64,000 nucleotides of DNA from Comamonas sp. BIGb0152 (GTDB lineage Bacteria > Pseudomonadota > Gammaproteobacteria > Burkholderiales > Burkholderiaceae_C): assembly GCF_024809975.1 (NCBI RefSeq), contig NZ_JANUDY010000005.1, positions 186,001 to 250,000 of the forward strand, written 5' to 3'. This document shows positions 1 through 64,000 of the stretch, piece by piece. The number at the start of each line of letters is the position of its first letter. Within the stretch, counting starts at the first letter, position 1. The position numbers and the translations under genes are program-made. The notes beneath the pieces were generated by a model. The model ran no database searches and was not told where the DNA came from. It was given only the letters and a program-made list of their open reading frames with translations.

Positions 1-699
1 GGCGCCTTGCAGTGCCAGGCCGGAGAGCTTGGCGGCCTCGACGCCCACGGTGAACACGCCGCGGCCGGTGGCCTCGACACGGCCCAGCGAGCCGCCCAGA
101 TCGATGGGCTTGCCGGTGACCACGCCCGTAGCGGTGGCGCCGGTGTTCATCGAGTAGGTGTCCATCATCCAGGCCATGATCTGGCCGTTGGTGTTCACGT
201 CGGGTGCCGGGATGTCCTTGGACGGGCCGATGAACAGGCCGATTTCGCTGGTGTAGCGGCGGGTCAGGCGTTCGAGCTCACCCCTGGACAGGGTCTTGGG
301 ATCGACGCGGACACCGCCCTTGGCGCCGCCGTAGGGCACGTTCACAGCGGCATTCTTGATTGACATCCAGGCCGACAGGGCCATGACTTCGGACAGGGTC
401 ACATCCTGGTGGAAGCGCACACCGCCTTTGCCCGGGCCTCGGCTCAGGTTGTGCTGCACGCGGTAGCCTTCAAAGTGGGCGATCGTGCCGTTGTCCATCT
501 CGATGGGCACATCCACAATCAGCGCACGCTTGGGGCGCTTGAGCGTCTCGACCCAGCGGGCCAGCGAGCCCAGGTAAGGCGTGACGCGGTCGACCTGCTG
601 CAAGTAGTTGCCCCAGGGGCCCAGGTGCTTGGGGTCGAGGTACGAAGGCAGCGCGTGTTGCGCTACGGCGGGAGTGCTGTTGGACGGCATACGATCCAT
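1..699 (-). CDS. gdhA: Glu/Leu/Phe/Val dehydrogenase, probable glutamate dehydrogenase (3' end beyond window)
   Basis: Reversible oxidative deamination of glutamate to 2-oxoglutarate in the cytosol. The visible 233 codons cover the N-terminal hexamerisation and substrate-binding domain. They contain the glycine-rich substrate stretch [10 protein letters not shown] and the catalytic-lysine motif PYGGAKGGV, followed by [16 protein letters not shown]. The Rossmann coenzyme domain is only begun and the gene runs off the left edge. The start at 699 gives MDRMPSNS; a second ATG at 690 is equally possible, and neither has a strong Shine-Dalgarno. Family membership is clear; the preferred coenzyme cannot be judged from this part. 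Confidence 0.92.
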
Positions 700-900
700 G
701 CGGTTGAAAAGGTCTGCACAGCTTAAATCCGCTCTATAGCCCTTGTCCAAGGCCAGATGATTCAAATCTAATGCATTTTTTGCATAACCATGCTTGGACG
801 CTGCTTACATCTAGCGTCTTTGCTGCCGTGACAGGGGCGGGCGCCCCTGTCCGTTACGCTATGCAGAATTTGCGTACTTACACTTTCGGAAACGATCGCC

Positions 901-1683
901 ATGCACCCCGCTGATACCGCTTCGACCTTCCAACCCGCCGCACTGGCCCAGGCGCTGCAGACCGCCACCTCGGCCGGCACTGCTATCGATGCAGGCGGCT
1001 GGCCCGCCAGCCTGACGCCCGCTGACATCACAGCCGTACACCGCGAGCGCGCCCTGCGCTGGGGCGATGCCGACCAGGCGCCGCTGTACTGGAAATCCGG
1101 CGGCCCCAGCCGCAGCCAGCCTTTGGGCCATGCGCCCTTGCCGCCCCAGGGGGTGCATGGCGGCGGCGCCGATTTGCGCGCCACGCCCTTCTTTTTGCGC
1201 GGCATTGAGGCGGAGATTGCGCTGCGCCTGGGCGAGCCGGTGGATGCCGCCACAGCCGCCGCACTGGATGGCGCGAGCGCCGCCCGGCTGGTCGAGGCCA
1301 TGGCCGTGAGCATCGAGATTGTGGATTCGCGCTGGCAGCAGCAACTGCAGGCGCCCGCTGCCTTGAAGGCTGCGGACCTGCTTTGCCATGGCGCGCTGGT
1401 GCTGGGCGCGTGGCAGCCTTACCGCGTGGTGGAGGGTGCCGCGCAGCGCTGCACGGTGCAGATCGGTGCGCAGCCTGCCCAGCATTTTGCAAACAGCTAC
1501 GGCTTGCAGGACCCGGCCTGGCTGTTGCCGCAGTGGCTGCGCTACGCCACCGCACACTTTGGCAGCCTGCGCGCCGGCACCGTGGTGACCACGGGCAGCT
1601 GGTGCGGCCTGTTGCAGGCCGCGCCTGGCGATGCGGTGCTGGTGCAGTTTGACGGTATGGGCGAGCTGCGCGTGCAGCTGTGA
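901..1683 (+). CDS. 2-keto-4-pentenoate hydratase / fumarylacetoacetate-hydrolase family protein
   Basis: A 260-residue cytosolic enzyme of the MhpD/FAH fold. These act on 2-oxo acids, usually with a divalent metal, in aromatic meta-cleavage and related routes. Supporting segments are the acidic stretch GIEAEIALRLG near residue 100, the family-typical VEAMAVSIEIVDSRW near 135, and the C-terminal GTVVTTGSWCGL where hydratases usually read GxxxxTGxxxG. The length matches MhpD (about 260). It stands alone between gdhA and a convergent isomerase, so its substrate is unknown. The upstream gap holds hairpins (797-818 and 830-851) but no obvious ribosome site. Confidence 0.75.
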   Translation: MHPADTASTFQPAALAQALQTATSAGTAIDAGGWPASLTPADITAVHRERALRWGDADQAPLYWKSGGPSRSQPLGHAPLPPQGVHGGGADLRATPFFLRGIEAEIALRLGEPVDAATAAALDGASAARLVEAMAVSIEIVDSRWQQQLQAPAALKAADLLCHGALVLGAWQPYRVVEGAAQRCTVQIGAQPAQHFANSYGLQDPAWLLPQWLRYATAHFGSLRAGTVVTTGSWCGLLQAAPGDAVLVQFDGMGELRVQL

Positions 1684-1693
1684 GCCTGGGAAC

Positions 1694-1727
1694 GCAAAAC
1701 GCACACCGTTTTGGGTGTGCGTTTTGC
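1694..1727. terminator. Bidirectional intrinsic terminator
   Basis: A perfect 14-bp stem (1694-1707 with 1714-1727) has a 6-nt loop and runs of A and T at its ends. It lies between two convergent genes, so it can serve both. Confidence 0.8.
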
Positions 1728-1759
1728 AGCAGCGGGCCGGCCAGTGCTGGCCGTGGCGC

Positions 1760-2044
1760 TCAGTTCTGGGCGATGGCCGAAGGGTGCTGGGCCAGCGGCG
1801 TCACCGCGATCTTCATGTAGGGGAACAGCGGCAGGCCCTGCAGCAGGCTGTGGAGCTCATCGTTCGATGCCACGTCGAACACGCTGTAGTTCGCATACTC
1901 GCCCGCCACGCGCCAGATGTGTTGCCAGCGGCCATCACGCTGCAGATCTTGCGAATAGGCCTTCTCGCGGGCCTTGATTTCTTGGGCCTGCTCTGCGGGC
2001 AGGTCATGGGGAATGTTCACATCCATGCGAACCAGGTACAGCAT
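1760..2044 (-). CDS. catC: Muconolactone delta-isomerase
   Basis: Converts muconolactone to 3-oxoadipate enol-lactone in the catechol ortho-cleavage branch. The 94 residues are the normal CatC size. The sequence begins MLYLVRMDVNIPHDLP, continues with the family-typical KAREKAYSQDLQRDGRWQHI and ends in LPLFPYMKIAVTPLAQHP. The start at 2044 was chosen because an AAGGAG site sits 7 nt upstream; longer readings of the frame add unrelated sequence. No catA or catB neighbours are present, so it is an orphan copy here and the rest of the pathway must be elsewhere. Confidence 0.9.
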   Translation of the reverse strand: MLYLVRMDVNIPHDLPAEQAQEIKAREKAYSQDLQRDGRWQHIWRVAGEYANYSVFDVASNDELHSLLQGLPLFPYMKIAVTPLAQHPSAIAQN

Positions 2045-2209
2045 TGTTTTCTCCTTGGAAGCGCCGCCATGCCGCCCGTGCCGGTCATGCAACGCCAATG
2101 GTCGATAGGTGGGTGTTGGCCATGCGGGCATGGCAACAGCGCATTGTCCGCCCAGGTGGAAGCCAACAGGGTCTCGTCGGCTAATTGTTGCCCTGGAAAC
2201 CAGTTGCCC

Positions 2210-2977
2210 TCATGCGCCGCCATGCTCCGGCGCCGGTGCAAAGCTCATGAACAGGCCGTAGATGCCCAGCTGGGCCGCAATCTGCGGCAAAAAGCTGAAC
2301 AGCATGTAGAGCGGAACGGCAACCAGCAGGCTGCATTGCTGGGCCAGCCAGGCAAGGGACGCGGCCTGCAGCGGAATGCTGACCACCAGCATCAGCAAGC
2401 CGGTGAGGGTGGCAGCCACCTTGTGCAGCACGGGGATCGGGAAGATATAGAGCACCAGCGCATGCACAGCGGGCAGCAGCCAGAGCATGGCCAGCCCCAT
2501 GTCCAGGATGTTATCGGCCAGCAGGCGGTTGACGTCGCTCACGGCCAGTGCTGGCAGAAATTCATAGGACAGCAAACCGACCATGCCCAGCAAAGCGACG
2601 ATGCGCAAGCCGTAAATCAAGGGAAGGCGCTCGCGAGAGAGCACAAAGGACAGCACCATGAGGCCGATGCACATGAGGGCCCCGCCCCACCATTGCCACA
2701 GATTGGGCGGCGGCACATAGAACTGGGTGCGCACCACCTCGATCGGCACCCCGAGCAGTGAGGTGGTCTTGACCTGCACCCCGTCGCTGCTGCCCAGGCC
2801 CAGGTGCGGCCAGGCCCAGGCCAGCGCATCGGCCCACTGGTGCATCAGCAGCGGCGCTGCATGCCACAGCACCAGCCAGAAGGCCAGCAGCAGCACCAGC
2901 AGCTGGGCGCTGTGCTGCCAGGTCCAGATATAGCTTCTGAGCCCGCGGTGCTGGCGGGTCATGCGCAAAGGGGCCAT
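2210..2977 (-). CDS. Multispan inner-membrane protein of the polysaccharide cluster, function unknown
   Basis: 255 residues with a basic N-terminus and about six hydrophobic segments (near residues 25-45, 95-112, 122-142, 160-178, 185-205 and 215-245). I recognise no enzyme motif. It is the last gene of the seven-gene minus-strand polysaccharide cluster and starts 9 nt after the upstream outer-membrane barrel gene ends, so it is probably co-transcribed. By position it could be an accessory subunit of the synthase or export complex, or a transporter; this is inference only. An imperfect 10-bp hairpin at 2114-2138 follows the gene and may mark the transcript end. Confidence 0.6.
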   Translation of the reverse strand: MAPLRMTRQHRGLRSYIWTWQHSAQLLVLLLAFWLVLWHAAPLLMHQWADALAWAWPHLGLGSSDGVQVKTTSLLGVPIEVVRTQFYVPPPNLWQWWGGALMCIGLMVLSFVLSRERLPLIYGLRIVALLGMVGLLSYEFLPALAVSDVNRLLADNILDMGLAMLWLLPAVHALVLYIFPIPVLHKVAATLTGLLMLVVSIPLQAASLAWLAQQCSLLVAVPLYMLFSFLPQIAAQLGIYGLFMSFAPAPEHGGA

Positions 2978-2986
2978 GGCCTTGCC

Positions 2987-3877
2987 TTAGAAGTCGAAGA
3001 ACACCGCAGCGCTGACGCCCTTGCGGTTGTAGTAGGGGTTGCGGTAGAACTGGCCGCCCACCAGGTAGCCCCAGTCCTTGCCCAGCCACTGGCGCCACTG
3101 CAGGCTCAGCTCGGTCGATTGGAAGCCGACCTGGTCGCCCGCGCCATTGGCGATGGCGCCGGTGGGCAGGTAGCCTTCCTTGCCGTGGTCGATGCGGGCG
3201 GTGAAGTAGTGCTGCTTTTCGCGGCCCATGGTCAGCGCGGCAAAGCCCCGGTAGCCCTCGACCGAGCCGGGGTTGGATTTGTTGTAGACCAGGCCGCCTT
3301 CGCCCACCCAGTCCTTGGTCGAGTAGTAGGCGACCGAGGCGGTGATGCCGGTGTCGCGGTGGATGCCATCGCGGCTGGCCGATTTCATCAGCGCCAGGCC
3401 GGTCACCCATTGCTGGCTCTCGGTCCACTTGCGGTAAATGGCGATGTCACCCCGGTACTTGTTCTGGAAGTCGGCCGAGCCGGAGCTGGCACCCACCGAC
3501 ACATACCACCAGGGCGAGAGCGTGTGGGTGAGTGACAGCGCGCCCACCGTGCCGCGCTCGTCGAAATGGCGCTGGCTGGACAGGTCCCAGTTCAAGGTGG
3601 TGCCGGGCTTGAGGCCGACATTGCCGCGCACGAACTGCTCGTTCCAGTTGCTGTTGCCGCCGGTCAGGCTGGAAAAACCCATGCCCACGTCGACACGGCC
3701 CCGGCGGCCGGGTTCGAAGTCTGCGGCTGGCGCATCGGTGGCAGTGGGCGGCGCGGCAGGTGGGGTGGCGACCGTGGTGCTGGGCGTGGCATCAGCGGCC
3801 TGGGCCAAGGCCAGGACGGGTGCCAACAAGGCAGCGGCGCTCAAGGCCAGGGTGGTGGGGATGGTGCGTGTTTTCAT
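2987..3877 (-). CDS. YaiO-family outer-membrane beta-barrel protein
   Basis: 296 residues: a signal peptide (positively charged start, hydrophobic core, cleavage near ALAQA at 22-26), a Pro/Ala/Thr-rich linker to about residue 55, then alternating aromatic/Gly amphipathic strands typical of a barrel. It ends in the outer-membrane signature AAVFFDF with terminal Phe. The pattern (GRVDVGMGFSSL, GDIAIYRKW, QFYRNPYYNRKG) fits the YaiO outer-membrane domain found beside GT2 polysaccharide synthases. The likely role is passage or anchoring of the polymer at the outer membrane. It lies between the epimerase gene (18-nt gap) and the terminal membrane protein. Confidence 0.75.
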   Translation of the reverse strand: MKTRTIPTTLALSAAALLAPVLALAQAADATPSTTVATPPAAPPTATDAPAADFEPGRRGRVDVGMGFSSLTGGNSNWNEQFVRGNVGLKPGTTLNWDLSSQRHFDERGTVGALSLTHTLSPWWYVSVGASSGSADFQNKYRGDIAIYRKWTESQQWVTGLALMKSASRDGIHRDTGITASVAYYSTKDWVGEGGLVYNKSNPGSVEGYRGFAALTMGREKQHYFTARIDHGKEGYLPTGAIANGAGDQVGFQSTELSLQWRQWLGKDWGYLVGGQFYRNPYYNRKGVSAAVFFDF

Positions 3878-3895
3878 GGTCTTCTTCTGGAGGTG

Positions 3896-5086
3896 TCAGG
3901 CGGAGGTTGGTTGCAGATAGCGGGCAATGGCGGCGGCAATCTGCAGGCCACTGCTGCCATCTCCAAACGGGTTGTCGGGGGTGCTGGGGGGCAGGCCAGG
4001 CAACTGGCCCGTGGCCAGCACATGGCTGGCCGCCGAGAGAATGCGCTCGGCCCCGGTGCCCACCAGCAGGCCGGCGCCGCAGGTGATGACTTCGGGGCGT
4101 TCGGTCACATCGCGCATCACCAGCAGGGGCTTGTGCAGGGACAGGCCTTCTTCCTGGATGCCGCCGGAGTCGGTCAGCAGCAGCTGGGCGGCGTCCATGA
4201 TCTCGACCATGGGCGCGTAGTCCAACGGGGCCGTCAGGCGCCAGCGGCGCTGCACATCGGCGGGGCTGGCGGCATGCACGCCGCGCACCACCTGCTGCAC
4301 CAACGGGTTCAGGTGCAGCGGCCAGATCACAGCGGCATCGGGGTGCTGCGCCAGCAGGCGGGCCACCGATTGGGCAATCTCCGCCATGGGTTCGCCCCAG
4401 TTCTCGCGCCGGTGGGCCGTCACCAGCACCAGCTGGCGCAGACCGCTGTCGATGAACCACTGGTAGTCCGGGTTGGCCACCGGCTGGCCGGCAGCGCGCT
4501 GGGTGCGCACATGGTGGGCGGCCAGCAGCACGGCATCCACCACGGTGTTGCCCACCACCGAGATCTCGCCGGGCACGTTTTCCTTCTCCAGGTTGTCGCG
4601 GGCCTGGCCGGTGGGCGCAAAGTGCCATTGGCTCACGCGGCCGATCAGGCTGCGGTTGATCTCTTCGGGGAAGGGCTCGGCAATGCGGCCCGAGCGCAGG
4701 CCCGCCTCGACATGGCCGACGGGAATCTGCAGGTAGGCGGCGGCCATGGCGCCCATTGCGGCGCTGCTGGTGTCGCCATGCACCAGCGCTACGGCCGGCT
4801 TGAGGCTGGCCAGGGTGCTGCCGATGGCGGCCATCAGCTCGCTGGACAGCGCGGGCAGGGTCGCGACTTCGCGCTTGAGGCGGATCACCTCTTGGGGCGC
4901 GATGCCGAAAAACGCATACAGCGGCCAGGCCATTTCTTCATGCTGGCCGGTGTGCAGCACATGGGTGGTGATGCCGCGCTGGCGCAGGGCCAGCACCACG
5001 GGCGCCATCTTGATGATTTCTGGGCGGGTGCCCATGATGGCGACCACGGAGGACGGGGAGGGAGGGGAGGGAGGGGAGGAGGTCAT
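3896..5086 (-). CDS. wecB: UDP-N-acetylglucosamine 2-epimerase, non-hydrolysing
   Basis: Interconverts UDP-GlcNAc and UDP-ManNAc in the cytosol. The 396 residues match WecB size. Diagnostic pieces are GTRPEIIKMAPV near residue 18, VHGDTSSAAMGA, HVEAGLRSGRIAEPFPEEINR, VTAHRRENWGEP and LLTDSGGIQEEG. The start at 5086 overlaps the preceding stop as ATGA, giving translational coupling with the deacetylase-like gene. The first dozen residues are a Ser/Pro-rich tail encoded by a short GGAGGG tandem repeat (5056-5080). Its presence inside the polysaccharide cluster suggests a dedicated UDP-ManNAc supply for the synthase. Confidence 0.92.
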   Translation of the reverse strand: MTSSPPSPPSPSSVVAIMGTRPEIIKMAPVVLALRQRGITTHVLHTGQHEEMAWPLYAFFGIAPQEVIRLKREVATLPALSSELMAAIGSTLASLKPAVALVHGDTSSAAMGAMAAAYLQIPVGHVEAGLRSGRIAEPFPEEINRSLIGRVSQWHFAPTGQARDNLEKENVPGEISVVGNTVVDAVLLAAHHVRTQRAAGQPVANPDYQWFIDSGLRQLVLVTAHRRENWGEPMAEIAQSVARLLAQHPDAAVIWPLHLNPLVQQVVRGVHAASPADVQRRWRLTAPLDYAPMVEIMDAAQLLLTDSGGIQEEGLSLHKPLLVMRDVTERPEVITCGAGLLVGTGAERILSAASHVLATGQLPGLPPSTPDNPFGDGSSGLQIAAAIARYLQPTSA

Positions 5087-6972
5087 GGTTGGCGACGCAG
5101 TTCTAGGCGCAGTTGTGTACCGCCTTGCGCCCGCACCAGCCAGGCATCCTCGGTGCTTTGCACCTGGGCCTGGCCATCGCGCACGCGCACGGCTGCATAT
5201 TTTTTCTTGGGCAGGGTCCAGGCCATTGATGCCAGGGACTGGGGATGGCTGGCGCTCAGCAGCTCCTCGCCGCCCTGGGCCTGCACAGACCATTGCACCT
5301 GGGCACGGCGGCTTAGAAAGTCGGCCGCCTCGCCCATCGAGATGAACTGGCACTGCCTGCGATCGACGCAGGCCTGCACGCTGTCGATATAGGCCTTGAC
5401 GGCTGGCAGGTAGCCGACGGCGCCAATGGGGTGGAAGTAGCTCAGGCGAATGCTGCGGGTCTGCTCGATAAAGCGCGCCAGCTGCTGCAGCCACTGGCCG
5501 AATTCCTCGGTGGGCATGTTCTGGAACGAGGCTTCCTCGGCCGAGGCCACCTGGCCATAGGTCAGCACCGGAAAGGCCCAGGCCTTGTCGATGTGGCGCG
5601 TGCCCAGCCACAGCCGCGTGGGCGGCATGCCCACGTTGGCCACCGTGTAATAGGCTTGCACGCCGTGCTCGGCCATCCAGTCATAGGTCCACAGCGGCTG
5701 GTTGCCATTGGGGGCCGAGTATTCCCTGGGCACCTGGCCCTGGTTGGCCTGGGTGACGGAGGCATTGTTCAGATCGAGAAACGGCATGAACTCGTCGCCA
5801 TTGCTGTCGCTCGCCAGCTGGCCGAAATAGTTGTGGATCCAGCCGCCGTGGTTGCCGATGCTGTGGCCCTGGCTGCGCAGTTTCAGGATCATCTGCTGGG
5901 CCTCGTTGTTGTAGTCCAGGTCCATGCCCAGGCCATCGCCTTGCACATTCACATCCGGGCCAGCGGTGAAGTGCATGGACTGGTGGCCGTGGTCAAAAAT
6001 ACCGGCCTGCTGCAGCTCGCGCAGAAAGCCGATGGCCTTGCCGTCGTCGTTGTGCCAGTTCAGCACCAAGGCGCCAATGCCATTGGGCGAGGCGAGCAGC
6101 GCCGGCTGCACTACCACCTGCTGGGCAAAGTAGGCTAAAAAGCCATGCAGAAAAATGCCGTCGGTGCGCTGCAGCAAATAGGTCAGCGGCAGGTTGACGA
6201 ACATGGCCTGGCCCTGGCCCCAGCGGTGGACGCTGGCCACCACATCGCCATTGCTCGACTGCAGCAGCACTTGCAGGCCGTTGGGCCGGTCGGTTTTCAG
6301 CACCGTAAAGCGCTGTGAATCCTTGGTGTAGCCGGCAATGAAGCTGGGGAACGCGGGCTCTTGCACTGCCAGGTCGGCGGCATCGATGGCGGTGAGCTTG
6401 GCCGCGGCCTTGGCGTCCAGGTAGCGCCCGGGGGGTATGCCCAGCAGCTCCATGGTGGCCGGTGCGCCCCGGATTTCCTCGTAGTCGGACAGTTGGTCCT
6501 GGTAGGTGTCGTAGTCGCCATAGCGCACGCCGAGCATGGCCGACAGGCGCGAGCTGCCCCGGTTGTAATAGCCGCGCTCATCGAGCAGGCCGCCGTCTTG
6601 CACCACCATGGCCTGGCCACCGGCATGCACCACATCGATCAAGGTCTGCAGCGCGGCGTCCGAGATATTGCGGTGGAAGGTGTCGGGCACGATCACCGCC
6701 TGCTGCGCCGCAGGAGCGCCGTAGTGGATGCCACGCATCCACTCGCTGATGGGCAGCGGGCTGAGCAGTACCCCACGTTCGCGGGCGGCCTCACGCCAGA
6801 TCTGCACCTGGGGCGCATTGGCGGGCATGGCGTCGGGAATCAGCAAGCTGAGGGTGGCGTAGTGCTGGCTGGCCTGGAGGCTGCGCGACTGGTGCCAGGC
6901 CATGGCGGCCAGCACGCACAGCACGGCCGCTGCGCCGACCAGCCACTTTTTCCAGCGAAGTTGCATGTTCAT
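5083..6972 (-). CDS. Membrane-anchored polysaccharide-deacetylase-like protein
   Basis: 629 residues. A single N-terminal signal anchor (WKKWLVGAAAVLCVLAAMAW, residues 8-27) is followed by a large periplasmic part. Residues about 40-300 resemble a beta/alpha domain of unknown role. A NodB-like region starts near 300, with NDDG at 308-311 in place of the usual (T/S)FDDG and GNHGGWIH at 373-380 in place of GNH(S/T)xxH, so the second metal histidine is one residue further along. Candidate role: N-deacetylation of the nascent polymer, as PgaB does for PNAG. The start at 6972 was chosen for the GAGGGTGA site just upstream. It starts 11 nt after the preceding gene and overlaps wecB by 4 nt. Confidence 0.75.
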   Translation of the reverse strand: MNMQLRWKKWLVGAAAVLCVLAAMAWHQSRSLQASQHYATLSLLIPDAMPANAPQVQIWREAARERGVLLSPLPISEWMRGIHYGAPAAQQAVIVPDTFHRNISDAALQTLIDVVHAGGQAMVVQDGGLLDERGYYNRGSSRLSAMLGVRYGDYDTYQDQLSDYEEIRGAPATMELLGIPPGRYLDAKAAAKLTAIDAADLAVQEPAFPSFIAGYTKDSQRFTVLKTDRPNGLQVLLQSSNGDVVASVHRWGQGQAMFVNLPLTYLLQRTDGIFLHGFLAYFAQQVVVQPALLASPNGIGALVLNWHNDDGKAIGFLRELQQAGIFDHGHQSMHFTAGPDVNVQGDGLGMDLDYNNEAQQMILKLRSQGHSIGNHGGWIHNYFGQLASDSNGDEFMPFLDLNNASVTQANQGQVPREYSAPNGNQPLWTYDWMAEHGVQAYYTVANVGMPPTRLWLGTRHIDKAWAFPVLTYGQVASAEEASFQNMPTEEFGQWLQQLARFIEQTRSIRLSYFHPIGAVGYLPAVKAYIDSVQACVDRRQCQFISMGEAADFLSRRAQVQWSVQAQGGEELLSASHPQSLASMAWTLPKKKYAAVRVRDGQAQVQSTEDAWLVRAQGGTQLRLELRRQP

Positions 6973-6982
6973 GGTGTCACCC

Positions 6983-7972
6983 TCAGGGGTTGGCAACAGG
7001 TCCGGCAGCTGGCGCAAACGGGCACTGCGCGGCAATGCCCGTGTGTGCCAGCGACTGGTCGATCATCGCATCCAGCACCGTCCAGCCCACGCTGGGCTGG
7101 AAGGGCCGCAGCGATGCGCGCCAGCAGGCGGCCTGGATCGGTGCGGTCTGGCGCATTTTCCATGCAACCAGGCCCCATGCATAGTGGTCTTCGCTGCGCG
7201 ACAGCCAGGCGCTGCCATGCTGGGCCAGCCATTGGGCGGTGGCGCGGTCGGATTCGGCTGCGGAGATCACCCCGGTTTGCCACAGGTAGGCGCTGGCCAG
7301 GGTGTGGGGGTAAAAGCGCGGGCGGTCGTACTCGGGCAGCGCAGGCTTCCAGGCGCTGCCATCGCGGAACTGGCGGCGCATGGCCGCTGCCAGCTGCTTG
7401 GAGCGGGGGCCGGCCTGCGCGCCTTCGGTGGCGCGCAAGGCTTCGTAGACCTCGATGTTGTCCATCAGGTAGTACAGCTCGGTATCCAGCAAGGCTTTGT
7501 AGAGCTGGTTCTTGGGGTTGCGCAGGCGCGCAAGCAGTTGCTCGCTGCGTGCCATTGCCTGCTGGGCTGCCGCCTGCTGCCCGCTGGCCAGCCATTGTTT
7601 TTGCGTGGCGTAGTGCAGCATCTCGATGGTGGTAGCCGCCATCGAGTCATCGGCATCGGCGCCCATGCAGTTGCGCCAGGCCTTGTCGGCCGTGGGGCAA
7701 AAGCGGTCAAAGCCGCCATCCTTGCGCTGGCGAGGCAGCAACCAGGCCAGCCACTGCTGCAGCTCGGTCTGCAGTGGCGCATCGGCCTGCAGCGCAATGA
7801 TGAAGCCCTTGTTGATGAAATACGGATCCACCACCTGGCCGCCCAGGGTGCTGTAGTAGGCGCCGTCACCCGTGGCAAAGGCGGCCAGTGCTGGTGGCTC
7901 GGCTGTTTGCGCCGCGCCCAGCGCCTGCCAGGCCATGGCCGCCGAGGCGATCCAGAGATTGCGTTTTTTCAT
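6983..7972 (-). CDS. Probable periplasmic (alpha/alpha)-barrel glycosidase of the polysaccharide cluster
   Basis: 329 residues with a clear signal peptide (MKKRNLWIASAAMAWQALGA, cleavage near AAQ). The mature part is mostly helical with repeated aromatic/acidic motifs (RKDGGFDRF, GADADDSMAATTIEML, ELYYLMDNIEVYEAL, RSEDHYAWGL). This layout fits six-hairpin or GH8-like (alpha/alpha) glycosidases such as the BcsZ cellulase of cellulose operons, but I cannot assign a family number. ATGA overlap with the upstream bactofilin-like gene indicates coupled translation. Likely role: trimming of the polymer in the periplasm. Could also be a non-catalytic scaffold. Confidence 0.6.
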   Translation of the reverse strand: MKKRNLWIASAAMAWQALGAAQTAEPPALAAFATGDGAYYSTLGGQVVDPYFINKGFIIALQADAPLQTELQQWLAWLLPRQRKDGGFDRFCPTADKAWRNCMGADADDSMAATTIEMLHYATQKQWLASGQQAAAQQAMARSEQLLARLRNPKNQLYKALLDTELYYLMDNIEVYEALRATEGAQAGPRSKQLAAAMRRQFRDGSAWKPALPEYDRPRFYPHTLASAYLWQTGVISAAESDRATAQWLAQHGSAWLSRSEDHYAWGLVAWKMRQTAPIQAACWRASLRPFQPSVGWTVLDAMIDQSLAHTGIAAQCPFAPAAGPVANP

Positions 7973-8922
7973 AGCACCACCTGTCCGGAACGTACGGCCG
8001 CAATACTGCCATAAACCCGCACACTGGCCTGCAGCGCAATCGACCAGGCCGAGACGCTGCTGGGGCACTGCTTGCTGCCCACCTGGCTCTCGGGGCCCAG
8101 TTGCAGGCGCTTGCCGGCACACAGCGGGCCTTCGACATAGTTGTTGCCCTTGGTCTGCAGGTCGCCCAGCACAAACAGGGCGCCTTGCACACAGGCACCC
8201 TTGGCCAGGCTGGCATTGCCATGCACCTTGATATGGCCGACGACCACGGTCATCTCCTCCATCCAGAGGTTGCCCGTGACCACCAGGCCGCCTTGCACCA
8301 CGCTGCCCGCAGCAATGCGCAGATCGCCTTCGTGGCGCTTTTGCAGCTCCGTCAACGGCATGCCGTTGCCCAGTTCGGGCAGCGGAAAGTGGAGCGAGCG
8401 CTTGAGTGGCCAGGTGAAGACGCAGTTGGCTGCCAGGCGAAAAAAGCGGGTGCCCGGTGCCAGCACGATATGGCGCTCGGCGCTGGTCAGGCGCGCCAGC
8501 TGCACGGGACCCAGGCAGTGGATGCTTTTGGCATGCAGCACGCGCTGCACGCTGCTGTTGGCCTGCAGCTCGACCATATCGCTGGAGACCAGCGCGCGCA
8601 GCTGGGAGCGAAAGCCGATCACCAGCGGCTGCCCGGTCTTGGCCATCAAACGGCCCTGGCCGCGCGGCACCATCAGGCGCCCCTGGTCATCGAGGCGCCA
8701 TTGCGCGACACGGGGCATGGCTTCCAGCAGGCCCAGCTGCTCGGCCATGCGCTGCGCCGCATAGTCAGTGCGGCCGTTGTCCAGCGGGTCGATGGCCAGG
8801 GCATCGGCATCGCTGCGCGAGTACAGCTCGCGCAAGGCGGGCAGCAGCGGCAGCAAAAAAACCAGAGCGGTCACCACCAGCCACATGCTGCCAAACAGCA
8901 GCGGAGAGGAGGGGGCGTTCAT
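7969..8922 (-). CDS. Membrane protein with bactofilin-like beta-helical C-terminus
   Basis: 317 residues: one N-terminal transmembrane segment (about 9-30), a middle region without a recognised motif, and from about residue 195 a ladder of short Gly/Val repeats (GDLRIAAGSVVQGGLVVTGN, then VGHIKVHGNASLAKGACVQG and VLGDLQTKGNNYVEG). Such ladders are typical of polymer-forming bactofilin or right-handed beta-helix domains. It overlaps the synthase gene upstream and the glycosidase-like gene downstream by 4 nt each, so the three are translated as a coupled block. A scaffolding role for the synthase complex is plausible; this is inferred from fold and position. Confidence 0.6.
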   Translation of the reverse strand: MNAPSSPLLFGSMWLVVTALVFLLPLLPALRELYSRSDADALAIDPLDNGRTDYAAQRMAEQLGLLEAMPRVAQWRLDDQGRLMVPRGQGRLMAKTGQPLVIGFRSQLRALVSSDMVELQANSSVQRVLHAKSIHCLGPVQLARLTSAERHIVLAPGTRFFRLAANCVFTWPLKRSLHFPLPELGNGMPLTELQKRHEGDLRIAAGSVVQGGLVVTGNLWMEEMTVVVGHIKVHGNASLAKGACVQGALFVLGDLQTKGNNYVEGPLCAGKRLQLGPESQVGSKQCPSSVSAWSIALQASVRVYGSIAAVRSGQVVL

Positions 8923-10364
8923 ACGCGGGCTTCAGGCAGGGCAGGCGAGACGGGCACAGCGGGCGCCTGGCGGTAGCGCACGGTCTTGTCCCATTTGAAT
9001 TGGCGCTTGAACAGCTTGTCGAGCAGCAGGCCGTCGATTGTGGCCTTGGAGACGGCAATCATGCTGACGACAAAACCAGTTAACAGCAGTGGCAAGAGGC
9101 GCAGGCGGCGCTGGTGGCCGTCAAGGTGCACGGCAGCGGCCACTTCAAAGAAGGCGGCAAAGTTGCCCACGCAGGCAAAGCCCGTGGCAATCAGCAGCAT
9201 CAGCAGCGCAATGTTCACGTTGGCGCCGATGCCGTAGCCGGTGACCGTCAACACCAGCGCCAGCAACCAGCCCAGCAGCAGGATGGGCGACATCAGGAAC
9301 ACACCCAGCAGCGCAATACCGTCGACCCGCTCCATCCAGCGCAGGCCCTTGCGGGTCAGCATCTCGGTGCCCAGCTTGGTCATCACCTGGTTGTGGCCCT
9401 TGGCCCAGCGGCTGATCTGGCGAAAACGCACGGCCCAGCTCTCAGGCACTTCCTCATAGCATTCGGCGTAGCCCAGGTAGGCGGTTTGCCAGCCTTTGAG
9501 CAGCAGGCGGTAGGTCAGGTCGGTGTCCTCGGCCAGCACTTCGGGCGTCCAGCCGCCCACATCCTGCAGTGCGCTCAGGCGGATACCGCCCACTGTGCCG
9601 CCATATTGCGCCACAGCGCCCAGGTTGTAGCGGGCCTGCTGGTCCACCTGGTAGCCGCCAGAGCGCTCCAGATCCAGCAGCCGGGTGAGCAGGTTCACGC
9701 CCGCATTCTGCGGCACCACACGCCCCATAACGGCGCCCACCTCGGGATCAAGAAAGGGAGCCACCAGCTGCTTGATGATTTTCTTGCCCGGCAGGTAGTC
9801 GGCGTCGAACACCACGATCAGCTCGGACTGGCCCCGGGCCTGGACGATGGCCGTGGCATCGGCCAAGGCGGCAGCTTTGCCTGGGGGCCCTTCCTGGCGG
9901 TGAAACAGCTGCAGCCGGCCGGGGTGGCGGTCGGCATAGCCGTCGATGATCTGGCGTGTGCCGTCGGTCGAGCGGTCATTGACCGGCATGATCGTCAGGC
10001 GCTCGCGTGGGTAGTCCACATCCAGCAGGGCCTCGATGCAGCCGGAGATCACGGCCTCTTCGTTGTGCGCTGCAATAAAAACGGTGATGTGCGGCCAATG
10101 CGCCTGCTCAATACCGGCATACAGCGGGCGCTGGCGGGCAAACAGGCGGTTGAGGGTGAAGGCGTAGTGGCGAAAGGTGTAGAGCGCTTCCAGCGCAACA
10201 ATCAGCAGCAGGGCAGCCAGGCACAGGCCCAGACCCCAGGTGGCCCAGCTGATGCTGGCCAGGCCCGAATGGAGAGGCTGGGCATCAGCCAGCAGCGGCA
10301 TCAAACCCAGCACGGCTGCGCTGAGGATGGGGGCCTGAAGACGGGGTGCTGGATGCGATGGCAT
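8919..10364 (-). CDS. Membrane GT2 processive glycosyltransferase (polysaccharide synthase)
   Basis: 481 residues. Hydrophobic segments near 11-29 and 43-63 precede the catalytic domain (about 90-330), and three segments follow (about 352-383, 388-410 and 425-450). All processive-synthase signatures are visible: VND with Asp130, DAD at 187-189, the acceptor-base triad AED at 278-280 (usual TED/GED), and QISRW at 316-320. This is the architecture of PgaC, NfrB and BcsA-type synthases, without a PilZ domain. It is the first gene of the cluster. Linked wecB suggests UDP-ManNAc or UDP-GlcNAc as donor. Substrate identity is not provable from sequence. Confidence 0.88.
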   Translation of the reverse strand: MPSHPAPRLQAPILSAAVLGLMPLLADAQPLHSGLASISWATWGLGLCLAALLLIVALEALYTFRHYAFTLNRLFARQRPLYAGIEQAHWPHITVFIAAHNEEAVISGCIEALLDVDYPRERLTIMPVNDRSTDGTRQIIDGYADRHPGRLQLFHRQEGPPGKAAALADATAIVQARGQSELIVVFDADYLPGKKIIKQLVAPFLDPEVGAVMGRVVPQNAGVNLLTRLLDLERSGGYQVDQQARYNLGAVAQYGGTVGGIRLSALQDVGGWTPEVLAEDTDLTYRLLLKGWQTAYLGYAECYEEVPESWAVRFRQISRWAKGHNQVMTKLGTEMLTRKGLRWMERVDGIALLGVFLMSPILLLGWLLALVLTVTGYGIGANVNIALLMLLIATGFACVGNFAAFFEVAAAVHLDGHQRRLRLLPLLLTGFVVSMIAVSKATIDGLLLDKLFKRQFKWDKTVRYRQAPAVPVSPALPEARV

Positions 10365-10825
10365 GGTGATTGATAGAAAAAAGTTCTTACAACTTGAGAT
10401 TCGATTATATCAATCGACATTAATGCCTGAATAGTGTTTCAATAGGTATCCGAGTAAAAAGTAAGTGTTTATTAACGTCTAAGGTAATGGCTATCAAGCC
10501 TCACAGAAAAATCTATCCAGTCCAAGTTACAAATTGATGCTTGATCTGTCAGTGATTTTTCTGGTTGTGCCCGCATCCAGGTGGTGGCCGGCGCTGTTTT
10601 TAGCCCCTTTGGGCAGGTTTTGGCCTGTGGCCATGGCGCCAAAAAATGGCAAAAAAAATACGTTGCCCCCGTTGCCACGGTGGGCATGTCGGCCAGACCA
10701 GCGCGGGCATGCGGCAGCGGGGTCGGCACCCAAGGGTGCGGCCGTGCAGTGCCAGAAAGCCAGCGCCGTGTGGCTAGGCGGGGTGGCGTGTATGCGCTGG
10801 GCGCTGGTGCAGCGCTAGCGGGGGC
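10365..10825. other. 461-nt intergenic region without a convincing gene
   Basis: The first about 200 nt (10365-10560) are AT-rich and probably hold the promoter of the minus-strand polysaccharide cluster. The rest returns to high GC, with short overlapping open frames on both strands that lack ribosome sites, recognisable domains or consistent codon bias. I see no RNA gene; it may be remnant coding sequence. Confidence 0.4.
10401..10417 (-). promoter_or_regulatory. Inverted repeat over a possible -10 element upstream of the synthase gene
   Basis: TCGATT and AATCGA arms, 5 nt apart, enclose a minus-strand TATAAT-like hexamer (10404-10409), 37 nt upstream of the synthase start codon in a locally AT-rich stretch. 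The matching -35 is weak. A repressor bound here would block the promoter of the whole polysaccharide cluster. Confidence 0.35.
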
Positions 10826-11593
10826 TCAGCGATGGCCAAACCGGGCCATATAGGCCTGGGGCTCGCCGGTTTTGAAGGCGTTGGCAAATTCCTGCACGCT
10901 GTCGTCGATGGCCTGGTCCAGCGACTGGCGCTCCCAGGCACGCAGCATGCGCTTTTGCTGGCGCAGCGCCTGCGGTCCATAGCCGGCCATCTGGCGGGCC
11001 AGGCGGTCGACTTCGTCGTCCAGCCGCTGCGGGGCGACCACCTGGTCCAGCAGGCCCCACTGCAGTGCCTGTGCGGCATCGATGTTGTCGCCGGTCAGCA
11101 GCAGCCACTGCGTGCGCGCGGCGCCAATCAGCCGGGGCAGCATGGCGGCATGGATCACCGAGGGGATGCCTACCTGCACCTCGGGCATGCCGCATTGCAC
11201 GCGGTTGCTGGCAATGCGGATATCGCAGGCGCAGGCCAGCTCCAGGCCGCCACCCAAGGTCCAGCCCGGCAGGCGCGCAATCACCGGTGTGGGGAACTGG
11301 CGCGCCCCTTCGCAGACGCGGCGCAGCCGGGTGATGAAGGCGGCCGCATTGTCGGGGGTGAGTGCGCGCATCTCCTTGATATCGGCACCGGCAACAAAGG
11401 CCTTGTCGCCACTGCCGCGCAACACCAGCACGCGGATGCGCGCATCCTGCGCCAGGGTATCCAGCGCCTGGGCAAGCTCCTCCAAGACCGGCGACGACAG
11501 GATGTTGAGGCTGCCAGCGTTGCGGAAAGTCAAGGTGGCAACGCCGTTGTCTTGCAAGCTGGCGTGGGCGTGGTGCAGGTCGATCAGGTCCAT
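10826..11593 (-). CDS. Enoyl-CoA hydratase/isomerase family protein
   Basis: A crotonase-fold enzyme of 255 residues from the ATG at 11593, acting on acyl-CoA. Visible family features are the oxyanion-hole segments FVAGADIKEM and LGGGLELACACDIRIAS, followed by the GMPEVQVGIPS segment. The second catalytic Glu position is present as PEVQVGIP. An upstream in-frame ATG at 11656 would add 21 residues of non-family sequence, so 11593 is preferred, although neither start has a good ribosome site. It is divergent from the DUF2170 gene and single, so the pathway is undetermined. Confidence 0.82.
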   Translation of the reverse strand: MDLIDLHHAHASLQDNGVATLTFRNAGSLNILSSPVLEELAQALDTLAQDARIRVLVLRGSGDKAFVAGADIKEMRALTPDNAAAFITRLRRVCEGARQFPTPVIARLPGWTLGGGLELACACDIRIASNRVQCGMPEVQVGIPSVIHAAMLPRLIGAARTQWLLLTGDNIDAAQALQWGLLDQVVAPQRLDDEVDRLARQMAGYGPQALRQQKRMLRAWERQSLDQAIDDSVQEFANAFKTGEPQAYMARFGHR

Positions 11594-11725
11594 GCGGCCA
11601 TTGTGTGGATAGGCAGCGGTCAGGACGGTCTCAAGGGGGACAAACCGCCTGTACATGGCCTGAATGGGTCATGTAGCGCTATGATTTCAAAAGAAAATTT
11701 ACATATTGAAACTATTACATGTACA

Positions 11726-11739
11726 CATCACATGTGATG
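11726..11739. promoter_or_regulatory. Perfect 14-bp palindrome upstream of the PspA cluster
   Basis: CATCACATGTGATG reads identically on both strands. It lies between the divergent enoyl-CoA hydratase and DUF2170 genes and covers two early in-frame ATG codons, which argues that the true start is downstream and that this is an operator. Confidence 0.45.
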
Positions 11740-11757
11740 ACTGCTATGGTGTCTCCC

Positions 11758-12396
11758 ATGGAACAAAAAACATCAGCCCACTACCAGCGCCTGCACCGCC
11801 AACGGCTGCGGGAGCAGGGCCTGGTGAAAAAAGAAGTCTGGGTACTCCCGGAGTACAGCGCAGTCTTGCATCTGCTGGAGCGACAGATGCGCCAGCCGCA
11901 TGCACAACCGGGTTCAATCGCCATCAACCACCAGGAGGGCAGCATGGAAAACAGCAAGCACCACTACCGCACGATTCACGCGCTGGCCGATGAGCTGCGC
12001 GCATCGGCGCTGGCCCGCGAGGGCAAGTTGCACATTGAGGTGTTCGACGGGGCCGAGGCCAGCGTCTTGGTTACCTTGACCGATTTTGGCGACCTGCCTG
12101 TGCATGTGGCCCTGTCGGGCGAGCAGCTGGTGGTCGAGGCCTTCTTGTGGCCCGCCAACCAGGTGCGCGATGGCGCCGGGCTCAATGCGCAGATCTTGCG
12201 CCTGCAAAAGCTGTTCCCGTTCACGACGATGGCGCTGGAGCCGCAGGCCCATGGTGGCGAAGGCTATGTGATGTTTGCCGCGATGCGGGGCAACAGCAGC
12301 ACGGACGACATCCTGGCCGAGATCCTGATCCTGGCCGACAGCGTGATCCAGGCCACCGAAGCCCTGGCACCCTATCTGACGTTGGCGCAGGTCTGA
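11758..12396 (+). CDS. yjfI: YjfI family protein (DUF2170) with antitoxin-like N-terminal extension
   Basis: 212 residues from 11758. The C-terminal about 150 residues (from MENSKHHYRTIHALADEL) are the DUF2170/YjfI domain, commonly encoded next to PspA-like genes. The N-terminal about 50 residues read helix, then RLREQGLVKKEVWVLPEY, then an amphipathic helix, which resembles the DNA-binding end of MazE-like or ribbon-helix-helix proteins. Start choice is open: ATGs at 11719 and 11737 lie in a palindrome, 11758 has no ribosome site, and an in-frame ATG at 11944 has a near-perfect AGGAGG 5 nt upstream. It is the first gene of the membrane-stress cluster. Function of DUF2170 is not established. 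Confidence 0.7.
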   Translation: MEQKTSAHYQRLHRQRLREQGLVKKEVWVLPEYSAVLHLLERQMRQPHAQPGSIAINHQEGSMENSKHHYRTIHALADELRASALAREGKLHIEVFDGAEASVLVTLTDFGDLPVHVALSGEQLVVEAFLWPANQVRDGAGLNAQILRLQKLFPFTTMALEPQAHGGEGYVMFAAMRGNSSTDDILAEILILADSVIQATEALAPYLTLAQV

Positions 12397-12433
12397 CGGA
12401 CTGCAGGCCCACGACCCACAGTACAAGGAGAAC

Positions 12434-13141
12434 ATGATGACCGTATGGAACAAGCTGGTGACCGCCCTGCGGGGTGCCGCGCATGAAGCGGGCGAGACCG
12501 TGACCGACAGCCAGGCGCTGCGCATTCTGGACCAGGAGATCCGCGATGCCGACAACGACCTGAACCGCTCCAAGGAAGCGCTGGCCGAGATCATGGCCAA
12601 GCAAAAGCTGGCCGCGGGCAAGCTGCAGACCACGCAGGCCAAGATTACCGAGTACGAAGGCTATGCGCTCAAGGCGCTGGAAACCCAGGACGAGTCCCTG
12701 GCCTTGGAAGTGGCCGGCAAGGTGGCCTTGCTCGAAGCCCAGCGCGACGAAGAAGAGGCGCAGCTGAGCGCCTTCAGCCACAGCGTGGAGCAGCTGCGCG
12801 GCGCCATCCAGACGGCGCAGTCCCACATCAAGCGGCTCAAGCAGCAGACCGACACCGTCAAGGCCACCGAGAGCGTGCAGCGCGCCCAGGCCACCGTGGC
12901 GGGCCGCTATTCCGGATCGCAGTCGCGCGTGCAGACGGCGCTCGATTCGCTCGAACGCATCAAGCAAAAGCAGGCCGAGCGCGGCGCCCGCATGGAGAGC
13001 GCCGCCGAGCTGGCGCAAAGCAGCAGCGAAGACGCGCTCGACGCCAAGCTGCGCGCTGCCGGTATCACCGCCTCTGCGGGCAATGCGCAGTCCGTGCTGG
13101 AGCGCCTCAAGGCCCAGCGCAGCGGCGCCAAAGAGGGCTGA
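12434..13141 (+). CDS. PspA/IM30 family membrane-stress protein
   Basis: 235 residues of almost continuous coiled coil starting MMTVWNKLVTALRGAAHE, the amphipathic membrane-binding helix usual in PspA/IM30/YjfJ. ESCRT-III-like PspA proteins bind stressed inner membrane and keep the proton barrier intact. Typical segments are QALRILDQEIRDADNDL near residue 28 and YEGYALKALETQDESLALEVAGKV near 75. A good AAGGAG lies 5 nt before the first of two tandem ATGs. It follows the DUF2170 gene by 37 nt. No PspF or sigma-54 -24/-12 element is apparent, unlike the enteric psp operon. Confidence 0.9.
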   Translation: MMTVWNKLVTALRGAAHEAGETVTDSQALRILDQEIRDADNDLNRSKEALAEIMAKQKLAAGKLQTTQAKITEYEGYALKALETQDESLALEVAGKVALLEAQRDEEEAQLSAFSHSVEQLRGAIQTAQSHIKRLKQQTDTVKATESVQRAQATVAGRYSGSQSRVQTALDSLERIKQKQAERGARMESAAELAQSSSEDALDAKLRAAGITASAGNAQSVLERLKAQRSGAKEG

Positions 13142-13230
13142 TGGCGCAGGGCCCGGGCTGGCCCAATAACGTACAACAAGTGCGGCGCAGGCCTTAGCCA
13201 GCCGCTGCACACCAACAAGAGGGGTCTGCC

Positions 13231-13914
13231 ATGTCGGCTTTTTTGCACTACGCACTGGGCTTTCCAACCTTCATCTTCGGTGCACTGCTGCTGTGCATGC
13301 TGCTGTACTGGCTGATCGCGCTGCTGGGCCTGGTAGAGACAGATTCGCTGGACCAGTGGCTGCTGTTTGATGGCAGCGACCATGCCCATGGCGTGGAGCA
13401 TTCGGTCAGCGCGCTGGCCGGCCTGCTGCTCAAGGTGGGGCTGGGCGGCATTCCGGCCACCGTCATCCTGACGGTGTTGTTGCTGCTGTCCTGGCTGGCC
13501 TCCTATGTGCTCTGCCACCTGGTGCCCATGCCCGAGGGCTGGACCCTGATCAACCTGGTCAGCGGCAGCGTGCTGGCCGTGGCCGCGCTGGTGCTGGGCT
13601 TTGCCGCCACCGTCGTGCTGCTGCGGCCGCTGCGTGGCCTGGTGGCCCGCATTGCACCGCCTGAGACGCCCAAGGTGCTGCTGGGCCGCACGGGCCTGGT
13701 GCGCAGCGGGGTGGTCAATGCCAGCCAAGGCTATGGCAGCGTCGATGACGGCGGCGGCGGGCTCAATGTGCAAATGCGCTCGCCCGAGCGCGAGCTGCCG
13801 CGCGGCACCGAGATCGTACTGATCGAGCACCTGCCGCAGCACAACGCCTGGCGCGTGGTCAGCAAGGCCGAGTTTGACGGCAGCGAGATTCCGGGGTTGC
13901 ACCCACCTGTTTGA
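13231..13914 (+). CDS. YqiJ-like membrane protein with C-terminal OB-fold
   Basis: 227 residues: three hydrophobic spans (about 10-35, 70-97, 105-132), then a soluble OB/NfeD-like domain from about residue 145 (VLLGRTGLVRSGVVNASQGYGSV, ending with a VVSKAEFDGSEIPG tail). NfeD-type OB-fold membrane proteins are typical partners of flotillins, and the flotillin gene follows directly (84 nt). Likely role: inner-membrane partner that localises or closes the flotillin assembly. The start was chosen at the ATG preceded by AAGAGGGG. Confidence 0.8.
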   Translation: MSAFLHYALGFPTFIFGALLLCMLLYWLIALLGLVETDSLDQWLLFDGSDHAHGVEHSVSALAGLLLKVGLGGIPATVILTVLLLLSWLASYVLCHLVPMPEGWTLINLVSGSVLAVAALVLGFAATVVLLRPLRGLVARIAPPETPKVLLGRTGLVRSGVVNASQGYGSVDDGGGGLNVQMRSPERELPRGTEIVLIEHLPQHNAWRVVSKAEFDGSEIPGLHPPV

Positions 13915-13997
13915 GCCAAGGGAGCCGCTAGCGCGCAGGCGTGGCGGGCCCGCATTCGCCAAGTTTTTTTAAGACCGATATTGATAGGGAGATACGC

Positions 13998-16088
13998 ATG
14001 AATATGGGAAATCTGGAGTGGTACATCGTCGCCGGGGTGGTGATCGGATCGATCTTCATCGTCATCCTGGGCCTGTTTGCCTTGGTCAAGGCCTTCTACA
14101 TCAAGGTGCCCCAGGGCACGGCCTTGATCATCAACGACACCACTTCGCAGCCCAAGGTGAAGTTCACCGGCGGCATGGTACTGCCGGTGATCCACAAGAA
14201 GGAGTTCATGCGCATCTCGCTGATCACCTTGGAGATCGACCGCCGGGGCAAGGAAGGCCTGATCTGCCGCGACAACATGCGGGCCGACATCACCGTGGCC
14301 TTCTACCTGCGTGTCAACGAGACCCCGGAAGACGTGCTCAAGGTCGCCAAGGCCATTGGTGTGGACCGTGCCTCGGAAAAGGGCGCTGTCAACGAGCTGT
14401 TCAATGCCAAGTTCTCCGAGGCTTTGAAGACCGTGGGCAAGCAGATCGATTTTGTGAAGCTGTTCGAAAACCGCCAGGACTTTCGCGACCAGATCATCCA
14501 TGTGATCGGCAACGACTTGAACGGCTATGTGCTCGAAGACGTGGCCATTGATTACCTGGAGCAGACCTCCAAGTCCTCGCTGGACCCGAACAACATTCTG
14601 GACTCCGAAGGTATTCGCAAGATCACCGAGCTGACGGCCAACCAGAACATCGTCACCAACGAGCTCGAACGCAATGCCGAGTTGGCCGTGACCAAGAAGA
14701 ACGTCGAGACCAAGGAAGCCATGCTGGCGCTGGAGCGCCAGCAGGCCGATGCCGAAGCCCGCCAAAAGCGCGAGATCGCCACCATCCAGGCGCGTGAGCA
14801 GGCCGAGACCCAGAAGGTGCAGGAGGAAGAGCGCCTCAAGGCCGAGCAGGCCCGCATCCAGACGCAGGAGCAACTCGATATCCGCGAAGAAAACCGCCAG
14901 CGCGAGGTGGCGGTAGCGCAGCAGAACCGCGAGCGCGCGGTGGTGATCGAGATCGAGAAGGTCACCCGGGCCAAGGACCTGGAGGTGGTCTCGCGCCAGC
15001 GCGAAGTGGAGCTGCAGCGCATCGAGAAGGAAAAGGCCATCGAAATTGAGAAGGCCAGCATTGCCAACGTCATCCGCGAGCGCGTGGTGGTGGAGAAGGG
15101 CGTGGCCCAGGAAGAGGAACGCATCAAGGAAGTGCGCGTGGTGTCCGAGGCCGAGCGCATGAAGCAGGTGACCGTGCTGACCGCCCAGGCCCAGGCCGAA
15201 GAAGACATGGTGCGCCAGGTCAAGAAGGCCGAAGCTGATGAAACGGCATCGCGCCACAAGGCCATCGAGGTGACCACCTTGGCCCAGGCCGAGCTGGAGG
15301 CCGCCGGCAAGACCGCCGAGGCCAAGAAGAAGATGGCCGAGGCCATCGAGGTCGAGCGCGCAGCGCCCGGCCTGGCGGACGCCAAGGTGCGCGAAGTGAC
15401 GGCTGCGGCCATCGAGCGCGAAGGCATGGTGCAGGCCAAGATCATTGCGGAAAAGCTCATCGCCCAGGCCAAGGGCGAAGAAGAAAAGGGCCTGGCCGAA
15501 GTGCGCGTGATCGAGGCCCAGGCCGATGCCAACGAGAAGCTGGGCCTGGCGGACGCCAAGGTGCTGGAAGAGCGCTTGATGGCGCAGGCCCGTGGTGAAG
15601 CCCAGGTGGGCAACACCAAGGCCGTGGTGACCCGCGATGTGGGCCAGTCCGAAGCCGATGTGCTGCGCGACAAGCTGTTCGCCGAGGCCAAGGGCCTGAC
15701 CGAGAAATTTGCGGCGCTCGCCTCGCTGTCCGACCAGGCCCGTTCGCACGAAGAGTTCCGCATGCAGCTGGAGAAGAACTTCGAGCAGGCGCTGGCCGCC
15801 ATCGATGCCAACAAGACCGTGGCGCAAGAGCAGGCCGAGGTGCTGTCGGCCGCGCTGTCCAAGGCCAATATCGACATCGTTGGCGGCGGTGGCGATTTCT
15901 TCAACAACTTTGCCAAGGCCTTGTCGGTGGGCAAGGCGGTCGAGGGCGTGTCTGCCAAAAGCCCCATCGTGCAGGAGCTGCTGCAGAAGTTCATCGGCGG
16001 CAAGGGCCTGCCCACGGATGCGCTGAGCAACCTGCTGGGCGGCGGCCAGGACAAGAAGAGCCTGCCGCCCTCGGCCACCGAGTCCTGA
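13998..16088 (+). CDS. yqiK: YqiK-like flotillin
   Basis: 696 residues. An N-terminal transmembrane helix (IVAGVVIGSIFIVILGLFAL, about 11-30) is followed by an SPFH domain (about 35-220; AFYIKVPQGTALIIND) and a very long charged coiled coil (about 225-560, rich in EAE/KAE/ERQ heptads). The Gly-rich tail ends GGGQDKKSLPPSATES. Flotillins assemble into inner-membrane microdomain cages. The start at 13998 has GGGAGA 6 nt upstream; the longer frame adds unrelated residues. It sits between its OB-fold partner and the AAA ATPase gene. Confidence 0.88.
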   Translation: MNMGNLEWYIVAGVVIGSIFIVILGLFALVKAFYIKVPQGTALIINDTTSQPKVKFTGGMVLPVIHKKEFMRISLITLEIDRRGKEGLICRDNMRADITVAFYLRVNETPEDVLKVAKAIGVDRASEKGAVNELFNAKFSEALKTVGKQIDFVKLFENRQDFRDQIIHVIGNDLNGYVLEDVAIDYLEQTSKSSLDPNNILDSEGIRKITELTANQNIVTNELERNAELAVTKKNVETKEAMLALERQQADAEARQKREIATIQAREQAETQKVQEEERLKAEQARIQTQEQLDIREENRQREVAVAQQNRERAVVIEIEKVTRAKDLEVVSRQREVELQRIEKEKAIEIEKASIANVIRERVVVEKGVAQEEERIKEVRVVSEAERMKQVTVLTAQAQAEEDMVRQVKKAEADETASRHKAIEVTTLAQAELEAAGKTAEAKKKMAEAIEVERAAPGLADAKVREVTAAAIEREGMVQAKIIAEKLIAQAKGEEEKGLAEVRVIEAQADANEKLGLADAKVLEERLMAQARGEAQVGNTKAVVTRDVGQSEADVLRDKLFAEAKGLTEKFAALASLSDQARSHEEFRMQLEKNFEQALAAIDANKTVAQEQAEVLSAALSKANIDIVGGGGDFFNNFAKALSVGKAVEGVSAKSPIVQELLQKFIGGKGLPTDALSNLLGGGQDKKSLPPSATES

Positions 16089-16231
16089 TCCCAGGCCTGC
16101 GCCCCGCTGGGCTGCGCCCCGCGCGCCGCTGGCCGGTTCGGACTTTCTGGGCGCCTTCGCCCCCTTTCTTGGCAGGCCGCAGCCCCTGTGCTGGCCTGCC
16201 ATGCCCCACCGCATTCACTGCCGCTCTAGCC

Positions 16232-19200
16232 ATGTCCACTACCTCATCCAACGACCAACCGGACCGCTCTGCCGTTGACGACGCCGTCGCCAGCGGCGGC
16301 TCCTATGAAGTGCTGGCCAAGCGGCTCGATGCCCAGGGCCAGGCGCTGGAGACCTTGGCGCGCGCGCTGAACGAAGCGCGGCTGGAAGAGTTTGGCCGCA
16401 GCCAGATGGAGGTCATCGCCCGCATGCGGGTGCGCACCGAAAACAACTGCCTGGGCCGCGATATCGCCCAGGTCGGCGGCTTTTTGCTGTTTGGCTACAA
16501 CGTGTTCATGGGCCTCAAGCAAGAGACGCGCATCGACGATGTGTTCGCGCTCTACCGCCTGCACGAGGGCGAGCAGGGCTATGAGGTCATGCCGGTGGAG
16601 CTCAAGGACAGCTTCTTGGGCATCCAGAGCTTTGTGCAGGATTTCCACGAGCTGTACGCCTACTACAAGCACACCAAGCTGATGCAGCTGGCGGTGCGCG
16701 ATGGCAAGCTGCTGGCCAGTTTCCAGATCGGCGAGCGCCTGGGCGATGTGCGGGTGTTCCGCTGGTCGGTCTCGCCCGACGGCCAGCAGATCCGCTACAT
16801 CGACAACCGGGGCGAGCGCGACATCGAGCTGCCTGCGCCCCATGATTTTGAATGGCAGCGCGCCGGCCGAGAGCAGCTGGTGCAAGGCCGCCATCCGCAC
16901 CTCAATATCCTCGACAAGGTGTTTGTCGAGACGCTCGATGGTGACCTGACCATCAAGGTCGAGAACAACACCAACGACGGCCTGGGCATCTACCGCGAGC
17001 CGGTGCAGGAGAAGAACCAGTCGCTCGACGATGCGGTGTTCGAGTACGCGGCCGTGGGCAGCCTGATCCTGCTCAAGATCCTGCCCTACCGCGAGGACCA
17101 GTGGCGCTACCTGGTCTACAACACCTTGTCGCGCCAGGTGCTGCGCATGGATGCGATTGGCGCGGCCTGCATCCAGCTGCCGCAGGACCACGGCATTATC
17201 TTCCCCGGCGGCTACTACCTGCAAAACGGCGAGCACCGCGCGTTTGAGCAGAACATGCAGGGCATGCGCTACCGCCGCAGCATCCGCTCGCCCAATGGCG
17301 AGGATGTGCTCTATGTGTTCTATGAGCCCGAGAGCGGGCGCATGGCGCTGTTCAAGTACAACCTGATCGAGCGGGCGCTGCAGCCGCCCCTCATCGGCCA
17401 CGGCTATGCGCGCATGGACGATGGCCGCATCGTCATCTTTGCCGCCGAGAGCAACGAGGCCGCGCGCGTACACCCGATGCAGCTGTGGCGCACGCCGTTC
17501 GCATCAGACGACTATGCCGCGCGCCAGCCGCAAAAGGACAGCGCGCTGGGCCGCATCGGCAATGCCGAGCTGGTCAGCGGCATCTCCGACCTGTACAGCG
17601 TGCGCAAGGAGATTGCCGCGCCCGAGGTATCTTTGCCGCGCTATGAGCGGCTGATCGACACCGCGCGGCGCCTGTTTGAGCGCTACCACTGGCTCAGCAG
17701 CCCGGCCATGCAGGCCCTGCACGAGAACCTGCTGGGCATCGTCGCCACCGGCGACGCGGTGCTCGATGAATACGAAAAAGTCGAGAGCATCCGCCAGGCC
17801 TCGGCCAAGGCCATGGGCGAGGTCAGCAGCCGCCATGCGCAGCTGCTCAAGCAAATACGCCTGTCCGATGGCGACAGCATCGATGACTATGTAGGCGCGC
17901 TGACCGAGCTGGCCGCACTGCGCGGCCAGCTGATGGCCACGCGCGAGCTGCGCTATGTCGATGCCACTGCGATCGAGGCCATGGTGCAGACGGCCGAGCA
18001 GGCCCAGGCCGAGGTATCGCAGCGCACGGCCAGTTTTATTGCCACCGACGCCGCCATGCAGCCCTATGTGGAGCAGTTGCAGGCGCTGGACCAGCAGGCC
18101 CAGGCCGCTACCACGGTGGTGCAGCTGGCCGAGCCGCTGGCGCAGATGGCCCAGATGTCGGCGGCGCTAGACCTGCTGTCCGAGCTGATGGGCAGCCTCA
18201 AGATCGACGATGCCACGCAGCGCACCGCCGTGGTGGACCGCATCTCGGCCATTTATGCCCGCCTCAACCAGGTGCGGGCCCGGGCCGAGCAGCGCAAATC
18301 GGGCTTAGGCAGCGCCGAGAACCTGGCCCAGTTTGCCGCGCAGCTGGCGCTGTTCTCGCAAAGCATCGTGAGCGGGCTGAATCTGGCCCAGACGCCGGAG
18401 AAATGCGATGAGCAGCTGTCGCGTTTGCTGGTGCAGCTCGAAGACATCGAGGGCCAGTTTGGCGAGCATGCGCAGTTTCTCTCCGACATCATCGCCAAGC
18501 GCGAAGAGGTGCTGGAGACCTTTGAGGCGCGCAAGCAGTCCTTGCAGGACGAGCGCCAGCGCCGGGCCCAGGGCGTGTTGGATGCTGCGCTGCGCATTGT
18601 GCAAGGCCTGCCCAAACGCGCCGAGAAAATCGCCAGCGCCGAGGCGCTGCACGCGTTCTTTGCCGGCGACCCGCTCATTGCCAAGCTCAAGGAGCTGGCC
18701 GGGCGCCTGCGTGGTGAGCTGCAAGACCCCGTCAAGGCCGACGACATCGATGGCCGCATCAAGTCGCTGCGCGACCAGGCCTTCCGCGCGCTGCAGGACC
18801 GCACTGATCTGTACGAGGGCGATGGCAAGCTGATCCGCCTGGGCCGCCACCGCTTCTCGGTGGGCAACCAGGACCTGGATATGACCTTGCTGCCCCGCGA
18901 TGGCCAGCTCTACCTGCACCTGGTGGGCACCGAGTACTTCGAGGCGGTGGACAACGCCGAGCTGGCCGGCCTGCAGGCCTACTGGGATGCCTCGTCGCCC
19001 GCCGAATCGGCCGAAATGTACCGGGGCGAGTACCTGGCGCTGGAGGTGGTGCAAGCGGTGCGTTCCGGCCGCGAGGGCTGGAGCCAGGACCGCCTGCGCC
19101 AGCTGCTGCCCGATACCGAGGCGCTGACCCAGGCGATCCGCACGTTCTCCGCACCGCGCTACCGCGATGGCTATGAGCGCGGCATCCACGACCATGACGC

Positions 19201-21736
19201 CGCCGTGATCCTGCAGGCCTTGGTGCCGCTGGCCGATGGTGCCGGCGTGCTGCGCCATGCGCCGCAGGCGCGCAGCCTGGCGCTGTTGTTTTGGAGCCAG
19301 CAGGCCCATATCCAGCAGCCACAGCTGGCCAGCAGCATTGCGCGCTGGCCCGAGCGCGCGCAGCAGGCCCAGGCCATGCAGCAGCTGCTGGGCAGCGAGG
19401 CCGAGCGCCTGGCGCTGCAGACCGACATCATGGCGCAGCTGCGCAGCTTTGCGCAGGAGCAGGGCCTGCTCGATGCGCTGCTGCGTGCCGACCCGGCCAG
19501 CCCCTTGCTGGCCGCCGCCGCGCCCGATGCGGGCGAATGGGACAGCGAGGCCGACAACCTGCTGCGCGCCGCTGCCGACTACCTGCAGGCCGAGCTGGCG
19601 CACAAGGCGCTGCGCTTCCATTTCTCGGGCGCCAGCCAGGCGGTGGTGGCGGCGCTGCAGCAGGCGCTCAAGGCCGGTCCCAAGGAAGGCCTGCACTGGG
19701 CTGATCTGCAACGCTACTGGGCCGGGGGCGAGGCTGGCCAGGCCAGCCGCGAGCGCAGCGCCGCCCCGCTGGCCCAGCGCTGGCGCAGTGCGCTGCACTG
19801 GCTGCAGACGGTGGCGCAAGCCGCGCCGGAGGCCGAGCGCGCCGCTTGGTTGCCTTACTGCAGCGAAGCCGCGGCCTGGCTGGTCTGCCAAGCGGAGTTG
19901 ACCCACCAGCTGAGCAATGTCGACCTGCGCTGCGATGTGGTGGGCCTGCTGGGCCAGCATGGCCGGGTGCAGGGCGGGCGCATGCACATCCAGCTCGACG
20001 AGCTGACCACGCGCGCTGCGCGCCACTACCGCCGCTACCTGCCGCAGTGGGAGCGCTACCAGGCGCTGCGCCAGCAGCTGCTGGCCGATTACCGTGCGCG
20101 CTTCAGGCTTGAAGAGTTCAAGGCCCGGCCGCTGTCGTCCTTTGTGCGCAACCGGCTGATCAACGAGATCTACCTGCCGGTGATTGGCGACAACCTGGCC
20201 AAGCAGATTGGCGCGGTGGGCGAGAACAAGCGCACGGACCAGATGGGCCTGCTGATGATGATCTCGCCGCCCGGCTACGGCAAGACCACCTTGATGGAGT
20301 ACGTGGCCAACCGCTTAGGGCTGATCTTCATGAAGATCAACGGCCCGGCGCTGGGCCATTCGGTGCGCTCGCTCGATCCGGCCCAGGCGCCCGATGCGAC
20401 GGCGGCCAAGGAGCTGGAAAAGCTCAACCTGGCGCTGGAGATGGCCAACAACGTGATGCTGTACATCGACGATATCCAGCACACGCACCCCGAGTTTCTG
20501 CAGAAGTTCATCTCGCTGTCCGATGGCACGCGCCGCATCGAAGGCGTATGGCGCGGCCAGACCAAGACGCATGACATGCGCGGCAAGCGCTTTTGCGTGG
20601 TCATGTCCGGCAACCCGTATACCGAGTCGGGCGAGGTGTTCAAGATTCCGGACATGCTGGCCAACCGCGCCGATATCTACAACCTGGGCGATGTGCTGGG
20701 CGGCATGGACGAGGTCTTCAAGCTCAGCTATATCGAAAACAGCATGACCTCCAACGCCGTGCTCGCGCCCATGGCCACGCGCAGCCTGCAGGACCTGTAC
20801 CTGCTGCTCGACCGGGTGCAGGGCAAGGAGGTGTCGGCCAATGCGCTGTCGCACGACTACGCCGCCGCCGAGCTGCGCGAGATGGAGGCCGTGCTCCAGC
20901 GCATGCTGCAGGTGCGCGAGCTGGTGTTCAAGGTGAACCAGCAGTACATCCACAGCGCCGCGCAGGACGACAGCTACCGCAGCGAGCCGCCGTTCAAGCT
21001 GCAGGGCAGCTACCGCAACATGAACAAGCTCGCCGAGAAGATCACCCCGGTGATGAACGATGCCGAGATGGCGCAGATGCTGAGCGACCATTACCAGGGC
21101 GAGGCGCAGATGCTGACCGGCGGGGCCGAGGAAAACCTGCTCAAGCTCGCCGAGCTGCGCGGCAACGCCGATGCACAGGCGCAGGCGCGCTGGGCAGAGA
21201 TCAAGGCCCAGTTCCAGCGCCAGCAGGCCGCCGGGGGCGCAAATGCCGATGCCGCCACGCGGGTGACCACGCAGCTGGTCGACCTGGTGGCCGCCACCCG
21301 CGCCATGGCCCAGGCCCAGCAGGCAAAGCACCTGGGCGATGCGGCCGCGCAAGAGGGCTGGCAGCGCATGCTGGCGCAGTGGGGCCGGGCGCAAACGGCG
21401 GTGGGGCAGTCGCTGGACGGCATCCGCCAGGCGGTGCTGGACAGCGCGCCTGCGGAGCAGCCGCCCGCCCGCCACGCGGAGGCACAGCCGCTGGACCTGG
21501 CCGTGCAGCAGCTCGGCCAGCTGGTGCTGCAGTCCTTGCACCCCGTTGTCGAGCACCTGGACCAGAGCCGGCGCCAGCAGCTGGGCCTGCACCGCGTGCT
21601 GATGCAGGTTGCCACCCGCATGCAAGAGCAGATCGACCAGCAGCGCGCGGGCCGCCAGCCGACCCAGGCTACGTTGCAGGCAGAGGATATCGACAAGGCT
21701 TTTGACCGCATGCAGGACGGCCGCCCGCCACGTTAA
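16232..21736 (+). CDS. Giant AAA ATPase of the DNA-repair-ATPase/DUF3686 type
   Basis: 1834 residues. The N-terminal part (about 55-420) is rich in short beta elements (GDVRVFRWSVSPDGQQIRYIDNRGERDIEL) suggesting a propeller-like domain. A long helical region follows (about 440-860, many coiled-coil heptads), then a mixed region, and an AAA module near residues 1300-1550. That module has Walker A PPGYGKTT (lysine 1351) and Walker B VMLYIDD (1409-1414), then a sensor-like VVMSGNPY. Databases call such proteins DNA repair ATPase, but the neighbours (PspA, flotillin) argue for a membrane-linked remodelling role. No ribosome site is obvious at the chosen ATG, 143 nt after the flotillin gene. Confidence 0.85.
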   Translation: MSTTSSNDQPDRSAVDDAVASGGSYEVLAKRLDAQGQALETLARALNEARLEEFGRSQMEVIARMRVRTENNCLGRDIAQVGGFLLFGYNVFMGLKQETRIDDVFALYRLHEGEQGYEVMPVELKDSFLGIQSFVQDFHELYAYYKHTKLMQLAVRDGKLLASFQIGERLGDVRVFRWSVSPDGQQIRYIDNRGERDIELPAPHDFEWQRAGREQLVQGRHPHLNILDKVFVETLDGDLTIKVENNTNDGLGIYREPVQEKNQSLDDAVFEYAAVGSLILLKILPYREDQWRYLVYNTLSRQVLRMDAIGAACIQLPQDHGIIFPGGYYLQNGEHRAFEQNMQGMRYRRSIRSPNGEDVLYVFYEPESGRMALFKYNLIERALQPPLIGHGYARMDDGRIVIFAAESNEAARVHPMQLWRTPFASDDYAARQPQKDSALGRIGNAELVSGISDLYSVRKEIAAPEVSLPRYERLIDTARRLFERYHWLSSPAMQALHENLLGIVATGDAVLDEYEKVESIRQASAKAMGEVSSRHAQLLKQIRLSDGDSIDDYVGALTELAALRGQLMATRELRYVDATAIEAMVQTAEQAQAEVSQRTASFIATDAAMQPYVEQLQALDQQAQAATTVVQLAEPLAQMAQMSAALDLLSELMGSLKIDDATQRTAVVDRISAIYARLNQVRARAEQRKSGLGSAENLAQFAAQLALFSQSIVSGLNLAQTPEKCDEQLSRLLVQLEDIEGQFGEHAQFLSDIIAKREEVLETFEARKQSLQDERQRRAQGVLDAALRIVQGLPKRAEKIASAEALHAFFAGDPLIAKLKELAGRLRGELQDPVKADDIDGRIKSLRDQAFRALQDRTDLYEGDGKLIRLGRHRFSVGNQDLDMTLLPRDGQLYLHLVGTEYFEAVDNAELAGLQAYWDASSPAESAEMYRGEYLALEVVQAVRSGREGWSQDRLRQLLPDTEALTQAIRTFSAPRYRDGYERGIHDHDAAVILQALVPLADGAGVLRHAPQARSLALLFWSQQAHIQQPQLASSIARWPERAQQAQAMQQLLGSEAERLALQTDIMAQLRSFAQEQGLLDALLRADPASPLLAAAAPDAGEWDSEADNLLRAAADYLQAELAHKALRFHFSGASQAVVAALQQALKAGPKEGLHWADLQRYWAGGEAGQASRERSAAPLAQRWRSALHWLQTVAQAAPEAERAAWLPYCSEAAAWLVCQAELTHQLSNVDLRCDVVGLLGQHGRVQGGRMHIQLDELTTRAARHYRRYLPQWERYQALRQQLLADYRARFRLEEFKARPLSSFVRNRLINEIYLPVIGDNLAKQIGAVGENKRTDQMGLLMMISPPGYGKTTLMEYVANRLGLIFMKINGPALGHSVRSLDPAQAPDATAAKELEKLNLALEMANNVMLYIDDIQHTHPEFLQKFISLSDGTRRIEGVWRGQTKTHDMRGKRFCVVMSGNPYTESGEVFKIPDMLANRADIYNLGDVLGGMDEVFKLSYIENSMTSNAVLAPMATRSLQDLYLLLDRVQGKEVSANALSHDYAAAELREMEAVLQRMLQVRELVFKVNQQYIHSAAQDDSYRSEPPFKLQGSYRNMNKLAEKITPVMNDAEMAQMLSDHYQGEAQMLTGGAEENLLKLAELRGNADAQAQARWAEIKAQFQRQQAAGGANADAATRVTTQLVDLVAATRAMAQAQQAKHLGDAAAQEGWQRMLAQWGRAQTAVGQSLDGIRQAVLDSAPAEQPPARHAEAQPLDLAVQQLGQLVLQSLHPVVEHLDQSRRQQLGLHRVLMQVATRMQEQIDQQRAGRQPTQATLQAEDIDKAFDRMQDGRPPR

Positions 21737-21856
21737 ACGCCCGTTCCCTGGTTGCTGGCTTGCTGGCAGCCAGGGCGACTGAAAGCATTGTTATCAGGTG
21801 CAAGCAGCGCCCTTGTCCTAGCCATGGGGCATGGCGCATACCGATACACTGTGCCG

Positions 21857-24800
21857 ATGCGAGCCTTCCCCCTCTCTTTTTCTGCCCGCCAGGGCCTGCC
21901 ACGCTGGTGGCTGCCGGCCCTGTGGCTGCTGCTGTGCACCTGCCTGCTGTCCCTGGCATCGGGGGCGGCCGCACAGTCACTGACGTCGCTGGCGGGCTTG
22001 GGCGGCAGCACGTCCAGCAGCAGTGGCACCGATGAGGAGCGCGCCATCCAGGCGCAGCGCGAGGCGGCCAGCACGGCCGAGCAAGAGGCCGATGCGCTGG
22101 CGCAGTCGCTCGAACGCCTGCGCAGCCGCGTGCAGGCGCCGGCGGTGGCGCCGCCCGCGCCGCTGAGCGACAGGGAGCTGGGCCAGATCCAGGCGCGCTG
22201 GGAAGAGCGGGTGCCCGCCAATGCCAGCCAGGAAGTGCTGGAGCGCCTGCTGAGCGATGAGCGTGAGGCGATTGCCGCGCTCAAGTCCGGTATCGAGAAA
22301 TCCGCAGCCGAACAGGCCAACCTGGTGGCCCAACCGGGCGGCGGGCGCAGCGATCTGGCCACCTTGCAGCAGCGGGTGCAGGACAGCGCCCTGCCGGTGA
22401 CGGCAGAGCCCGGTGAATCAGCGGCGCTGACCCAGGCCCGCCAGCTGCGGCGCAACGCCGAAAACCGCCGTGCCAGGCAAGAGCTGGCCCTGCGCCAGGA
22501 AGAGCAATCCACCATCGAAACCCGCCAGCGCCTGTTGGATGTGCAGCTGCAAACCCAGCGCCGCGAGCTGCTGGAACGCACGCCACGGGTGGCTTGGCTG
22601 AACCAGCGCATTGCCGACCGCGCGCGCCAGCAGCTGGAGCAGCAGGTGCAGCAGACCCAGGCGGCCGAAAGCGAGGTGGCCGAAGCGGCACCGGCCCTGC
22701 GCGAGCTGGCGCAGCAAAACACCAGCCTGGCGGACCAGATCCTGATGCACAACAACCGCCTGGTGCAAGAGCGCCAGGCACTGGCGAGCGACGAGTACCG
22801 CCAAAGCCAGCTGTCTGCCGCACTGCGCGACACGCAGGCGCGCCTGCGCCTGGGCGGTAGCGCATCGGTGGGCCAGTGGCTGTGGAAGCAGCGGGTGGCC
22901 CTGCCGACGGCCAACACCATCCAGGCGCGGCGCAAGGCGACCTTGCGACAGCTGGCCGAGCTGCGCTTGGCGCTGTTCAATGCCAGTGAGCGGCGCTTTG
23001 ACCTCAATGGCTCGGCAGCCGTTGTCAGTGGGCGCGACGGGGCGGGTATGACCACGCGTGGCAGCGCCCAAAGCACGGCCTTGTGGACCAAGCAGGCCGC
23101 GCTGATCGACCAGCTGCAGCCCTTGCTGCTGCGGCGCATTGCTGTGCTGGAGCAGACCGATGCCGCGCTGCAGTCCACCTTGAAGAATGGCAGTGCTTTG
23201 CGCCAGGTGATGGACAAGGAACTGCTGTGGTTCCCCAGCCACCTGGCCATGGGCGGTGCCTGGCTGGACGAATGGCGCACGGTGCTGCGCAGCTCGGACG
23301 GCCTGGAGCAGGGCGCCAGCGCCTCGCCCTGGAACACCGCGCGCGTGCTGGGCGCCAGCGTGCTGCGCAACCTCTGGATCTATGCCGGCATCTTTGCCGG
23401 TGTTTTGCTGCTGCTGGGCCTGCGCCGCTATGCCTTGCAAAAGCTGCAGGCCATTGCCGAGCAGGTGGACAATTTCTCGCGCGACCACTTTGGCCTGACC
23501 TTGATGGCGCTGGGCTGGAGCCTGCTGTATGCGCTGCCCTGGAGTTTTGCCACCGCAGCGCTGGGGGTGCTGCTGCAGTCGACGGCAGCGCCCGTGGCGC
23601 TGGAGCCGCTGGGCCAGGCGCTGGAGCAGCTGAGCGCCTTTGTGTTTGTGGTGACCTTGCTCAATGTGCTGTTCCGCCCCTGCGGGCTGGCGGTGGCGCA
23701 CTTTGGCTGGCCGCGCGAGCGGGTGCAGGTGCTGCGCCAGATGGTGCTGCGCGCGACCTGGCTGATCGTGCCCATCGATCTGCTGGGCGGGCTGGCGTTT
23801 TTCAGCCACGATGACTCGGCCATCAGCACCTGGGGCCGCATGTGCCTGCTGGTGCTGACCTTGGGCCTGGCCTGGATGGCTTTCCGCTACCTGCGGCAAA
23901 GCATCCTCAAGCAGCGCCCGGGTCTGCGCTGGAGCCAGGTGGTGAGCGTGGCGGCGCTGCTGGTGCTGGCCGTCACCTTGGTGGGCATTGCGCTGGGCTA
24001 TGTCTACACCGCTACCGAGGTGATCCAGGCGCTGCTCAGCAGCTTTGTGTTCCTGGCGGCGGCGGAGGTGCTGGTCAGTCTGCTGCGGCGCTGGCTGCTG
24101 CTGGGCGAGCGCCGGCTGGCGCTCAACCGGCTGCGCGCAGCGGCGCTGCAGCGCCAGGCGGCCAATGCAGCGGCCGCCACCGATGCCGGCACGGGCACGG
24201 CGCCCTTGGCCAACAGCAATACGAACGACGAGCAAAGCCAGATGGCCTTGGTGACGGTGAGCACGCAGGCGCACCGCCTGCTGGGCCTGCTGCAGCGCGT
24301 GCTGGTGGCCCTGAGCCTGGTCTACGCCTGGTCGCCGGTGCTGCCGGCGCTGCTGCGTTTTGAAGGCGTGGTGCTCTGGTACACCACCAATACGGAGGCC
24401 GGCGGCATTGCCCGCCCCGCGCCGGTGAGCCTGATGGACCTGCTGATCAGCGCGCTGATCTTGCTGATGACCTTCAGCCTGACGCGCAACCTGCCGGGCC
24501 TGGTCGAGGTGGTGTTCTCGGGCACGCGGCGCATCAGCAGCTCGGACCGCTACACCATGGCCACCTTGGCGCGCTACACCATCACCATCGCCGGCACGGT
24601 GAGCGCGCTGTCCCTGCTGGGCCTGCGCTGGAGCCAGCTGCAGTGGATGGCCGCCGCGCTGACCGTGGGTCTGGGTTTTGGTCTGCAGGAGATTTTTGCG
24701 AACTTTGTCTCAGGACTGATTCTGTTGGTGGAGCGGCCTTTCCGGGTCGGCGATGTGATCACCATCAACCAGCACACGGGCACCGTCACCCGCATCCGCA

Positions 24801-25240
24801 CCCGCGCCACCACGGTGCTGGATTTCGACAACCAGGAAATCGTCATCCCGAACAAGACCTTCATCACCGGCCAGGTGACGAACTGGACCTTGAGCGACGA
24901 TGTGACGCGCCTGGTCATCGATGTATCGGTGGCCCACGGCAGCGACCCGGCCGAAGTGCAGCGCATGCTGCTGGCCATTGCGGCCGAGCACCCCAAGGTG
25001 CTGCGCGAGCCCGAGGCAAACTGCTGGTTCATGGCGCTCGAAGGCCAGGGGCAGAAGTTTGAGCTGCGCGTTTATGTGGGCGCGGTGGACGACCGCCTGC
25101 CGGTGCGCAACGACCTGAACCGCAGCATCAATGCGCGCCTGAAGGCGGCCGGCATTGCGGTGGCCTTCCCGCAGATGGACATCCATGTGCGCGATCTGCC
25201 GCCCGCCCCCGCCGCGCCGCAGCAGGCGCAGGGCGCTTAA
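21857..25240 (+). CDS. Large MscS-family mechanosensitive channel (MscK/KefA-like)
   Basis: 1127 residues: signal peptide (core PALWLLLCTCLLSLASGAAAQ, about 15-38), a long periplasmic coiled-coil domain (about 55-430), about ten membrane spans, and a C-terminal MscS pore/beta domain. The last includes LGFGLQEIFANFVSGLILLVERPFRVGD near residue 940, the canonical pore-lining TM3 and cytoplasmic-vestibule entry. These channels release solutes under membrane tension. The ATG at 21857 was chosen because it directly precedes the signal peptide. It lies 120 nt behind the AAA ATPase gene and probably extends the membrane-stress cluster. It overlaps the convergent LysR gene by 4 nt. Confidence 0.88.
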   Translation: MRAFPLSFSARQGLPRWWLPALWLLLCTCLLSLASGAAAQSLTSLAGLGGSTSSSSGTDEERAIQAQREAASTAEQEADALAQSLERLRSRVQAPAVAPPAPLSDRELGQIQARWEERVPANASQEVLERLLSDEREAIAALKSGIEKSAAEQANLVAQPGGGRSDLATLQQRVQDSALPVTAEPGESAALTQARQLRRNAENRRARQELALRQEEQSTIETRQRLLDVQLQTQRRELLERTPRVAWLNQRIADRARQQLEQQVQQTQAAESEVAEAAPALRELAQQNTSLADQILMHNNRLVQERQALASDEYRQSQLSAALRDTQARLRLGGSASVGQWLWKQRVALPTANTIQARRKATLRQLAELRLALFNASERRFDLNGSAAVVSGRDGAGMTTRGSAQSTALWTKQAALIDQLQPLLLRRIAVLEQTDAALQSTLKNGSALRQVMDKELLWFPSHLAMGGAWLDEWRTVLRSSDGLEQGASASPWNTARVLGASVLRNLWIYAGIFAGVLLLLGLRRYALQKLQAIAEQVDNFSRDHFGLTLMALGWSLLYALPWSFATAALGVLLQSTAAPVALEPLGQALEQLSAFVFVVTLLNVLFRPCGLAVAHFGWPRERVQVLRQMVLRATWLIVPIDLLGGLAFFSHDDSAISTWGRMCLLVLTLGLAWMAFRYLRQSILKQRPGLRWSQVVSVAALLVLAVTLVGIALGYVYTATEVIQALLSSFVFLAAAEVLVSLLRRWLLLGERRLALNRLRAAALQRQAANAAAATDAGTGTAPLANSNTNDEQSQMALVTVSTQAHRLLGLLQRVLVALSLVYAWSPVLPALLRFEGVVLWYTTNTEAGGIARPAPVSLMDLLISALILLMTFSLTRNLPGLVEVVFSGTRRISSSDRYTMATLARYTITIAGTVSALSLLGLRWSQLQWMAAALTVGLGFGLQEIFANFVSGLILLVERPFRVGDVITINQHTGTVTRIRTRATTVLDFDNQEIVIPNKTFITGQVTNWTLSDDVTRLVIDVSVAHGSDPAEVQRMLLAIAAEHPKVLREPEANCWFMALEGQGQKFELRVYVGAVDDRLPVRNDLNRSINARLKAAGIAVAFPQMDIHVRDLPPAPAAPQQAQGA

Positions 25241-26193
25241 GCGCTCGCTGGCAACGGTGGCGTCTGAGACGCCGCCTGCACCAGCGCCACAAAGCGCTTG
25301 GCGGCCAGGCCCATCGGGTGCTCTTTGGACCAGACCACATCCACATACAGCTGGGCGCCGTTGCTGAGGTTGGCAAACTCCATCGCCACCAGCGCACCCG
25401 ATTGCAGCAGCGGCGCCACCAGCGGCTGGGGCAGCCAGCCCCAGCCAATGCCGGCGCTGACCATCTGCAAGGCGGCCAGGTGGTTGTCGGTGCGCCAGAC
25501 ATCGCGGGCATACACCAGGCGTTCGTGGCGCAGCGACCAGTCGCGGCTGGCGACGATGATCTGCCGGGTGTTGGTCAGGTGGTGCTCGCGCAGCTGGGGC
25601 CGGGCCGGGTCGCCCGGCTGGGGTGCATGGCCCAGCGTCTGCATCAGCGGGTGGCTGGGGGCGATGACGGCCAGCAAGGTCTCGGTCGCCACCTCCTGAA
25701 AACCTTCGCGCCCGTCGAGGCTGGGCCGCTCAAACACCAGCGCCAGTTGGGCGCGGCCGCTGTGCAGCATGGTCAAGGCATCGGCCTGGGGGGCGGTCAG
25801 CACCTCGACGGCTAACTGCGGGTACTCCTGCGCCAAGGCCGCCAACGGCGCCGCCCAGGGCGCAGAGACCAGCTCGGGCGCAATGGCCACCGTCAGCCGC
25901 GATTCCAGCCCTTGCTCCAAGGCCAGCGCATGGGCATTGAGCTGCTGCAGCTGCGCGGCCAACAGGCGTGCCTGCGGCTCCAGCGCCAATGCGGCAGGCA
26001 GCGGCTTGGGCTCCCGGCCCTCGCGCGCGAACAGCGGCATCTGCAGTTCTGCTTCGAGCTGGGCGATCTGCATGCTGACGGCCGAGGGCACCTTGCCCAG
26101 CGCCCTTGCAGCGGCAGAGAAGCTGCCATGGTCGAGCACCGCCAGCAAGGTCTGGATGGTGTCGGAGTCGAAGGGGGCAAAGGCGCTGCGCAT
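25237..26193 (-). CDS. LysR-family regulator, divergent from the PACE efflux gene
   Basis: 318 residues. The N-terminal winged helix-turn-helix is clear (DHGSFSAAARALGKVPSAVSMQIAQLEAEL, residues 21-50), followed by an effector-binding domain. Its divergent arrangement with the efflux gene (69-nt gap holding an inverted repeat) is the usual one for a LysR activator and its target, as in AceR/AceI of Acinetobacter. The inducer is unknown; by analogy a cationic biocide or diamine is possible. Confidence 0.88.
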   Translation of the reverse strand: MRSAFAPFDSDTIQTLLAVLDHGSFSAAARALGKVPSAVSMQIAQLEAELQMPLFAREGREPKPLPAALALEPQARLLAAQLQQLNAHALALEQGLESRLTVAIAPELVSAPWAAPLAALAQEYPQLAVEVLTAPQADALTMLHSGRAQLALVFERPSLDGREGFQEVATETLLAVIAPSHPLMQTLGHAPQPGDPARPQLREHHLTNTRQIIVASRDWSLRHERLVYARDVWRTDNHLAALQMVSAGIGWGWLPQPLVAPLLQSGALVAMEFANLSNGAQLYVDVVWSKEHPMGLAAKRFVALVQAASQTPPLPASA

Positions 26194-26223
26194 TGATGTA
26201 TCAATTTTTCTGAAAGATTCTGA

Positions 26224-26251
26224 CTTATGTTATCAGTTGATGACACATAAG
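26224..26251. promoter_or_regulatory. Inverted repeat, candidate LysR operator
   Basis: CTTATGT and ACATAAG arms are 14 nt apart, with an inner ATCA/TGAT pair. The site lies in the divergent gap between the LysR and PACE genes, 12 nt before the efflux start codon. Confidence 0.5.
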
Positions 26252-26262
26252 ATAGCGCCCCT

Positions 26263-26718
26263 ATGTCCGTTCAAAAAATTCAAAACAGCCCCTTGTCTCT
26301 GCAAGGGCCCATGCGCCGGGTCGTCTATGTCGCCTTGTACGAGGCCATTGCCATCATCGCGGCCACCGCTGGCCTGTCGGCCTTGTCAGGCCAGGGCGCG
26401 GCGCATTCAGGCGTGGTGGCTGCCGTCTCTTCCGTGATCGCCATTGTGTGGAATGTGGTCTGGAACCATTTGTTTGAGCGCTGGGAAGCGCGCCAGCCCA
26501 CCCGCGGGCGCAGCGTGGGCCGCCGCATTGCGCATGCGCTGGGCATGGAAGGTGGCCTCGTCTTTATGCTCGTCCCCCTGTTTGCCTGGTGGTTCAAGGT
26601 CAGCCTCTGGGAGGCGCTGGTGATGGACATCGGCCTGCTGCTGTTCTTCCTGGTCTACACCTTTGTCTTCAACTGGTCGTTTGACCGCCTCTTTGGCCTG
26701 CCGCAATCGGCGCAGTAA
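26263..26718 (+). CDS. PACE-family efflux transporter (AceI-like)
   Basis: 151 residues with four transmembrane helices in two paired repeats (bacterial transmembrane pair domains). Helix 1 carries VVYVALYEAIAI, including the conserved membrane-embedded glutamate, and WNVVWNHLFERWE closes the first repeat; the second repeat ends FLVYTFVFNWSFDRLF. PACE proteins export chlorhexidine-like biocides and short diamines using the proton gradient. An internal Met at residue 17 is an alternative start. A strong terminator follows. Confidence 0.88.
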   Translation: MSVQKIQNSPLSLQGPMRRVVYVALYEAIAIIAATAGLSALSGQGAAHSGVVAAVSSVIAIVWNVVWNHLFERWEARQPTRGRSVGRRIAHALGMEGGLVFMLVPLFAWWFKVSLWEALVMDIGLLLFFLVYTFVFNWSFDRLFGLPQSAQ

Positions 26719-26734
26719 TCCGGGCCTGAAACGC

Positions 26735-26766
26735 AACGGGGCGTCGTGTTAGCACGACGCCCCGTT
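26735..26766. terminator. Bidirectional intrinsic terminator
   Basis: A perfect 14-bp stem (26735-26748 with 26753-26766) and a TTAG loop lie between the convergent PACE and gltS genes. Confidence 0.85.
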
Positions 26767-26783
26767 TCTACATGGCCACTGCC

Positions 26784-28022
26784 TTAGCGCAGCCAGGCAA
26801 TCATCAGCTGCAGCACAAAGGCATTGATGATGTCGATAAAGAAGGCGCCCACCAGCGGCACGATCAAAAAGGCCTTGTGCGAGGGCCCGTATTGGCTGGT
26901 GATGGCCTGCATATTGGCGACAGCCGTGGGGGTGGCACCCATGCCAAAGCCGCAGTGGCCGGCGGCCAGCACGGCTGCATCGTAGTTGCGGCCCATGATG
27001 CGGAAGGTCACAAAGGCGGCGAACAAGGCCAAGGTCAAGGTCTGGACCGCCAGGATGATCATCAGGGGACCGGCCAGGTCAGCCAGCTCCCAGAGCTTGA
27101 GCGACAGCAGCGCAATGGCCAGGTAGATGGACAGGCCGGCATTGCCAAACACGTCGATGGCGCGGTCAAACACCTTAAAGCCAAAGCCGTAATCGAGCAC
27201 ATTGCGGATCACCACACCGCCGCCCAGTGCCCAGACAAAGGTGGGCAGCTGCAGCTTGGTGCCTTGGGTGGCGCTGGTCATGAACTCGGCAAAGGCCAGG
27301 CAGCCGGCAAACAGCGCCAGGGTTTCGATGGCGGCCTCGGCGGTGATCAGGCGGGGGGCCGTGTTGGGCGTTTCAAAGTTGGCCGGTTCCTGGCCGTCGC
27401 TGGCGGCGCCAGCGTTGCTCGCTGGTGCATTGGCCAGGCTGCGCGGCTGGGCCAGCTGGTGGCGGGTAATCAGGCGCTTGGCCAGCGGGCCGCCCAAGAG
27501 GCCGCCAATCACCAAACCAAAGGTGGCGCAGGCAATACCCAGCGCTGTGGCGCCGCTCAGCCCGTATTGGTTCTCCAGCACCGAGCCCCAGGCGCCAGCG
27601 GTACCGTGGCCGCCCAGCAAGGTGATGGAGCCTGCGACCAGGCCAATCAGCGGATCCAACCCCAGCAAGGTCGCCAGGCCCACGCCCACACCGTTTTGCA
27701 CAAAGATAAAGGCGGCGATCACACCCAGGAACAGCACCAGGCCCATGCCGCCTTCGCGCAGCTTGGCAAAGTTGGCGCTCAAGCCGATCGATGAAAAGAA
27801 CACCAGCATGAAGCTGGTCTGCATCGCGGTGGCAAAGGCCAGGGTCAGGCCCGTGAGCTGGTGCAGTGCAAAGATGGCGGCGGCCACGACCAAGCCGCCC
27901 GATACCGGTTCGGGGATGTTGAAATCGCGCAGAAAGCGGATGTGCCGGGTCAGTAGCTTGCCGAGCAAGAGCACGAGAACGGCAAAGATCAGGGTGTAGT
28001 AAGCACTGAAACTCAGATGCAA
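26784..28022 (-). CDS. gltS: Sodium/glutamate symporter
   Basis: 412 residues, multispan inner-membrane carrier. Strong GltS signatures are FNIPEPVSGGLVVA, the repeat motif LVAGSITLLGGHGTAGAW, ACATFGLVIGGLLGGPLAKRL, and the second-half GHCGFGMGATPTAVANM. A variable Ala/Gln/Pro-rich loop joins the halves. The start is a TTG at 28022, chosen because AGGAG lies about 7 nt upstream and the resulting MHLSFSAYYTL aligns with E. coli GltS; the TTG at 28037 lies upstream of that ribosome site. Confidence 0.92.
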   Translation of the reverse strand: MHLSFSAYYTLIFAVLVLLLGKLLTRHIRFLRDFNIPEPVSGGLVVAAAIFALHQLTGLTLAFATAMQTSFMLVFFSSIGLSANFAKLREGGMGLVLFLGVIAAFIFVQNGVGVGLATLLGLDPLIGLVAGSITLLGGHGTAGAWGSVLENQYGLSGATALGIACATFGLVIGGLLGGPLAKRLITRHQLAQPRSLANAPASNAGAASDGQEPANFETPNTAPRLITAEAAIETLALFAGCLAFAEFMTSATQGTKLQLPTFVWALGGGVVIRNVLDYGFGFKVFDRAIDVFGNAGLSIYLAIALLSLKLWELADLAGPLMIILAVQTLTLALFAAFVTFRIMGRNYDAAVLAAGHCGFGMGATPTAVANMQAITSQYGPSHKAFLIVPLVGAFFIDIINAFVLQLMIAWLR

Positions 28023-28232
28023 GGGAATTCTCCTCAAATAGCAGGCCTTGACCTGGTTGAATACAGAAGGCTGGTGTTACCTATAGATTGGTGGTTTTTG
28101 CCAGCAAAGTGCTGCAATATGGATGAAAGTCAAATCATCCTAAAATTGAATAAGGCTATAACCAACGAAAGAACTTGGTGTTTATGGCTATCGATAAGTT
28201 CCCCCTCCCGTGCTATAGCACCTGGCCTGGCT

Positions 28233-28238
28233 TAAAAT
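28233..28238 (+). promoter_or_regulatory. Possible -10 element of the metH transcript
   Basis: The TAAAAT hexamer would place transcription start near 28245, right at the 5' edge of the riboswitch. The -35 region is not clear. Confidence 0.35.
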
Positions 28239-28248
28239 GCGGGGCCTT

Positions 28249-28356
28249 GTCCCAAGGAGCGCTGCAGCAGGCCGGTGGTACCCCCATCGCAGGCCTGTCA
28301 GGCTTGGGGCAGGCCGACGGGCATGCCGCGCATGGCCCGCATCAACGGCGCTCACC
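28249..28356 (+). promoter_or_regulatory. S-adenosylhomocysteine (SAH) riboswitch upstream of metH
   Basis: The conserved core AAGGAGCGCTGCA at 28254-28266 and the distal AACGGCGCTCACC at 28344-28356 match the SAH-riboswitch consensus known from Burkholderiales ahcY and metH leaders. P1 pairs CCCAAG (28251-28256) with CTTGGG (28303-28308). The pseudoknot pairs GAGCGC (28257-28262) with GCGCTC (28348-28353). It senses SAH build-up and switches methyl-cycle genes on. Confidence 0.85.
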
Positions 28357-28390
28357 TGTTCTGTCTCTGTTTTCTGGTTTTCACAGGTGA
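28352..28390 (+). promoter_or_regulatory. Anti-Shine-Dalgarno hairpin of the riboswitch expression platform
   Basis: TCACCTGT (28352-28359) can pair with ACAGGTGA (28383-28390), hiding the AGGTGAG ribosome site just before the metH ATG. Its 5' arm shares TC (28352-28353) with the pseudoknot, so ligand binding should open it. Confidence 0.65.
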
Positions 28391-28395
28391 GCCCC

Positions 28396-31149
28396 ATGTC
28401 CGCGTCTGCTGCCCCCGTTTCCGTCCCCCCCATGCGCCTGTCGGGCCTGGAGCCCGTGTTCATCGGTGAGGACAGCCTGTTTGTCAACGTTGGTGAACGC
28501 ACCAACGTCACCGGCTCCAAGGCCTTTGCGCGCCTGATCCTGAACGAGCAGTACGAAGAGGCACTGGCCGTTGCGCGCCAGCAGGTGGAAAACGGCGCCC
28601 AGGTGATTGATGTGAACATGGATGAAGCCATGCTCGACAGCAAGGCCGCCATGGTGCGTTTTCTGAACCTCATCGCGTCCGAGCCGGATATCGCCCGTGT
28701 GCCCATCATGGTCGACAGCTCCAAATGGGAGGTGATCGAGGCCGGTCTGCGCTGCATCCAGGGCAAGGGCATCGTCAACTCCATCTCGATGAAAGAGGGC
28801 GTGGACGAGTTCAAGAAGCATGCGCGCCTGGTTAAGCGCTATGGCGCGGCTGCCGTGGTGATGGCTTTCGATGAAAAAGGCCAGGCCGATACCTACGAGC
28901 GCAAGATCGAGATCTGCGAGCGCGCCTACCGCATCCTGGTCGACGAGGTGGGTTTTGCGCCCGAGGACATCATCTTTGACCCCAACATCTTTGCCGTGGC
29001 CACCGGTATCGAAGAGCACAACAACTACGGCGTGGACTTTATCGAAGCCACGCGCTGGATCAAGCAAAATCTGCCTGGCGCCAAGGTGAGCGGCGGCGTG
29101 TCCAACGTGTCGTTCTCCTTCCGGGGCAACGACCCGGTGCGCGAGGCGATCCACACCGTGTTCCTGTACCACGCGATCCAGGCGGGCATGGACATGGGCA
29201 TTGTCAACGCCGGCATGGTGGGCGTGTATGACGACCTGGAGCCGGTGCTGCGCGAGCGCGTGGAAGACGTGGTGCTCAACCGCCGCCCTGACGCCGGCGA
29301 GCGCCTGGTCGAAGTGGCCGACAGCGCCAAGAGCGGTGCCAAGGACGACAGCAAGAAGCTGGAATGGCGTGGCACGCCGGACCACCCGCGCAGCGTGGGC
29401 GAGCGCCTGTCGCATGCGCTGGTACACGGCATCACCGATTTCATCACCGAAGACACCGAAGAGGCCTACCAGGCCATCGTGGTGCAAGGCGGCGGGCGCC
29501 CCTTGCATGTGATCGAGGGTCCGTTGATGGATGGCATGAACGTGGTCGGCGACCTGTTTGGTGCTGGCAAGATGTTTTTGCCCCAGGTGGTTAAATCGGC
29601 CCGCGTGATGAAGCAGGCCGTGGCCCATCTGGTGCCCTATATCGAAGAAGAAAAGCGCCAGCAAGAGGCGGCAGGTCTTGATGTGTCGAGCAAGGGCAAG
29701 ATCGTCATCGCCACCGTCAAGGGCGATGTGCACGACATCGGCAAGAACATCGTCACCGTGGTCTTGCAGTGCAACAACTTCGAGGTCATCAACATGGGTG
29801 TGATGGTGCCCTGCCACGAGATCCTGGCCCGTGCCAAGGCCGAAGGCGCGGACATCATCGGCCTGTCGGGCCTGATCACCCCCAGCCTGGAAGAGATGCA
29901 GTATGTGGCCGGCGAGATGCACAAGGACGACTATTTCCGCATCAAGAAGATTCCGCTGCTGATTGGCGGCGCCACCTGCTCGCGCGTGCACACGGCCGTG
30001 AAGATCGCTCCCAAGTACGAAGGCCCCGTGCTTTACGTGCCCGATGCCTCGCGCAGCGTGAGCGTGGCCCAAAGTCTGCTGGGCGAGAACAAGGACCGCT
30101 ACCTGCAGGAGGTGGAGGCCGACTACGACAAGGTGCGCACCCAGCACGCCAACAAGAAAAAGACGCCGCTGTGGACCCTGGCCCAGGCCCGCGCCAATGC
30201 CACCCCGGTGGATTTTGCTGCGCACCCGCCGGTGACGCCCCGCGTGCTGGGCCGCCGCGTGTTCAAGAACTTTGACCTGGCCGAGATCGCCCAGTACATC
30301 GACTGGGGCCCGTTCTTCCAGACCTGGGACCTGGCCGGCCCGTATCCGGCGATCCTCGACGACGAGGTGGTGGGTGTAGAGGCGCGCAAGGTGCTGGCCG
30401 ATGCCCAGGCCATGCTCAAGAAGATCATCGAAGGCCGCTGGCTGCAGGCCAATGGTGTGATGGGCCTGTTCCCCGCCAACCGGGTGGGCGACGACATCGT
30501 TTTCTACACCGACGAGTCGCGCAGCACCGAGCTGCTGACCTGGTATGGCATGCGCCAGCAAACCGAGAAGCAGGCGGTGGACAACGTGATGCGCCCCAGC
30601 CGTTGCCTGTCCGATTTTGTCGCCAGCAAGGAATCGGGCATTGGCGACTACGCCGGCCTGTTTGCCGTGACCGCTGGCATCGGTGCCGAGAAGAAGGACA
30701 AGGAATTTGAAGCTGCGCTGGACGACTACAGCGGCATCATGTTCAAGGCCCTGGCCGACCGCCTGGCCGAAGCCTTTGCCGAATGCCTGCACCTGCGGGT
30801 GCGCCAAGACCTGTGGGGCTATGCCGCCGATGAGGCGCTGAGCAACGCAGAGCTGATCAAGGAAAAATACCAGGGCGTGCGCCCCGCCCCTGGCTACCCC
30901 GCCTGCCCCGACCACACCGCCAAGATCGACCTGTTCAAGGCACTGGACGCCGCCGACGTCGGCATGGTGCTGACCGAGAGCCTGGCCATGTTCCCGGCCT
31001 CCAGCGTCAGCGGCTTCTACCTGGGCTACCCGGAGGCCGTCTACTTCAACGTCGGCGAGATTGGTGAAGACCAGTTGGCGGATATGGCGGAACGCCGGGG
31101 CATGGACATCGAGGTGCTGCGCCGGGCGCTGGCGCCGAATTTGGCGTAA
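28396..31149 (+). CDS. metH: Methionine synthase, cobalamin-dependent, lacking the homocysteine-binding module
   Basis: 917 residues that begin at the pterin (methyl-tetrahydrofolate) domain ([16 protein letters not shown], about 30-45). They continue through the cobalamin cap and binding domains, with [10 protein letters not shown] and ligand His446, and end in the SAM-binding reactivation domain ([12 protein letters not shown]). The N-terminal homocysteine S-methyltransferase module (about 350 residues in E. coli MetH) is absent, and no such gene lies upstream. This matches the split MetH of several betaproteobacteria, where the first module is a separate gene. Start at 28396 follows an AGGTGAG site. 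Regulation by the leader riboswitch is evident. Confidence 0.95.
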
Positions 31150-31157
31150 ATACAGGG

Positions 31158-31215
31158 TATAGGCTGTAAATAAGAAATACAAACTAAGTCTTGTATTTGT
31201 GGAATACAGCCTATA
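31158..31215. promoter_or_regulatory. Nested palindromic operator upstream of hipB
   Basis: Outer arms TATAGGCTGTA (31158-31168) and TACAGCCTATA (31205-31215) are exact inverse copies. Inner arms AAATACAA (31175-31182) and TTGTATTT (31191-31198) are nested inside. A third partial copy, AATACAGCGTATA, lies at 31230-31242. HipB autorepresses from several palindromes, which fits. Confidence 0.65.
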
Positions 31216-31276
31216 TTTTGTAAATCAAGAATACAGCGTATAGTGTGTTTTTCTGCTGTTTGCAGAGGAGCGCGCA

Positions 31277-31546
31277 ATGGAAGAATTCACAGTCCGCACG
31301 ACGGCGCAGCTGCCAACGTTGCTCAAGGCCTTTCGCAAGACCGCCAAGCTGACTCAGGCGGATGTGGCCATGCGTCTGGGGGTCACCCAGCAGACGGTCT
31401 CAGCCATGGAGCGCAATGCCGAATCGGTCAGTGCTGAACGCTTGATGAAGCTGATGAGCATTTTGGGCGTGGATCTGGTACTGCGCGCCCGCCCGGCCAC
31501 GTCTATAGACGCAGGCCGTGAACTGCAGACGCTGGATAGCTGGTAA
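31277..31546 (+). CDS. hipB: HipB-like antitoxin, XRE-family repressor
   Basis: 89 residues. The Cro/CI-type helix-turn-helix is clear (KLTQADVAMRLGVTQQTVSAMERN, residues 25-48), followed by the dimerisation strand (LVLRAR) typical of HipB. It neutralises HipA by complex formation and represses the operon through the upstream palindromes. A GAGGAG site precedes the ATG. The stop codon is 3 nt before hipA, so the two are co-translated. Confidence 0.9.
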   Translation: MEEFTVRTTAQLPTLLKAFRKTAKLTQADVAMRLGVTQQTVSAMERNAESVSAERLMKLMSILGVDLVLRARPATSIDAGRELQTLDSW

Positions 31547-31549
31547 GCC

Positions 31550-32899
31550 ATGCGCAGCGTTGCTCATAACAAAGCCCTGGGCCTGTGGATGAACGGCCAC
31601 TGTGTCGGGACATGGCGTATAGAGGCGGGCAGCGATGTTCTGCAGTACGACGACGCCTGGGTTCGCAATGTGTCTCTGCGCCGGCCCCTGTCCTTGTCAC
31701 TGCCCTTCACACCGGGAAATGGTCCGCACAAAGGCGAGGCCGTGCGCTTTTATTTCCAGAATCTGCTGCCAGACAACGAGCAGATTTTGGAGCGCATCGC
31801 GCGCCGCTACAAAGTAGGCGCTACAGACCCCAATGCGCTGTTACGGGAAATTGGCAGAGACTGCGTTGGCGCATTGCAGATCCTGCCCGCTGGTGAGGCG
31901 CCCCCCGAAGAACCAGATATGCAGTACGAGGTGCTGAGCGAGGCGGACGTTGCACGCCTTGTTCGCGCGGTCGTGAGCCCGACGCAGTCCGGGGATGGGG
32001 GTCTGGATGACGAAGATTTCCGGATCTCGATTGCCGGGGCGCAGGAGAAAACCGCGCTGCTTTACTGGGCTGGCCAATGGTGCAGGCCCCTGGGTGCAAC
32101 ACCGACTTCACACATCTTGAAATTGCCGCTAGGTCTGATTGGCAATATGCAGATCGACATGCGCCATTCGGTGGAGAACGAATGGCTGTGTTCGAAGCTG
32201 GTGGCCGGCTTTGGGATTCCGATTGCGCACTGCGACATGCTGCGCTTTGAAGACCAGAAGGTGTTGGCCGTTGAGCGCTTTGACCGGAGCGTTTGGAAGG
32301 AGAAAGTCCTAGTACGGATCCCGCAGGAGGATATGTGCCAGGCCAGCGGTGTCTCTCCCATTCTCAAATACGAGAGTGATGGCGGGCCCAGCATCGAAAC
32401 CATCATGGACTTGCTAGCGAGCTCCAAGAAGGCAAGGACAGACCGATTCCAGTTCTTTATGGCACAGCTGTTGTTTTGGATGCTGTGCGCGACTGACGGC
32501 CATGCCAAGAACTTCAGCATCTTTTTGCGCCCCCAGGGAGTGTTCGAGATGACGCCGCTGTATGACGTGCTCTCGGCCTACCCCATTTTGGGAGCCGGCC
32601 CGGGCAAGTTGTCGCCCCACAAGGCACGCATGGCCATGGCCGTGCGCTCCAAAAATGCGCACTGGCACATGAACAAGATCCTGCGCCGCCACTGGGAGGC
32701 CGTGGGCGAGCGCCATGGCATCCGCTCGCCCCAAGGCTTGGATGTGCGAGCGCTCATCGACCAGGTGGTGGAGATGACGCCAGATGTGATTGCCCGCGTT
32801 AAAACCCAGCTGCCGCCGGACTTTCCAGAGGCGGTGTCAACGGCCATATTCCAAGGCATGCAAGACGCCGCGAACCGCCTGGGCAGGGTGCATGACTGA
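31550..32899 (+). CDS. hipA: HipA serine/threonine kinase toxin
   Basis: 449 residues, close to E. coli HipA (440). Visible functional parts are the N-subdomain, the P-loop FRISIAGAQEKTAL with autophosphorylation Ser160, the ATP-binding lysine region HILKLPLG, AVERFDR, the catalytic CATDGHAKNFSIF with Asp316, and the metal-binding TPLYDVLSAYP. HipA phosphorylates glutamyl-tRNA synthetase and induces persistence. All key residues are intact, so the kinase is probably active. Upstream overlap-like spacing with hipB keeps antitoxin first. Confidence 0.93.
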   Translation: MRSVAHNKALGLWMNGHCVGTWRIEAGSDVLQYDDAWVRNVSLRRPLSLSLPFTPGNGPHKGEAVRFYFQNLLPDNEQILERIARRYKVGATDPNALLREIGRDCVGALQILPAGEAPPEEPDMQYEVLSEADVARLVRAVVSPTQSGDGGLDDEDFRISIAGAQEKTALLYWAGQWCRPLGATPTSHILKLPLGLIGNMQIDMRHSVENEWLCSKLVAGFGIPIAHCDMLRFEDQKVLAVERFDRSVWKEKVLVRIPQEDMCQASGVSPILKYESDGGPSIETIMDLLASSKKARTDRFQFFMAQLLFWMLCATDGHAKNFSIFLRPQGVFEMTPLYDVLSAYPILGAGPGKLSPHKARMAMAVRSKNAHWHMNKILRRHWEAVGERHGIRSPQGLDVRALIDQVVEMTPDVIARVKTQLPPDFPEAVSTAIFQGMQDAANRLGRVHD

Positions 32900-32945
32900 G
32901 GTGCGGTGTTGATCCACGACAGCGCTCGCCCCAACGCTTCACAGC

Positions 32946-33551
32946 TCAACCCGTCAAGATCCCCTCCAGATTCGCGCGCAGCGACGTAGCGCGCTCCGGC
33001 ACCCGGGGCAGCGCGGCTTGCGCAATCGACTTTGCCAGCGGCGCCTCCTGCAACACAAGCGCCACCCGGGCCCAGTTGAGCAGGTGGGCAGGGTGCCGCT
33101 CAGCGTCCTGCGCCGCCAGCCGGGCGGCGGCCAGGAACGAGCCCGGATAGGCGCTGAACGGGGCAAAAAAGGCCTGGGATTGCCGCTCCCATTCCGCCAC
33201 CAGAAAGGCCACCGATTCGGCCGCATCCTGTGCGCTGGTGCCGTAGGCAAACTCGGCGTCTGTGGCGTTGCGAAAGCCGGCGATGACCGAGCCGCGCCAG
33301 GCGCAGTCGTGGTCGCGCATGGCTTGTGGCGCGGGCATGGCGCCGCCGGCCACATCGCCCAAGGCCAACAGATGGGCACCCAAGTTGACCTGGAACACGG
33401 CACTGCGCGGGCGGTGCTGGACCTCGACGACATGCACCCCCCCGCCGTCCAGCACACGCCGGGCGATATCGCCTTGGCGGACAAAACCCGCGGCCACAAG
33501 CCGTGGGAAGAACTGCGCGCGCAGTTCGCTGGTGGTGGTTTTGCGCTCCAT
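32946..33551 (-). CDS. DUF4304-like hypothetical protein
   Basis: 201 residues, soluble, no signal. The first half (FPRLVAAGFVRQGDIARRVLDGGGVHVVEVQHRPRSAVFQVNLGAHLLAL) matches the pattern of DUF4304-type proteins: helix, arginine-rich strand, then FxVNLG. The rest is helical. No enzyme motif can be seen. It converges on hipA with a 46-nt gap and is not part of that operon. Confidence 0.5.
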   Translation of the reverse strand: MERKTTTSELRAQFFPRLVAAGFVRQGDIARRVLDGGGVHVVEVQHRPRSAVFQVNLGAHLLALGDVAGGAMPAPQAMRDHDCAWRGSVIAGFRNATDAEFAYGTSAQDAAESVAFLVAEWERQSQAFFAPFSAYPGSFLAAARLAAQDAERHPAHLLNWARVALVLQEAPLAKSIAQAALPRVPERATSLRANLEGILTG

Positions 33552-33809
33552 GGCGGGGGGCTCTTGGGGGATCGGACGGAAGTTGCAGACATCGGGTGTG
33601 CTGCGCTCCCCAGCTTATAAAGCCTTTTGGGCGTTTTGGGCGATCTGCTTTGTCGTTCGACCCAACATGCGAAATCTACATATCGATTGAACGAAAACGT
33701 CGTTGTCGAATGACGGTATGCGTTTCTACACTGGGCCCTCGGTCTTCGTTTTGCCTGCCGGCGCATGGTGCTCCGGCATGGCATGGGAGGGACCTCAGAA
33801 AGCATAGCT

Positions 33810-34634
33810 ATGAAAAACAAAGTATGGGCCATGGTGGCGACCGCTGCTGCGGCAGCACTGGCATCGGGGGCCGTGTGGGCCGATCGCCTGCAGGACATCA
33901 AGCAGGCAGGGGTGCTGCGCGTGGCGGCCTTTGATGCCAATCCACCGTTTGGTTTTGTCGATCCCAAGACGCGCAAGATCGTGGGCCTGGATGTGGACTA
34001 TGCGCAGGCCTTTGCGCAGCGCCTGGGCGTGAAGCTGCAGCTGGTGCCGACCAACCCGGCCAACCGGGTGCCGCTGCTGCTGGCAGGCAAGGTGGATCTG
34101 GTGCTGGCCAATTTCACCATCACCGACGAGCGCGCTAAGCAGGTGGGCTTTAGCACGCCCTACTTTGCCTCGGGCACGCAGTTCATCGCGGCCAAGGGCA
34201 CGCTGACCTCGCCCCAGCAGCTCGACAAGCTGCGCATCGGTGTGGACAAGGGAACGACCAACGAGATCGTGCTGCGCGAGAAGCACCCGCAGGCCACCCT
34301 GGTGGCCTATGACGACACGCCTTTTGCGTTTACCGCCCTGCGCAATGGCAATGTGCAGGCCATCTCGCAAGACGGCCCCAAGCTGGTGGGGCTGCTGGCC
34401 ACCATCAAGGACAAGAAAGAGCGCGACAGGTGGGAGGTGCCGGCCTTCACCATCTCCAGTGACTACATTGGCGTAGGCATTCCCCGGGGGGAGACCGCGT
34501 TGACCGATTTCGTCAACACCGCGCTGCGTGAGCTGGAGTCCACGGGCCAGGCCGGCAAGATCTACGACACCTGGTTCGGGCCGCAAAGCGCCACGCCGCT
34601 GGTGCGCAATTTCAAGATTGGCGACAAGCCATAA
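33810..34634 (+). CDS. Polar amino acid ABC transporter, periplasmic binding protein
   Basis: 274 residues: signal peptide (cleavage near VWADR, about 23-25), then the SBP_bac_3 fold with GVLRVAAFDANPPFGFVDPKTRKIVGLDVDYAQAFAQRLG and a hinge near DKLRIGVDKGTTNE. It binds amino acids in the periplasm for the two permeases downstream. The start at 33810 was chosen at the Met directly before the signal peptide. An upstream AT-richer gap (33552-33809) probably holds the promoter. Confidence 0.88.
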   Translation: MKNKVWAMVATAAAAALASGAVWADRLQDIKQAGVLRVAAFDANPPFGFVDPKTRKIVGLDVDYAQAFAQRLGVKLQLVPTNPANRVPLLLAGKVDLVLANFTITDERAKQVGFSTPYFASGTQFIAAKGTLTSPQQLDKLRIGVDKGTTNEIVLREKHPQATLVAYDDTPFAFTALRNGNVQAISQDGPKLVGLLATIKDKKERDRWEVPAFTISSDYIGVGIPRGETALTDFVNTALRELESTGQAGKIYDTWFGPQSATPLVRNFKIGDKP

Positions 34635-34701
34635 AGGGACTCGGCACTGCAGGGCCCCGCAGCTGTGAAGCTGCGGGTACAGGCATTGCTCTTTGGCGCT
34701 T

Positions 34702-35469
34702 ATGCAACTCTTGATGTCGGGGCTGGAGCCCCTGTGGCCGCATCTGCTGGCGGGCAAGTACTGGCGTTGGCTGCTGGAAGGCTGGTGCACGACGGTGCTG
34801 GCCTCGCTGCTGGTCATTGTGGCGTCCACCGTGCTGGGCATTGGCTTTGCGGTGGCGCGCAGTGCCGCGCTCGCGCCGCTGCGCTGGCTGGCGCTGGGCT
34901 ATCTATCGGTGTTTCGCAATACGCCGCTTTTGGTGCAGCTGTTCTTTTGGTACTTTGGCGTGCCCAGCCTGCTGCCGCCCGCGTGGATGGCCTGGCTCAA
35001 CCAGGCGCACAGCCTGGCACTGGGCCCGTTCAGCCTGGGCTGGCCTTCGCTGGAGTTTGTCTCGGCCTGCATCGGCATGGTGTTCTATGCCACCGCTTAT
35101 GTGGGCGAAGAGGTGCGCGCCGGCATCAATAGCGTGCCCGCCAGCCAGAGCCAGGCAGCACGGTCCTTGGGGATGACCGGCTGGCAGCTGCTGCGCCATA
35201 TCGTGCTGCCCCAGGCGCTGGCGCGGGTCGTCTCGCCGCTGCTGGGCCAGTACATGAACATCGTCAAGAACACCTCGCTGGGCATGGCGATTGGCCTGGC
35301 CGAGCTGTCTTACCGGGCGCGCCAGGTGGAGGCCGAGACCTTCCAGTCCTTCCAGGTCTATGGCCTGACGACCCTGCTCTACATCGTGCTGATCATCGGG
35401 CTGGAGCTGCTCAGCCAGCACCTGGGCCAGCGCCGCCGTTGGGGCCAGACCGTGCTGAGGCGCGCATGA
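34702..35469 (+). CDS. Polar amino acid ABC transporter permease (first subunit)
   Basis: 255 residues with about five transmembrane helices. HisM/GlnP-type features are YLSVFRNTPLLVQLFFWYFG and the EAA loop YVGEEVRAGINSVPASQSQAARSLGMTGWQLLRHIVLPQALARVVSPL, which contacts the ATPase. It lies 67 nt after the binding-protein gene. TTG 34693 is a weaker alternative start. Stop and next start overlap (ATGA). Confidence 0.88.
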   Translation: MQLLMSGLEPLWPHLLAGKYWRWLLEGWCTTVLASLLVIVASTVLGIGFAVARSAALAPLRWLALGYLSVFRNTPLLVQLFFWYFGVPSLLPPAWMAWLNQAHSLALGPFSLGWPSLEFVSACIGMVFYATAYVGEEVRAGINSVPASQSQAARSLGMTGWQLLRHIVLPQALARVVSPLLGQYMNIVKNTSLGMAIGLAELSYRARQVEAETFQSFQVYGLTTLLYIVLIIGLELLSQHLGQRRRWGQTVLRRA

Positions 35470-36155
35470 ACTTTTCGGCGTTGAGCGATGACTGGCTCTA
35501 CCTGCTGGTGGGCACTTTTCCCGAAGGGCCGCCGGGCGGTGCCTTGCTGAGCCTGATCCTGAGCGCTATCTCGGGCCTGCTATCTGCCGTGCTGGGGCTG
35601 GCGTTGGGCATTGCGTTGGTGATGGGCAGCGGCAGGGCCTTGCAGTGCCTGCGCGTGGTGCTGGGCTTTTTGCGCGCCATTCCGGTGCTGCTGCTGATTT
35701 TCTGGATCTACTTTCTGCTGCCGGTGCTGTTCAAGCTCGATGTGCCGGGTAGTTTTTCGGTGGTTTGCGCGCTGTCGCTGGTCAGTGGTGCCTACCTGGC
35801 CCATGGCGTGGCAGCGGGCCTGCAGGCCATTGCGCCCGGCCAGTGGGATGCGGGCGCAGCGCTGGGCCTGACGCGCTGGCAGGTGCTGCGCAGCCTCATC
35901 CTGCCCCAGGCGCTGGCGGTGATGCTGCCCTCGTTTGTGAACCAGTGGGTGACCCTGATCAAGGACAGCTCGCTGGCCTATATCGTCGGGGTGGGCGAGC
36001 TGTCGTTTCTGTCCACCCAGGTCAATGCACGGCTGATGGTGCACCCGGCCGAGGTGTTCTTGCTGGTGGGTGCCATCTACTGGCTGATGTGCTCGGCGCT
36101 CAACTTGCTGGCCTGGGCGCTGGCGCGGCGCAGCCAGCCGCGTTTTGCCCGATGA
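35466..36155 (+). CDS. Polar amino acid ABC transporter permease (second subunit)
   Basis: 229 residues, same family as the preceding permease: VLGFLRAIPVLLLIFWIYFLLP and the EAA loop AHGVAAGLQAIAPGQWDAGAALGLTRWQVLRSLILPQALAVMLPS. The start overlaps the first permease by 4 nt. No ATP-binding subunit follows; instead a terminator and the convergent glpQ appear. The importer must therefore recruit an ATPase encoded elsewhere. Confidence 0.88.
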   Translation: MNFSALSDDWLYLLVGTFPEGPPGGALLSLILSAISGLLSAVLGLALGIALVMGSGRALQCLRVVLGFLRAIPVLLLIFWIYFLLPVLFKLDVPGSFSVVCALSLVSGAYLAHGVAAGLQAIAPGQWDAGAALGLTRWQVLRSLILPQALAVMLPSFVNQWVTLIKDSSLAYIVGVGELSFLSTQVNARLMVHPAEVFLLVGAIYWLMCSALNLLAWALARRSQPRFAR

Positions 36156-36169
36156 CGCAGGCATGAAAA

Positions 36170-36188
36170 AAGGACGCCAGGCGTCCTT
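36170..36188 (-). terminator. Intrinsic terminator for glpQ
   Basis: 8-bp stem AAGGACGC / GCGTCCTT with CAG loop. On the minus strand it is followed by a T run, so it mainly serves the minus-strand gene; it also separates the convergent permease. Confidence 0.75.
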
Positions 36189-36212
36189 GGGGGTAGGTGC
36201 TGCTGCCCGTGC

Positions 36213-37574
36213 TTACTGGTTCTTCAGCTCGGCGATGTAGGCATCGCGTGCCTTCACGCCGGTGGGGGTGAAGTCGGTGAACACGCCGTCAATGCCCAGG
36301 CGGTAGTAGGCCAGGAACTCTTGCACCGGATCACCCTTGTAGATGCCGGCCAGGCGGCGCGCTTCGTTGCGGAAGGTGAAGCTGTGCACGATCAGGCCGG
36401 CCTTGTGGGCGTTGGCGATCAGGCCGGTGTCCTTGAGGGTGTTGACATCCTTCAAACCAGCGCCTTCCTTGAACGGCACCACGGAGTGGGCCAGGATCTG
36501 TGGCTTCCAGGGGCCGATGCCATCGGCATAGGTCTTGATCTCGGCCAGGCCGGCAGGGGTCTGCATCACGGCAAAGGTGCGGGCATCGCCGGCCAGGGTC
36601 CAGCTGTAGGGGCGGCCGCTGATAAAGGTCCATTCATCGGTGGTGATGTAGACCATCGAGCCATCTTTGAGGTCGAAGTCATTGCCATCGATCAGCTGCA
36701 CGCCCTTGGCCTTCATGCCGGCCTTGCGCAGGTACTTGAGGCTGTCGGGGTCAAAGCTCTGGATGTAGATGGCCGAGTCCTTGCTGTTGAGCTTGTTCTT
36801 CTCCAGCAGGGCCATCACGGCATCTTCAAAGGGGTGGCTGCCGCTGCCGCAACCATTGGCAATCGCCTGCTGGTTGTTCCAGTAGGGGTTCTTGGTTTCG
36901 GCGTATACGGGGATGCTGCGGCCCAGCGACTTGCCCTTGGCCGCAGCGATGTCGATCACATCCTGGGCGCTGATCAGGGGCAGCTTGCCATTCCACTCGG
37001 TAGGGCGGTCGGCGCGGTTGTCCAAGGTGGTGCCGGCAATCCAGTCGCGCAGCTCTTGCATCGTGAAGTCGCTGATCGACCAGTCATTGCTGTGGTCTTC
37101 GCCATCGACGATCAGCGCCTTGAGCACCGACTTCTGGTTGCCCGGCTCGACCAGGTCGCTCAGGTACTGGCTGGGGCCGTTGGCGGGGATGGCGGGGTAT
37201 TTCACATTCACCAGCACGCCCTTGGTGGTGCGCTTGCGGGCCGCCACGGTGGCATTGGTCTTGGCCACGTCGGCGATGTTGGTGCTGTCGCTCAGCCAGG
37301 CGTTGTGGCGCGCCACCAGCTGGCAGTCACGCGTCATGTGCATGTCCAGCTCCAGCATGTCGGCGCCGGCGTCTGCGGCCTTTTCGTAGGCCATGCGGGT
37401 CTGCTCGGGGTACATGCCGGAGTAGCCACGGTGGGCGATCACCTGGGGCTGCTTGCCGTCCAGCGTCTTGAAGCTCGGGTCGTCATCGCCGCCGCCGCAA
37501 GCGGTCATCAGCAGGGCCGCACACATGGCTGCGCCCAGCGTGGCCAGGCGAAATGTGGGTTGGTGTGTTGTCAT
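36213..37574 (-). CDS. glpQ: Glycerophosphodiester phosphodiesterase lipoprotein (GlpQ-like)
   Basis: 453 residues. A signal with lipobox LLMTACGGG (Cys near residue 26) indicates a lipid-anchored periplasmic or outer-membrane enzyme. The catalytic TIM-barrel signatures are intact: VIAHRGYSGMYPEQT (HR and E), LELDMHMTRDCQLVARHNAWL (ExD and second His) and a late YAETKNPYW. It hydrolyses deacylated phospholipid headgroup diesters to glycerol-3-phosphate. The start at 37574 has GGGGA upstream. Confidence 0.9.
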   Translation of the reverse strand: MTTHQPTFRLATLGAAMCAALLMTACGGGDDDPSFKTLDGKQPQVIAHRGYSGMYPEQTRMAYEKAADAGADMLELDMHMTRDCQLVARHNAWLSDSTNIADVAKTNATVAARKRTTKGVLVNVKYPAIPANGPSQYLSDLVEPGNQKSVLKALIVDGEDHSNDWSISDFTMQELRDWIAGTTLDNRADRPTEWNGKLPLISAQDVIDIAAAKGKSLGRSIPVYAETKNPYWNNQQAIANGCGSGSHPFEDAVMALLEKNKLNSKDSAIYIQSFDPDSLKYLRKAGMKAKGVQLIDGNDFDLKDGSMVYITTDEWTFISGRPYSWTLAGDARTFAVMQTPAGLAEIKTYADGIGPWKPQILAHSVVPFKEGAGLKDVNTLKDTGLIANAHKAGLIVHSFTFRNEARRLAGIYKGDPVQEFLAYYRLGIDGVFTDFTPTGVKARDAYIAELKNQ

Positions 37575-37847
37575 AGTCCGTTGTCCCCAGGGTTGGTAAA
37601 TCAGCAAATGGATGGATGCTGCGGGGGCGGTATGACGGCACTGTGACAGTGCGCAAAGCGCGTCAACGGCTCACAACAGGCGGCGTGTGCAGGCCCTTGT
37701 CGGCCGTTGAAACCGCCTGTAAAGAACAGCCAAACCAACCGCTGCAGACATCCGATTCCAACGCACCAGCGTAGTGCAAGCCAGGCAGCGGGCCCAGTGT
37801 TTTCGATGCTGCAGCGCGGCAACTGTGGTGTTCTATCCAATCGCCGA

Positions 37848-38117
37848 TCAGGCGCGGCCCAGCCACCAGATCAGGCCCAGGGCCAGCGCGGCGGGCACGG
37901 CAAAGTTGAGCAGCAAGATGGGCAGCTCCTGCGCGACGGTGTAGCCGGCCTTGTTCACCCCCACCCACAGGTTGACCAGAGCCACCCCCAGCCAGGCGGG
38001 GATGAAGTACTTGGCCGCCAGCATGATGCTGGCCGCATCGGCCCCCCAGAGCTTGCCCAAGAGGGCAAAAACGGCCAGCAGCAGCAGGCCGGTGAGCATG
38101 ACCAAGAGCATATGCAT
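37848..38117 (-). CDS. Small three-helix membrane protein, unknown function
   Basis: 89 residues: hydrophobic helices near 5-22, 35-55 and 63-85, ending WWLGRA. The ATG at 38117 has a good AAGGAG 6 nt upstream; the TTG at 38123 lies too close to it. No motif is recognised. It lies 43 nt downstream of the SDR gene on the same strand and may be co-transcribed with it. Confidence 0.65.
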   Translation of the reverse strand: MHMLLVMLTGLLLLAVFALLGKLWGADAASIMLAAKYFIPAWLGVALVNLWVGVNKAGYTVAQELPILLLNFAVPAALALGLIWWLGRA

Positions 38118-38160
38118 TTGCAACTCCTTGTGGTGGTTGGAGGGCGGTGCCCTCCGCCCC

Positions 38161-38940
38161 TTATTTTGTCGTATAGCCGCCGTTGATCAGAATGGTCTGC
38201 CCGGTGATCCACCAGCCATCGCTCACCAGGTGGCGCACAAAGGGCACCACGTCTTCGATGTCGGTCAGGCCGGTCTGGCTGAACGGGGACAGTGCCGCCG
38301 CGCTCTTGTGGTAGGCCTGCGCGTCGGCGCTTTCCTGGCCGTAGAAGAAGGGCGTGTCCATGGGTCCGGGGCCCACGGCGGTGACGGAGATGCCGCGCGC
38401 GCCCAGCTCCTTGGCTGCTGCGCGGGTGTAGTGCTCAACGGGGGCCTTGGTGCCGGCATAGACCGAATAGAAGGGCGTGAACGCGCCCAGCAGCGACGTG
38501 ACCAGGGTGCAGATCTTGCCGCCGTCGTTCACCTGTTTGCCCGCTTCTTTCAGAAAGAAGAAAGCGGCCTTGTTGTTGACCGCATCCATCTCGTCAAACT
38601 CGGCTTCGCTGATGTCTGCCATCGGCTTTTTCAGCACCTTGCCGACGGTGTTGATGGCGATGTCGGGGCGGCCCACGGCGGCCACGGCATCGCTGAACAG
38701 CTTTTTCACGGAGGTGGCGGTGCTCAAGTCGCCCTGCAGGGCCACGGCGGTGGCGCCCAGTTTTTCCAGCGCTGCCACGGTCTTGAGCGCATCGGCCTTG
38801 CTGGCCGCGCTGTGGTAGTGGATGGCGACGGCCTTGGCACCATGCTGGACGAAATCGGTGGCCAGCAGGCCGCCCAGGTTCTTGGCGCCGCCGGCGATCA
38901 AGACGGTCTTGCCCTGCAGGCTGTGTTGGGGGTTGGACAT
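38161..38940 (-). CDS. Short-chain dehydrogenase/reductase (SDR)
   Basis: 259 residues, cytosolic NAD(P)-dependent oxidoreductase. The coenzyme motif is VLIAGGAKNLGGLLA, an altered TGxxxGxG. INTVGKV replaces the usual NNAG, and the catalytic pair is SVYAGTK (Tyr/Lys); VTAVGPGPMDTPFF follows. An AGGAG ribosome site precedes the ATG. It is divergent from a LysR gene that probably controls it. The substrate cannot be read from sequence. Confidence 0.88.
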   Translation of the reverse strand: MSNPQHSLQGKTVLIAGGAKNLGGLLATDFVQHGAKAVAIHYHSAASKADALKTVAALEKLGATAVALQGDLSTATSVKKLFSDAVAAVGRPDIAINTVGKVLKKPMADISEAEFDEMDAVNNKAAFFFLKEAGKQVNDGGKICTLVTSLLGAFTPFYSVYAGTKAPVEHYTRAAAKELGARGISVTAVGPGPMDTPFFYGQESADAQAYHKSAAALSPFSQTGLTDIEDVVPFVRHLVSDGWWITGQTILINGGYTTK

Positions 38941-38996
38941 GAAAAGCTCCTGTGGATAGGTCAGAGCTGTTCAGCGTAATTGGTCGCAAAACAAAG

Positions 38997-39013
38997 ATAA
39001 ATATAGAATTTAT
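38997..39013. promoter_or_regulatory. Candidate LysR operator between SDR and LysR genes
   Basis: ATAAAT and ATTTAT arms with a 5-nt spacer form an AT-rich interrupted palindrome compatible with the T-N11-A LysR box, centred 58 nt before the LysR start. Confidence 0.4.
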
Positions 39014-39062
39014 TCCATGTTTATCCAGAAATTACTAACAATGACTGCGCCGCAGGCCTGCC

Positions 39063-39986
39063 ATGGACCGTATTGACCTGTTGCGCATCTTTTTGCGCGT
39101 GGCCGCCACCGGCAGCTTTTCCCAGGCGGCCGACCAGCTGGCGCTGCCCCGGCCCACGGTGTCGCTGGCGGTGCAGCAATTGGAGGCCCGCCTGGGCACG
39201 CGCCTGCTCCACCGCACCACGCGCAAGGTGGCCCTGACCTTGGACGGCCAGGCGCTGGTCGACGGTGCCAGCAGCCTGGTCGATGAGATGCAGGAGCTGG
39301 AGCAGCGCTTTCGCCCGCAGGCGCATGCGCTGGCCGGGCGCTTGCGCATCGATGTGCCCAGCCGTGTGGCGCGGCTGATCGTGGCGCCCGCCTTGCCGGC
39401 CTTGCTGGCGCAGCACCCGGGGCTGGAGGTGGATTTGGGCTCCAGCGACCGGGCGGTGGACCTGGTGCAGGAGCATATCGACTGCGCCTTGCGCGTGGGC
39501 CCGCTGGCCGACAGCTCCCTGGTGGCCAAGTCGCTGGGCAGCATGCAGCTCATCAACTGCGCCAGCCCCGCCTACCTGGCCCGGCATGGCACACCGCGCA
39601 GCCCGGCCGACCTGGCGGGCCACCAAAGCGTGCACTACAACTCCCCCACCAGCGGCCGCCCCGCGCCCTGGGAATGGGTGGAGGGCGGCACCGAACACAG
39701 CATGGTGCTGCCCGGTGCCGTGGGTGCCAACCATGTGGAGAGCTATATCGCCTGCGCGCTGGCCGGCCTGGGGCTGATCCAGATACCGCGCTACGACGTG
39801 CAGGTGCATCTGCAATCGGCTGAGCTGGTGGAAGTGTTGCAGGCCTACCCGCCGCCCGCGCTGCCCGTGCATGTGCTCTATCTGCACCGGGCGCATGTAT
39901 CGCGCCGGGTGCGGGTGTTCATCGATTGGATCGCGCAGCTTTTGGTGCAGGCCGGTGCCATTGCGCCCGGCCCAGCGGGGACTTGA
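39063..39986 (+). CDS. LysR-family regulator
   Basis: 307 residues of the CrgA/DsdC-type subgroup. The N-terminal DNA-binding helix-turn-helix is clear (FLRVAATGSFSQAADQLALPRPTVSLAVQQLEARLGTRLLHRTTRKVALT). The effector domain begins near residue 90 (LRIDVPSRVARLIVAPALP). It is divergent from the SDR gene, its likely target. Its stop codon directly abuts the stop of the convergent ankyrin gene. Confidence 0.88.
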   Translation: MDRIDLLRIFLRVAATGSFSQAADQLALPRPTVSLAVQQLEARLGTRLLHRTTRKVALTLDGQALVDGASSLVDEMQELEQRFRPQAHALAGRLRIDVPSRVARLIVAPALPALLAQHPGLEVDLGSSDRAVDLVQEHIDCALRVGPLADSSLVAKSLGSMQLINCASPAYLARHGTPRSPADLAGHQSVHYNSPTSGRPAPWEWVEGGTEHSMVLPGAVGANHVESYIACALAGLGLIQIPRYDVQVHLQSAELVEVLQAYPPPALPVHVLYLHRAHVSRRVRVFIDWIAQLLVQAGAIAPGPAGT

Positions 39987-40658
39987 TCAGCGCGCGCCGG
40001 CCGCCGTCAGCATGCGCACCATGGCGCTGTAGCCGCGCTGCCGGGCGTGGGCCAGGGGCGTGACACCGTCCTTGTCGGCCAGGTTCACATCGGCCTTGGC
40101 ATCGATGAGCAGCTGCAGAATCTGCTGGTGGCGCGGGCCGCCGTCGCTCAGGATGATGGCCTCCATCAGCGCCGTCCAGCCCAGGCGGTTGACATGGTTC
40201 ACCTCCACGCCGGCGTTGATGAGGGTGCGTACGGTCTCGACATGGCCGCGCTCAGCCGCCGGAATCAGCGCCGTGCCGCCATAGCGGTTGGTGCTGCGCA
40301 GATCGGCGCCATGGGCCAGGGTCATCTGCAAAATCTCCTGGTGGCCGCGTGCGCCGGCGTACAGGTAGGGGCTGTCTTCGATGTGGTCCTTGGCGTTGAC
40401 ATCGGCGCCTGCATCGATCAAGGCCTTGGCGGCGGCGACCTGGTTGCTCTGGGTTGCCACCAGCAGCGGCGTGCGGCCCTGGGCATCGCGTGCATCGATG
40501 GCGCTGGCGCCCGCGTTTTGCAGCAGTTGCTGGATGCGGCTGCTGTTATTGGCGGCAGCGGCCTGGTGCAGGGCGAGAGGGGTCATGTTTTGAGCGTGGG
40601 CAGCGGGCTGCGTCAGTTGAAAGGCCAGGCCAAGGCAGAGGCTGAGCAAGGGGCGCAT
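39987..40658 (-). CDS. Secreted ankyrin-repeat protein
   Basis: 223 residues: signal peptide (MRPLLSLCLGLAFQLTQPAAHAQ), then about five ankyrin repeats from residue 28 with typical DAQGRTPLLVATQ, GADVNAKDHIEDSPYLYAGARG, YGGTALIPAAERGHVETVRTLINAGVEVN and DKDGVTPLAHARQRG. Periplasmic ankyrin proteins bind partner proteins, for example catalases or effector immunity partners, but no partner is encoded nearby. The start at 40658 has AAAGGAG upstream. Confidence 0.82.
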   Translation of the reverse strand: MRPLLSLCLGLAFQLTQPAAHAQNMTPLALHQAAAANNSSRIQQLLQNAGASAIDARDAQGRTPLLVATQSNQVAAAKALIDAGADVNAKDHIEDSPYLYAGARGHQEILQMTLAHGADLRSTNRYGGTALIPAAERGHVETVRTLINAGVEVNHVNRLGWTALMEAIILSDGGPRHQQILQLLIDAKADVNLADKDGVTPLAHARQRGYSAMVRMLTAAGAR

Positions 40659-40849
40659 GCGGGTCTCCTTTGAACGGTTGTATTCAGATCGGGATACCAC
40701 GGCAGCGCGTACCCCTGGGATTCAGCACTCCAAAAATCATAGCTGGCTGTGCATGCTTGGTGGGCGCGATTTGCCATTCTTGCATATGGCCTACAAGACG
40801 CCCAGTGGGCTGACAACTGCTACCGCGAACCGGCCAGATGCAGCGGTTT

Positions 40850-41476
40850 TTACAGCGCCAGATCGGTCCACTCGCCAGGCTGCAGGCCAGCGAGCGAGTA
40901 GGGGCCGATGGCCATGCGCACCAGGCGCAAGGTGGGGTGGCCGACGGCAGCCGTCATGCGCCGCACCTGGCGGTTGCGGCCTTCGCGGATGATGAGCTCG
41001 ATCCAGCAATCGGGCACGCTCTGGCGCACGCGGATGGGCGGGTGGCGCGGCCACATCGCAGGCTGGGGATCGAGCATGCGTACCTGGGCGGGCAGGGTCT
41101 TGCCGTCTTTCAGTGCCACGCCGTCGCGAAGCTGCTGCAGGGCCGCTGCATCGGGAATGCCTTCGACCTGCACCCAGTAGGTCTTGGCCATCTTGTGGCG
41201 CGGGTCGGCAATGCGGGCCTGCAACTGGCCATCATTGGTCAGCAGCAGCAGGCCTTCGCTGTCGCCATCGAGCCGGCCAGCCACATAGACGCCGGGCACG
41301 GCAATGTAATCCTTGAGGCCTTGCCAGCGCCCCTCGGGCGTGAACTGGCTGACAACGCCATAGGGCTTGTGAAAGCCCAACAACCTGGGCGGACCTGCGG
41401 GGCTTGCGGGTTGGGATGGCTTGAGGAATTTGACCGGGCCGCCGCTCTTGCGCGGCCGCATACGCTCGGGCTTCAC
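40850..41476 (-). CDS. rluE: 23S rRNA pseudouridine synthase, RluE/RsuA family
   Basis: 208 residues. After a basic tail (1-30) come LLGFHKPYGVVSQFTP and the catalytic VAGRLDGDSEGLLLLTNDG with its Asp near residue 70. KMAKTYWVQVEG and the C-terminal IREGRNRQVRRMTAAVGHPTLRLVRMAIG follow. There is no S4 domain, which fits RluE (U2457 of 23S rRNA) rather than RsuA or RluB. It overlaps the GntR gene by 4 nt. Confidence 0.88.
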   Translation of the reverse strand: MKPERMRPRKSGGPVKFLKPSQPASPAGPPRLLGFHKPYGVVSQFTPEGRWQGLKDYIAVPGVYVAGRLDGDSEGLLLLTNDGQLQARIADPRHKMAKTYWVQVEGIPDAAALQQLRDGVALKDGKTLPAQVRMLDPQPAMWPRHPPIRVRQSVPDCWIELIIREGRNRQVRRMTAAVGHPTLRLVRMAIGPYSLAGLQPGEWTDLAL

Positions 41477-42159
41477 CGCTGCACGGGGCTCAGGGTGGCA
41501 CGCAGGCGCTCGCCGGGCGCGGCTTCGGGCGGCGGCGGCGTGGTCTCCAGCGCCTCTTCCACATTGCCGATATGGGCCAGCATCAATGCGCGGGCCTGTG
41601 CGGTATCACCGCGCTCCAGCGCTGCAACGATGCTGGCATGGTCGGCGCAGGACTGCTCGGCGCTGTGGTCGGACTGGTAGAGCGTGGCCGCCAAGGTGGT
41701 GCGGGCGGTCAGATCGCGCAAGGTGTCGGCCAGCAGGCGGTGGCCCATGTTCTCGGCCAGGCAGACATGGAAATCGGCCAGCAAGAAGGCGCGCGTGGCG
41801 GCATCGGCGCCCTGGATCGCGCGCTGCTCCTCGTCGATATGCAGGCGCAGCTGGCGAATCACCTGCTGCATGGGGCGGCCGGCAGTCTCCAGAATGCCGG
41901 CCTCGATGATGCGCCGGGCGGCAAAGGCGTCGCGTGCCTCCTCGGCGCTGGGTTGCACCACATACCAGCCCCGGCGCGGCTGCACCTGCACAAAGCCGCG
42001 CGCCTGCAGCTGCATCAGCGCCTCACGCACCAAGGTGCGGCTGACCGAGAAGTTGTCTGCCAGCGCCTGCTCCCCCAAGCGCTCCCCGGGGGAGAGCTTC
42101 TGCGCGAGGATGGCTTCGACGACGCGTTCTGCAATGGTGGTGGGGCTGACAGCGGTCAT
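41473..42159 (-). CDS. GntR-family regulator, FCD (FadR/VanR) type
   Basis: 228 residues: winged helix-turn-helix (SPGERLGEQALADNFSVSRTLVREALMQLQARGFVQVQPRRGWYV) then an all-helical FCD ligand domain with metal-ligand-like histidines. The start at 42159 (MTAVSPTTIAERV) was chosen because the upstream frame overlaps dctA. It lies 4 nt behind the dctA stop, so it is likely in one transcript with dctA and may feed back on it through repeated TTGTATRCAA sites upstream of dctA. Confidence 0.88.
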   Translation of the reverse strand: MTAVSPTTIAERVVEAILAQKLSPGERLGEQALADNFSVSRTLVREALMQLQARGFVQVQPRRGWYVVQPSAEEARDAFAARRIIEAGILETAGRPMQQVIRQLRLHIDEEQRAIQGADAATRAFLLADFHVCLAENMGHRLLADTLRDLTARTTLAATLYQSDHSAEQSCADHASIVAALERGDTAQARALMLAHIGNVEEALETTPPPPEAAPGERLRATLSPVQR

Positions 42160-42163
42160 GGGC

Positions 42164-43471
42164 TCAGGCGTGGGGTGTAGACAGCTCCGATTGTGCCGTG
42201 TCTTGCGGTAGTTTCTCGCCATTGAGCACCTTATGGGCCCGTTCGCGGTCGATATCGCCTTCCCAGGACGCAATGGCCACGGTGGCCACGCAGTTGCCGA
42301 TCAGGTTGCCCAGTGCGCGGGCAATGCCCATGAACCAGTCCACCGACAGCACCAGCACCAGGCCGATGGCCGGAATCGCGGGGATGGCATGCAAGGTGGC
42401 GGCCAGCACCACAATCGCCGAGCCCGGCACGCCGTGCGCGCCCTTGGAGGTGACCAGCGCAATGGCCAGGATGGTCAGCAGATCGGTCATCGAGATCGGC
42501 GTGTTGGTGGCCTGGGCAATAAACACCGCCGCCAAGGTGATGTAGATCGAGAACGCATCGAGGTTGAAGGAGTAGCCGGTGGGGATCACCAGGCCGACCG
42601 TGGAGTCACGGATGCCCAGGTGGCGCAGCTTGGCCATGACCTGGGGCAGCACGCTGTCGGACGAGGTGGTGGCGAACACCACCATCAGCTCCTCGCGCAG
42701 GTAGCGCAGCAGCTTGATGAGGCTAAAGCCCGAGACCCGCATCGCAAAGCCCAGCACCACAAACACAAAGAAGGCGACGGCGACATAGAACAGCAGCACC
42801 AGCATGCCCAGCTGCTTGAGCGAGCCCACGCCGTACTGGCCAACGGTAAAGGCGATGGCGCCCAACACGCCCAGCGGCGCCAGCTTGATGATGATGCCCA
42901 TCACCTTGAACAGCACATGCGACAGGGTGTCGATCAGCAGGCTGACCGGCGCGCCGCGCTCGCCCAGCATGGTCAGCCCGCAGCCAAACAGCACGGCAAA
43001 CAGCAGCACCTGCAGCACATCGCCGGTGGCGAAGGCCTGCACCACGGTGGTGGGGATCAGCTTCATCAGAAAATCGACCGTGCCGCCGCTGGTCAGCTTG
43101 TCGGCATTGCTGGCGTAAGCGCTCATGGCCGAGGCATCGAGCTTGCTCGGGTCCACATTCATGCCTGCACCAGGTTGGAACACAAAGGCCAGCACCAGGC
43201 CCAACACCAGTGCAATGGTGGTGAGCACCTCGAAGTAGATCAGCGCCTTGACGCCGACCCGGCCCACGCGCTTGAGGTCCCCCGCGCCGGCAATGCCATG
43301 CACCACCACGCAGAACACCAGCACCGGGATGATCATCTTGATGAGCTTGATGAAAGCATCCCCCAGCGGCTTGAGCTTGACGGCCCAATCCGGGGCCAGC
43401 AGCCCGATGAGCACCCCCACGATGAGAGCCACCACCACCTGCCCGAACAGCGATCTGACAAAACGACGCAT
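42164..43471 (-). CDS. dctA: C4-dicarboxylate/proton-sodium symporter DctA
   Basis: 435 residues with eight membrane spans plus two re-entrant loops. Family signatures are visible: MIIPVLVFCVVVHGIAG, the serine-rich HP1 loop VFATTSSDSVLPQVMAKL, and TM7/HP2 VGLVIPTGYSFNLDAFSIYITLAAVFIAQATN followed by TSKGAHGVPGSAIVVLAATL. It imports succinate, fumarate and malate. The ATG at 43471 has AAGGA about 6 nt upstream; the ATG at 43477 is too close to it. Confidence 0.93.
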   Translation of the reverse strand: MRRFVRSLFGQVVVALIVGVLIGLLAPDWAVKLKPLGDAFIKLIKMIIPVLVFCVVVHGIAGAGDLKRVGRVGVKALIYFEVLTTIALVLGLVLAFVFQPGAGMNVDPSKLDASAMSAYASNADKLTSGGTVDFLMKLIPTTVVQAFATGDVLQVLLFAVLFGCGLTMLGERGAPVSLLIDTLSHVLFKVMGIIIKLAPLGVLGAIAFTVGQYGVGSLKQLGMLVLLFYVAVAFFVFVVLGFAMRVSGFSLIKLLRYLREELMVVFATTSSDSVLPQVMAKLRHLGIRDSTVGLVIPTGYSFNLDAFSIYITLAAVFIAQATNTPISMTDLLTILAIALVTSKGAHGVPGSAIVVLAATLHAIPAIPAIGLVLVLSVDWFMGIARALGNLIGNCVATVAIASWEGDIDRERAHKVLNGEKLPQDTAQSELSTPHA

Positions 43472-43488
43472 ACGCATTCCTTTTGAGT

Positions 43489-43520
43489 TTGTATACAAGT
43501 TATAAAATTCTTGTATGCAA
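43489..43520. promoter_or_regulatory. Paired operator-like sites upstream of dctA
   Basis: TTGTATACAA (43489-43498, a perfect palindrome) and TTGTATGCAA (43511-43520) are centred 22 nt apart, two helical turns, immediately upstream of dctA. The pattern fits FCD-type GntR operators and the gntR gene is adjacent. Confidence 0.6.
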
Positions 43521-43635
43521 AATGTACCCAAGCACCTAACAATCAGTGAACAGGGATTACCCGTGAGCGTTCACCGACTTGTGCAGCCTGGGAGACACAA
43601 GCAAAAAGCCTGCCATGCAAGTTGCAAGACAGGCC

Positions 43636-43645
43636 TTGTATGCAA
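43636..43645. promoter_or_regulatory. Third copy of the dctA operator-like site
   Basis: TTGTATGCAA again, about 125 nt further upstream, between dctA and the RidA gene and flanked by CC/GG so that it can also form a short hairpin. Confidence 0.4.
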
Positions 43646-43691
43646 GGAGCGCTGCGTTCAGCGCCGTGCTGGGCAGTGCCAGGTGGCGCTA

Positions 43692-44057
43692 TCAGGCCTT
43701 TTCGACGGCGGCGACCACCACCACTTCGATCTTGTAGGCCGGGTTGCCCAGCAGGGCTTGCACGGTGGCGCGGGGGGGCGTGTGGCCGGGGGCGACCCAG
43801 GCGTCCCAGACGCTGTTCATCTGGCCGATTTCCGTGATGTCGGTCAGATAGATCTGGCACTGCAGGATGCTGGCCTTGCTCGATCCGGCTTCGCCCAGCA
43901 GGCGGTCGATATGGCCCAGCACTTCTTGCGTTTGGGTAACGATATCGGCGCCGGGGTTGTTCTCGGGGATCTGGCCGGCCAGGTAGACGGTGCCGTTGTG
44001 GATGGCGATTTCGGACAGGCGGGCGCCGACGTGGCGGCGGTCGATGGCAGAGGTCAT
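43692..44057 (-). CDS. RidA family protein (enamine/imine deaminase)
   Basis: 121 residues. RidA proteins hydrolyse reactive enamines and imines released by PLP enzymes such as threonine ammonia-lyase. Family segments are HNGTVYLAGQIPENN, LGHIDRLLGEAGSSKASILQCQIYLTDI and the catalytic-Arg region TPPRATVQALLGNPAYKIEVVVVAA. The start at 44057 was chosen at MTSAIDRR. A threonine ammonia-lyase gene lies 0.9 kb away, a functional match although not in one operon. Confidence 0.9.
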   Translation of the reverse strand: MTSAIDRRHVGARLSEIAIHNGTVYLAGQIPENNPGADIVTQTQEVLGHIDRLLGEAGSSKASILQCQIYLTDITEIGQMNSVWDAWVAPGHTPPRATVQALLGNPAYKIEVVVVAAVEKA

Positions 44058-44188
44058 GCTCGTCTTTCGGTAGCTGAAGGGGCAAAGGGGATAAGCAAAA
44101 ATCATAGCGCACCACCGGGCCGCTGCCCAGGCACAAGGCTGTTGCGGCACAATGGCCCTCTTCGCCCTTGCTGCCCCTGCCGCCCACC

Positions 44189-44854
44189 ATGACTGCCAGC
44201 TTTTCCGAATCGCTCAAAGCGCTGAACCAGACCGCCTGGGATGCCTGCATCCACCACCGCTTTATCGACGAGATGCGGGCCGGCAGCCTGGATGACGCGG
44301 TGCTGCGCCGCTACCTGGTGCAGGACTACCAGTTCATCAACCAGTTTGTGGCCCTGCTGGGCGCGGCCATCGCCAGCGCCGACGGCTTTGCGCCCCGGGT
44401 GCGGCTGGCGCAGTTTGCGGCCATGATCACCAGCGACGAGAACACCTATTTTCAGCGCAGCTTTGACACGCTGGACGTGGCCCCGCCGGAGCGCGAGACG
44501 CCGCCACTGAGCCTGCCCACGGTGCAGTTCCAGGCGCTGATGGGGCAGGCCGCCCGCAGCCAGAAATACGCCAACTGCCTGGCCGTGCTCTGCGTGGCCG
44601 AAGGCCTGTACCTGGATGGTTTTGACCAGCCCGGCCAGAGCCTGCCGCCGCGCTTTGAACATGCCGAATGGATCAGCCTGCATGCCAACGCCTTCTTCCG
44701 CGATTTTGTGGGCTGGCTGCGCGACGAGCTGGACCGCATGGGCGAGAGCCTTGACCCCGATGCGCGTGCCGAGGCGGCAGACTACTTCAGCCGCGCCGTG
44801 GCACTGGAGCAGGCGTTTTTTGACCATGTCTACCAGCCGCCCAGCGCCCGCTGA
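44189..44854 (+). CDS. TenA-family protein
   Basis: 221 residues, all-helical TenA fold. Typical pieces are AWDACIHHRFIDEMRAGSL, YLVQDYQFINQFVALLGAAIASA and a C-terminal FSRAVALEQAFFDHVY with the conserved glutamate. TenA_C enzymes (thiaminase II) carry an active-site Cys after an aromatic motif; here the region reads NCLAVLCVAEGLY, shifted by one, so a TenA_E type or divergent member is more likely. Role: thiamine-pyrimidine salvage, tentative. The start at 44189 gives MTASFSES. Confidence 0.8.
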   Translation: MTASFSESLKALNQTAWDACIHHRFIDEMRAGSLDDAVLRRYLVQDYQFINQFVALLGAAIASADGFAPRVRLAQFAAMITSDENTYFQRSFDTLDVAPPERETPPLSLPTVQFQALMGQAARSQKYANCLAVLCVAEGLYLDGFDQPGQSLPPRFEHAEWISLHANAFFRDFVGWLRDELDRMGESLDPDARAEAADYFSRAVALEQAFFDHVYQPPSAR

Positions 44855-44934
44855 ACGGCGCCCACGTTCGCAGCCCCGATAACAGCGGCAGCCCTTGCCG
44901 GGCCCGCCCACCACCCACCTCAGCGAGTCACCCC

Positions 44935-46134
44935 ATGCTCAGCATTCAAGACATCCGCGACGCTGCCCAGCGCATCCAAGGCAAGGTTGAGCGCACGCCC
45001 TGCCTGTACTCCCATACCTTGTCCCAGATCGTGGGTGCCAAGGTCTACCTCAAGTTCGAGAACCTGCAGTTCACGGCCGCCTTCAAGGAGCGCGGAGCCT
45101 GCAACAAGCTGATGCAGCTGAGCGAGGAACAGCGCGCACGGGGCGTGATTGCGATGAGCGCGGGCAACCATGCCCAGGGCGTGGCCTACCATGCGCAGCA
45201 GCTGGGCGTGCGGGCGGTGATCGTGATGCCGCGCTTCACGCCGGGCGTCAAGGTCGAGCGCACGCGCAGCTTTGGTGCCGAGGTGGTGCTGCATGGCGAC
45301 ACCCTGGAAGAAGCGCGCATCCATGCCTACGCGATGGCCGAGGAGCAGAAGCTGGTGTTTGTGCACCCCTTTGACGATGCCGACATCGCCGCCGGCCAGG
45401 GCACCTTGGCGCTGGAGATGCTCGAAGACCACCCCGATCTGGACACCTTGTTGATCGCAGTCGGCGGTGGCGGCTTGATTGCCGGCATGGCCACCGCCGC
45501 CAAGGCCGTCAAGCCCGGCATCCAGGTGGTGGGCGTGCAGACCTCGCGCTTTCCCAGCATGGTCAATGCGGTGCAGCACAAGGATCTGCCGGTGGGCGTA
45601 TCGACGATGGCCGAAGGCATCGCCGTGGCCACGGCCGGCCTGATCACCCGCGAGATCGTGGCCCGCACCGTCGATGACCTGGTGCTGGTCGAAGAGAGCG
45701 ACATCGAGCAAGCGGTGCTGATGCTGCTGGAGATTGAAAAGACCCTGGTCGAGGGCGCGGGCTCGGTAGGGCTGGCGGCGCTGCTGCGCTACCCCGAGCG
45801 CTTTGCCGGCCAGAAGGTGGGCCTGGTGCTGTCGGGCGGCAATATCGATCCGCTGCTGCTGGCCTCCATCATCCAGCGCGGCATGGTGCGCTCGGGCCGG
45901 CTGGCGCGCCTGCGCATCAGCTCGCGCGATGTCCCCGGCATGCTGGCGCGTATCACGGCCATCGTGGCCGAGGCGGGGGCCAACATCGAAGAGGTGCACC
46001 ACCAGCGCGCCTTCACCAAGCTGGCCGCGCAGAACACCGAGATCGACATCGTGCTGCAGACCCGCAGCAAGGCGCATATCGACGAGGTGGTGGACAAGCT
46101 GCGCGCCGTGGGCATGCAGGTCGACCTGGCCTGA
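44935..46134 (+). CDS. ilvA: Threonine ammonia-lyase with ACT domain
   Basis: 399 residues. PLP-dependent dehydration of threonine to 2-oxobutyrate and ammonia. The PLP lysine is Lys51 in TAAFKERGA. SAGNHAQGVAYHA, the glycine loop VGGGGLIAG and VLSGGNID are all present, and an ACT domain begins near residue 325 (RLRISSRDVPGMLARITAIVAEAGANIEEV). The size matches the short biosynthetic/catabolic type rather than the 500-residue IlvA with two ACT repeats. It can feed isoleucine synthesis together with ilvE at 58826. Confidence 0.9.
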   Translation: MLSIQDIRDAAQRIQGKVERTPCLYSHTLSQIVGAKVYLKFENLQFTAAFKERGACNKLMQLSEEQRARGVIAMSAGNHAQGVAYHAQQLGVRAVIVMPRFTPGVKVERTRSFGAEVVLHGDTLEEARIHAYAMAEEQKLVFVHPFDDADIAAGQGTLALEMLEDHPDLDTLLIAVGGGGLIAGMATAAKAVKPGIQVVGVQTSRFPSMVNAVQHKDLPVGVSTMAEGIAVATAGLITREIVARTVDDLVLVEESDIEQAVLMLLEIEKTLVEGAGSVGLAALLRYPERFAGQKVGLVLSGGNIDPLLLASIIQRGMVRSGRLARLRISSRDVPGMLARITAIVAEAGANIEEVHHQRAFTKLAAQNTEIDIVLQTRSKAHIDEVVDKLRAVGMQVDLA

Positions 46135-46145
46135 GCCCGGTGCTG

Positions 46146-47654
46146 TCAAGCGCCCCGGTGGCGCTTGAGCAGCAAGGCCAACGTCTGCCAGGCCGCTGGC
46201 TGCTCGGCCATGGCCACGGAGATCCGCAGCAAGGTCGAGGGCGCCTGGCGCGGTGAAAACAGCACACCGGGCGCTAGCAGCAGGCCATGCTCGGTGGCCT
46301 GGCGCGCCAGCAATTCAGAGTCCATACCGCAGTCCACCCAGGCAAAGGTGCCAGCCACCGGCTCATGCACGGCGTGGCAATCCAAGGCTTCGAGCTGGCG
46401 CAGGCAGCGGTGGCGCGCCTTGTCCACGCGCTCGCGCAGCCGGTCCACATGCTTGCGGTAGCTGCCATCGGCCAGGATGCGGTGCACGATCTGCTCGCTG
46501 GGCAGGGCCGAGGTCAGGCCGCCCAGCAGCTTCAGGTCCGTCAGCCGGTGGATGAACGCGGGGCGCGCCGCCACATAGCCCACGCGCAAGCCACCCGACA
46601 ACGTTTTGGAATAGCCGCCCACCAGCAGCACGCGCTGCAACTGGTCCATGGCCGCCAGGCGCAAGGGCATATTGCCCAGGTATTCGGAGTAGGTGTCGTC
46701 CTCGACCAGCAGAAAATCATGCCGCTCGGCGATGCGCAGCACCTCGTGCGCCACACCGGCCGACAGGCTCAGTCCCGTGGGGTTGTGCACGGCGGTGTTC
46801 AGGATGAAGAGCTTGGGCTGGTGCTGCGCGGCCAGTGCCTGCAGCGCCTGCACATCGGGGCCGCCGGGCAGGCGCGGTACGCCCACCACGTTGACCCCCA
46901 TGGTGTTGAGGCGGCCAAAGATCAGGAACCAACCCGGGTCCTCGACCAGCACGGTGTCGCCGGGCTGCAGAAAGCAGCGCACGATCAGGTCCAGCCCGTG
47001 GGTGACGCCGCTCACGGTCATCAGATGGGTCTCGGGGTGGGCCGGCACCTCTTGCGCCTGCAAGGTCGATGCAATCTGGCGGCGCAGCGGCGCCAGGCCC
47101 TGGGGCAGGCCATAGCCGAGCAGGCTGCGCTCGGCACGCAGGCCTTGCTTCAAGATGGCACGCAGCGCGCCGCTGATCAGGCCTTCGTCCATCCAGCTGG
47201 CGGGCAGGCAGCCGGCGCTGCCGGTGTGGCCGGAGCCATCGGCATCCTCGCGGAAGATGCCGCGCAGCAGGTAGGGGGTGTCAAAGGCGGCGCCCTGGGC
47301 CAGGCTCACTGCAGGCGCAGCGGCCGCCTCGGCCAGCGCGCGCTGGGCACAGACAAAAAAGCCCGCGCCCCGGCGTGACTGCACCAGGCCCTGGGCGGCC
47401 AGCCGGTCATAGGCTTGCACAACGGTATCGCGGCTCACCCCCGCTTGCTCGGCCAGCGCCCGCACCGACGGCAGGCGCATGCCCGTGCGCAGCCCATGGT
47501 TGCGGATGCGGTCGCTGAAATGGGCCACCAGCTGCTCGACCAGGGACGCGCTACCGGTACGCACCGGCTGCCAGCCCCAGGCGGCCGCAGCCAGCGGGCT
47601 GACGCCAGGGGACAAGGCGGCGGTATCGGCTAAGGACGAAAGTGTCTGGGTCAT
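46146..47654 (-). CDS. MocR/PdxR-type regulator (GntR domain fused to aminotransferase fold)
   Basis: 502 residues: an N-terminal winged helix (SASLVEQLVAHFSDRIRNHGLRTGMRLPSVRALAEQAGVSRDTVVQAYDRLAAQG, about 35-90) and a C-terminal fold-I aminotransferase-like domain with PLP lysine in GGYSKTLSGGLRVGYVA. These proteins sense PLP or an amino-acid adduct and control divergent genes. The divergent gene here is a LysE-type exporter, so amino-acid export is the likely target. A GTAC-rich repeat lies between them. Confidence 0.9.
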   Translation of the reverse strand: MTQTLSSLADTAALSPGVSPLAAAAWGWQPVRTGSASLVEQLVAHFSDRIRNHGLRTGMRLPSVRALAEQAGVSRDTVVQAYDRLAAQGLVQSRRGAGFFVCAQRALAEAAAAPAVSLAQGAAFDTPYLLRGIFREDADGSGHTGSAGCLPASWMDEGLISGALRAILKQGLRAERSLLGYGLPQGLAPLRRQIASTLQAQEVPAHPETHLMTVSGVTHGLDLIVRCFLQPGDTVLVEDPGWFLIFGRLNTMGVNVVGVPRLPGGPDVQALQALAAQHQPKLFILNTAVHNPTGLSLSAGVAHEVLRIAERHDFLLVEDDTYSEYLGNMPLRLAAMDQLQRVLLVGGYSKTLSGGLRVGYVAARPAFIHRLTDLKLLGGLTSALPSEQIVHRILADGSYRKHVDRLRERVDKARHRCLRQLEALDCHAVHEPVAGTFAWVDCGMDSELLARQATEHGLLLAPGVLFSPRQAPSTLLRISVAMAEQPAAWQTLALLLKRHRGA

Positions 47655-47690
47655 AAGAGCAGGCCAATTCTTGAAGTGGCCAGATAAAGT

Positions 47691-47705
47691 GTACCGGTAC
47701 TGTAC
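47691..47705. promoter_or_regulatory. GTAC-repeat operator candidate for the MocR regulator
   Basis: GTACCGGTAC (perfect palindrome) followed by TGTAC. GTAC-containing direct/inverted repeats are usual for MocR/PdxR sites. It lies 36 nt upstream of the regulator and 57 nt upstream of the exporter. Confidence 0.5.
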
Positions 47706-47762
47706 TGCATGGCAGCGCTAGGATGGCAACAGCTTTTCTTATCTCCTTTTTTGCAGCTTGCC

Positions 47763-48374
47763 ATGTCTGTTTTGCCTGAAACCTCCGCCTTTGTGTTGCC
47801 CCTGGCCTTGTTCGCCTTTGTCAGCTCGGTCACGCCGGGCCCCAACAATGTGATGCTCACCGCCTCGGGCGCCAGCTTTGGCTACCGCCGCACGGTGCCG
47901 CACATGCTGGGCATCAGTCTGGGCGTGGTGGCCATGCTGCTGCTGGTGGGCCTGGGGCTGGGCGTGGCCTTTGAGCGCGAGCCGCGCCTCTACACCTGGC
48001 TCAAATACCTGGGTGCCGCCTACCTGCTGTGGCTGGCCTGGAAGATTGCCCGCGCGGGCCAGGCGGGTGCCGGGCAAACTGGCGCCCAGCCCTTGGGCTT
48101 TTGGCAGGCCGCCGCCTTCCAGTGGGTGAACCCCAAAGCTTGGATCATGGCCATCGGCATTGTGGCCACCTACACGCCGCGCGATGGCTATGCCGCCAAC
48201 CTGCTGCTGGCCGCCCTGGTGCTGGGGCTGGTGAACTACCCCAGCGTCAGTGTCTGGACCTTGTTTGGCAGCGCAGTTGGCCGGGCCCTGCGCACGCCCC
48301 AAGCGCTGCAGCGCTTTAACTGGTGCATGGCGGCGCTGCTGGTGCTGTCGCTGTACCCGGTGCTGGCAGCCTAG
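47763..48374 (+). CDS. LysE-family amino acid exporter
   Basis: 203 residues, six hydrophobic segments. The LysE/RhtB signature near the start is FAFVSSVTPGPNNVMLTASGASFGYRRTVPHMLGISLG, with LKYLGAAYLLWLAWKI in the middle and FQWVNPKAWIMAIGIVATY following. It exports amino acids or related compounds. The ATG at 47763 was chosen by alignment to family N-termini. Expression is probably controlled by the divergent MocR regulator. Confidence 0.9.
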   Translation: MSVLPETSAFVLPLALFAFVSSVTPGPNNVMLTASGASFGYRRTVPHMLGISLGVVAMLLLVGLGLGVAFEREPRLYTWLKYLGAAYLLWLAWKIARAGQAGAGQTGAQPLGFWQAAAFQWVNPKAWIMAIGIVATYTPRDGYAANLLLAALVLGLVNYPSVSVWTLFGSAVGRALRTPQALQRFNWCMAALLVLSLYPVLAA

Positions 48375-48483
48375 TCCGCATCCACTGTGACGGCTCAGGG
48401 TTTTTGCCCGGCATGCAGGCCGGGGCTCGCTCGCTACAATGGTTCTTAGCTTTTTTGCCAGCCCTTTGCATTGGAGAGAGCCC

Positions 48484-48642
48484 ATGTCCAGCCCGCACAG
48501 CGACGTCGACACGAATGTCGACACCGAACACCCCCCTGTAGATACCGTGGACGCCATTGTTCCGCTGATGCCGGTGGTGCTGCCCGTGGTGGGCGCGCTG
48601 ATGATGTTCCTGCTGGCCTTTATTGCCGTGAACATGGCCTGA
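48484..48642 (+). CDS. Small single-span membrane protein
   Basis: 52 residues: an acidic, Asp/Thr-rich N-terminal half (SDVDTNVDTEHPPVDTVDAI) and one transmembrane helix (VLPVVGALMMFLLAFIAV). A GGAGAG ribosome site precedes the ATG and a strong terminator follows, so it looks like a genuine monocistronic small gene. The function is unknown; I recognise no family. Confidence 0.65.
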   Translation: MSSPHSDVDTNVDTEHPPVDTVDAIVPLMPVVLPVVGALMMFLLAFIAVNMA

Positions 48643-48664
48643 GCGCCCTTGACCCTCCCCGCTG

Positions 48665-48690
48665 AACCCGCCGCTGGCGGGTTTTTTCTT
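48665..48690 (+). terminator. Intrinsic terminator after the small membrane-protein gene
   Basis: 8-bp GC-rich stem (AACCCGCC / GGCGGGTT, 3-nt loop) running into six Ts. Confidence 0.88.
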
Positions 48691-48789
48691 GCCCGAAGCT
48701 GGCTGGCAATGGCCCGCTGCAGGGCCTGGCGGTGCCCACCCGCCACCTGCGCGACAGCGCTTGCGAGCAAGAAACCGGTATCAATACTG

Positions 48790-48820
48790 CTATGCATATA
48801 TGCATGCATCAAATGCATAG
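48790..48820. repeat. Inverted ATGCAT repeats upstream of pckG
   Basis: CTATGCAT (48790-48797) and ATGCATAG (48813-48820) are perfect inverse copies. Between them lies an overlapping ATGCATGCAT, so four ATGCAT units fall within 31 nt. It is the likely operator region of pckG. Confidence 0.5.
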
Positions 48821-49010
48821 ATATGCCTGGCAAAAATCACCGTTTTGGGGGCCGACTGATAAAATCGCCAGTCCAGCGCAGGCATCGGGGGCACCACCGG
48901 GGTGCGGTTCCTGCCGCTGTGGAGACGGTTTTTCAAAAATGGGTTGCTGTCGGCCAGGGAGCATGTCGCAGCGGTTTTTGATGAACCGTTTACAACTTTG
49001 AAAGCTTCCG

Positions 49011-50879
49011 ATGAACGCAAACATCCAAGCCGGTGTCGCCATCCAGGCCCCCGACTACGTCAAGAACCCCAAGCTCATCGCCTGGGTGGCCGATATGGCC
49101 GCGCTGTGCAAGCCTGATGCCGTCTACTGGTGCGACGGCAGCCAGGAAGAATACGACCGCCTCTGCCAGCAACTTGTCGATGCCGGCACCTTCAAAAAGC
49201 TCAACCCCGCCAAGCGCCCCGGCAGCTTTCTGGCCTGGTCCGATCCCTCGGACGTGGCGCGCGTGGAAGACCGCACCTACATCTGCTCGGCCAAGAAGGA
49301 AGACGCCGGCCCCACCAACAACTGGATGGAACCTGCCCAGATGCGCTCGACTCTACAGCCGCTGTTTGACGGTTGTATGAAGGGCCGCACCATGTATGTG
49401 GTGCCGTTCTCGATGGGCCCGCTGGGCTCGCCGATTGCCCACGTGGGCATCGAGCTGTCCGACAGCGCCTATGTGGCGGTCAACATGAAGATCATGACCC
49501 GCATGGGCCGTGCCGTGTACGACGTGATCGGCAGCGATGGTGCATTTGTGCCTTGCGTTCACACCATCGGCGCGCCCCTGCAGGCCGGCGAAAAAGACAC
49601 CACCAGCTGGCCTTGCAACAAGACCAAGTACATCGTGCACTACCCCGAGACGCGCGAAATCTGGTCCTACGGTTCGGGCTACGGCGGCAATGCGCTGCTG
49701 GGCAAGAAGTGCTTTGCGCTGCGCATCGCATCGACCATGGGCCGCGACCAGGGCTGGCTGGCCGAGCACATGCTGATTCTGGGCGTGCAAAACCCCCAGG
49801 GCAAAAAGTACCATGTGGCAGCGGCTTTCCCCAGCGCCTGCGGCAAGACCAATTTCTCGATGCTGGTGCCGCCCACTGGCTTTGATGGCTGGAAGGTAAC
49901 CACCATCGGTGACGACATCGCCTGGATCAAGCCCCAGGCCGACGGCTCGCTGCGCGCCATCAACCCCGAGGCTGGCTACTTTGGCGTGGCCCCTGGCACC
50001 AACTACCACACCAACCCCAACTGCATGGCCAGCTTGGACCAGGGCGTGATCTTCACCAACGTCGCGCTGACCGACGACGGCGATGTGTGGTGGGAAGGCA
50101 TGGAAAAGGACAGCGGCCAGCTGCCCGATCACCTGATCGACTGGCAAGGCAAAGACTGGACCCCCCAGATCGCCAAGGAAACCGGCGCCAAGGCCGCCCA
50201 CCCCAATGCCCGCTTTACGGTGGCTGCCACCAACAACCCGGCGCTTGACGAAGCCTGGGACGACCCCAAGGGCGTGAAGATCGATGCCTTCATCTTTGGT
50301 GGCCGCCGCTCGACCACGGTGCCGCTGGTGACCGAGGCGCGCAACTGGAAGGAAGGCGTCTACATGGCTGCCACCATGGGCTCCGAAACCACCGCTGCGG
50401 CCTTTGGCGCGCAAGGTGTGGTGCGCCGCGATCCGTTCGCGATGCTGCCTTTCATGGGCTACAACATGAGCGACTACTTTGCCCACTGGCTGAACCTGGG
50501 CCAAAAGCTCGAAGCCGCTGGCGCGCAACTGCCCAAGATCTACACCACCAACTGGTTCCGCAAGGATGCCGCTGGCAAGTTTGTCTGGCCCGGCTACGGC
50601 GAAAACATGCGCGTGCTCAAGTGGATGCTCGACCGCCTCGAAGGCCAGGTGCAGGGCACGCAGACCGCCTTTGGCGTGGCACCGCAGTATGCCGAGATCA
50701 ACTGGACCGGCCTGGACTTCAATGCCGAGCAGTTCAAGACCGTCACCAACATCGACACCGCTGTCTGGACCGAAGAGCTGGCATCGCACCAGGCCCATTT
50801 TGACCACCTCGCCCAGGGCCTGCCCCAGGCACTGCTGGACATCAAGGCCGATCTGGAAAAGCGCCTGGCTGCTGCGTGA
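49011..50879 (+). CDS. pckG: Phosphoenolpyruvate carboxykinase (GTP)
   Basis: 622 residues, cytosolic; converts oxaloacetate and GTP to PEP, GDP and CO2, the entry step of gluconeogenesis. GTP-class features are [33 protein letters not shown], the P-loop [15 protein letters not shown] with its reactive cysteine, GDDIAWIKP, and [12 protein letters not shown] with active-site Arg. The length is standard. The start gives MNANIQAG; no strong ribosome site is seen. This enzyme suits an organism living on organic acids, in line with dctA nearby. Confidence 0.95.
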
Positions 50880-50938
50880 TGCGCCGCCGTAGCCGCTGAT
50901 CACCCCGTGCTGCCCGCAGCACGGCCAGCGACATAAAG

Positions 50939-50973
50939 CAAAACCCCGTATGTCTCAGGCATGCGGGGTTTTG
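50939..50973 (+). terminator. Intrinsic terminator of pckG
   Basis: 14-bp stem with one G-U pair (50939-50952 with 50960-50973), 7-nt loop, T-rich 3' side. Confidence 0.85.
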
Positions 50974-51237
50974 TTTTGGGTGCCTGGGGGGTGCTTTAGG
51001 GTGCTTTGGAGTGCGCTGGGGCAGGCGAGGCGGGGCGCCAGCGGCTGGCTTGTACTGTGGTGTGTTGCATACAGCCCCTGCCTCGCTGTGCTGAAAAACG
51101 CTTGCCCAACCGCTGCAGGGCCGCATGCAGTCTGCAGGGGCTGGGGGTGTTGGGCAAGCTGGGGTCTTCGCACGCGCAGCGCATCCCCATGCCAGGCAAG
51201 CGGTTCGGAACCCGCTTGCGGCGGCAGCCAACGACAA

Positions 51238-51263
51238 AAAAGCCATGGCATGCCATGGCTTTT
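51238..51263 (-). terminator. Perfect-palindrome terminator for the 51319 gene
   Basis: 13-bp arms AAAAGCCATGGCA / TGCCATGGCTTTT with no spacer. The stem would fold with a short loop and T tails on both strands. It lies downstream of the minus-strand membrane-protein gene. Confidence 0.7.
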
Positions 51264-51318
51264 GAAAGGGCAGATCGTGGCTGCCGGCGCCTGGGTCTTA
51301 GCGACCCGCCAGCGCTGC

Positions 51319-51756
51319 TCAGTAGTTCTTGTGGTAGAACGAGACCGCAGCGTCGCTCATGGAGCGGTTCAGATCAGCCATCACGCGGCTGTCTTGCAGG
51401 GCCACTTGCCAGGTCTTGTCGTCTTCCATGGCGCGGCGGTGGCCTTCGTCCCAGCTGCGGCGGGCGGCGCGCAGGCTGCTGCTCAGGTTACGGGCAGGGG
51501 CGGCCAGCAGTGCGATGGCCACAAAGGCCACAGCCCACAGCAGGGCCCAGCCAGCGATCCAGTGGCTGCCGCCAGCGACGGAGTCGACCAGGCGGGTGGC
51601 AACCACCAGCACGGCAGCGACCAGCGCGGCCAGCATCAGCGATGCGCCAACGCCCTTGGTGCCGAAGGTGGATTTGAGATGTTCAGCAGCACGTTCCACA
51701 CGCAGAACGCCCGTGTGCTCGGTAGCCATGTCGGTGTGTACAAAACTGTTGGTCAT
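51319..51756 (-). CDS. Small two-helix membrane protein, unknown function
   Basis: 145 residues. Two hydrophobic helices (about 38-58 and 65-86) are flanked by a soluble N-terminal about 35 residues and a charged C-terminal helix (SSSLRAARRSWDEGHRRAMEDDKTW). No enzyme motif is visible. It is divergent from a LysR gene (147-nt gap), which may control it, and has a strong terminator downstream. Confidence 0.65.
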   Translation of the reverse strand: MTNSFVHTDMATEHTGVLRVERAAEHLKSTFGTKGVGASLMLAALVAAVLVVATRLVDSVAGGSHWIAGWALLWAVAFVAIALLAAPARNLSSSLRAARRSWDEGHRRAMEDDKTWQVALQDSRVMADLNRSMSDAAVSFYHKNY

Positions 51757-51903
51757 GATGGATGTCTTTGGTTTTCAATGCTTCTTTGAAGCGATGAACG
51801 AAGTATAGGGTTTACCCTAGACGATCTCAAATTTATCTTTTGAATCTGTATCATTCATGCCAGTGATGTATTGCGGGTCGTCCAGCGCTGCAAAGGATTG
51901 AAA

Positions 51904-52881
51904 ATGCTGCCCCACCAATTTCGCCACCTGGATCTGAACCTGTTGCGTGTATTCGACGAGGTGATGAACGAGCGCAGCCTGACGCGGGCAGCAGACAAGC
52001 TGGCCATCACGCAACCGGCCGTCAGCAATGCCATACGCCGGCTGCGTGAAGCCTTGAACGACGAGCTGCTGGTGCGCAGTGGCCAAGGCGTGGAGCCTAC
52101 GCCGCTGGCCAATGCGCTGTGGCCGGTGGTGCGCGAATCCCTGGCGCGCCTGCAAGCCAGCTTTGCGCCCGAGCGCTTTGACCCCGCCCATGCCACCCAG
52201 GCCTTTGTGGTGGCAATGGCCGATGCCACGGCGGCCACCTTGCTGCCCAGCCTGATGCATATTCTGGAGACCGAGGCGCCAGGTGTCTCCGTGCATGTGC
52301 AACCACTCACTACCCGAGACCCACGCCAGGAGCTGGAGGCCGAGACGGCCGACCTAGCCGTGGGCTATTTCCCCTTTGTGCTGGCCGAGATGACGGCCCG
52401 CGCCCAGTCGGGCGACCTGGTGGATTTCGAGAGCCGGCGGCTCTACGACGGCGAATACCTCTGCGTGATGCGCAAGGACCATCCCTTGAGTGAGGGCTTG
52501 CTGACTTTGGAGCGCTACTGCGATGCGCGCCATATGCTGGTGAGTTTTTCCGGCCAGCCCTTTGGCTTTTTGGATGAGGCGCTGGCATCGATTGGCCGCA
52601 AGCGCCGGGTGGTGCTGACGGTGAACCAGTACTTCACCGCAGCGCGGGTGGTGGCGCGCACCGATTTGATCACCGTGCTGCCCCGCCATTTTGTGCCGGC
52701 CACCGGCATTGCAGATTTGCTGGCTTTTCAGCCGCTGCCGCTGCGGGTAGAGGCCGTGCATGTGGATGCGCTGTGGCGCAGCCGCAGCGGGCATATTCCG
52801 CCCTCGGCGCTGGAATGGATGCTGCATGCGCTGGAGCGCTCGGCCCGGGCCGCTTTCCCCGACCAGGAATTGCCTCTGTAG
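51904..52881 (+). CDS. LysR-family regulator (NodD/PnbR-like subgroup)
   Basis: 325 residues. The DNA-binding start is HLDLNLLRVFDEVMNERSLTRAADKLAITQPAVSNAIRRLREALNDELLVRSG, characteristic of the NodD/LinR/DntR group that often senses aromatic compounds. The ATG at 51904 was chosen over an upstream TTG (51871). It is divergent from the small membrane-protein gene and 39 nt before the phosphoesterase gene. Its effector is unknown. Confidence 0.88.
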   Translation: MLPHQFRHLDLNLLRVFDEVMNERSLTRAADKLAITQPAVSNAIRRLREALNDELLVRSGQGVEPTPLANALWPVVRESLARLQASFAPERFDPAHATQAFVVAMADATAATLLPSLMHILETEAPGVSVHVQPLTTRDPRQELEAETADLAVGYFPFVLAEMTARAQSGDLVDFESRRLYDGEYLCVMRKDHPLSEGLLTLERYCDARHMLVSFSGQPFGFLDEALASIGRKRRVVLTVNQYFTAARVVARTDLITVLPRHFVPATGIADLLAFQPLPLRVEAVHVDALWRSRSGHIPPSALEWMLHALERSARAAFPDQELPL

Positions 52882-52919
52882 CGGGCTGCAAAGCTGCGAG
52901 CTGCATGGTAGGCTTGGTG

Positions 52920-53765
52920 ATGCACCTGCAAATCCTGTCCGACCTGCACCTGGAGACCCATCCCCATTTTCGCGCCCAGCCCGCGCCCGGCGCCGCGCTG
53001 CTGGTGCTGGCCGGAGACATCGGCTCCTACCAAAGCGGCTCCATGCTGGCCGATGCCGATTTTGGCCTCGCGCAGTTCAGCCCCCAGCAGGCCGGCGGCC
53101 ACTGGCCCGAGCCGGTGATCCTGGTGCCCGGCAACCACGAGTTTGACGGCCAGGATTTTGATGCCGCCCGGCTGCGCCTGCGCGCCAGCTGCGAGAAGCT
53201 GGGCATCACCCTGCTCGACTGCGACACCCTGGTCATCGATGGCGTACGCTTTATCGGCACCACGCTCTGGTCCGACTACGACGCCATTGCGCTGCACAAC
53301 GGCGTGACCGAGCTGGGCGCGCTGATGAAGCAGCGCGAAAAAGCCTTCAAGGCCGCCAACTTCTACCTGACCAAGGCCCAGATGCAGCGCAACGGCCAGC
53401 CCTTTTTGGCCGCCGAGATGCGCGACGAAGCGCTGCGCTGCCAGGCCTGGCTGCGCGCCGCACTGGCCGAGCCTTTTGACGGCAAGACCGTCGTCATCAC
53501 CCACTTCGCGCCCAGCCTGCGCAGCGCCGACCCGCGCTATGGCATGACGCCAGGCACGGCCGGGTTTTGCAATGCGCTGGACGACTTGCTGCCCTATGCC
53601 GATATCTGGATCCACGGCCACCTGCATGCGCCCAGCGATTACCTGGCCCGTGGGACACACAGCGATGGCCGCAGCTGGCAATGCCGGGTGGTGGCCAACC
53701 CGCTGGGCTATGCGCGCAAGGGCGAGCAGGAGACGTTCAACCCGCATTGCCTGGTGGCGGTGTAA
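52920..53765 (+). CDS. Calcineurin-like metallophosphoesterase
   Basis: 281 residues. All metal-site motifs are visible: ILSDLHLE (DxH, residues 5-12), VLAGDIG, VPGNHEF (GNHE), VITHFAPS and WIHGHLH. No signal peptide, so cytosolic. The ATG at 52920 was chosen because the fold begins at once with the first strand; 52905 is an alternative. The substrate is undetermined; such proteins hydrolyse phosphomono- or diesters. Confidence 0.88.
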   Translation: MHLQILSDLHLETHPHFRAQPAPGAALLVLAGDIGSYQSGSMLADADFGLAQFSPQQAGGHWPEPVILVPGNHEFDGQDFDAARLRLRASCEKLGITLLDCDTLVIDGVRFIGTTLWSDYDAIALHNGVTELGALMKQREKAFKAANFYLTKAQMQRNGQPFLAAEMRDEALRCQAWLRAALAEPFDGKTVVITHFAPSLRSADPRYGMTPGTAGFCNALDDLLPYADIWIHGHLHAPSDYLARGTHSDGRSWQCRVVANPLGYARKGEQETFNPHCLVAV

Positions 53766-53891
53766 AGCGGCAGGGTCCGGTCGTTGGGTCTGGCAAAAAT
53801 CCACACTGGGTACCGATTGCGCATTGCACGCCGTTGGTATCTTTTTTGTGGGTTCATGGACGAAGTCTGAGTTGGCGGGGGCCTCATGGAT

Positions 53892-55493
53892 TCATCGGGC
53901 CACCACATCAACGCGCGGCACCACGTCATCGTCATCATTGCCATCGTCGGGCAGCAACTCAAAGGCCTTGAAGACCGCGCGCTCAACGCGCTTGGTGAGA
54001 TCTTCATCGTTGAAGACACCGGGGTACGTTTTGCGCAGCTTGCCGCTGACCTGCATGTTCGTCACCAGGGATCGGATGATCGTCGCATAGTCCTCATCGC
54101 GGCCCTCGATGATTTCCTTGAGGCTGTTGCGTGCGGTTTCGTAACGCAGCAGGTAAATCGCTTCGTCCTTGAGTCCGTGCAGGATCGAGTGACGGATGAC
54201 GTCGACCAGGTACTCAGACTGGAAGCTGAGGTCCGCATAGCGCCAAGTCGCCAGACCCCGGTCCCACTCGGCTACGTGCAGGTTGGACTTGACGCCATCT
54301 TCGTATTGCACGGTCGCGCCAAACGTGCACACCGAATTCATCGTAGCCATCAGCGGCCGTGACAGATGCTCCAAAGCGGTGTCGTAGGCAGCGCGCCGCA
54401 TGGCGTTCTCGCTGATCACAGCCGAGACTGGCAAGATGACCGGCGCTGGCAGAAAGCCATCGCGCCGAAGGATGTCGTTGATCAGGAAGCGTGAGAGACG
54501 GCCATTTCCGTCACCCAGCGGGTGGATGTAGACAAAGCCAAAGGACAGGGCCGCTGCTCGCAGCAGCGGGTTTTGCCCCCGGGTGCGCTGCTCGAAAGCA
54601 CGCAGACCATCCATCATCTCGGCCACCATTGCATGGTGCGGCGCCAGGTAGTCAATTACGGGCTCGAAAACCGAGTTGGTGTGCCCGACAAAAACCGGTG
54701 ACTGGCGAATGCCGAGCCTGGCGCCCACCATTTTGTCGCCCATGATGGCCTGCTGAATCATCAGCATTCCCTCTTCCGTGAGGGCAGACTCGATCTTGTC
54801 GCAGTGCATGCCCATGGCGTGCGCCAGGCGGCGGATGCGGTCCTCTTCCTTGCCCTCGGACTCGATGGCAAAGCTGGCCTTACTTTCTTTGATGGTCAGC
54901 CAGTTGACCGCACGCTCGATGGTCTCGATCCCGAACTGATCCACCATGTTGTCGATCTCAGCGCGCAGTGGCGCCGGATCAGCCGGACCCTGCTTGCCAA
55001 AATCGACCATCGGGCAAAAGGCGCGGGTGCCTGGCAGGTTGTTGTTGATGCGCCAGCGGCGCACCTTATCAGGCACCGTGGCGCTGAGGTACTGGGACGC
55101 ATTGAGCAAGTCGACGTAGTTCCCGCCAGCGTCACCCACCCCATCCAAAATAGACTCGCTGAGCCATTCATAGAGGAAGCCGCAGCGGCGCGCGTACGCA
55201 CCCGTGGGCTCTTCCAACGCCCACCTGGCGAGGGGCTTGGGCCCAGTAACCTCGAAGAGGCGGTTGAGAAAATCCAGCTCAACGCCCTCGTACTTGAGCG
55301 CAAACGTCAGATGCGCCCTCAGCGTTGCATCCGGTTGGTAATGTGCAGGGTAGGTCTCAACCCTGAAGCCATTTGACACCGCGCTGGAGCGCGACGAGCC
55401 AATGACGCTGCAAACCCGAAAGGGCTGCACAGGGGCCAGGTTGTACACCTCCGATAACCACTTATATCCGGCGTATCCATCTCCATTCTGCAT
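53892..55493 (-). CDS. Fic-family AMP-transferase-like protein
   Basis: 533 residues. The active loop is HPLGDGNGRLSR (His324; consensus HPFxxGNGR), intact for nucleotide transfer. Upstream, SFAIESE at 207-213 resembles the inhibitory helix motif (S/T)xxxE(G/N) of class II Fic proteins, with Ser in the last position. The flanks (RRWRINNNLPGTRAFCP near 145 and a long C-terminal helical domain ending in an Asp-rich DDGNDDDDVV) have no family I can name. No antitoxin gene is adjacent. It may be self-regulating, modifying a host or phage target by AMPylation. Confidence 0.85.
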   Translation of the reverse strand: MQNGDGYAGYKWLSEVYNLAPVQPFRVCSVIGSSRSSAVSNGFRVETYPAHYQPDATLRAHLTFALKYEGVELDFLNRLFEVTGPKPLARWALEEPTGAYARRCGFLYEWLSESILDGVGDAGGNYVDLLNASQYLSATVPDKVRRWRINNNLPGTRAFCPMVDFGKQGPADPAPLRAEIDNMVDQFGIETIERAVNWLTIKESKASFAIESEGKEEDRIRRLAHAMGMHCDKIESALTEEGMLMIQQAIMGDKMVGARLGIRQSPVFVGHTNSVFEPVIDYLAPHHAMVAEMMDGLRAFEQRTRGQNPLLRAAALSFGFVYIHPLGDGNGRLSRFLINDILRRDGFLPAPVILPVSAVISENAMRRAAYDTALEHLSRPLMATMNSVCTFGATVQYEDGVKSNLHVAEWDRGLATWRYADLSFQSEYLVDVIRHSILHGLKDEAIYLLRYETARNSLKEIIEGRDEDYATIIRSLVTNMQVSGKLRKTYPGVFNDEDLTKRVERAVFKAFELLPDDGNDDDDVVPRVDVVAR

Positions 55494-55622
55494 ACGGAGC
55501 CCCTAAAACAGTTATTTTTGCCATTTTCTGCGGCAAAGCAGTTATGGTCAACGGCGCGCGTGGAGGTTTTTCCCAGATCGACAAGTAGATCTAAGGGTTT
55601 TCACCTAAATTCATCGCCGAAC

Positions 55623-55636
55623 CTGATGCACATCAA
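55623..55636. promoter_or_regulatory. FNR/Anr-like box upstream of the universal stress gene
   Basis: CTGATGCACATCAA matches nine of the ten fixed bases of TTGAT-N4-ATCAA. A weaker copy (CTGATACACATGAT) lies 40 nt downstream at 55663-55676. Oxygen-limited induction of uspA is common. Confidence 0.5.
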
Positions 55637-55791
55637 TGTGTGTTTGACGATAAATCTATAAGCTGATACACATGATTTAAGCCTGCAAAGTACCTTGCCG
55701 GTATTGGCGATCGGCTTTGACAGGTCACCGTCCCGCGTTGGTGTGCGTCACCGGTGTTGGGTCCCTCACCCCTTTTCCAAGGAGTTCAGGC

Positions 55792-56214
55792 ATGCGTATT
55801 TTGTTGGCCGTTGACGGCAGCCCCTACACTCAGAAGATGCTCGATTACCTGGCAACCCATGCGGAGTGGCTGGCCCCTGTGCACCAGTACACGGTGCTGA
55901 CCGTGCAGCCCCACCTGCCCCCGCGCGCAGCCAAGGCCTTGGGCAAGGCGCTGGTGGATGATTACCACGCCGAAGAGGCGCAGAAGGTGCTCGAGCCCGT
56001 GCAGGCATTCTTGGCTGCCCACCAGGTGCAAGCGGTGGCCGAAAGCCAGGTCGGCCCGATTGCCCAGACCATTGCCGAGCGGGCCGATGAGGGCGGCTAT
56101 GACCTGCTGATCATGGGCACCCGTGGCCATGGCGCACTGGCCAAACTGGTCATGGGCTCGGTGGCGACCCAGGTGCTGGCGCAAAGCAAGCTGCCGGTCT
56201 TGCTGATTCGATAA
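55792..56214 (+). CDS. Universal stress protein, UspA family
   Basis: 140 residues, single Usp domain: MRILLAVDGSPYTQKMLDYL at the N-terminus and the ATP-binding GTRGHGALAKLVMGSVATQVL near residue 110, with the G-2x-G-9x-G pattern. A clean AAGGAG lies upstream. It is a single gene; the upstream region carries FNR-like boxes, so low-oxygen induction is plausible. Confidence 0.92.
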   Translation: MRILLAVDGSPYTQKMLDYLATHAEWLAPVHQYTVLTVQPHLPPRAAKALGKALVDDYHAEEAQKVLEPVQAFLAAHQVQAVAESQVGPIAQTIAERADEGGYDLLIMGTRGHGALAKLVMGSVATQVLAQSKLPVLLIR

Positions 56215-56314
56215 GCCGGTAGGGAGCAGATCACCGGACTGTCATTGGCTATTCACGGTATAGCCATACTTGGCGGGGATACTGCATTGCTAACGGATTT
56301 CACTGATGAGGGAG

Positions 56315-56393
56315 GGATGGAGCCACCTGTGCAATGAACACAGGGGTACATCCGGAAACTGCTTGCATCCCCTGGGGTGCAGGCAGTTTTTTT
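56315..56393 (+). ncRNA. Structured intergenic RNA candidate ending in a terminator
   Basis: An outer stem GGATG (56315-56319) / CATCC (56349-56353) encloses a hairpin CCTGTG / CACAGG with a 7-nt loop. An intrinsic terminator follows at once (AAACTGC, 56356-56362, with GCAGTTT, 56383-56389, and seven Ts). It may be a small RNA or simply the 3' end of the uspA transcript. Confidence 0.4.
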
Positions 56394-57336
56394 ATGCCTT
56401 GACGGTGGCGCGGGCTGCAGCGGTGGGCGGTGCCAGGCTGCTTTTGGCGCTGTGTACCATGGCCTCGCTCAGCGCGCCGAGCAAGGCCGATTGCAGGTTC
56501 CAGCAGTGCCAGTACAGGTCCACCCGCAGCACCTGGGCCTCGGCCACATTGACCAGGCGGCCATCGGCCAGGTAGGGCCGCGCCAGCAGCTCGGGCACCA
56601 CGCCCACGCCCCAGCCGGCGGCCACGGCGCGCACCTGGGCTTCGGAGTTGGGCACATACAGCTGGTGCAGGCCGACGGTCTTGAGGCCCATTGCGCGGGC
56701 GACAAACACGCGCTGCATGTCGTCCTTGCGGTTGTAGCTGAGAAACGGCAGGTGCTTGAAGTTGCTGCGGTTAAGCCCTTGGGGCACATGCTGCTCGGCA
56801 AAGCTGGGCGATGCCACCGCGATGTAGTGCATGGCGCCCAGCGCGGTGACGCGGCAGCCGCGCAGCGCCTGGGGCATGGTGGTGACGCAGCCCAGCACCT
56901 CGCCAGTGCGCAGCAGCTCCAAGGTGTGGTCCTGGTCGTCGGTGATGATCTCCAGCGGCAGCTGCTGCAAGGCAATGCCCTGCAGCGCATCCAGTGCCCA
57001 GGTGGCAATGCTGTCGGCATTGATGGCAATCGAGATGGCCTCGTCATGTGCGTTGCGGCGCATGGTGTGCGGCAGCAGGCTGTGCAGCTCTTGCTCCAGG
57101 TCGGTGCGCAGCAGGCGCAGCTGCTGGGTGTGCTTGAGCAGCAGCTGGCCCGCCGCCGTAGGGCGCAGCGGCCGGCTGCGCACCACCAGCACCGAGCCAA
57201 TTTGCGCCTCCAGCGCGCGCAACCGCTGTGAGACGGCCGATTGCGTCACATTCAGGCGCAGGGCGGCCTTCTCAAAACCGCCTTCTTCGATCACGGCGGC
57301 CAGGCATTCCAGTGCAATCGGGTCCAGGTTGCTCAT
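56392..57336 (-). CDS. LysR-family regulator, ArgP-like
   Basis: 314 residues. The N-terminus (LDPIALECLAAVIEEGGFEKAALRLNVTQSAVSQRLRALEAQIGSVLVVR) and the overall length match ArgP/IciA, which controls arginine or lysine export. Here the divergent neighbour is a D-amino-acid dehydrogenase gene (87-nt gap), so that is the more likely local target. The 3' end overlaps the terminator T-run at 56387-56393. Confidence 0.88.
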   Translation of the reverse strand: MSNLDPIALECLAAVIEEGGFEKAALRLNVTQSAVSQRLRALEAQIGSVLVVRSRPLRPTAAGQLLLKHTQQLRLLRTDLEQELHSLLPHTMRRNAHDEAISIAINADSIATWALDALQGIALQQLPLEIITDDQDHTLELLRTGEVLGCVTTMPQALRGCRVTALGAMHYIAVASPSFAEQHVPQGLNRSNFKHLPFLSYNRKDDMQRVFVARAMGLKTVGLHQLYVPNSEAQVRAVAAGWGVGVVPELLARPYLADGRLVNVAEAQVLRVDLYWHCWNLQSALLGALSEAMVHSAKSSLAPPTAAARATVKA

Positions 57337-57423
57337 GGGGCTCCAGTATTAGCAGAACTGATGATTCTTGAAGAAGTTTAATTGCACTTTATGTAACAGC
57401 CAAGATGCCAGACACTGAGAAGC

Positions 57424-58758
57424 ATGAAAGTCATCATCCTCGGCGCCGGCATCATCGGCACCAGCACTGCCTGGCATTTGCTGCAACTCGGCCACGACGT
57501 CACCGTCGTCGACCGCCAACCGGACGCGGCGCTGGAGACCAGCTTTGCCAATGCTGCGCAGATCTCGGTGAGCTACTGCGAGCCCTGGGCCAACAAGCAT
57601 GCCCCGCTCAAGGCGCTCAAGTGGATGTTCGACAAGGAAGCCCCCCTGCTGCTGCGCCCCCATGCCGATCCGCAGCAATGGCGCTGGCTGACGCAGTTTC
57701 TGGCCGAGTGCAATGACCGCTCCTTTGCCCGCAATGTGCAGCAGATCGTCGCACTGGGTGCCTACAGCCACAGCGCCTTGAAGGCCGTGGTGGCGCAGAC
57801 GGGCATCCAGTACAACCGGCTCGAACGCGGCATTGCCCATTTCTTCACCAGCGACGAAGCGGTGCAGGATGCGCAGCTGGCTGTTGATCTGATGCGCCAG
57901 TACGGGGTGAACCGCCGCATGGTCAGCACCGAAGAATTTTTGAAGATCGAGCCCGCCTTCCGTCCCTATGCGGCGCACATCAAAGGCGGCACCTTTACCG
58001 AAAGCGATGAAAGCGGCGATGCGCGGGTGTTTACGCAAAAGCTGGCCCAGCTGTGCGCCCAGGGCGGCGTGCAGTTTCTCTACAACCACCGCGTCGAGCG
58101 GCTGAATGTGGCGGGCGGCGCGATCGACGCGGTCACCGTGCGCTCCACGGCGGCGGGCGCCGACAGCGCTCCGCAGACGCTCAAGGGCGATGCCGTCATC
58201 GTGGCCTGCGGCAGCTATACCGCGCCGCTGCTGCGCACCGTGGGCCTGAATGTGGCCATCTACCCGGGCAAGGGCTATAGCGCCACCTTGCCGATCCTGA
58301 AGCCCGAGGCCGCGCCCTTTGTCAGCTGCATCGATGATGGCAACAAGCTGGCGATGAGCCGCCTGGGCAACGAGCTGCGTGTGGCCGGCACCATCGAGCT
58401 CAATGGCTTTGACAGCTCGCTGGACAGCCCGCTGGCCAAGGCCCGATGCCACATGCTGGCGCGGCGGGTGGAAGAGTTGCTGCCCGGCGTCTGCGACACC
58501 CGCCTGCCCGAGCAAGGCGGCAACCCCCAGTTCTGGACCGGCCTGCGCCCCGCTACGCCCACCAATATCCCCTTTATCGGCCGCACCAAGATCGACAAGC
58601 TGTGGATCAATGCCGGCCACGGCACCCTGGGCTGGACCCATGGCGCCGGCAGCGGCAAGGCCATGGCCGAGCTGGTGAGCGGGCGCATGCCGGAGATGCG
58701 TTTTGGCTTCTATGGTTTCGAGAACGAAAGCAAGCGCCAAGCTGTTGTCGCAGCTTAA
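57424..58758 (+). CDS. dadA: D-amino acid dehydrogenase (DadA-like FAD oxidoreductase)
   Basis: 444 residues. The N-terminal FAD-binding motif is MKVIILGAGIIGTSTAWHLLQLGHDVTVVDRQ. The central fold is of the DAO type (SFANAAQISVSYCEPWANKHAP), and the C-terminal LWINAGHGTLGWTHGAGSGKAMAELVSG closes the FAD site. These membrane-associated enzymes oxidise D-alanine and other D-amino acids to 2-oxo acids and pass electrons to the respiratory chain. It is divergent from the ArgP-like regulator. Confidence 0.9.
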   Translation: MKVIILGAGIIGTSTAWHLLQLGHDVTVVDRQPDAALETSFANAAQISVSYCEPWANKHAPLKALKWMFDKEAPLLLRPHADPQQWRWLTQFLAECNDRSFARNVQQIVALGAYSHSALKAVVAQTGIQYNRLERGIAHFFTSDEAVQDAQLAVDLMRQYGVNRRMVSTEEFLKIEPAFRPYAAHIKGGTFTESDESGDARVFTQKLAQLCAQGGVQFLYNHRVERLNVAGGAIDAVTVRSTAAGADSAPQTLKGDAVIVACGSYTAPLLRTVGLNVAIYPGKGYSATLPILKPEAAPFVSCIDDGNKLAMSRLGNELRVAGTIELNGFDSSLDSPLAKARCHMLARRVEELLPGVCDTRLPEQGGNPQFWTGLRPATPTNIPFIGRTKIDKLWINAGHGTLGWTHGAGSGKAMAELVSGRMPEMRFGFYGFENESKRQAVVAA

Positions 58759-58782
58759 ATCGCGGCTCCCTGCACCATGAAA

Positions 58783-58807
58783 AAGGGCCGCACAGTGTGC
58801 GGCCCTT
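58783..58807. terminator. Bidirectional terminator between dadA and ilvE
   Basis: 11-bp stem AAGGGCCGCAC / GTGCGGCCCTT with a 3-nt loop, between convergent genes. Confidence 0.85.
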
Positions 58808-58825
58808 GTGTTTGGGTGGGAGCAA

Positions 58826-59926
58826 TCAGGCGTCCAGGCGCACCAGCCAGCCGTGGCGGTCAGCGGCGCGGCCGTACTGGATGTCGGTCAGCTCCTTGCG
58901 CAGGCCCATGGTGACTTCGCCGGCCGGGGCCGACAGGTCGCCCACCGAGAAGCCTTGGCCCTTGAGCTGGCCGATGGGGGTGATGACGGCAGCGGTACCG
59001 CAGGCGAAGACTTCGGTGATATCGCCCGAGGCCACGCCTTGCTTCCACTCGTCGACGGCGATCTTGCGCTCTTCGACCACCATGCCCCGGTCGCGTGCCA
59101 GCTGCAGCACGGAGTCGCGGGTGATGCCTTCCAAGATGCTGCCCGACAGCTCGGGCGTGACCAGCTTGTTTTGCTTGCCGTAGACCAGGAAGACATTCAT
59201 GCCGCCCAGCTCTTCGAGGTACTTGCCTTCGGCAGGGTCGAGGAAGAGCACCTGCGAGCAGCCATTGTCTTGCGCCTGCTGCTGGGGCAGCAGCGATGCG
59301 GCGTAGTTGCCGCCGCACTTGGCAGCGCCCGTGCCGCCCTTGGCCGCGCGGGCATAGTCGGTGGACAGCCAGATCGCCACGGGTGCCACGCCCTTGGCAA
59401 AGTAGGGGCCTGCGGGGCAGGCGATCACGTAGTAGCTGGCCTTGTGGGCGCTGCGCACGCCCAGAAAGACCTCGTCACCAATCATGAAGGGGCGCAGGTA
59501 CAGGCTGGCCTCGTTGCCGCTGGGCACCCAGTCCTTGTCCACGGCAATGATCTGCTTGAGCGATTCCACAAAGATGTCCACCGGCAGCTCAGGCAGCGCC
59601 AGGCGGCGGGCGGAGCGTTGCAGGCGCTCGGCATTGGCCTGGGGGCGGAAGGTCCAGATCGAGCCGTCGGCGTGGCGGTAGGCCTTGATGCCTTCAAAAA
59701 TCTCCTGGCCGTAGTGCAGCACGGCAGCGGCCGGGTCCAGCGCAATCGGGCCGTAGGGGGTAACTGCCGCATCACGCCAACCGCCTTCTTTGTCCCAGTG
59801 CACCGAGACCATGTGGTCGGTAAAGTGCAGACCAAAACCCGGGTTGTCGAGAATCTTGGCGCGTTCTTGGGCGCTGCGTGGTTGGCTCGATGGGGTGAGG
59901 GCAAAGCTCAGGGAAGAGGGGGACAC
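58826..59926 (-). CDS. ilvE: Branched-chain amino acid aminotransferase
   Basis: 366 residues, class IV PLP enzyme. It transaminates Leu, Ile and Val with 2-oxoglutarate. Visible are FTDHMVSVHWDKEGGW, YGQEIFEGIKAYRH, the PLP lysine in GTGAAKCGGNYAASL, LEELGGMNVF and TRDSVLQLARD, the large-type BCAT seen in many proteobacteria. I chose a GTG start at 59926: AAGGA lies 8 nt upstream and MSPSSLSFAL fits the family N-terminus, whereas longer frames add junk. It converges on dadA. Confidence 0.92.
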   Translation of the reverse strand: MSPSSLSFALTPSSQPRSAQERAKILDNPGFGLHFTDHMVSVHWDKEGGWRDAAVTPYGPIALDPAAAVLHYGQEIFEGIKAYRHADGSIWTFRPQANAERLQRSARRLALPELPVDIFVESLKQIIAVDKDWVPSGNEASLYLRPFMIGDEVFLGVRSAHKASYYVIACPAGPYFAKGVAPVAIWLSTDYARAAKGGTGAAKCGGNYAASLLPQQQAQDNGCSQVLFLDPAEGKYLEELGGMNVFLVYGKQNKLVTPELSGSILEGITRDSVLQLARDRGMVVEERKIAVDEWKQGVASGDITEVFACGTAAVITPIGQLKGQGFSVGDLSAPAGEVTMGLRKELTDIQYGRAADRHGWLVRLDA

Positions 59927-60167
59927 GGGACTAATCCTTCCAGTTGGCAACAGGGACAGCAGCGGCTTGTGAGGAGGGCCGGCGCCGGTCATGGTGGCCG
60001 TCCGCCAGTGCTGGAGCGCTCCAGGAGAGTGACGGGCTGCACGCCAAACCCCATAGCATGCCAGTTTTTTGGCCCAGTGGCGCCAAGGTTTGTGCATTGC
60101 CAGCTTGGCGAGTCAACCACCTGCAGAGGCAAAGCGCTGCTGTTGCGCCGGGATTTACGGGTTTTTC

Positions 60168-60977
60168 CTAGTGCACCGTGGCCTTTTGGCTCGCCAAAAA
60201 GTCCAGCAGCAGGCCTTCGAAGGCATCCGGGTTCTCCAGCTGCGGCCAGTGGCCAATGCCCTCCAGGCAGGCATGCCGGGCCTGGGGCAGTTGATCGGCC
60301 AGCGCCTGCATGCGCTGGGGCGGCATGCAGACATCCTGGCCGCCGCTCACCAGCAGGCAGCGCTGGCTGATATGGGCCAGGCGCTCGGCCAGTGTGCTGG
60401 GGCCAGCGAGCATCTCCAGCATGCGGCCATAGGCCAGCGGCTGGATCTGGGTGATGGCATGGCGTGCCAGTTGCAGCCCTTCGGGCAAGGCCTGCTGGCC
60501 CGATTGCAGCTGCACCAGCAGCTCGGCAAAGCGCTGCATCTGCACCGCCTCGGTGCTGGCGTGCTGCAGGCATTGGGCCAGCAGCTGCTGGCGGCTTTGC
60601 ACCCAGTGCTGCTGGGCGCCGTCATCCAGCGCCGGGCCGCCTGCCACCAAGGCCAGGCTGCGCACGCGCGTGGGGTAGCGCAGCGCCAGCTCGGCGGCCA
60701 CCATGGCCCCCATGCCATGGCCCACGATATGGGCGCGGCCAATCTCCATCGCATCGAGCAGGCCATCGGCCGTGGCGGCCAGTGCCTTGAGGCTGTAGCC
60801 CCCATAAGGCGGTGGGTTGCCGTGGTAGCCGGGCATGTCCCAGGCAATGGCGCGGTAGCCCTGGCTGGCGAGCAGCTCCACCTGCGGCGCAAAGCCCAGG
60901 TGGTCGGTGTCGGCATCGTGGAGCATCAGCACCGTCGGGCCACTGCCGAGCATCGCGAAGTTGGGAATCAAGGACAT
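60168..60977 (-). CDS. Alpha/beta-hydrolase fold protein with Gly in place of the nucleophile serine
   Basis: 269 residues. The fold is standard: LMLHDADTDH oxyanion strand, AWDMPGYHGN, acid residue in VSGGQDVCMPP and catalytic His in EGIGHWPQLENP. But the nucleophile elbow reads IVGHGMGAM, with Gly88 where GxSxG requires Ser. Classical ester hydrolysis should be impaired; cofactor-free or non-hydrolytic roles occur in this fold. It is divergent from a flavin reductase gene. The start at 60977 gives MSLIPNF. Confidence 0.82.
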   Translation of the reverse strand: MSLIPNFAMLGSGPTVLMLHDADTDHLGFAPQVELLASQGYRAIAWDMPGYHGNPPPYGGYSLKALAATADGLLDAMEIGRAHIVGHGMGAMVAAELALRYPTRVRSLALVAGGPALDDGAQQHWVQSRQQLLAQCLQHASTEAVQMQRFAELLVQLQSGQQALPEGLQLARHAITQIQPLAYGRMLEMLAGPSTLAERLAHISQRCLLVSGGQDVCMPPQRMQALADQLPQARHACLEGIGHWPQLENPDAFEGLLLDFLASQKATVH

Positions 60978-61133
60978 AGGTTTGCTTCTCGCCGTGGATT
61001 TTGCTTGCAGATGCGGTCCGCCTGCCTTGTTTTCAAGCACCTACGCGGGCAGGGGCCTCGCCCCCTGGCCGATAATGGCCGCTACCCCCTGCTTTTGACG
61101 GCATGGCCTGTGCTCCTGCCGTCTGCCTGTCCC

Positions 61134-61661
61134 GTGAACCGCTCCTTGCCCCCTGAACACCTGCAATCTCCCGCTTCGCCCGCGTTTTCCGAACGTGAGT
61201 TTCGCAATGCGCTGGGCCAGTTTGCCACCGGGGTGGCGGTGGTGACAGCGCTGGCGCCCGATGGCAACAAGGTCGGCTTGACCATCAGCTCCTTCAATTC
61301 TGCCTCGCTCACCCCGCCGCTGGTGCTGTGGAGCCTGATGAAGACGGCCACCTCGATGCCGGTGTTCGAAACCGTCAGCCACTACGCGATCAATGTGATG
61401 GGCGCGCACCAAAAGGCGCTGGCCTTGCAGTTCAGCCGCAAGGGCATCGACCGCTGGGCCGGTGTGGACTACGCGCTCGGCGTGACCGGCGTGCCGCTGC
61501 TGGCAGGCGCCATTGCCAGCTTTGAGTGCCGCAACGGCCCGCACCATGACGCAGGCGACCATGTGATTTTGGTGGGTGAGGTGGCGCATTGCCAGCACCA
61601 GGTGGGCGTGCCGCCGCTGCTCTACCACGGTGGCAATTTCTACACCGAGCAGCTGATCTAA
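61134..61661 (+). CDS. Flavin reductase domain protein (FMN-binding split barrel)
   Basis: 175 residues. The flavin reductase-like domain starts REFRNALGQFATGVAVVTALAPDGNKVGLTISSFNSASLTPPLVLWSL, continues with HYAINVMGAHQKALALQFSRKG and ends HGGNFYTEQLI. Such proteins supply reduced FMN/FAD to monooxygenases. The start is a GTG at 61134 (MNRSLPPEHL); no ATG fits in frame nearby, and a TTG at 61095 is an alternative. No oxygenase gene is adjacent. Confidence 0.85.
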   Translation: MNRSLPPEHLQSPASPAFSEREFRNALGQFATGVAVVTALAPDGNKVGLTISSFNSASLTPPLVLWSLMKTATSMPVFETVSHYAINVMGAHQKALALQFSRKGIDRWAGVDYALGVTGVPLLAGAIASFECRNGPHHDAGDHVILVGEVAHCQHQVGVPPLLYHGGNFYTEQLI

Positions 61662-61711
61662 GCGATTTACTCCTTCGCCAACCGGCCTTGCTCCTTGGGA
61701 CGCAGGCAACA

Positions 61712-61735
61712 AAAAACGACCCTCGGGTCGTTTTT
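61712..61735. terminator. Bidirectional terminator between flavin reductase and fpr
   Basis: AAAAACGACCC / GGGTCGTTTTT stem with A and T tails, between convergent genes. Confidence 0.85.
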
Positions 61736-61755
61736 GCATGGGGGGATGCAGCTGC

Positions 61756-62529
61756 CTACTTCTCGACGAAGGCGCGCTCGACCACAAAGTCGCCGGGCGT
61801 GGAGGTGTTGCCCTCCTTGAAGCCCTTGGCTTCCAGCAGTTCCTTGAGCTCAGCCAGCATTGCGGGGCTGCCGCAGAGCATGACGCGGTCGGTGTCCGGA
61901 TTCAGTTCGGGCAGACCGATGTTTTGCGGGAAGGTGCCAGCGGTGATCTGGTTGGAGATGCGGCCCTGGTTGCGGAAGGGCTCGCGCGTCACCGTCGGGT
62001 AGTAGACCAGCTTGTCCTTGACGATCTCGCCCAGCAACTCGTGGTTGGGCAGCTCTTCTTCCAGCAGTTGCTGGTAGGCCAGCTCCTCGATCTGGCGCAC
62101 GCCATGTACCACGACGACCTTCTCGAAGTGGTCATAGGTCTCGGGGTCGCGCGCCACCGACAGCCAAGGTGCCAGGCCCGTGCCTGTGCCGATCAGGTAC
62201 AGGTTCTTGCCAGGCAGCAGGTAATCGACCAGCAAGGTGCCCGTGGGCTTTTTGCCGACGATGATGGTGTCACCCACCTGGATGTGCTGGAGCTTGCTGG
62301 TCAGCGGGCCGTCATCGACCTTGATCGACAGGAACTCCAGATGCTCTTCGTAGTTGGGGCTGGCGATGGAGTAGGCGCGCAGCAAGTTCTTGCCATCGAC
62401 CTTCAGGCCAATCATGGTGAAGTGGCCGCTGGAGAAGCGCAGCGCAGGGTCACGGGTGGTCGTGAAAGAGAACAAACGATCGGTCCAGTGGTGAACAGAC
62501 AGGACACGTTCTTCGAGAAAGGCGCTCAT
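61756..62529 (-). CDS. fpr: Ferredoxin/flavodoxin-NADP reductase
   Basis: 257 residues, the usual bacterial FPR size. FAD-binding RAYSIASPNYEEHLEF, NADP-binding LIGTGTGLAPWLSVARDPE, and MLCGSPAML are all present. The tail ends VVERAFVEK, the C-terminal aromatic region that covers the flavin in class II FPRs. It moves electrons between NADPH and ferredoxin or flavodoxin, supporting oxidative-stress defence and FeS assembly. Upstream 62530-62688 is non-coding. Confidence 0.93.
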   Translation of the reverse strand: MSAFLEERVLSVHHWTDRLFSFTTTRDPALRFSSGHFTMIGLKVDGKNLLRAYSIASPNYEEHLEFLSIKVDDGPLTSKLQHIQVGDTIIVGKKPTGTLLVDYLLPGKNLYLIGTGTGLAPWLSVARDPETYDHFEKVVVVHGVRQIEELAYQQLLEEELPNHELLGEIVKDKLVYYPTVTREPFRNQGRISNQITAGTFPQNIGLPELNPDTDRVMLCGSPAMLAELKELLEAKGFKEGNTSTPGDFVVERAFVEK

Positions 62530-62688
62530 AGCAGTGCAGTACTCAGTTAGTCTTGTGTATATCTATAAACGCTATTGTTCACTATTCATACAACTTAAAC
62601 GTCATATGGACATATCGGCGCGTTGTGAACGGGGTTTTTCAGCAGAGGGCTGCGTTTTTTCGTCGCCCCGCAGATGAATGGCACGGAC

Positions 62689-63513
62689 TTAGAAATTATC
62701 GAGGATGTTGGAGATGGACGTGGCGGCCAGCAGCACATGGGGCAGTAGCTCGGCCTCGGCCTTGGCCGTGCCCCAGCGGGTGGAGGGCGCCGAGATGGTG
62801 ATGGCGCCAATGGGCACGCCGCCCCGGCCGGTAATGGCGGCGGCCACGGAGATATCGCCCACCACGGTCTGGTTTTGCACGATGGCATAACCGTCGCGCT
62901 CGGCCGCCTCAATGCTGCGCAGCAGCTCTTCGGGGTCGGTGACGGTTTGCGCGGTGATTTTGACCAGCGGCGTGGATGCGATCAGGCGCAGGCGCTCGTC
63001 CATCGGCAGCTTGGCCAGCATGGCCCGGCCCGATGCGGTGTAGGCGGCGGGCAGGCGCGAGCCCACGGCAAAGTCCGAGTTGTAGATAAAGCGGCCCGGC
63101 ACCTTGGCGATAAACACCACCTCGTTGCCATCCATCTCCTGCAGGTTCGAGGTCTCGCCCAAGGTGTGGGTCATCTCGATCAGATATGGGTAGGCGCGCT
63201 CGACGATGCGCTGCGAGCGCAGGTAGTTGTAGGACAGGCGCAGCACCTCGGGTGCGAGCGTGTAGAGGTTGGAGTCGGGCAGGCGCCGGATGTAGCGCAG
63301 CTTCTCCAGGGTGAAGATGATGCGCTGGGTGGCACTGCGGTCGAGCTGGGCGGCGCGCGCAATCTCAGCGAGCGACATCTCACGGTGGGTGTCGCGAAAC
63401 GCCTCCAGCACCTGAAAGGCCTTGGCCAGGGAGCCGACAAACAACGAAGATTCACGGGCGGTGGGTTCAACGCTTGCTACGGGCTCGGCAATGCTGTGTG
63501 TGGTTTTAGGCAT
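62689..63513 (-). CDS. IclR-family transcriptional regulator
   Basis: 274 residues. The helix-turn-helix is clear (SLAEIARAAQLDRSATQRIIFTLEKLRYIRRLPDSNLYTLAPEVLRL, about 46-95). A C-terminal effector domain follows, with LQEMDGNEVVFIAKVPG and GYAIVQNQTVVGDISVAAAITGRGGVPIGAITISAP. It lies 29 nt downstream of the hydroxy-acid oxidase on the same strand and probably controls that catabolic unit. Confidence 0.92.
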   Translation of the reverse strand: MPKTTHSIAEPVASVEPTARESSLFVGSLAKAFQVLEAFRDTHREMSLAEIARAAQLDRSATQRIIFTLEKLRYIRRLPDSNLYTLAPEVLRLSYNYLRSQRIVERAYPYLIEMTHTLGETSNLQEMDGNEVVFIAKVPGRFIYNSDFAVGSRLPAAYTASGRAMLAKLPMDERLRLIASTPLVKITAQTVTDPEELLRSIEAAERDGYAIVQNQTVVGDISVAAAITGRGGVPIGAITISAPSTRWGTAKAEAELLPHVLLAATSISNILDNF

Positions 63514-63542
63514 CGTAAAAAGCGGCTGTCTCGGGTCACTGT

Positions 63543-64000
63543 CTAATGGTTTTGCAGAAAGGTCGCGTTCAGGCTTGTGGCCTGCGGGGCGCCCAGCAAT
63601 CGGAGGGTGGTCTCCAGCTCGGTGCGCAAAATCTCCAGAACCTCGGCCACGCCCTGGGGCCCGCGCGAGGCCAGTCCGTAGAGCGGCGCGCGCCCCAGCA
63701 AGACGGCATCGGCCCCCAGCGCCCGGGCTTTGGCCATGTCACTGCCTCGGCGCACCCCGCCATCGACAAAGATATGCATCTTGCCATGAACGGCGTCGGC
63801 AATCTGCGGCAATTGCGCCATGGGCGCGGGCGCGCATTCCAGCTGCCGCCCGCCGTGGTTGCTGACCACGATGCCGTCTGCGCCCGCCTGCAGCGCGCGC
63901 TGGGCATCCTGGGCGCTGAGCAGGCCCTTGACGATGACAGGGCCCTGCCAGTGGCGGCGCACCCAGGCCAGGTCTTCCCAGCGCAGGGCCATGTCCATCT
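63543..64000 (-). CDS. FMN-dependent alpha-hydroxy-acid oxidase/dehydrogenase (5' part outside window)
   Basis: The last 151 codons of an LldD/mandelate-dehydrogenase/glycolate-oxidase type enzyme. VIVKGLLSAQDAQRALQAGADGIVVSNHGGRQLE holds the catalytic base His and substrate-binding Arg. IFVDGGVRRGSDMAKARALGADAVLLGRAPLYGLA holds the FMN-phosphate loop. The reading frame remains open at the right edge, so the gene is only cut by the window. The IclR gene follows it closely. Confidence 0.9.
   Translation of the reverse strand, partial: MDMALRWEDLAWVRRHWQGPVIVKGLLSAQDAQRALQAGADGIVVSNHGGRQLECAPAPMAQLPQIADAVHGKMHIFVDGGVRRGSDMAKARALGADAVLLGRAPLYGLASRGPQGVAEVLEILRTELETTLRLLGAPQATSLNATFLQNH

Follow-up and report, generated by a model that had tools for sequence, protein, structure and literature searches.

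The 64,000-nucleotide stretch of Comamonas sp. BIGb0152 DNA analysed here (the window; contig NZ_JANUDY010000005.1, positions 186,001 to 250,000) carries seven adjacent genes on the minus strand at 2210-10364, which we read, with a probability of roughly 0.7 for the mechanism as a whole, as an undescribed synthase-dependent exopolysaccharide system with a linked supply of UDP-ManNAc and a bactofilin-like partner. Synthesis and export of an exopolysaccharide are highly likely and UDP-ManNAc is the probable precursor, deacetylation where the NODB gene is present is modestly favoured, and the odds are even that BACT acts as a bactofilin-like scaffold of the synthase.

Gene set and conservation of the neighbourhood

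All seven genes were found where the first-pass annotation had placed them (Table 1), and five of the seven parts could be assigned to a fold or family, BACT and NODB weakly. The tight spacing in that annotation is real, although the operon-like junctions number six of six and not four: GT2/BACT, BACT/GLYC and NODB/WECB overlap as ATGA, and gaps of 10, 18 and 9 nt separate GLYC/NODB, WECB/YAIO and YAIO/TM7, respectively. Gene order is identical for all seven genes in all seven congeneric loci, which are flanked in every case by a hydratase-like gene on one side and a FAH-like gene on the other, and comparison with the seven congeneric orthologues showed purifying selection on all seven genes (dN/dS 0.08-0.28; flanking gene 0.11-0.18).

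Table 1. Features of the cluster, in window coordinates
Feature	Position	Strand	Description	Basis
GT2	8919..10364	-	481 aa, PgaC-like processive family-2 polysaccharide synthase	PF13641, motifs
BACT	7969..8922	-	317 aa, bactofilin-like, one N-terminal membrane anchor, strand-rich beta-helix-like body	
GLYC	6983..7972	-	329 aa, secreted alpha/alpha-toroid protein, presumed glycan hydrolase or binder	
NODB	5083..6972	-	629 aa, membrane-anchored, predicted periplasmic; GH42M-like N-terminal half and CE4-like deacetylase half	
WECB	3896..5086	-	396 aa, non-hydrolysing UDP-GlcNAc 2-epimerase, cluster copy	
YAIO	2987..3877	-	296 aa, secreted beta barrel of the outer membrane, YaiO family, without TPR match	
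TM7	2210..2977	-	255 aa, inner-membrane protein of some six hydrophobic segments, not assigned to any family	
Conserved leader or promoter region of cluster	10365..10560	-	blocks kept among congeneric carriers	

Relatives of the locus were fetched by synthase similarity and the best 80 of 509 were kept, so that the sample is biased toward synthases near that of the window. Among these best 80 of 509 loci, all 80 have a BACT-like gene no more than 449 bases from the synthase, and TM7, YaiO and WecB were found in 77, 72 and 67, the toroid protein GLYC in 51 (48 strong) and the deacetylase-like NODB in 45. The weak GLYC matches of L021, L023 and L041 (53-66 bits), when excluded, leave GLYC in 48/80 loci and 33/47 of those with full flanks; five YAIO matches are below 100 bits and one WECB match is a 59-bit fragment. 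Within the same best 80 of 509, the 47 loci with full flanks contain WecB in 44, NODB in 36, a five-gene core, independent of GLYC, in 44, and all seven genes in 30 (27 strictly), while WecB was not found in 13/80 loci, three of them with full flanks. In the locus of Duganella sp. Root1480D1 the five core genes are present, and neither GLYC nor NODB was seen. The genes thus recur together around the synthase, and the neighbourhood analysis by which the first-pass annotation had proposed to judge its grouping came out in its favour. The seven-gene set is not grouped by chance and is found, mostly complete, across diverse bacteria; chance ORFs are ruled out by the co-occurrence, the congeneric gene order and the purifying selection. 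All 25 loci whose titles name a group outside Pseudomonadota come from MAGs, some of which may be mis-binned, L026 'Corynebacterium' especially. A family of GGDEF-EAL type occurs near 11/80 loci (best 80 of 509; domain-scanned for the L041 member only), and no c-di-GMP-binding domain was matched in the seven proteins (Pfam, E<=1).

The cluster is patchy in its distribution, as the BACT profile was matched in 9/300 genomes of the order and 8/53 of the genus, the window's own included. Two genomes of the order (G177 and G540) have the bactofilin-like half only, with the other six genes absent within 18 kb, which makes a BACT-like sequence an imperfect marker of the cluster.

The synthase and its probable precursor

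GT2 matches PF13641 at 1.5e-32, by hydropathy resembles PgaC in its five hydrophobic segments, and shares 51-55% identity with five relatives, of which one belongs to the same family. The motifs listed in the first-pass annotation are correct: in the alignment of 81 sequences (the best 80 of 509 loci plus the window), D130, DAD at 187-189, E279-D280 and R319 are conserved in 81/81, Q316 and W320 in 80/81. Judged by sequence, the synthase is PgaC-like and not NfrB-like, the GT2 family profile giving 133.9 bits with PgaC, the nearest of four E. coli GT2 references, versus 15.4 bits with NfrB, a score on which a direct Nfr orthologue was rejected. The PgaC_IcaA model is matched at 2.1e-35 with 122.5 bits against an equivalog cut-off of 422.3, and GT2 is therefore related but not an equivalog.

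WECB exceeds the cut-off of TIGR00236 (4.6e-106; 355.1 bits, cut-off 210.15) and keeps all five of the residues K15, D95, E117, E131 and H213, which we take to be the active-site positions of E. coli WecB. For K15 of the E. coli enzyme, the relevant portion of PMC8669472 may be cited. The genome encodes a second wecB on contig C6, 42.4% identical to the cluster copy. A tree was built of 65 of the 67 locus WecBs with the window, the plasmid copy described below and non-cluster controls, two fragments shorter than 300 aa being excluded. In it the cluster WecBs form several lineages, with non-cluster WecBs between them on starred branches: a clade of 26 rows without any control (starred, 100/99); an 'up' clade of seven, with a control as its sister (8 rows, starred, 100/100); a Methylococcaceae pair grouped with the other WecB of the window's genome (3 rows, starred, 100/97); and L033, nested in the clade of E. 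coli WecB (8 rows, starred, 100/96). Some of the label changes could be losses, and the tool flagged long branches meeting. The presence of WecBs of several lineages beside the synthase supports UDP-ManNAc as the precursor. In the Nfr system, according to the passages on it in PMC8669469 and PMC8669472, NfrB requires WecB and the nfrB-wecB linkage was likewise read as UDP-ManNAc use.

A PNAG-like (GlcNAc) product or a mixed polymer, with WecB balancing the UDP-GlcNAc pool or supplying minor ManNAc, is less probable. The PgaC kinship of GT2, though far below the equivalog level, speaks for such a product, as does the deacetylase-like gene in 45 of the best 80 of 509 loci, but the WecBs of several lineages that accompany the synthase would be superfluous for a polymer of GlcNAc alone, and none of E. 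coli PgaA, PgaB and PgaD scores above 2.1 bits against the profiles of BACT, GLYC, NODB, TM7 and YAIO. The first-pass interpretation, a partly deacetylated polymer containing ManNAc, is supported in its ManNAc part by the several WecB lineages of the tree, whereas deacetylation is accessory.

The bactofilin-like partner

BACT of the window matches Pfam Bactofilin (PF04519) at 7.5e-4 and 20.1 bits, short of the curated cut-off of 27.9. In an alignment of 52 of the 80 locus members plus the window, obtained after length and redundancy filters and hand thinning, the C-terminal half matches PF04519 in 50/53 members at E<=0.1 and in 10/53 at E<=3e-6, a threshold that is our estimate of the curated cut-off. 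The predicted model (pLDDT 89.1) has many short strands, consistent with a beta-helix; its Foldseek search gave 77 matches at E<=10 and none at E<=0.001, bactofilins included. As compared to the bactofilins of PF04519, BACT has an extra N-terminal TM segment and a second strand-rich region.

The charges around the TM segment, with no K/R before it and a mean of 2.26 after it in 77/80 members (best 80 of 509 loci; three rows above 420 aa were left out of this count), predict a membrane-tethered protein with a cytoplasmic body. One natural BACT-GLYC fusion has an Arg-preceded TM segment between its two parts, an arrangement consistent with BACT on the inner and GLYC on the outer side. Both observations argue against the unlikely alternative that BACT is a periplasmic beta-helix which binds or modifies the polymer, AlgG-like, and no cytoplasmic scaffold; that alternative draws on weak matches of some members to hexapeptide, EIF2B LbH and ice-binding beta-helix models, and on the profile search of PDB sequences, whose 19 matches are weak and mixed beta-helix proteins, best 0.011, two bactofilins among them.

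Periplasmic and membrane components

GLYC of the window had no family match in the profile scans. Its predicted model (pLDDT 90.8) is nearest by Foldseek to GH8 glucanases and BcsZ (E 8.5e-5 to 1.6e-3, query TM-score 0.50-0.58), namely 4q2b at 8.5e-5, 7qsj at 1.3e-4 and the BcsZ entries 3qxq and 9b87 at 8.5e-4 and 9.3e-4; terpene cyclases and complement toroids, which have this fold too, are also among the matches, with TM-scores of 0.38-0.48. The alignment, comprising 38 of 51 locus members plus the window (three weak paralogues excluded, then filtered and hand-thinned), shows invariant D106, D109, D171, N172 and E174 at helix N-termini. The GLYC profile gave -2.1 bits with the BcsZ sequence, hence no detectable kinship, GH8 was not among the families that Pfam matched in 39 members (E<=0.1), and complement C4A (0.053) was the sole match among PDB sequences. 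The 'glycosidase' of the first-pass annotation is thus retained as a toroid fold that the model places nearest GH8/BcsZ enzymes, but no sequence kinship to BcsZ was detected, and GLYC is presumed to hydrolyse or bind a glycan.

NODB of the window matches Polysacc_deac_1 at 0.05 (14 bits, cut-off 23.1 not reached). In an alignment of 35 of 45 locus members plus the window (L081 excluded; filtered and hand-thinned), Polysacc_deac_1 was matched in 34/36 and GH42M in 12/36 at E<=0.1. H307, H380 and H514 are conserved in 36/36, H375 in 35/36 and D309 in 30/36, residues which we assign to the CE4 motifs. The CE4-like site is unusual, the first Asp of motif 1 being replaced by Cys in 6/36 and the second retained as Asp in no more than 4/36. 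The NODB profile had no match among PDB sequences.

YAIO was matched by TIGR04390 (143.3 bits, cut-off 32) and PF19413 (1.9e-18), and at E<=1 YaiO barrel models are its only matches, TPR models not among them. The 'porin' of the first-pass annotation therefore stands as a YaiO barrel, and as a TPR match is lacking, its role in export is one that we infer. TM7 has six hydrophobic segments by hydropathy, the mode of its family; its only Pfam match is a sub-threshold Ion_trans (0.017), and no Pfam family is common to more than 1/45 members of an alignment of 44 of 77 locus members plus the window, filtered and hand-thinned.

It is improbable that the seven genes act on a polymer already in the envelope, lipopolysaccharide or peptidoglycan, instead of making a free exopolysaccharide, with the beta-helix-like protein serving cell-wall morphogenesis: bactofilins are known, from partial accounts, to organise wall synthesis and a YaiO barrel without TPR is short for a polymer pore, but GT2 carries all processive motifs, and no eighth gene family is common to more than 11/80 loci (best 80 of 509), so that no ligase or flippase emerged as a constant partner.

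Comparison with known systems

As the first-pass annotation had stated, no named operon matching the gene set was met in the searches made. Its comparison with Nfr holds for shared logic and not for near relationship, as the synthase is far closer to PgaC than to NfrB. According to the relevant parts of PMC8669472 and PMC8669469, the Nfr/NGR system (NfrB, NfrA, YbcH, WecB) likewise combines a GT2 synthase with an outer-membrane protein, depends on or is linked to WecB, and is proposed to make a ManNAc polymer, ManNAc in the NGR polymer being only postulated there. The same parts describe NfrB with a C-terminal MshEN c-di-GMP domain and NfrA with TPRs and a 16-strand barrel, whereas GT2 has no MshEN match at E<=1 and YAIO no TPR match, and the cluster additionally has the bactofilin-like, toroid, NodB-like and TM7 genes.

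The PNAG system pgaABCD shares a PgaC-like synthase, the logic of deacetylase plus hydrolase and an outer-membrane exit, but in the cluster the deacetylase-like and toroid folds are on separate proteins, and WecB and bactofilin-like genes are added. A PNAG operon was rejected, as GT2 is below the PgaC equivalog cut-off and no relative of PgaA, PgaB or PgaD was detected by profile. E. coli yaiS-yaiP-yaiX-yaiO resembles the cluster, by annotation, in a GT2, a YaiO barrel and a putative deacetylase; however, WecB, bactofilin-like, toroid and TM7 genes are not annotated there, its GT2 is 24% identical and its YaiO remote (14.3 bits). Cellulose Bcs also pairs a synthase with a hydrolase of the BcsZ fold, BcsZ being the hydrolase of the cellulose operon.

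Proposed mechanism and implications

From the gene set we infer substrate, product, export route and scaffold role as follows. WecB would produce UDP-ManNAc in the cytosol, which the PgaC-like GT2 would polymerise, the chain passing via its own membrane channel, probably aided by the six-segment TM7. BACT, with its one-helix anchor and cytoplasmic body, may bind and spatially organise the synthase. Once in the periplasm, the chain would be trimmed or edited by the BcsZ-like toroid GLYC, and NODB, where present, would take off some N-acetyl groups, before the polymer exits via the YaiO barrel. To our knowledge, few synthase-dependent exopolysaccharides have been characterised. Beside NGR, the one synthase-plus-porin candidate for a ManNAc polymer met in the literature searched, the cluster provides another WecB-linked synthase of distant kinship, and its gene set opens the ManNAc question to direct testing in environmental strains.

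Since each of the best 80 of 509 loci has a BACT-like gene next to that of the synthase, the synthase may incorporate a cytoskeletal protein. A cytoskeletal role in polysaccharide synthesis has been raised for the cellulose ribbons of Gluconacetobacter, where, in the relevant part of PMC7811197, the cortical belt is a cytoskeletal structure under the synthase whose protein is not identified, whereas in the cluster the bactofilin-like gene itself adjoins the synthase. The pairing of a polysaccharide synthase with a cytoskeleton-like protein was not met in searches of the open-access PMC library. It is tempting, though speculative and rather doubtful, to regard a membrane-tethered cytoplasmic bactofilin relative as the obligate partner of a PgaC-type synthase, arranging it in ordered arrays for the secretion of a partly deacetylated fibre of poly-ManNAc, in a cytoskeleton-guided class extending from Burkholderiales to Acidobacteriota and Gemmatimonadota.

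A version of the cluster is present on a conjugative plasmid of Escherichia fergusonii, which suggests movement between bacteria; a mobile cluster could alter surface glycans, and so phage receptors. The BACT homologue of the plasmid is named polymer-forming cytoskeletal protein in its record, and the plasmid GT2 DNA had no match in E. coli genomes (megablast mode).

Upstream region

The sigma-70 scan of the region upstream of GT2 gave 0 sites and Rfam a single sub-threshold match (E 0.25). An alignment of upstream regions showed blocks shared by the window and five of the seven congeneric carriers; a 15-nt block of this region was not found in the loci of the other two with up to two mismatches allowed. 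Within the genome, the upstream region has its full-length match at the cluster site only.

Organization and conservation of the cluster

The genes for the GT2 synthase (GT2), a bactofilin-like protein (BACT), a toroid protein (GLYC), a deacetylase-like protein (NODB), a UDP-GlcNAc 2-epimerase (WECB), a barrel (YAIO) and a membrane protein (TM7) are joined by three ATGA overlaps and three gaps of 10, 18 and 9 nt, and purifying selection acts on every one of them (dN/dS 0.08-0.28 in the congeneric comparison). The flanking genes, named by eye, appear unrelated and catabolic: the upstream one is enoyl-CoA hydratase-like, and those downstream are muconolactone isomerase-like and FAH-like. In seven other congeneric carriers the hydratase-like and FAH-like genes flank the complete cluster, whose gene order is identical. 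Conserved blocks upstream of GT2 reach its start codon and are common to the window and five of these seven carriers, and a 15-nt block of this region was not found in the remaining two. A full-length match to the region occurs within the window's genome only here, and it may be a dedicated promoter or regulator site of the cluster.

Coordinates of the cluster and related features
Feature	Sequence	Position	Strand	Description
Seven-gene run	window	2210-10364	-	GT2, BACT, GLYC, NODB, WECB, YAIO, TM7; tight, operon-like
Region upstream of GT2	window	10365-10560		conserved blocks
Plasmid run	L100, NZ_CP057682, IncI1/B/O conjugative plasmid of Escherichia fergusonii	4353-11206		one run: BACT-WECB-YAIO-TM7-acyltransferase-GLYC-GT2
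Sensor-family gene	L041, relative locus	6861-9605		CHASE-like, PAS, GGDEF and EAL domains
BACT-GLYC fusion	L122, second cluster copy of congener G501	8306-10045		one 579-residue protein

A collection of GTDB genomes was searched with the synthase alignment alone, and the best 80 of 509 relatives were taken as the locus sample. In these 80 loci BACT always followed or overlapped the synthase (at most 449 bases), while TM7 was present in 77, YAIO in 72, WECB in 67, GLYC in 51 (48 once three weak matches were removed) and NODB in 45. The genes lay on the strand of the synthase in 80/80 (BACT), 77/77 (TM7), 69/72 (YAIO), 50/51 (GLYC), 43/45 (NODB) and 60/67 (WECB) cases. Among the 47 of these best 80 loci that are at least 21 kb long, the five-gene core GT2-BACT-TM7-WECB-YAIO was found in 44 and the complete set in 30, or 27 without the weak GLYC matches. 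The seven-gene set proposed in the first-pass annotation is real: a tight run on one strand, under purifying selection, that recurs in relatives. That reading was mostly correct, and our results add to it the demonstrated conservation, a PgaC-like synthase, optional deacetylation, a predicted toroid fold, a predicted cytoplasmic side for BACT and several associated WecB lineages.

Large sensor genes of one family lie close to the cluster in 11 loci of the best 80 of 509, six of them from Polaromonas (one member is tabulated), and c-di-GMP control of the cluster is possible from this neighbouring family.

Synthase, precursor enzyme and comparison with known systems

All processive motifs are present in GT2 and (nearly) invariant across 81 sequences, and its five hydrophobic segments are PgaC-like. 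The 80-member GT2 profile scored 133.9 bits against E. coli PgaC, 75.4 against BcsA, 58.8 against YaiP and 15.4 against NfrB. The suggested comparability with PNAG and Nfr therefore holds for the logic of the system, but the synthase is PgaC-like and not Nfr-like. By this logic the cluster resembles PNAG, cellulose and NGR secretion, with a precursor enzyme, a membrane synthase, a periplasmic hydrolase and deacetylase and an outer-membrane barrel, whereas it is set apart by its bactofilin-like partner, by TM7 and by its toroid family. The tests for PNAG (PgaC equivalog, PgaA/PgaB/PgaD) and for NGR (MshEN, TPR) failed; the cluster belongs to none of the known systems tested, in agreement with the earlier statement that it is not known to match a named operon.

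WECB retains the residues equivalent to the E. coli active-site positions K15, D95, E117, E131 and H213, and a second WecB in the window's genome, an assembly of 5.0 Mb in 22 contigs, is 42.4% identical to it. In a tree of 94 WecB sequences, for which the tree tool warned of long branches, the WecBs downstream of the synthase (22 rows including the window) fell into a single well-supported clade together with one divergently placed copy, and those upstream or on the other strand took several other places, some adjoining non-cluster WecBs from other genomes. Well-supported branches force the 'up' label to change at least five times, and some of these changes may be losses. WecB was not found within the stretch examined in 3 of the 47 full-flank loci from the best 80 of 509. 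Because several lineages of this UDP-ManNAc-making enzyme associate with the synthase, UDP-ManNAc is proposed as the substrate, and this association is the best sequence evidence for it. Similar reasoning, from linkage to UDP-ManNAc use, was applied earlier to NfrB (PMC8669469).

BACT, GLYC and NODB proteins

BACT has a single hydrophobic helix at its extreme N-terminus, with no K/R before it in 77/77 tested proteins and at least two following it in 61/77; therefore its body is predicted to lie on the cytoplasmic side. Most members matched the Pfam model Bactofilin (50/53 at E<=0.1), only 10/53 reached about the Pfam cut-off, and a structure search with the BACT model gave nothing significant. 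BACT is bactofilin-like, as distinguished from bactofilin proper. In the tabulated BACT-GLYC fusion a second hydrophobic segment, preceded by arginines, separates the two parts, an arrangement that would fit BACT inside and GLYC outside and hints that the two may work jointly across the membrane.

GLYC, the secreted glycosidase-like protein of the first-pass annotation, had no Pfam or NCBIfam match. Its confidently predicted model (pLDDT 90.8) is an alpha/alpha toroid. The structures nearest to it are a GH8 glucanase and MmpH, a polysaccharide hydrolase, and BcsZ comes lower in the list; terpene cyclases and complement domains, also toroids, matched at lower TM-scores. D106, D109, D171, N172, E174, Y221 and W297 are invariant and D49 is kept in 36/39, and these conserved residues are placed at helix N-termini, as a pocket would predict. 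The operon context favours GLYC as a putative glycan-active protein.

NODB carries an N-terminal hydrophobic segment as anchor, a first half that is GH42M-like in 12/36 members and a second half that is CE4 deacetylase-like in 34/36 (both E<=0.1). Both motif-2 histidines and the late histidine are conserved, and motif 1 is altered. The proposed deacetylation would be optional, as NODB is present in 45 of the best 80 of 509 loci. In G420, a relative from the window's family, the cluster is flanked by a pair of NODB-family genes, one on each strand; the window has one.

Distribution and plasmid-borne versions

Going by their record titles, the best 80 of 509 loci came from Pseudomonadota (55), Acidobacteriota (9), Gemmatimonadota (7), Eisenbacteria (2), Krumholzibacteriota (2) and Rhodothermales (2), with two more lacking a taxon name, and one labelled Corynebacterium is probably mis-binned; all 25 outside Pseudomonadota are MAGs by label. 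Among the records without MAG in their titles are Duganella, Collimonas, Ralstonia, Cupriavidus, Chromobacterium, Aquitalea, Hydrogenophaga and Burkholderia species. The distribution is patchy: with the window's genome counted each time, the BACT profile was present in 8/53 genus genomes and 9/300 order genomes (7 of the 9 with the cluster), GLYC in 5/200 order genomes and NODB in 3/299 phylum genomes (E<=1e-8). Two genomes from another family of the order have the bactofilin-like half alone, and the other six genes were not found in the 18 kb around it.

Two synthase matches were found among 72,556 plasmid records at E<=1e-80. One, a Cupriavidus megaplasmid stretch, has all seven genes. In the other, the E. 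fergusonii plasmid, BACT is annotated as a polymer-forming cytoskeletal protein with a late start, and the longer open frame supplies the N-terminal anchor of the family. The annotation of this 21-kb stretch of the plasmid also includes adhesin/fimbria-type genes.
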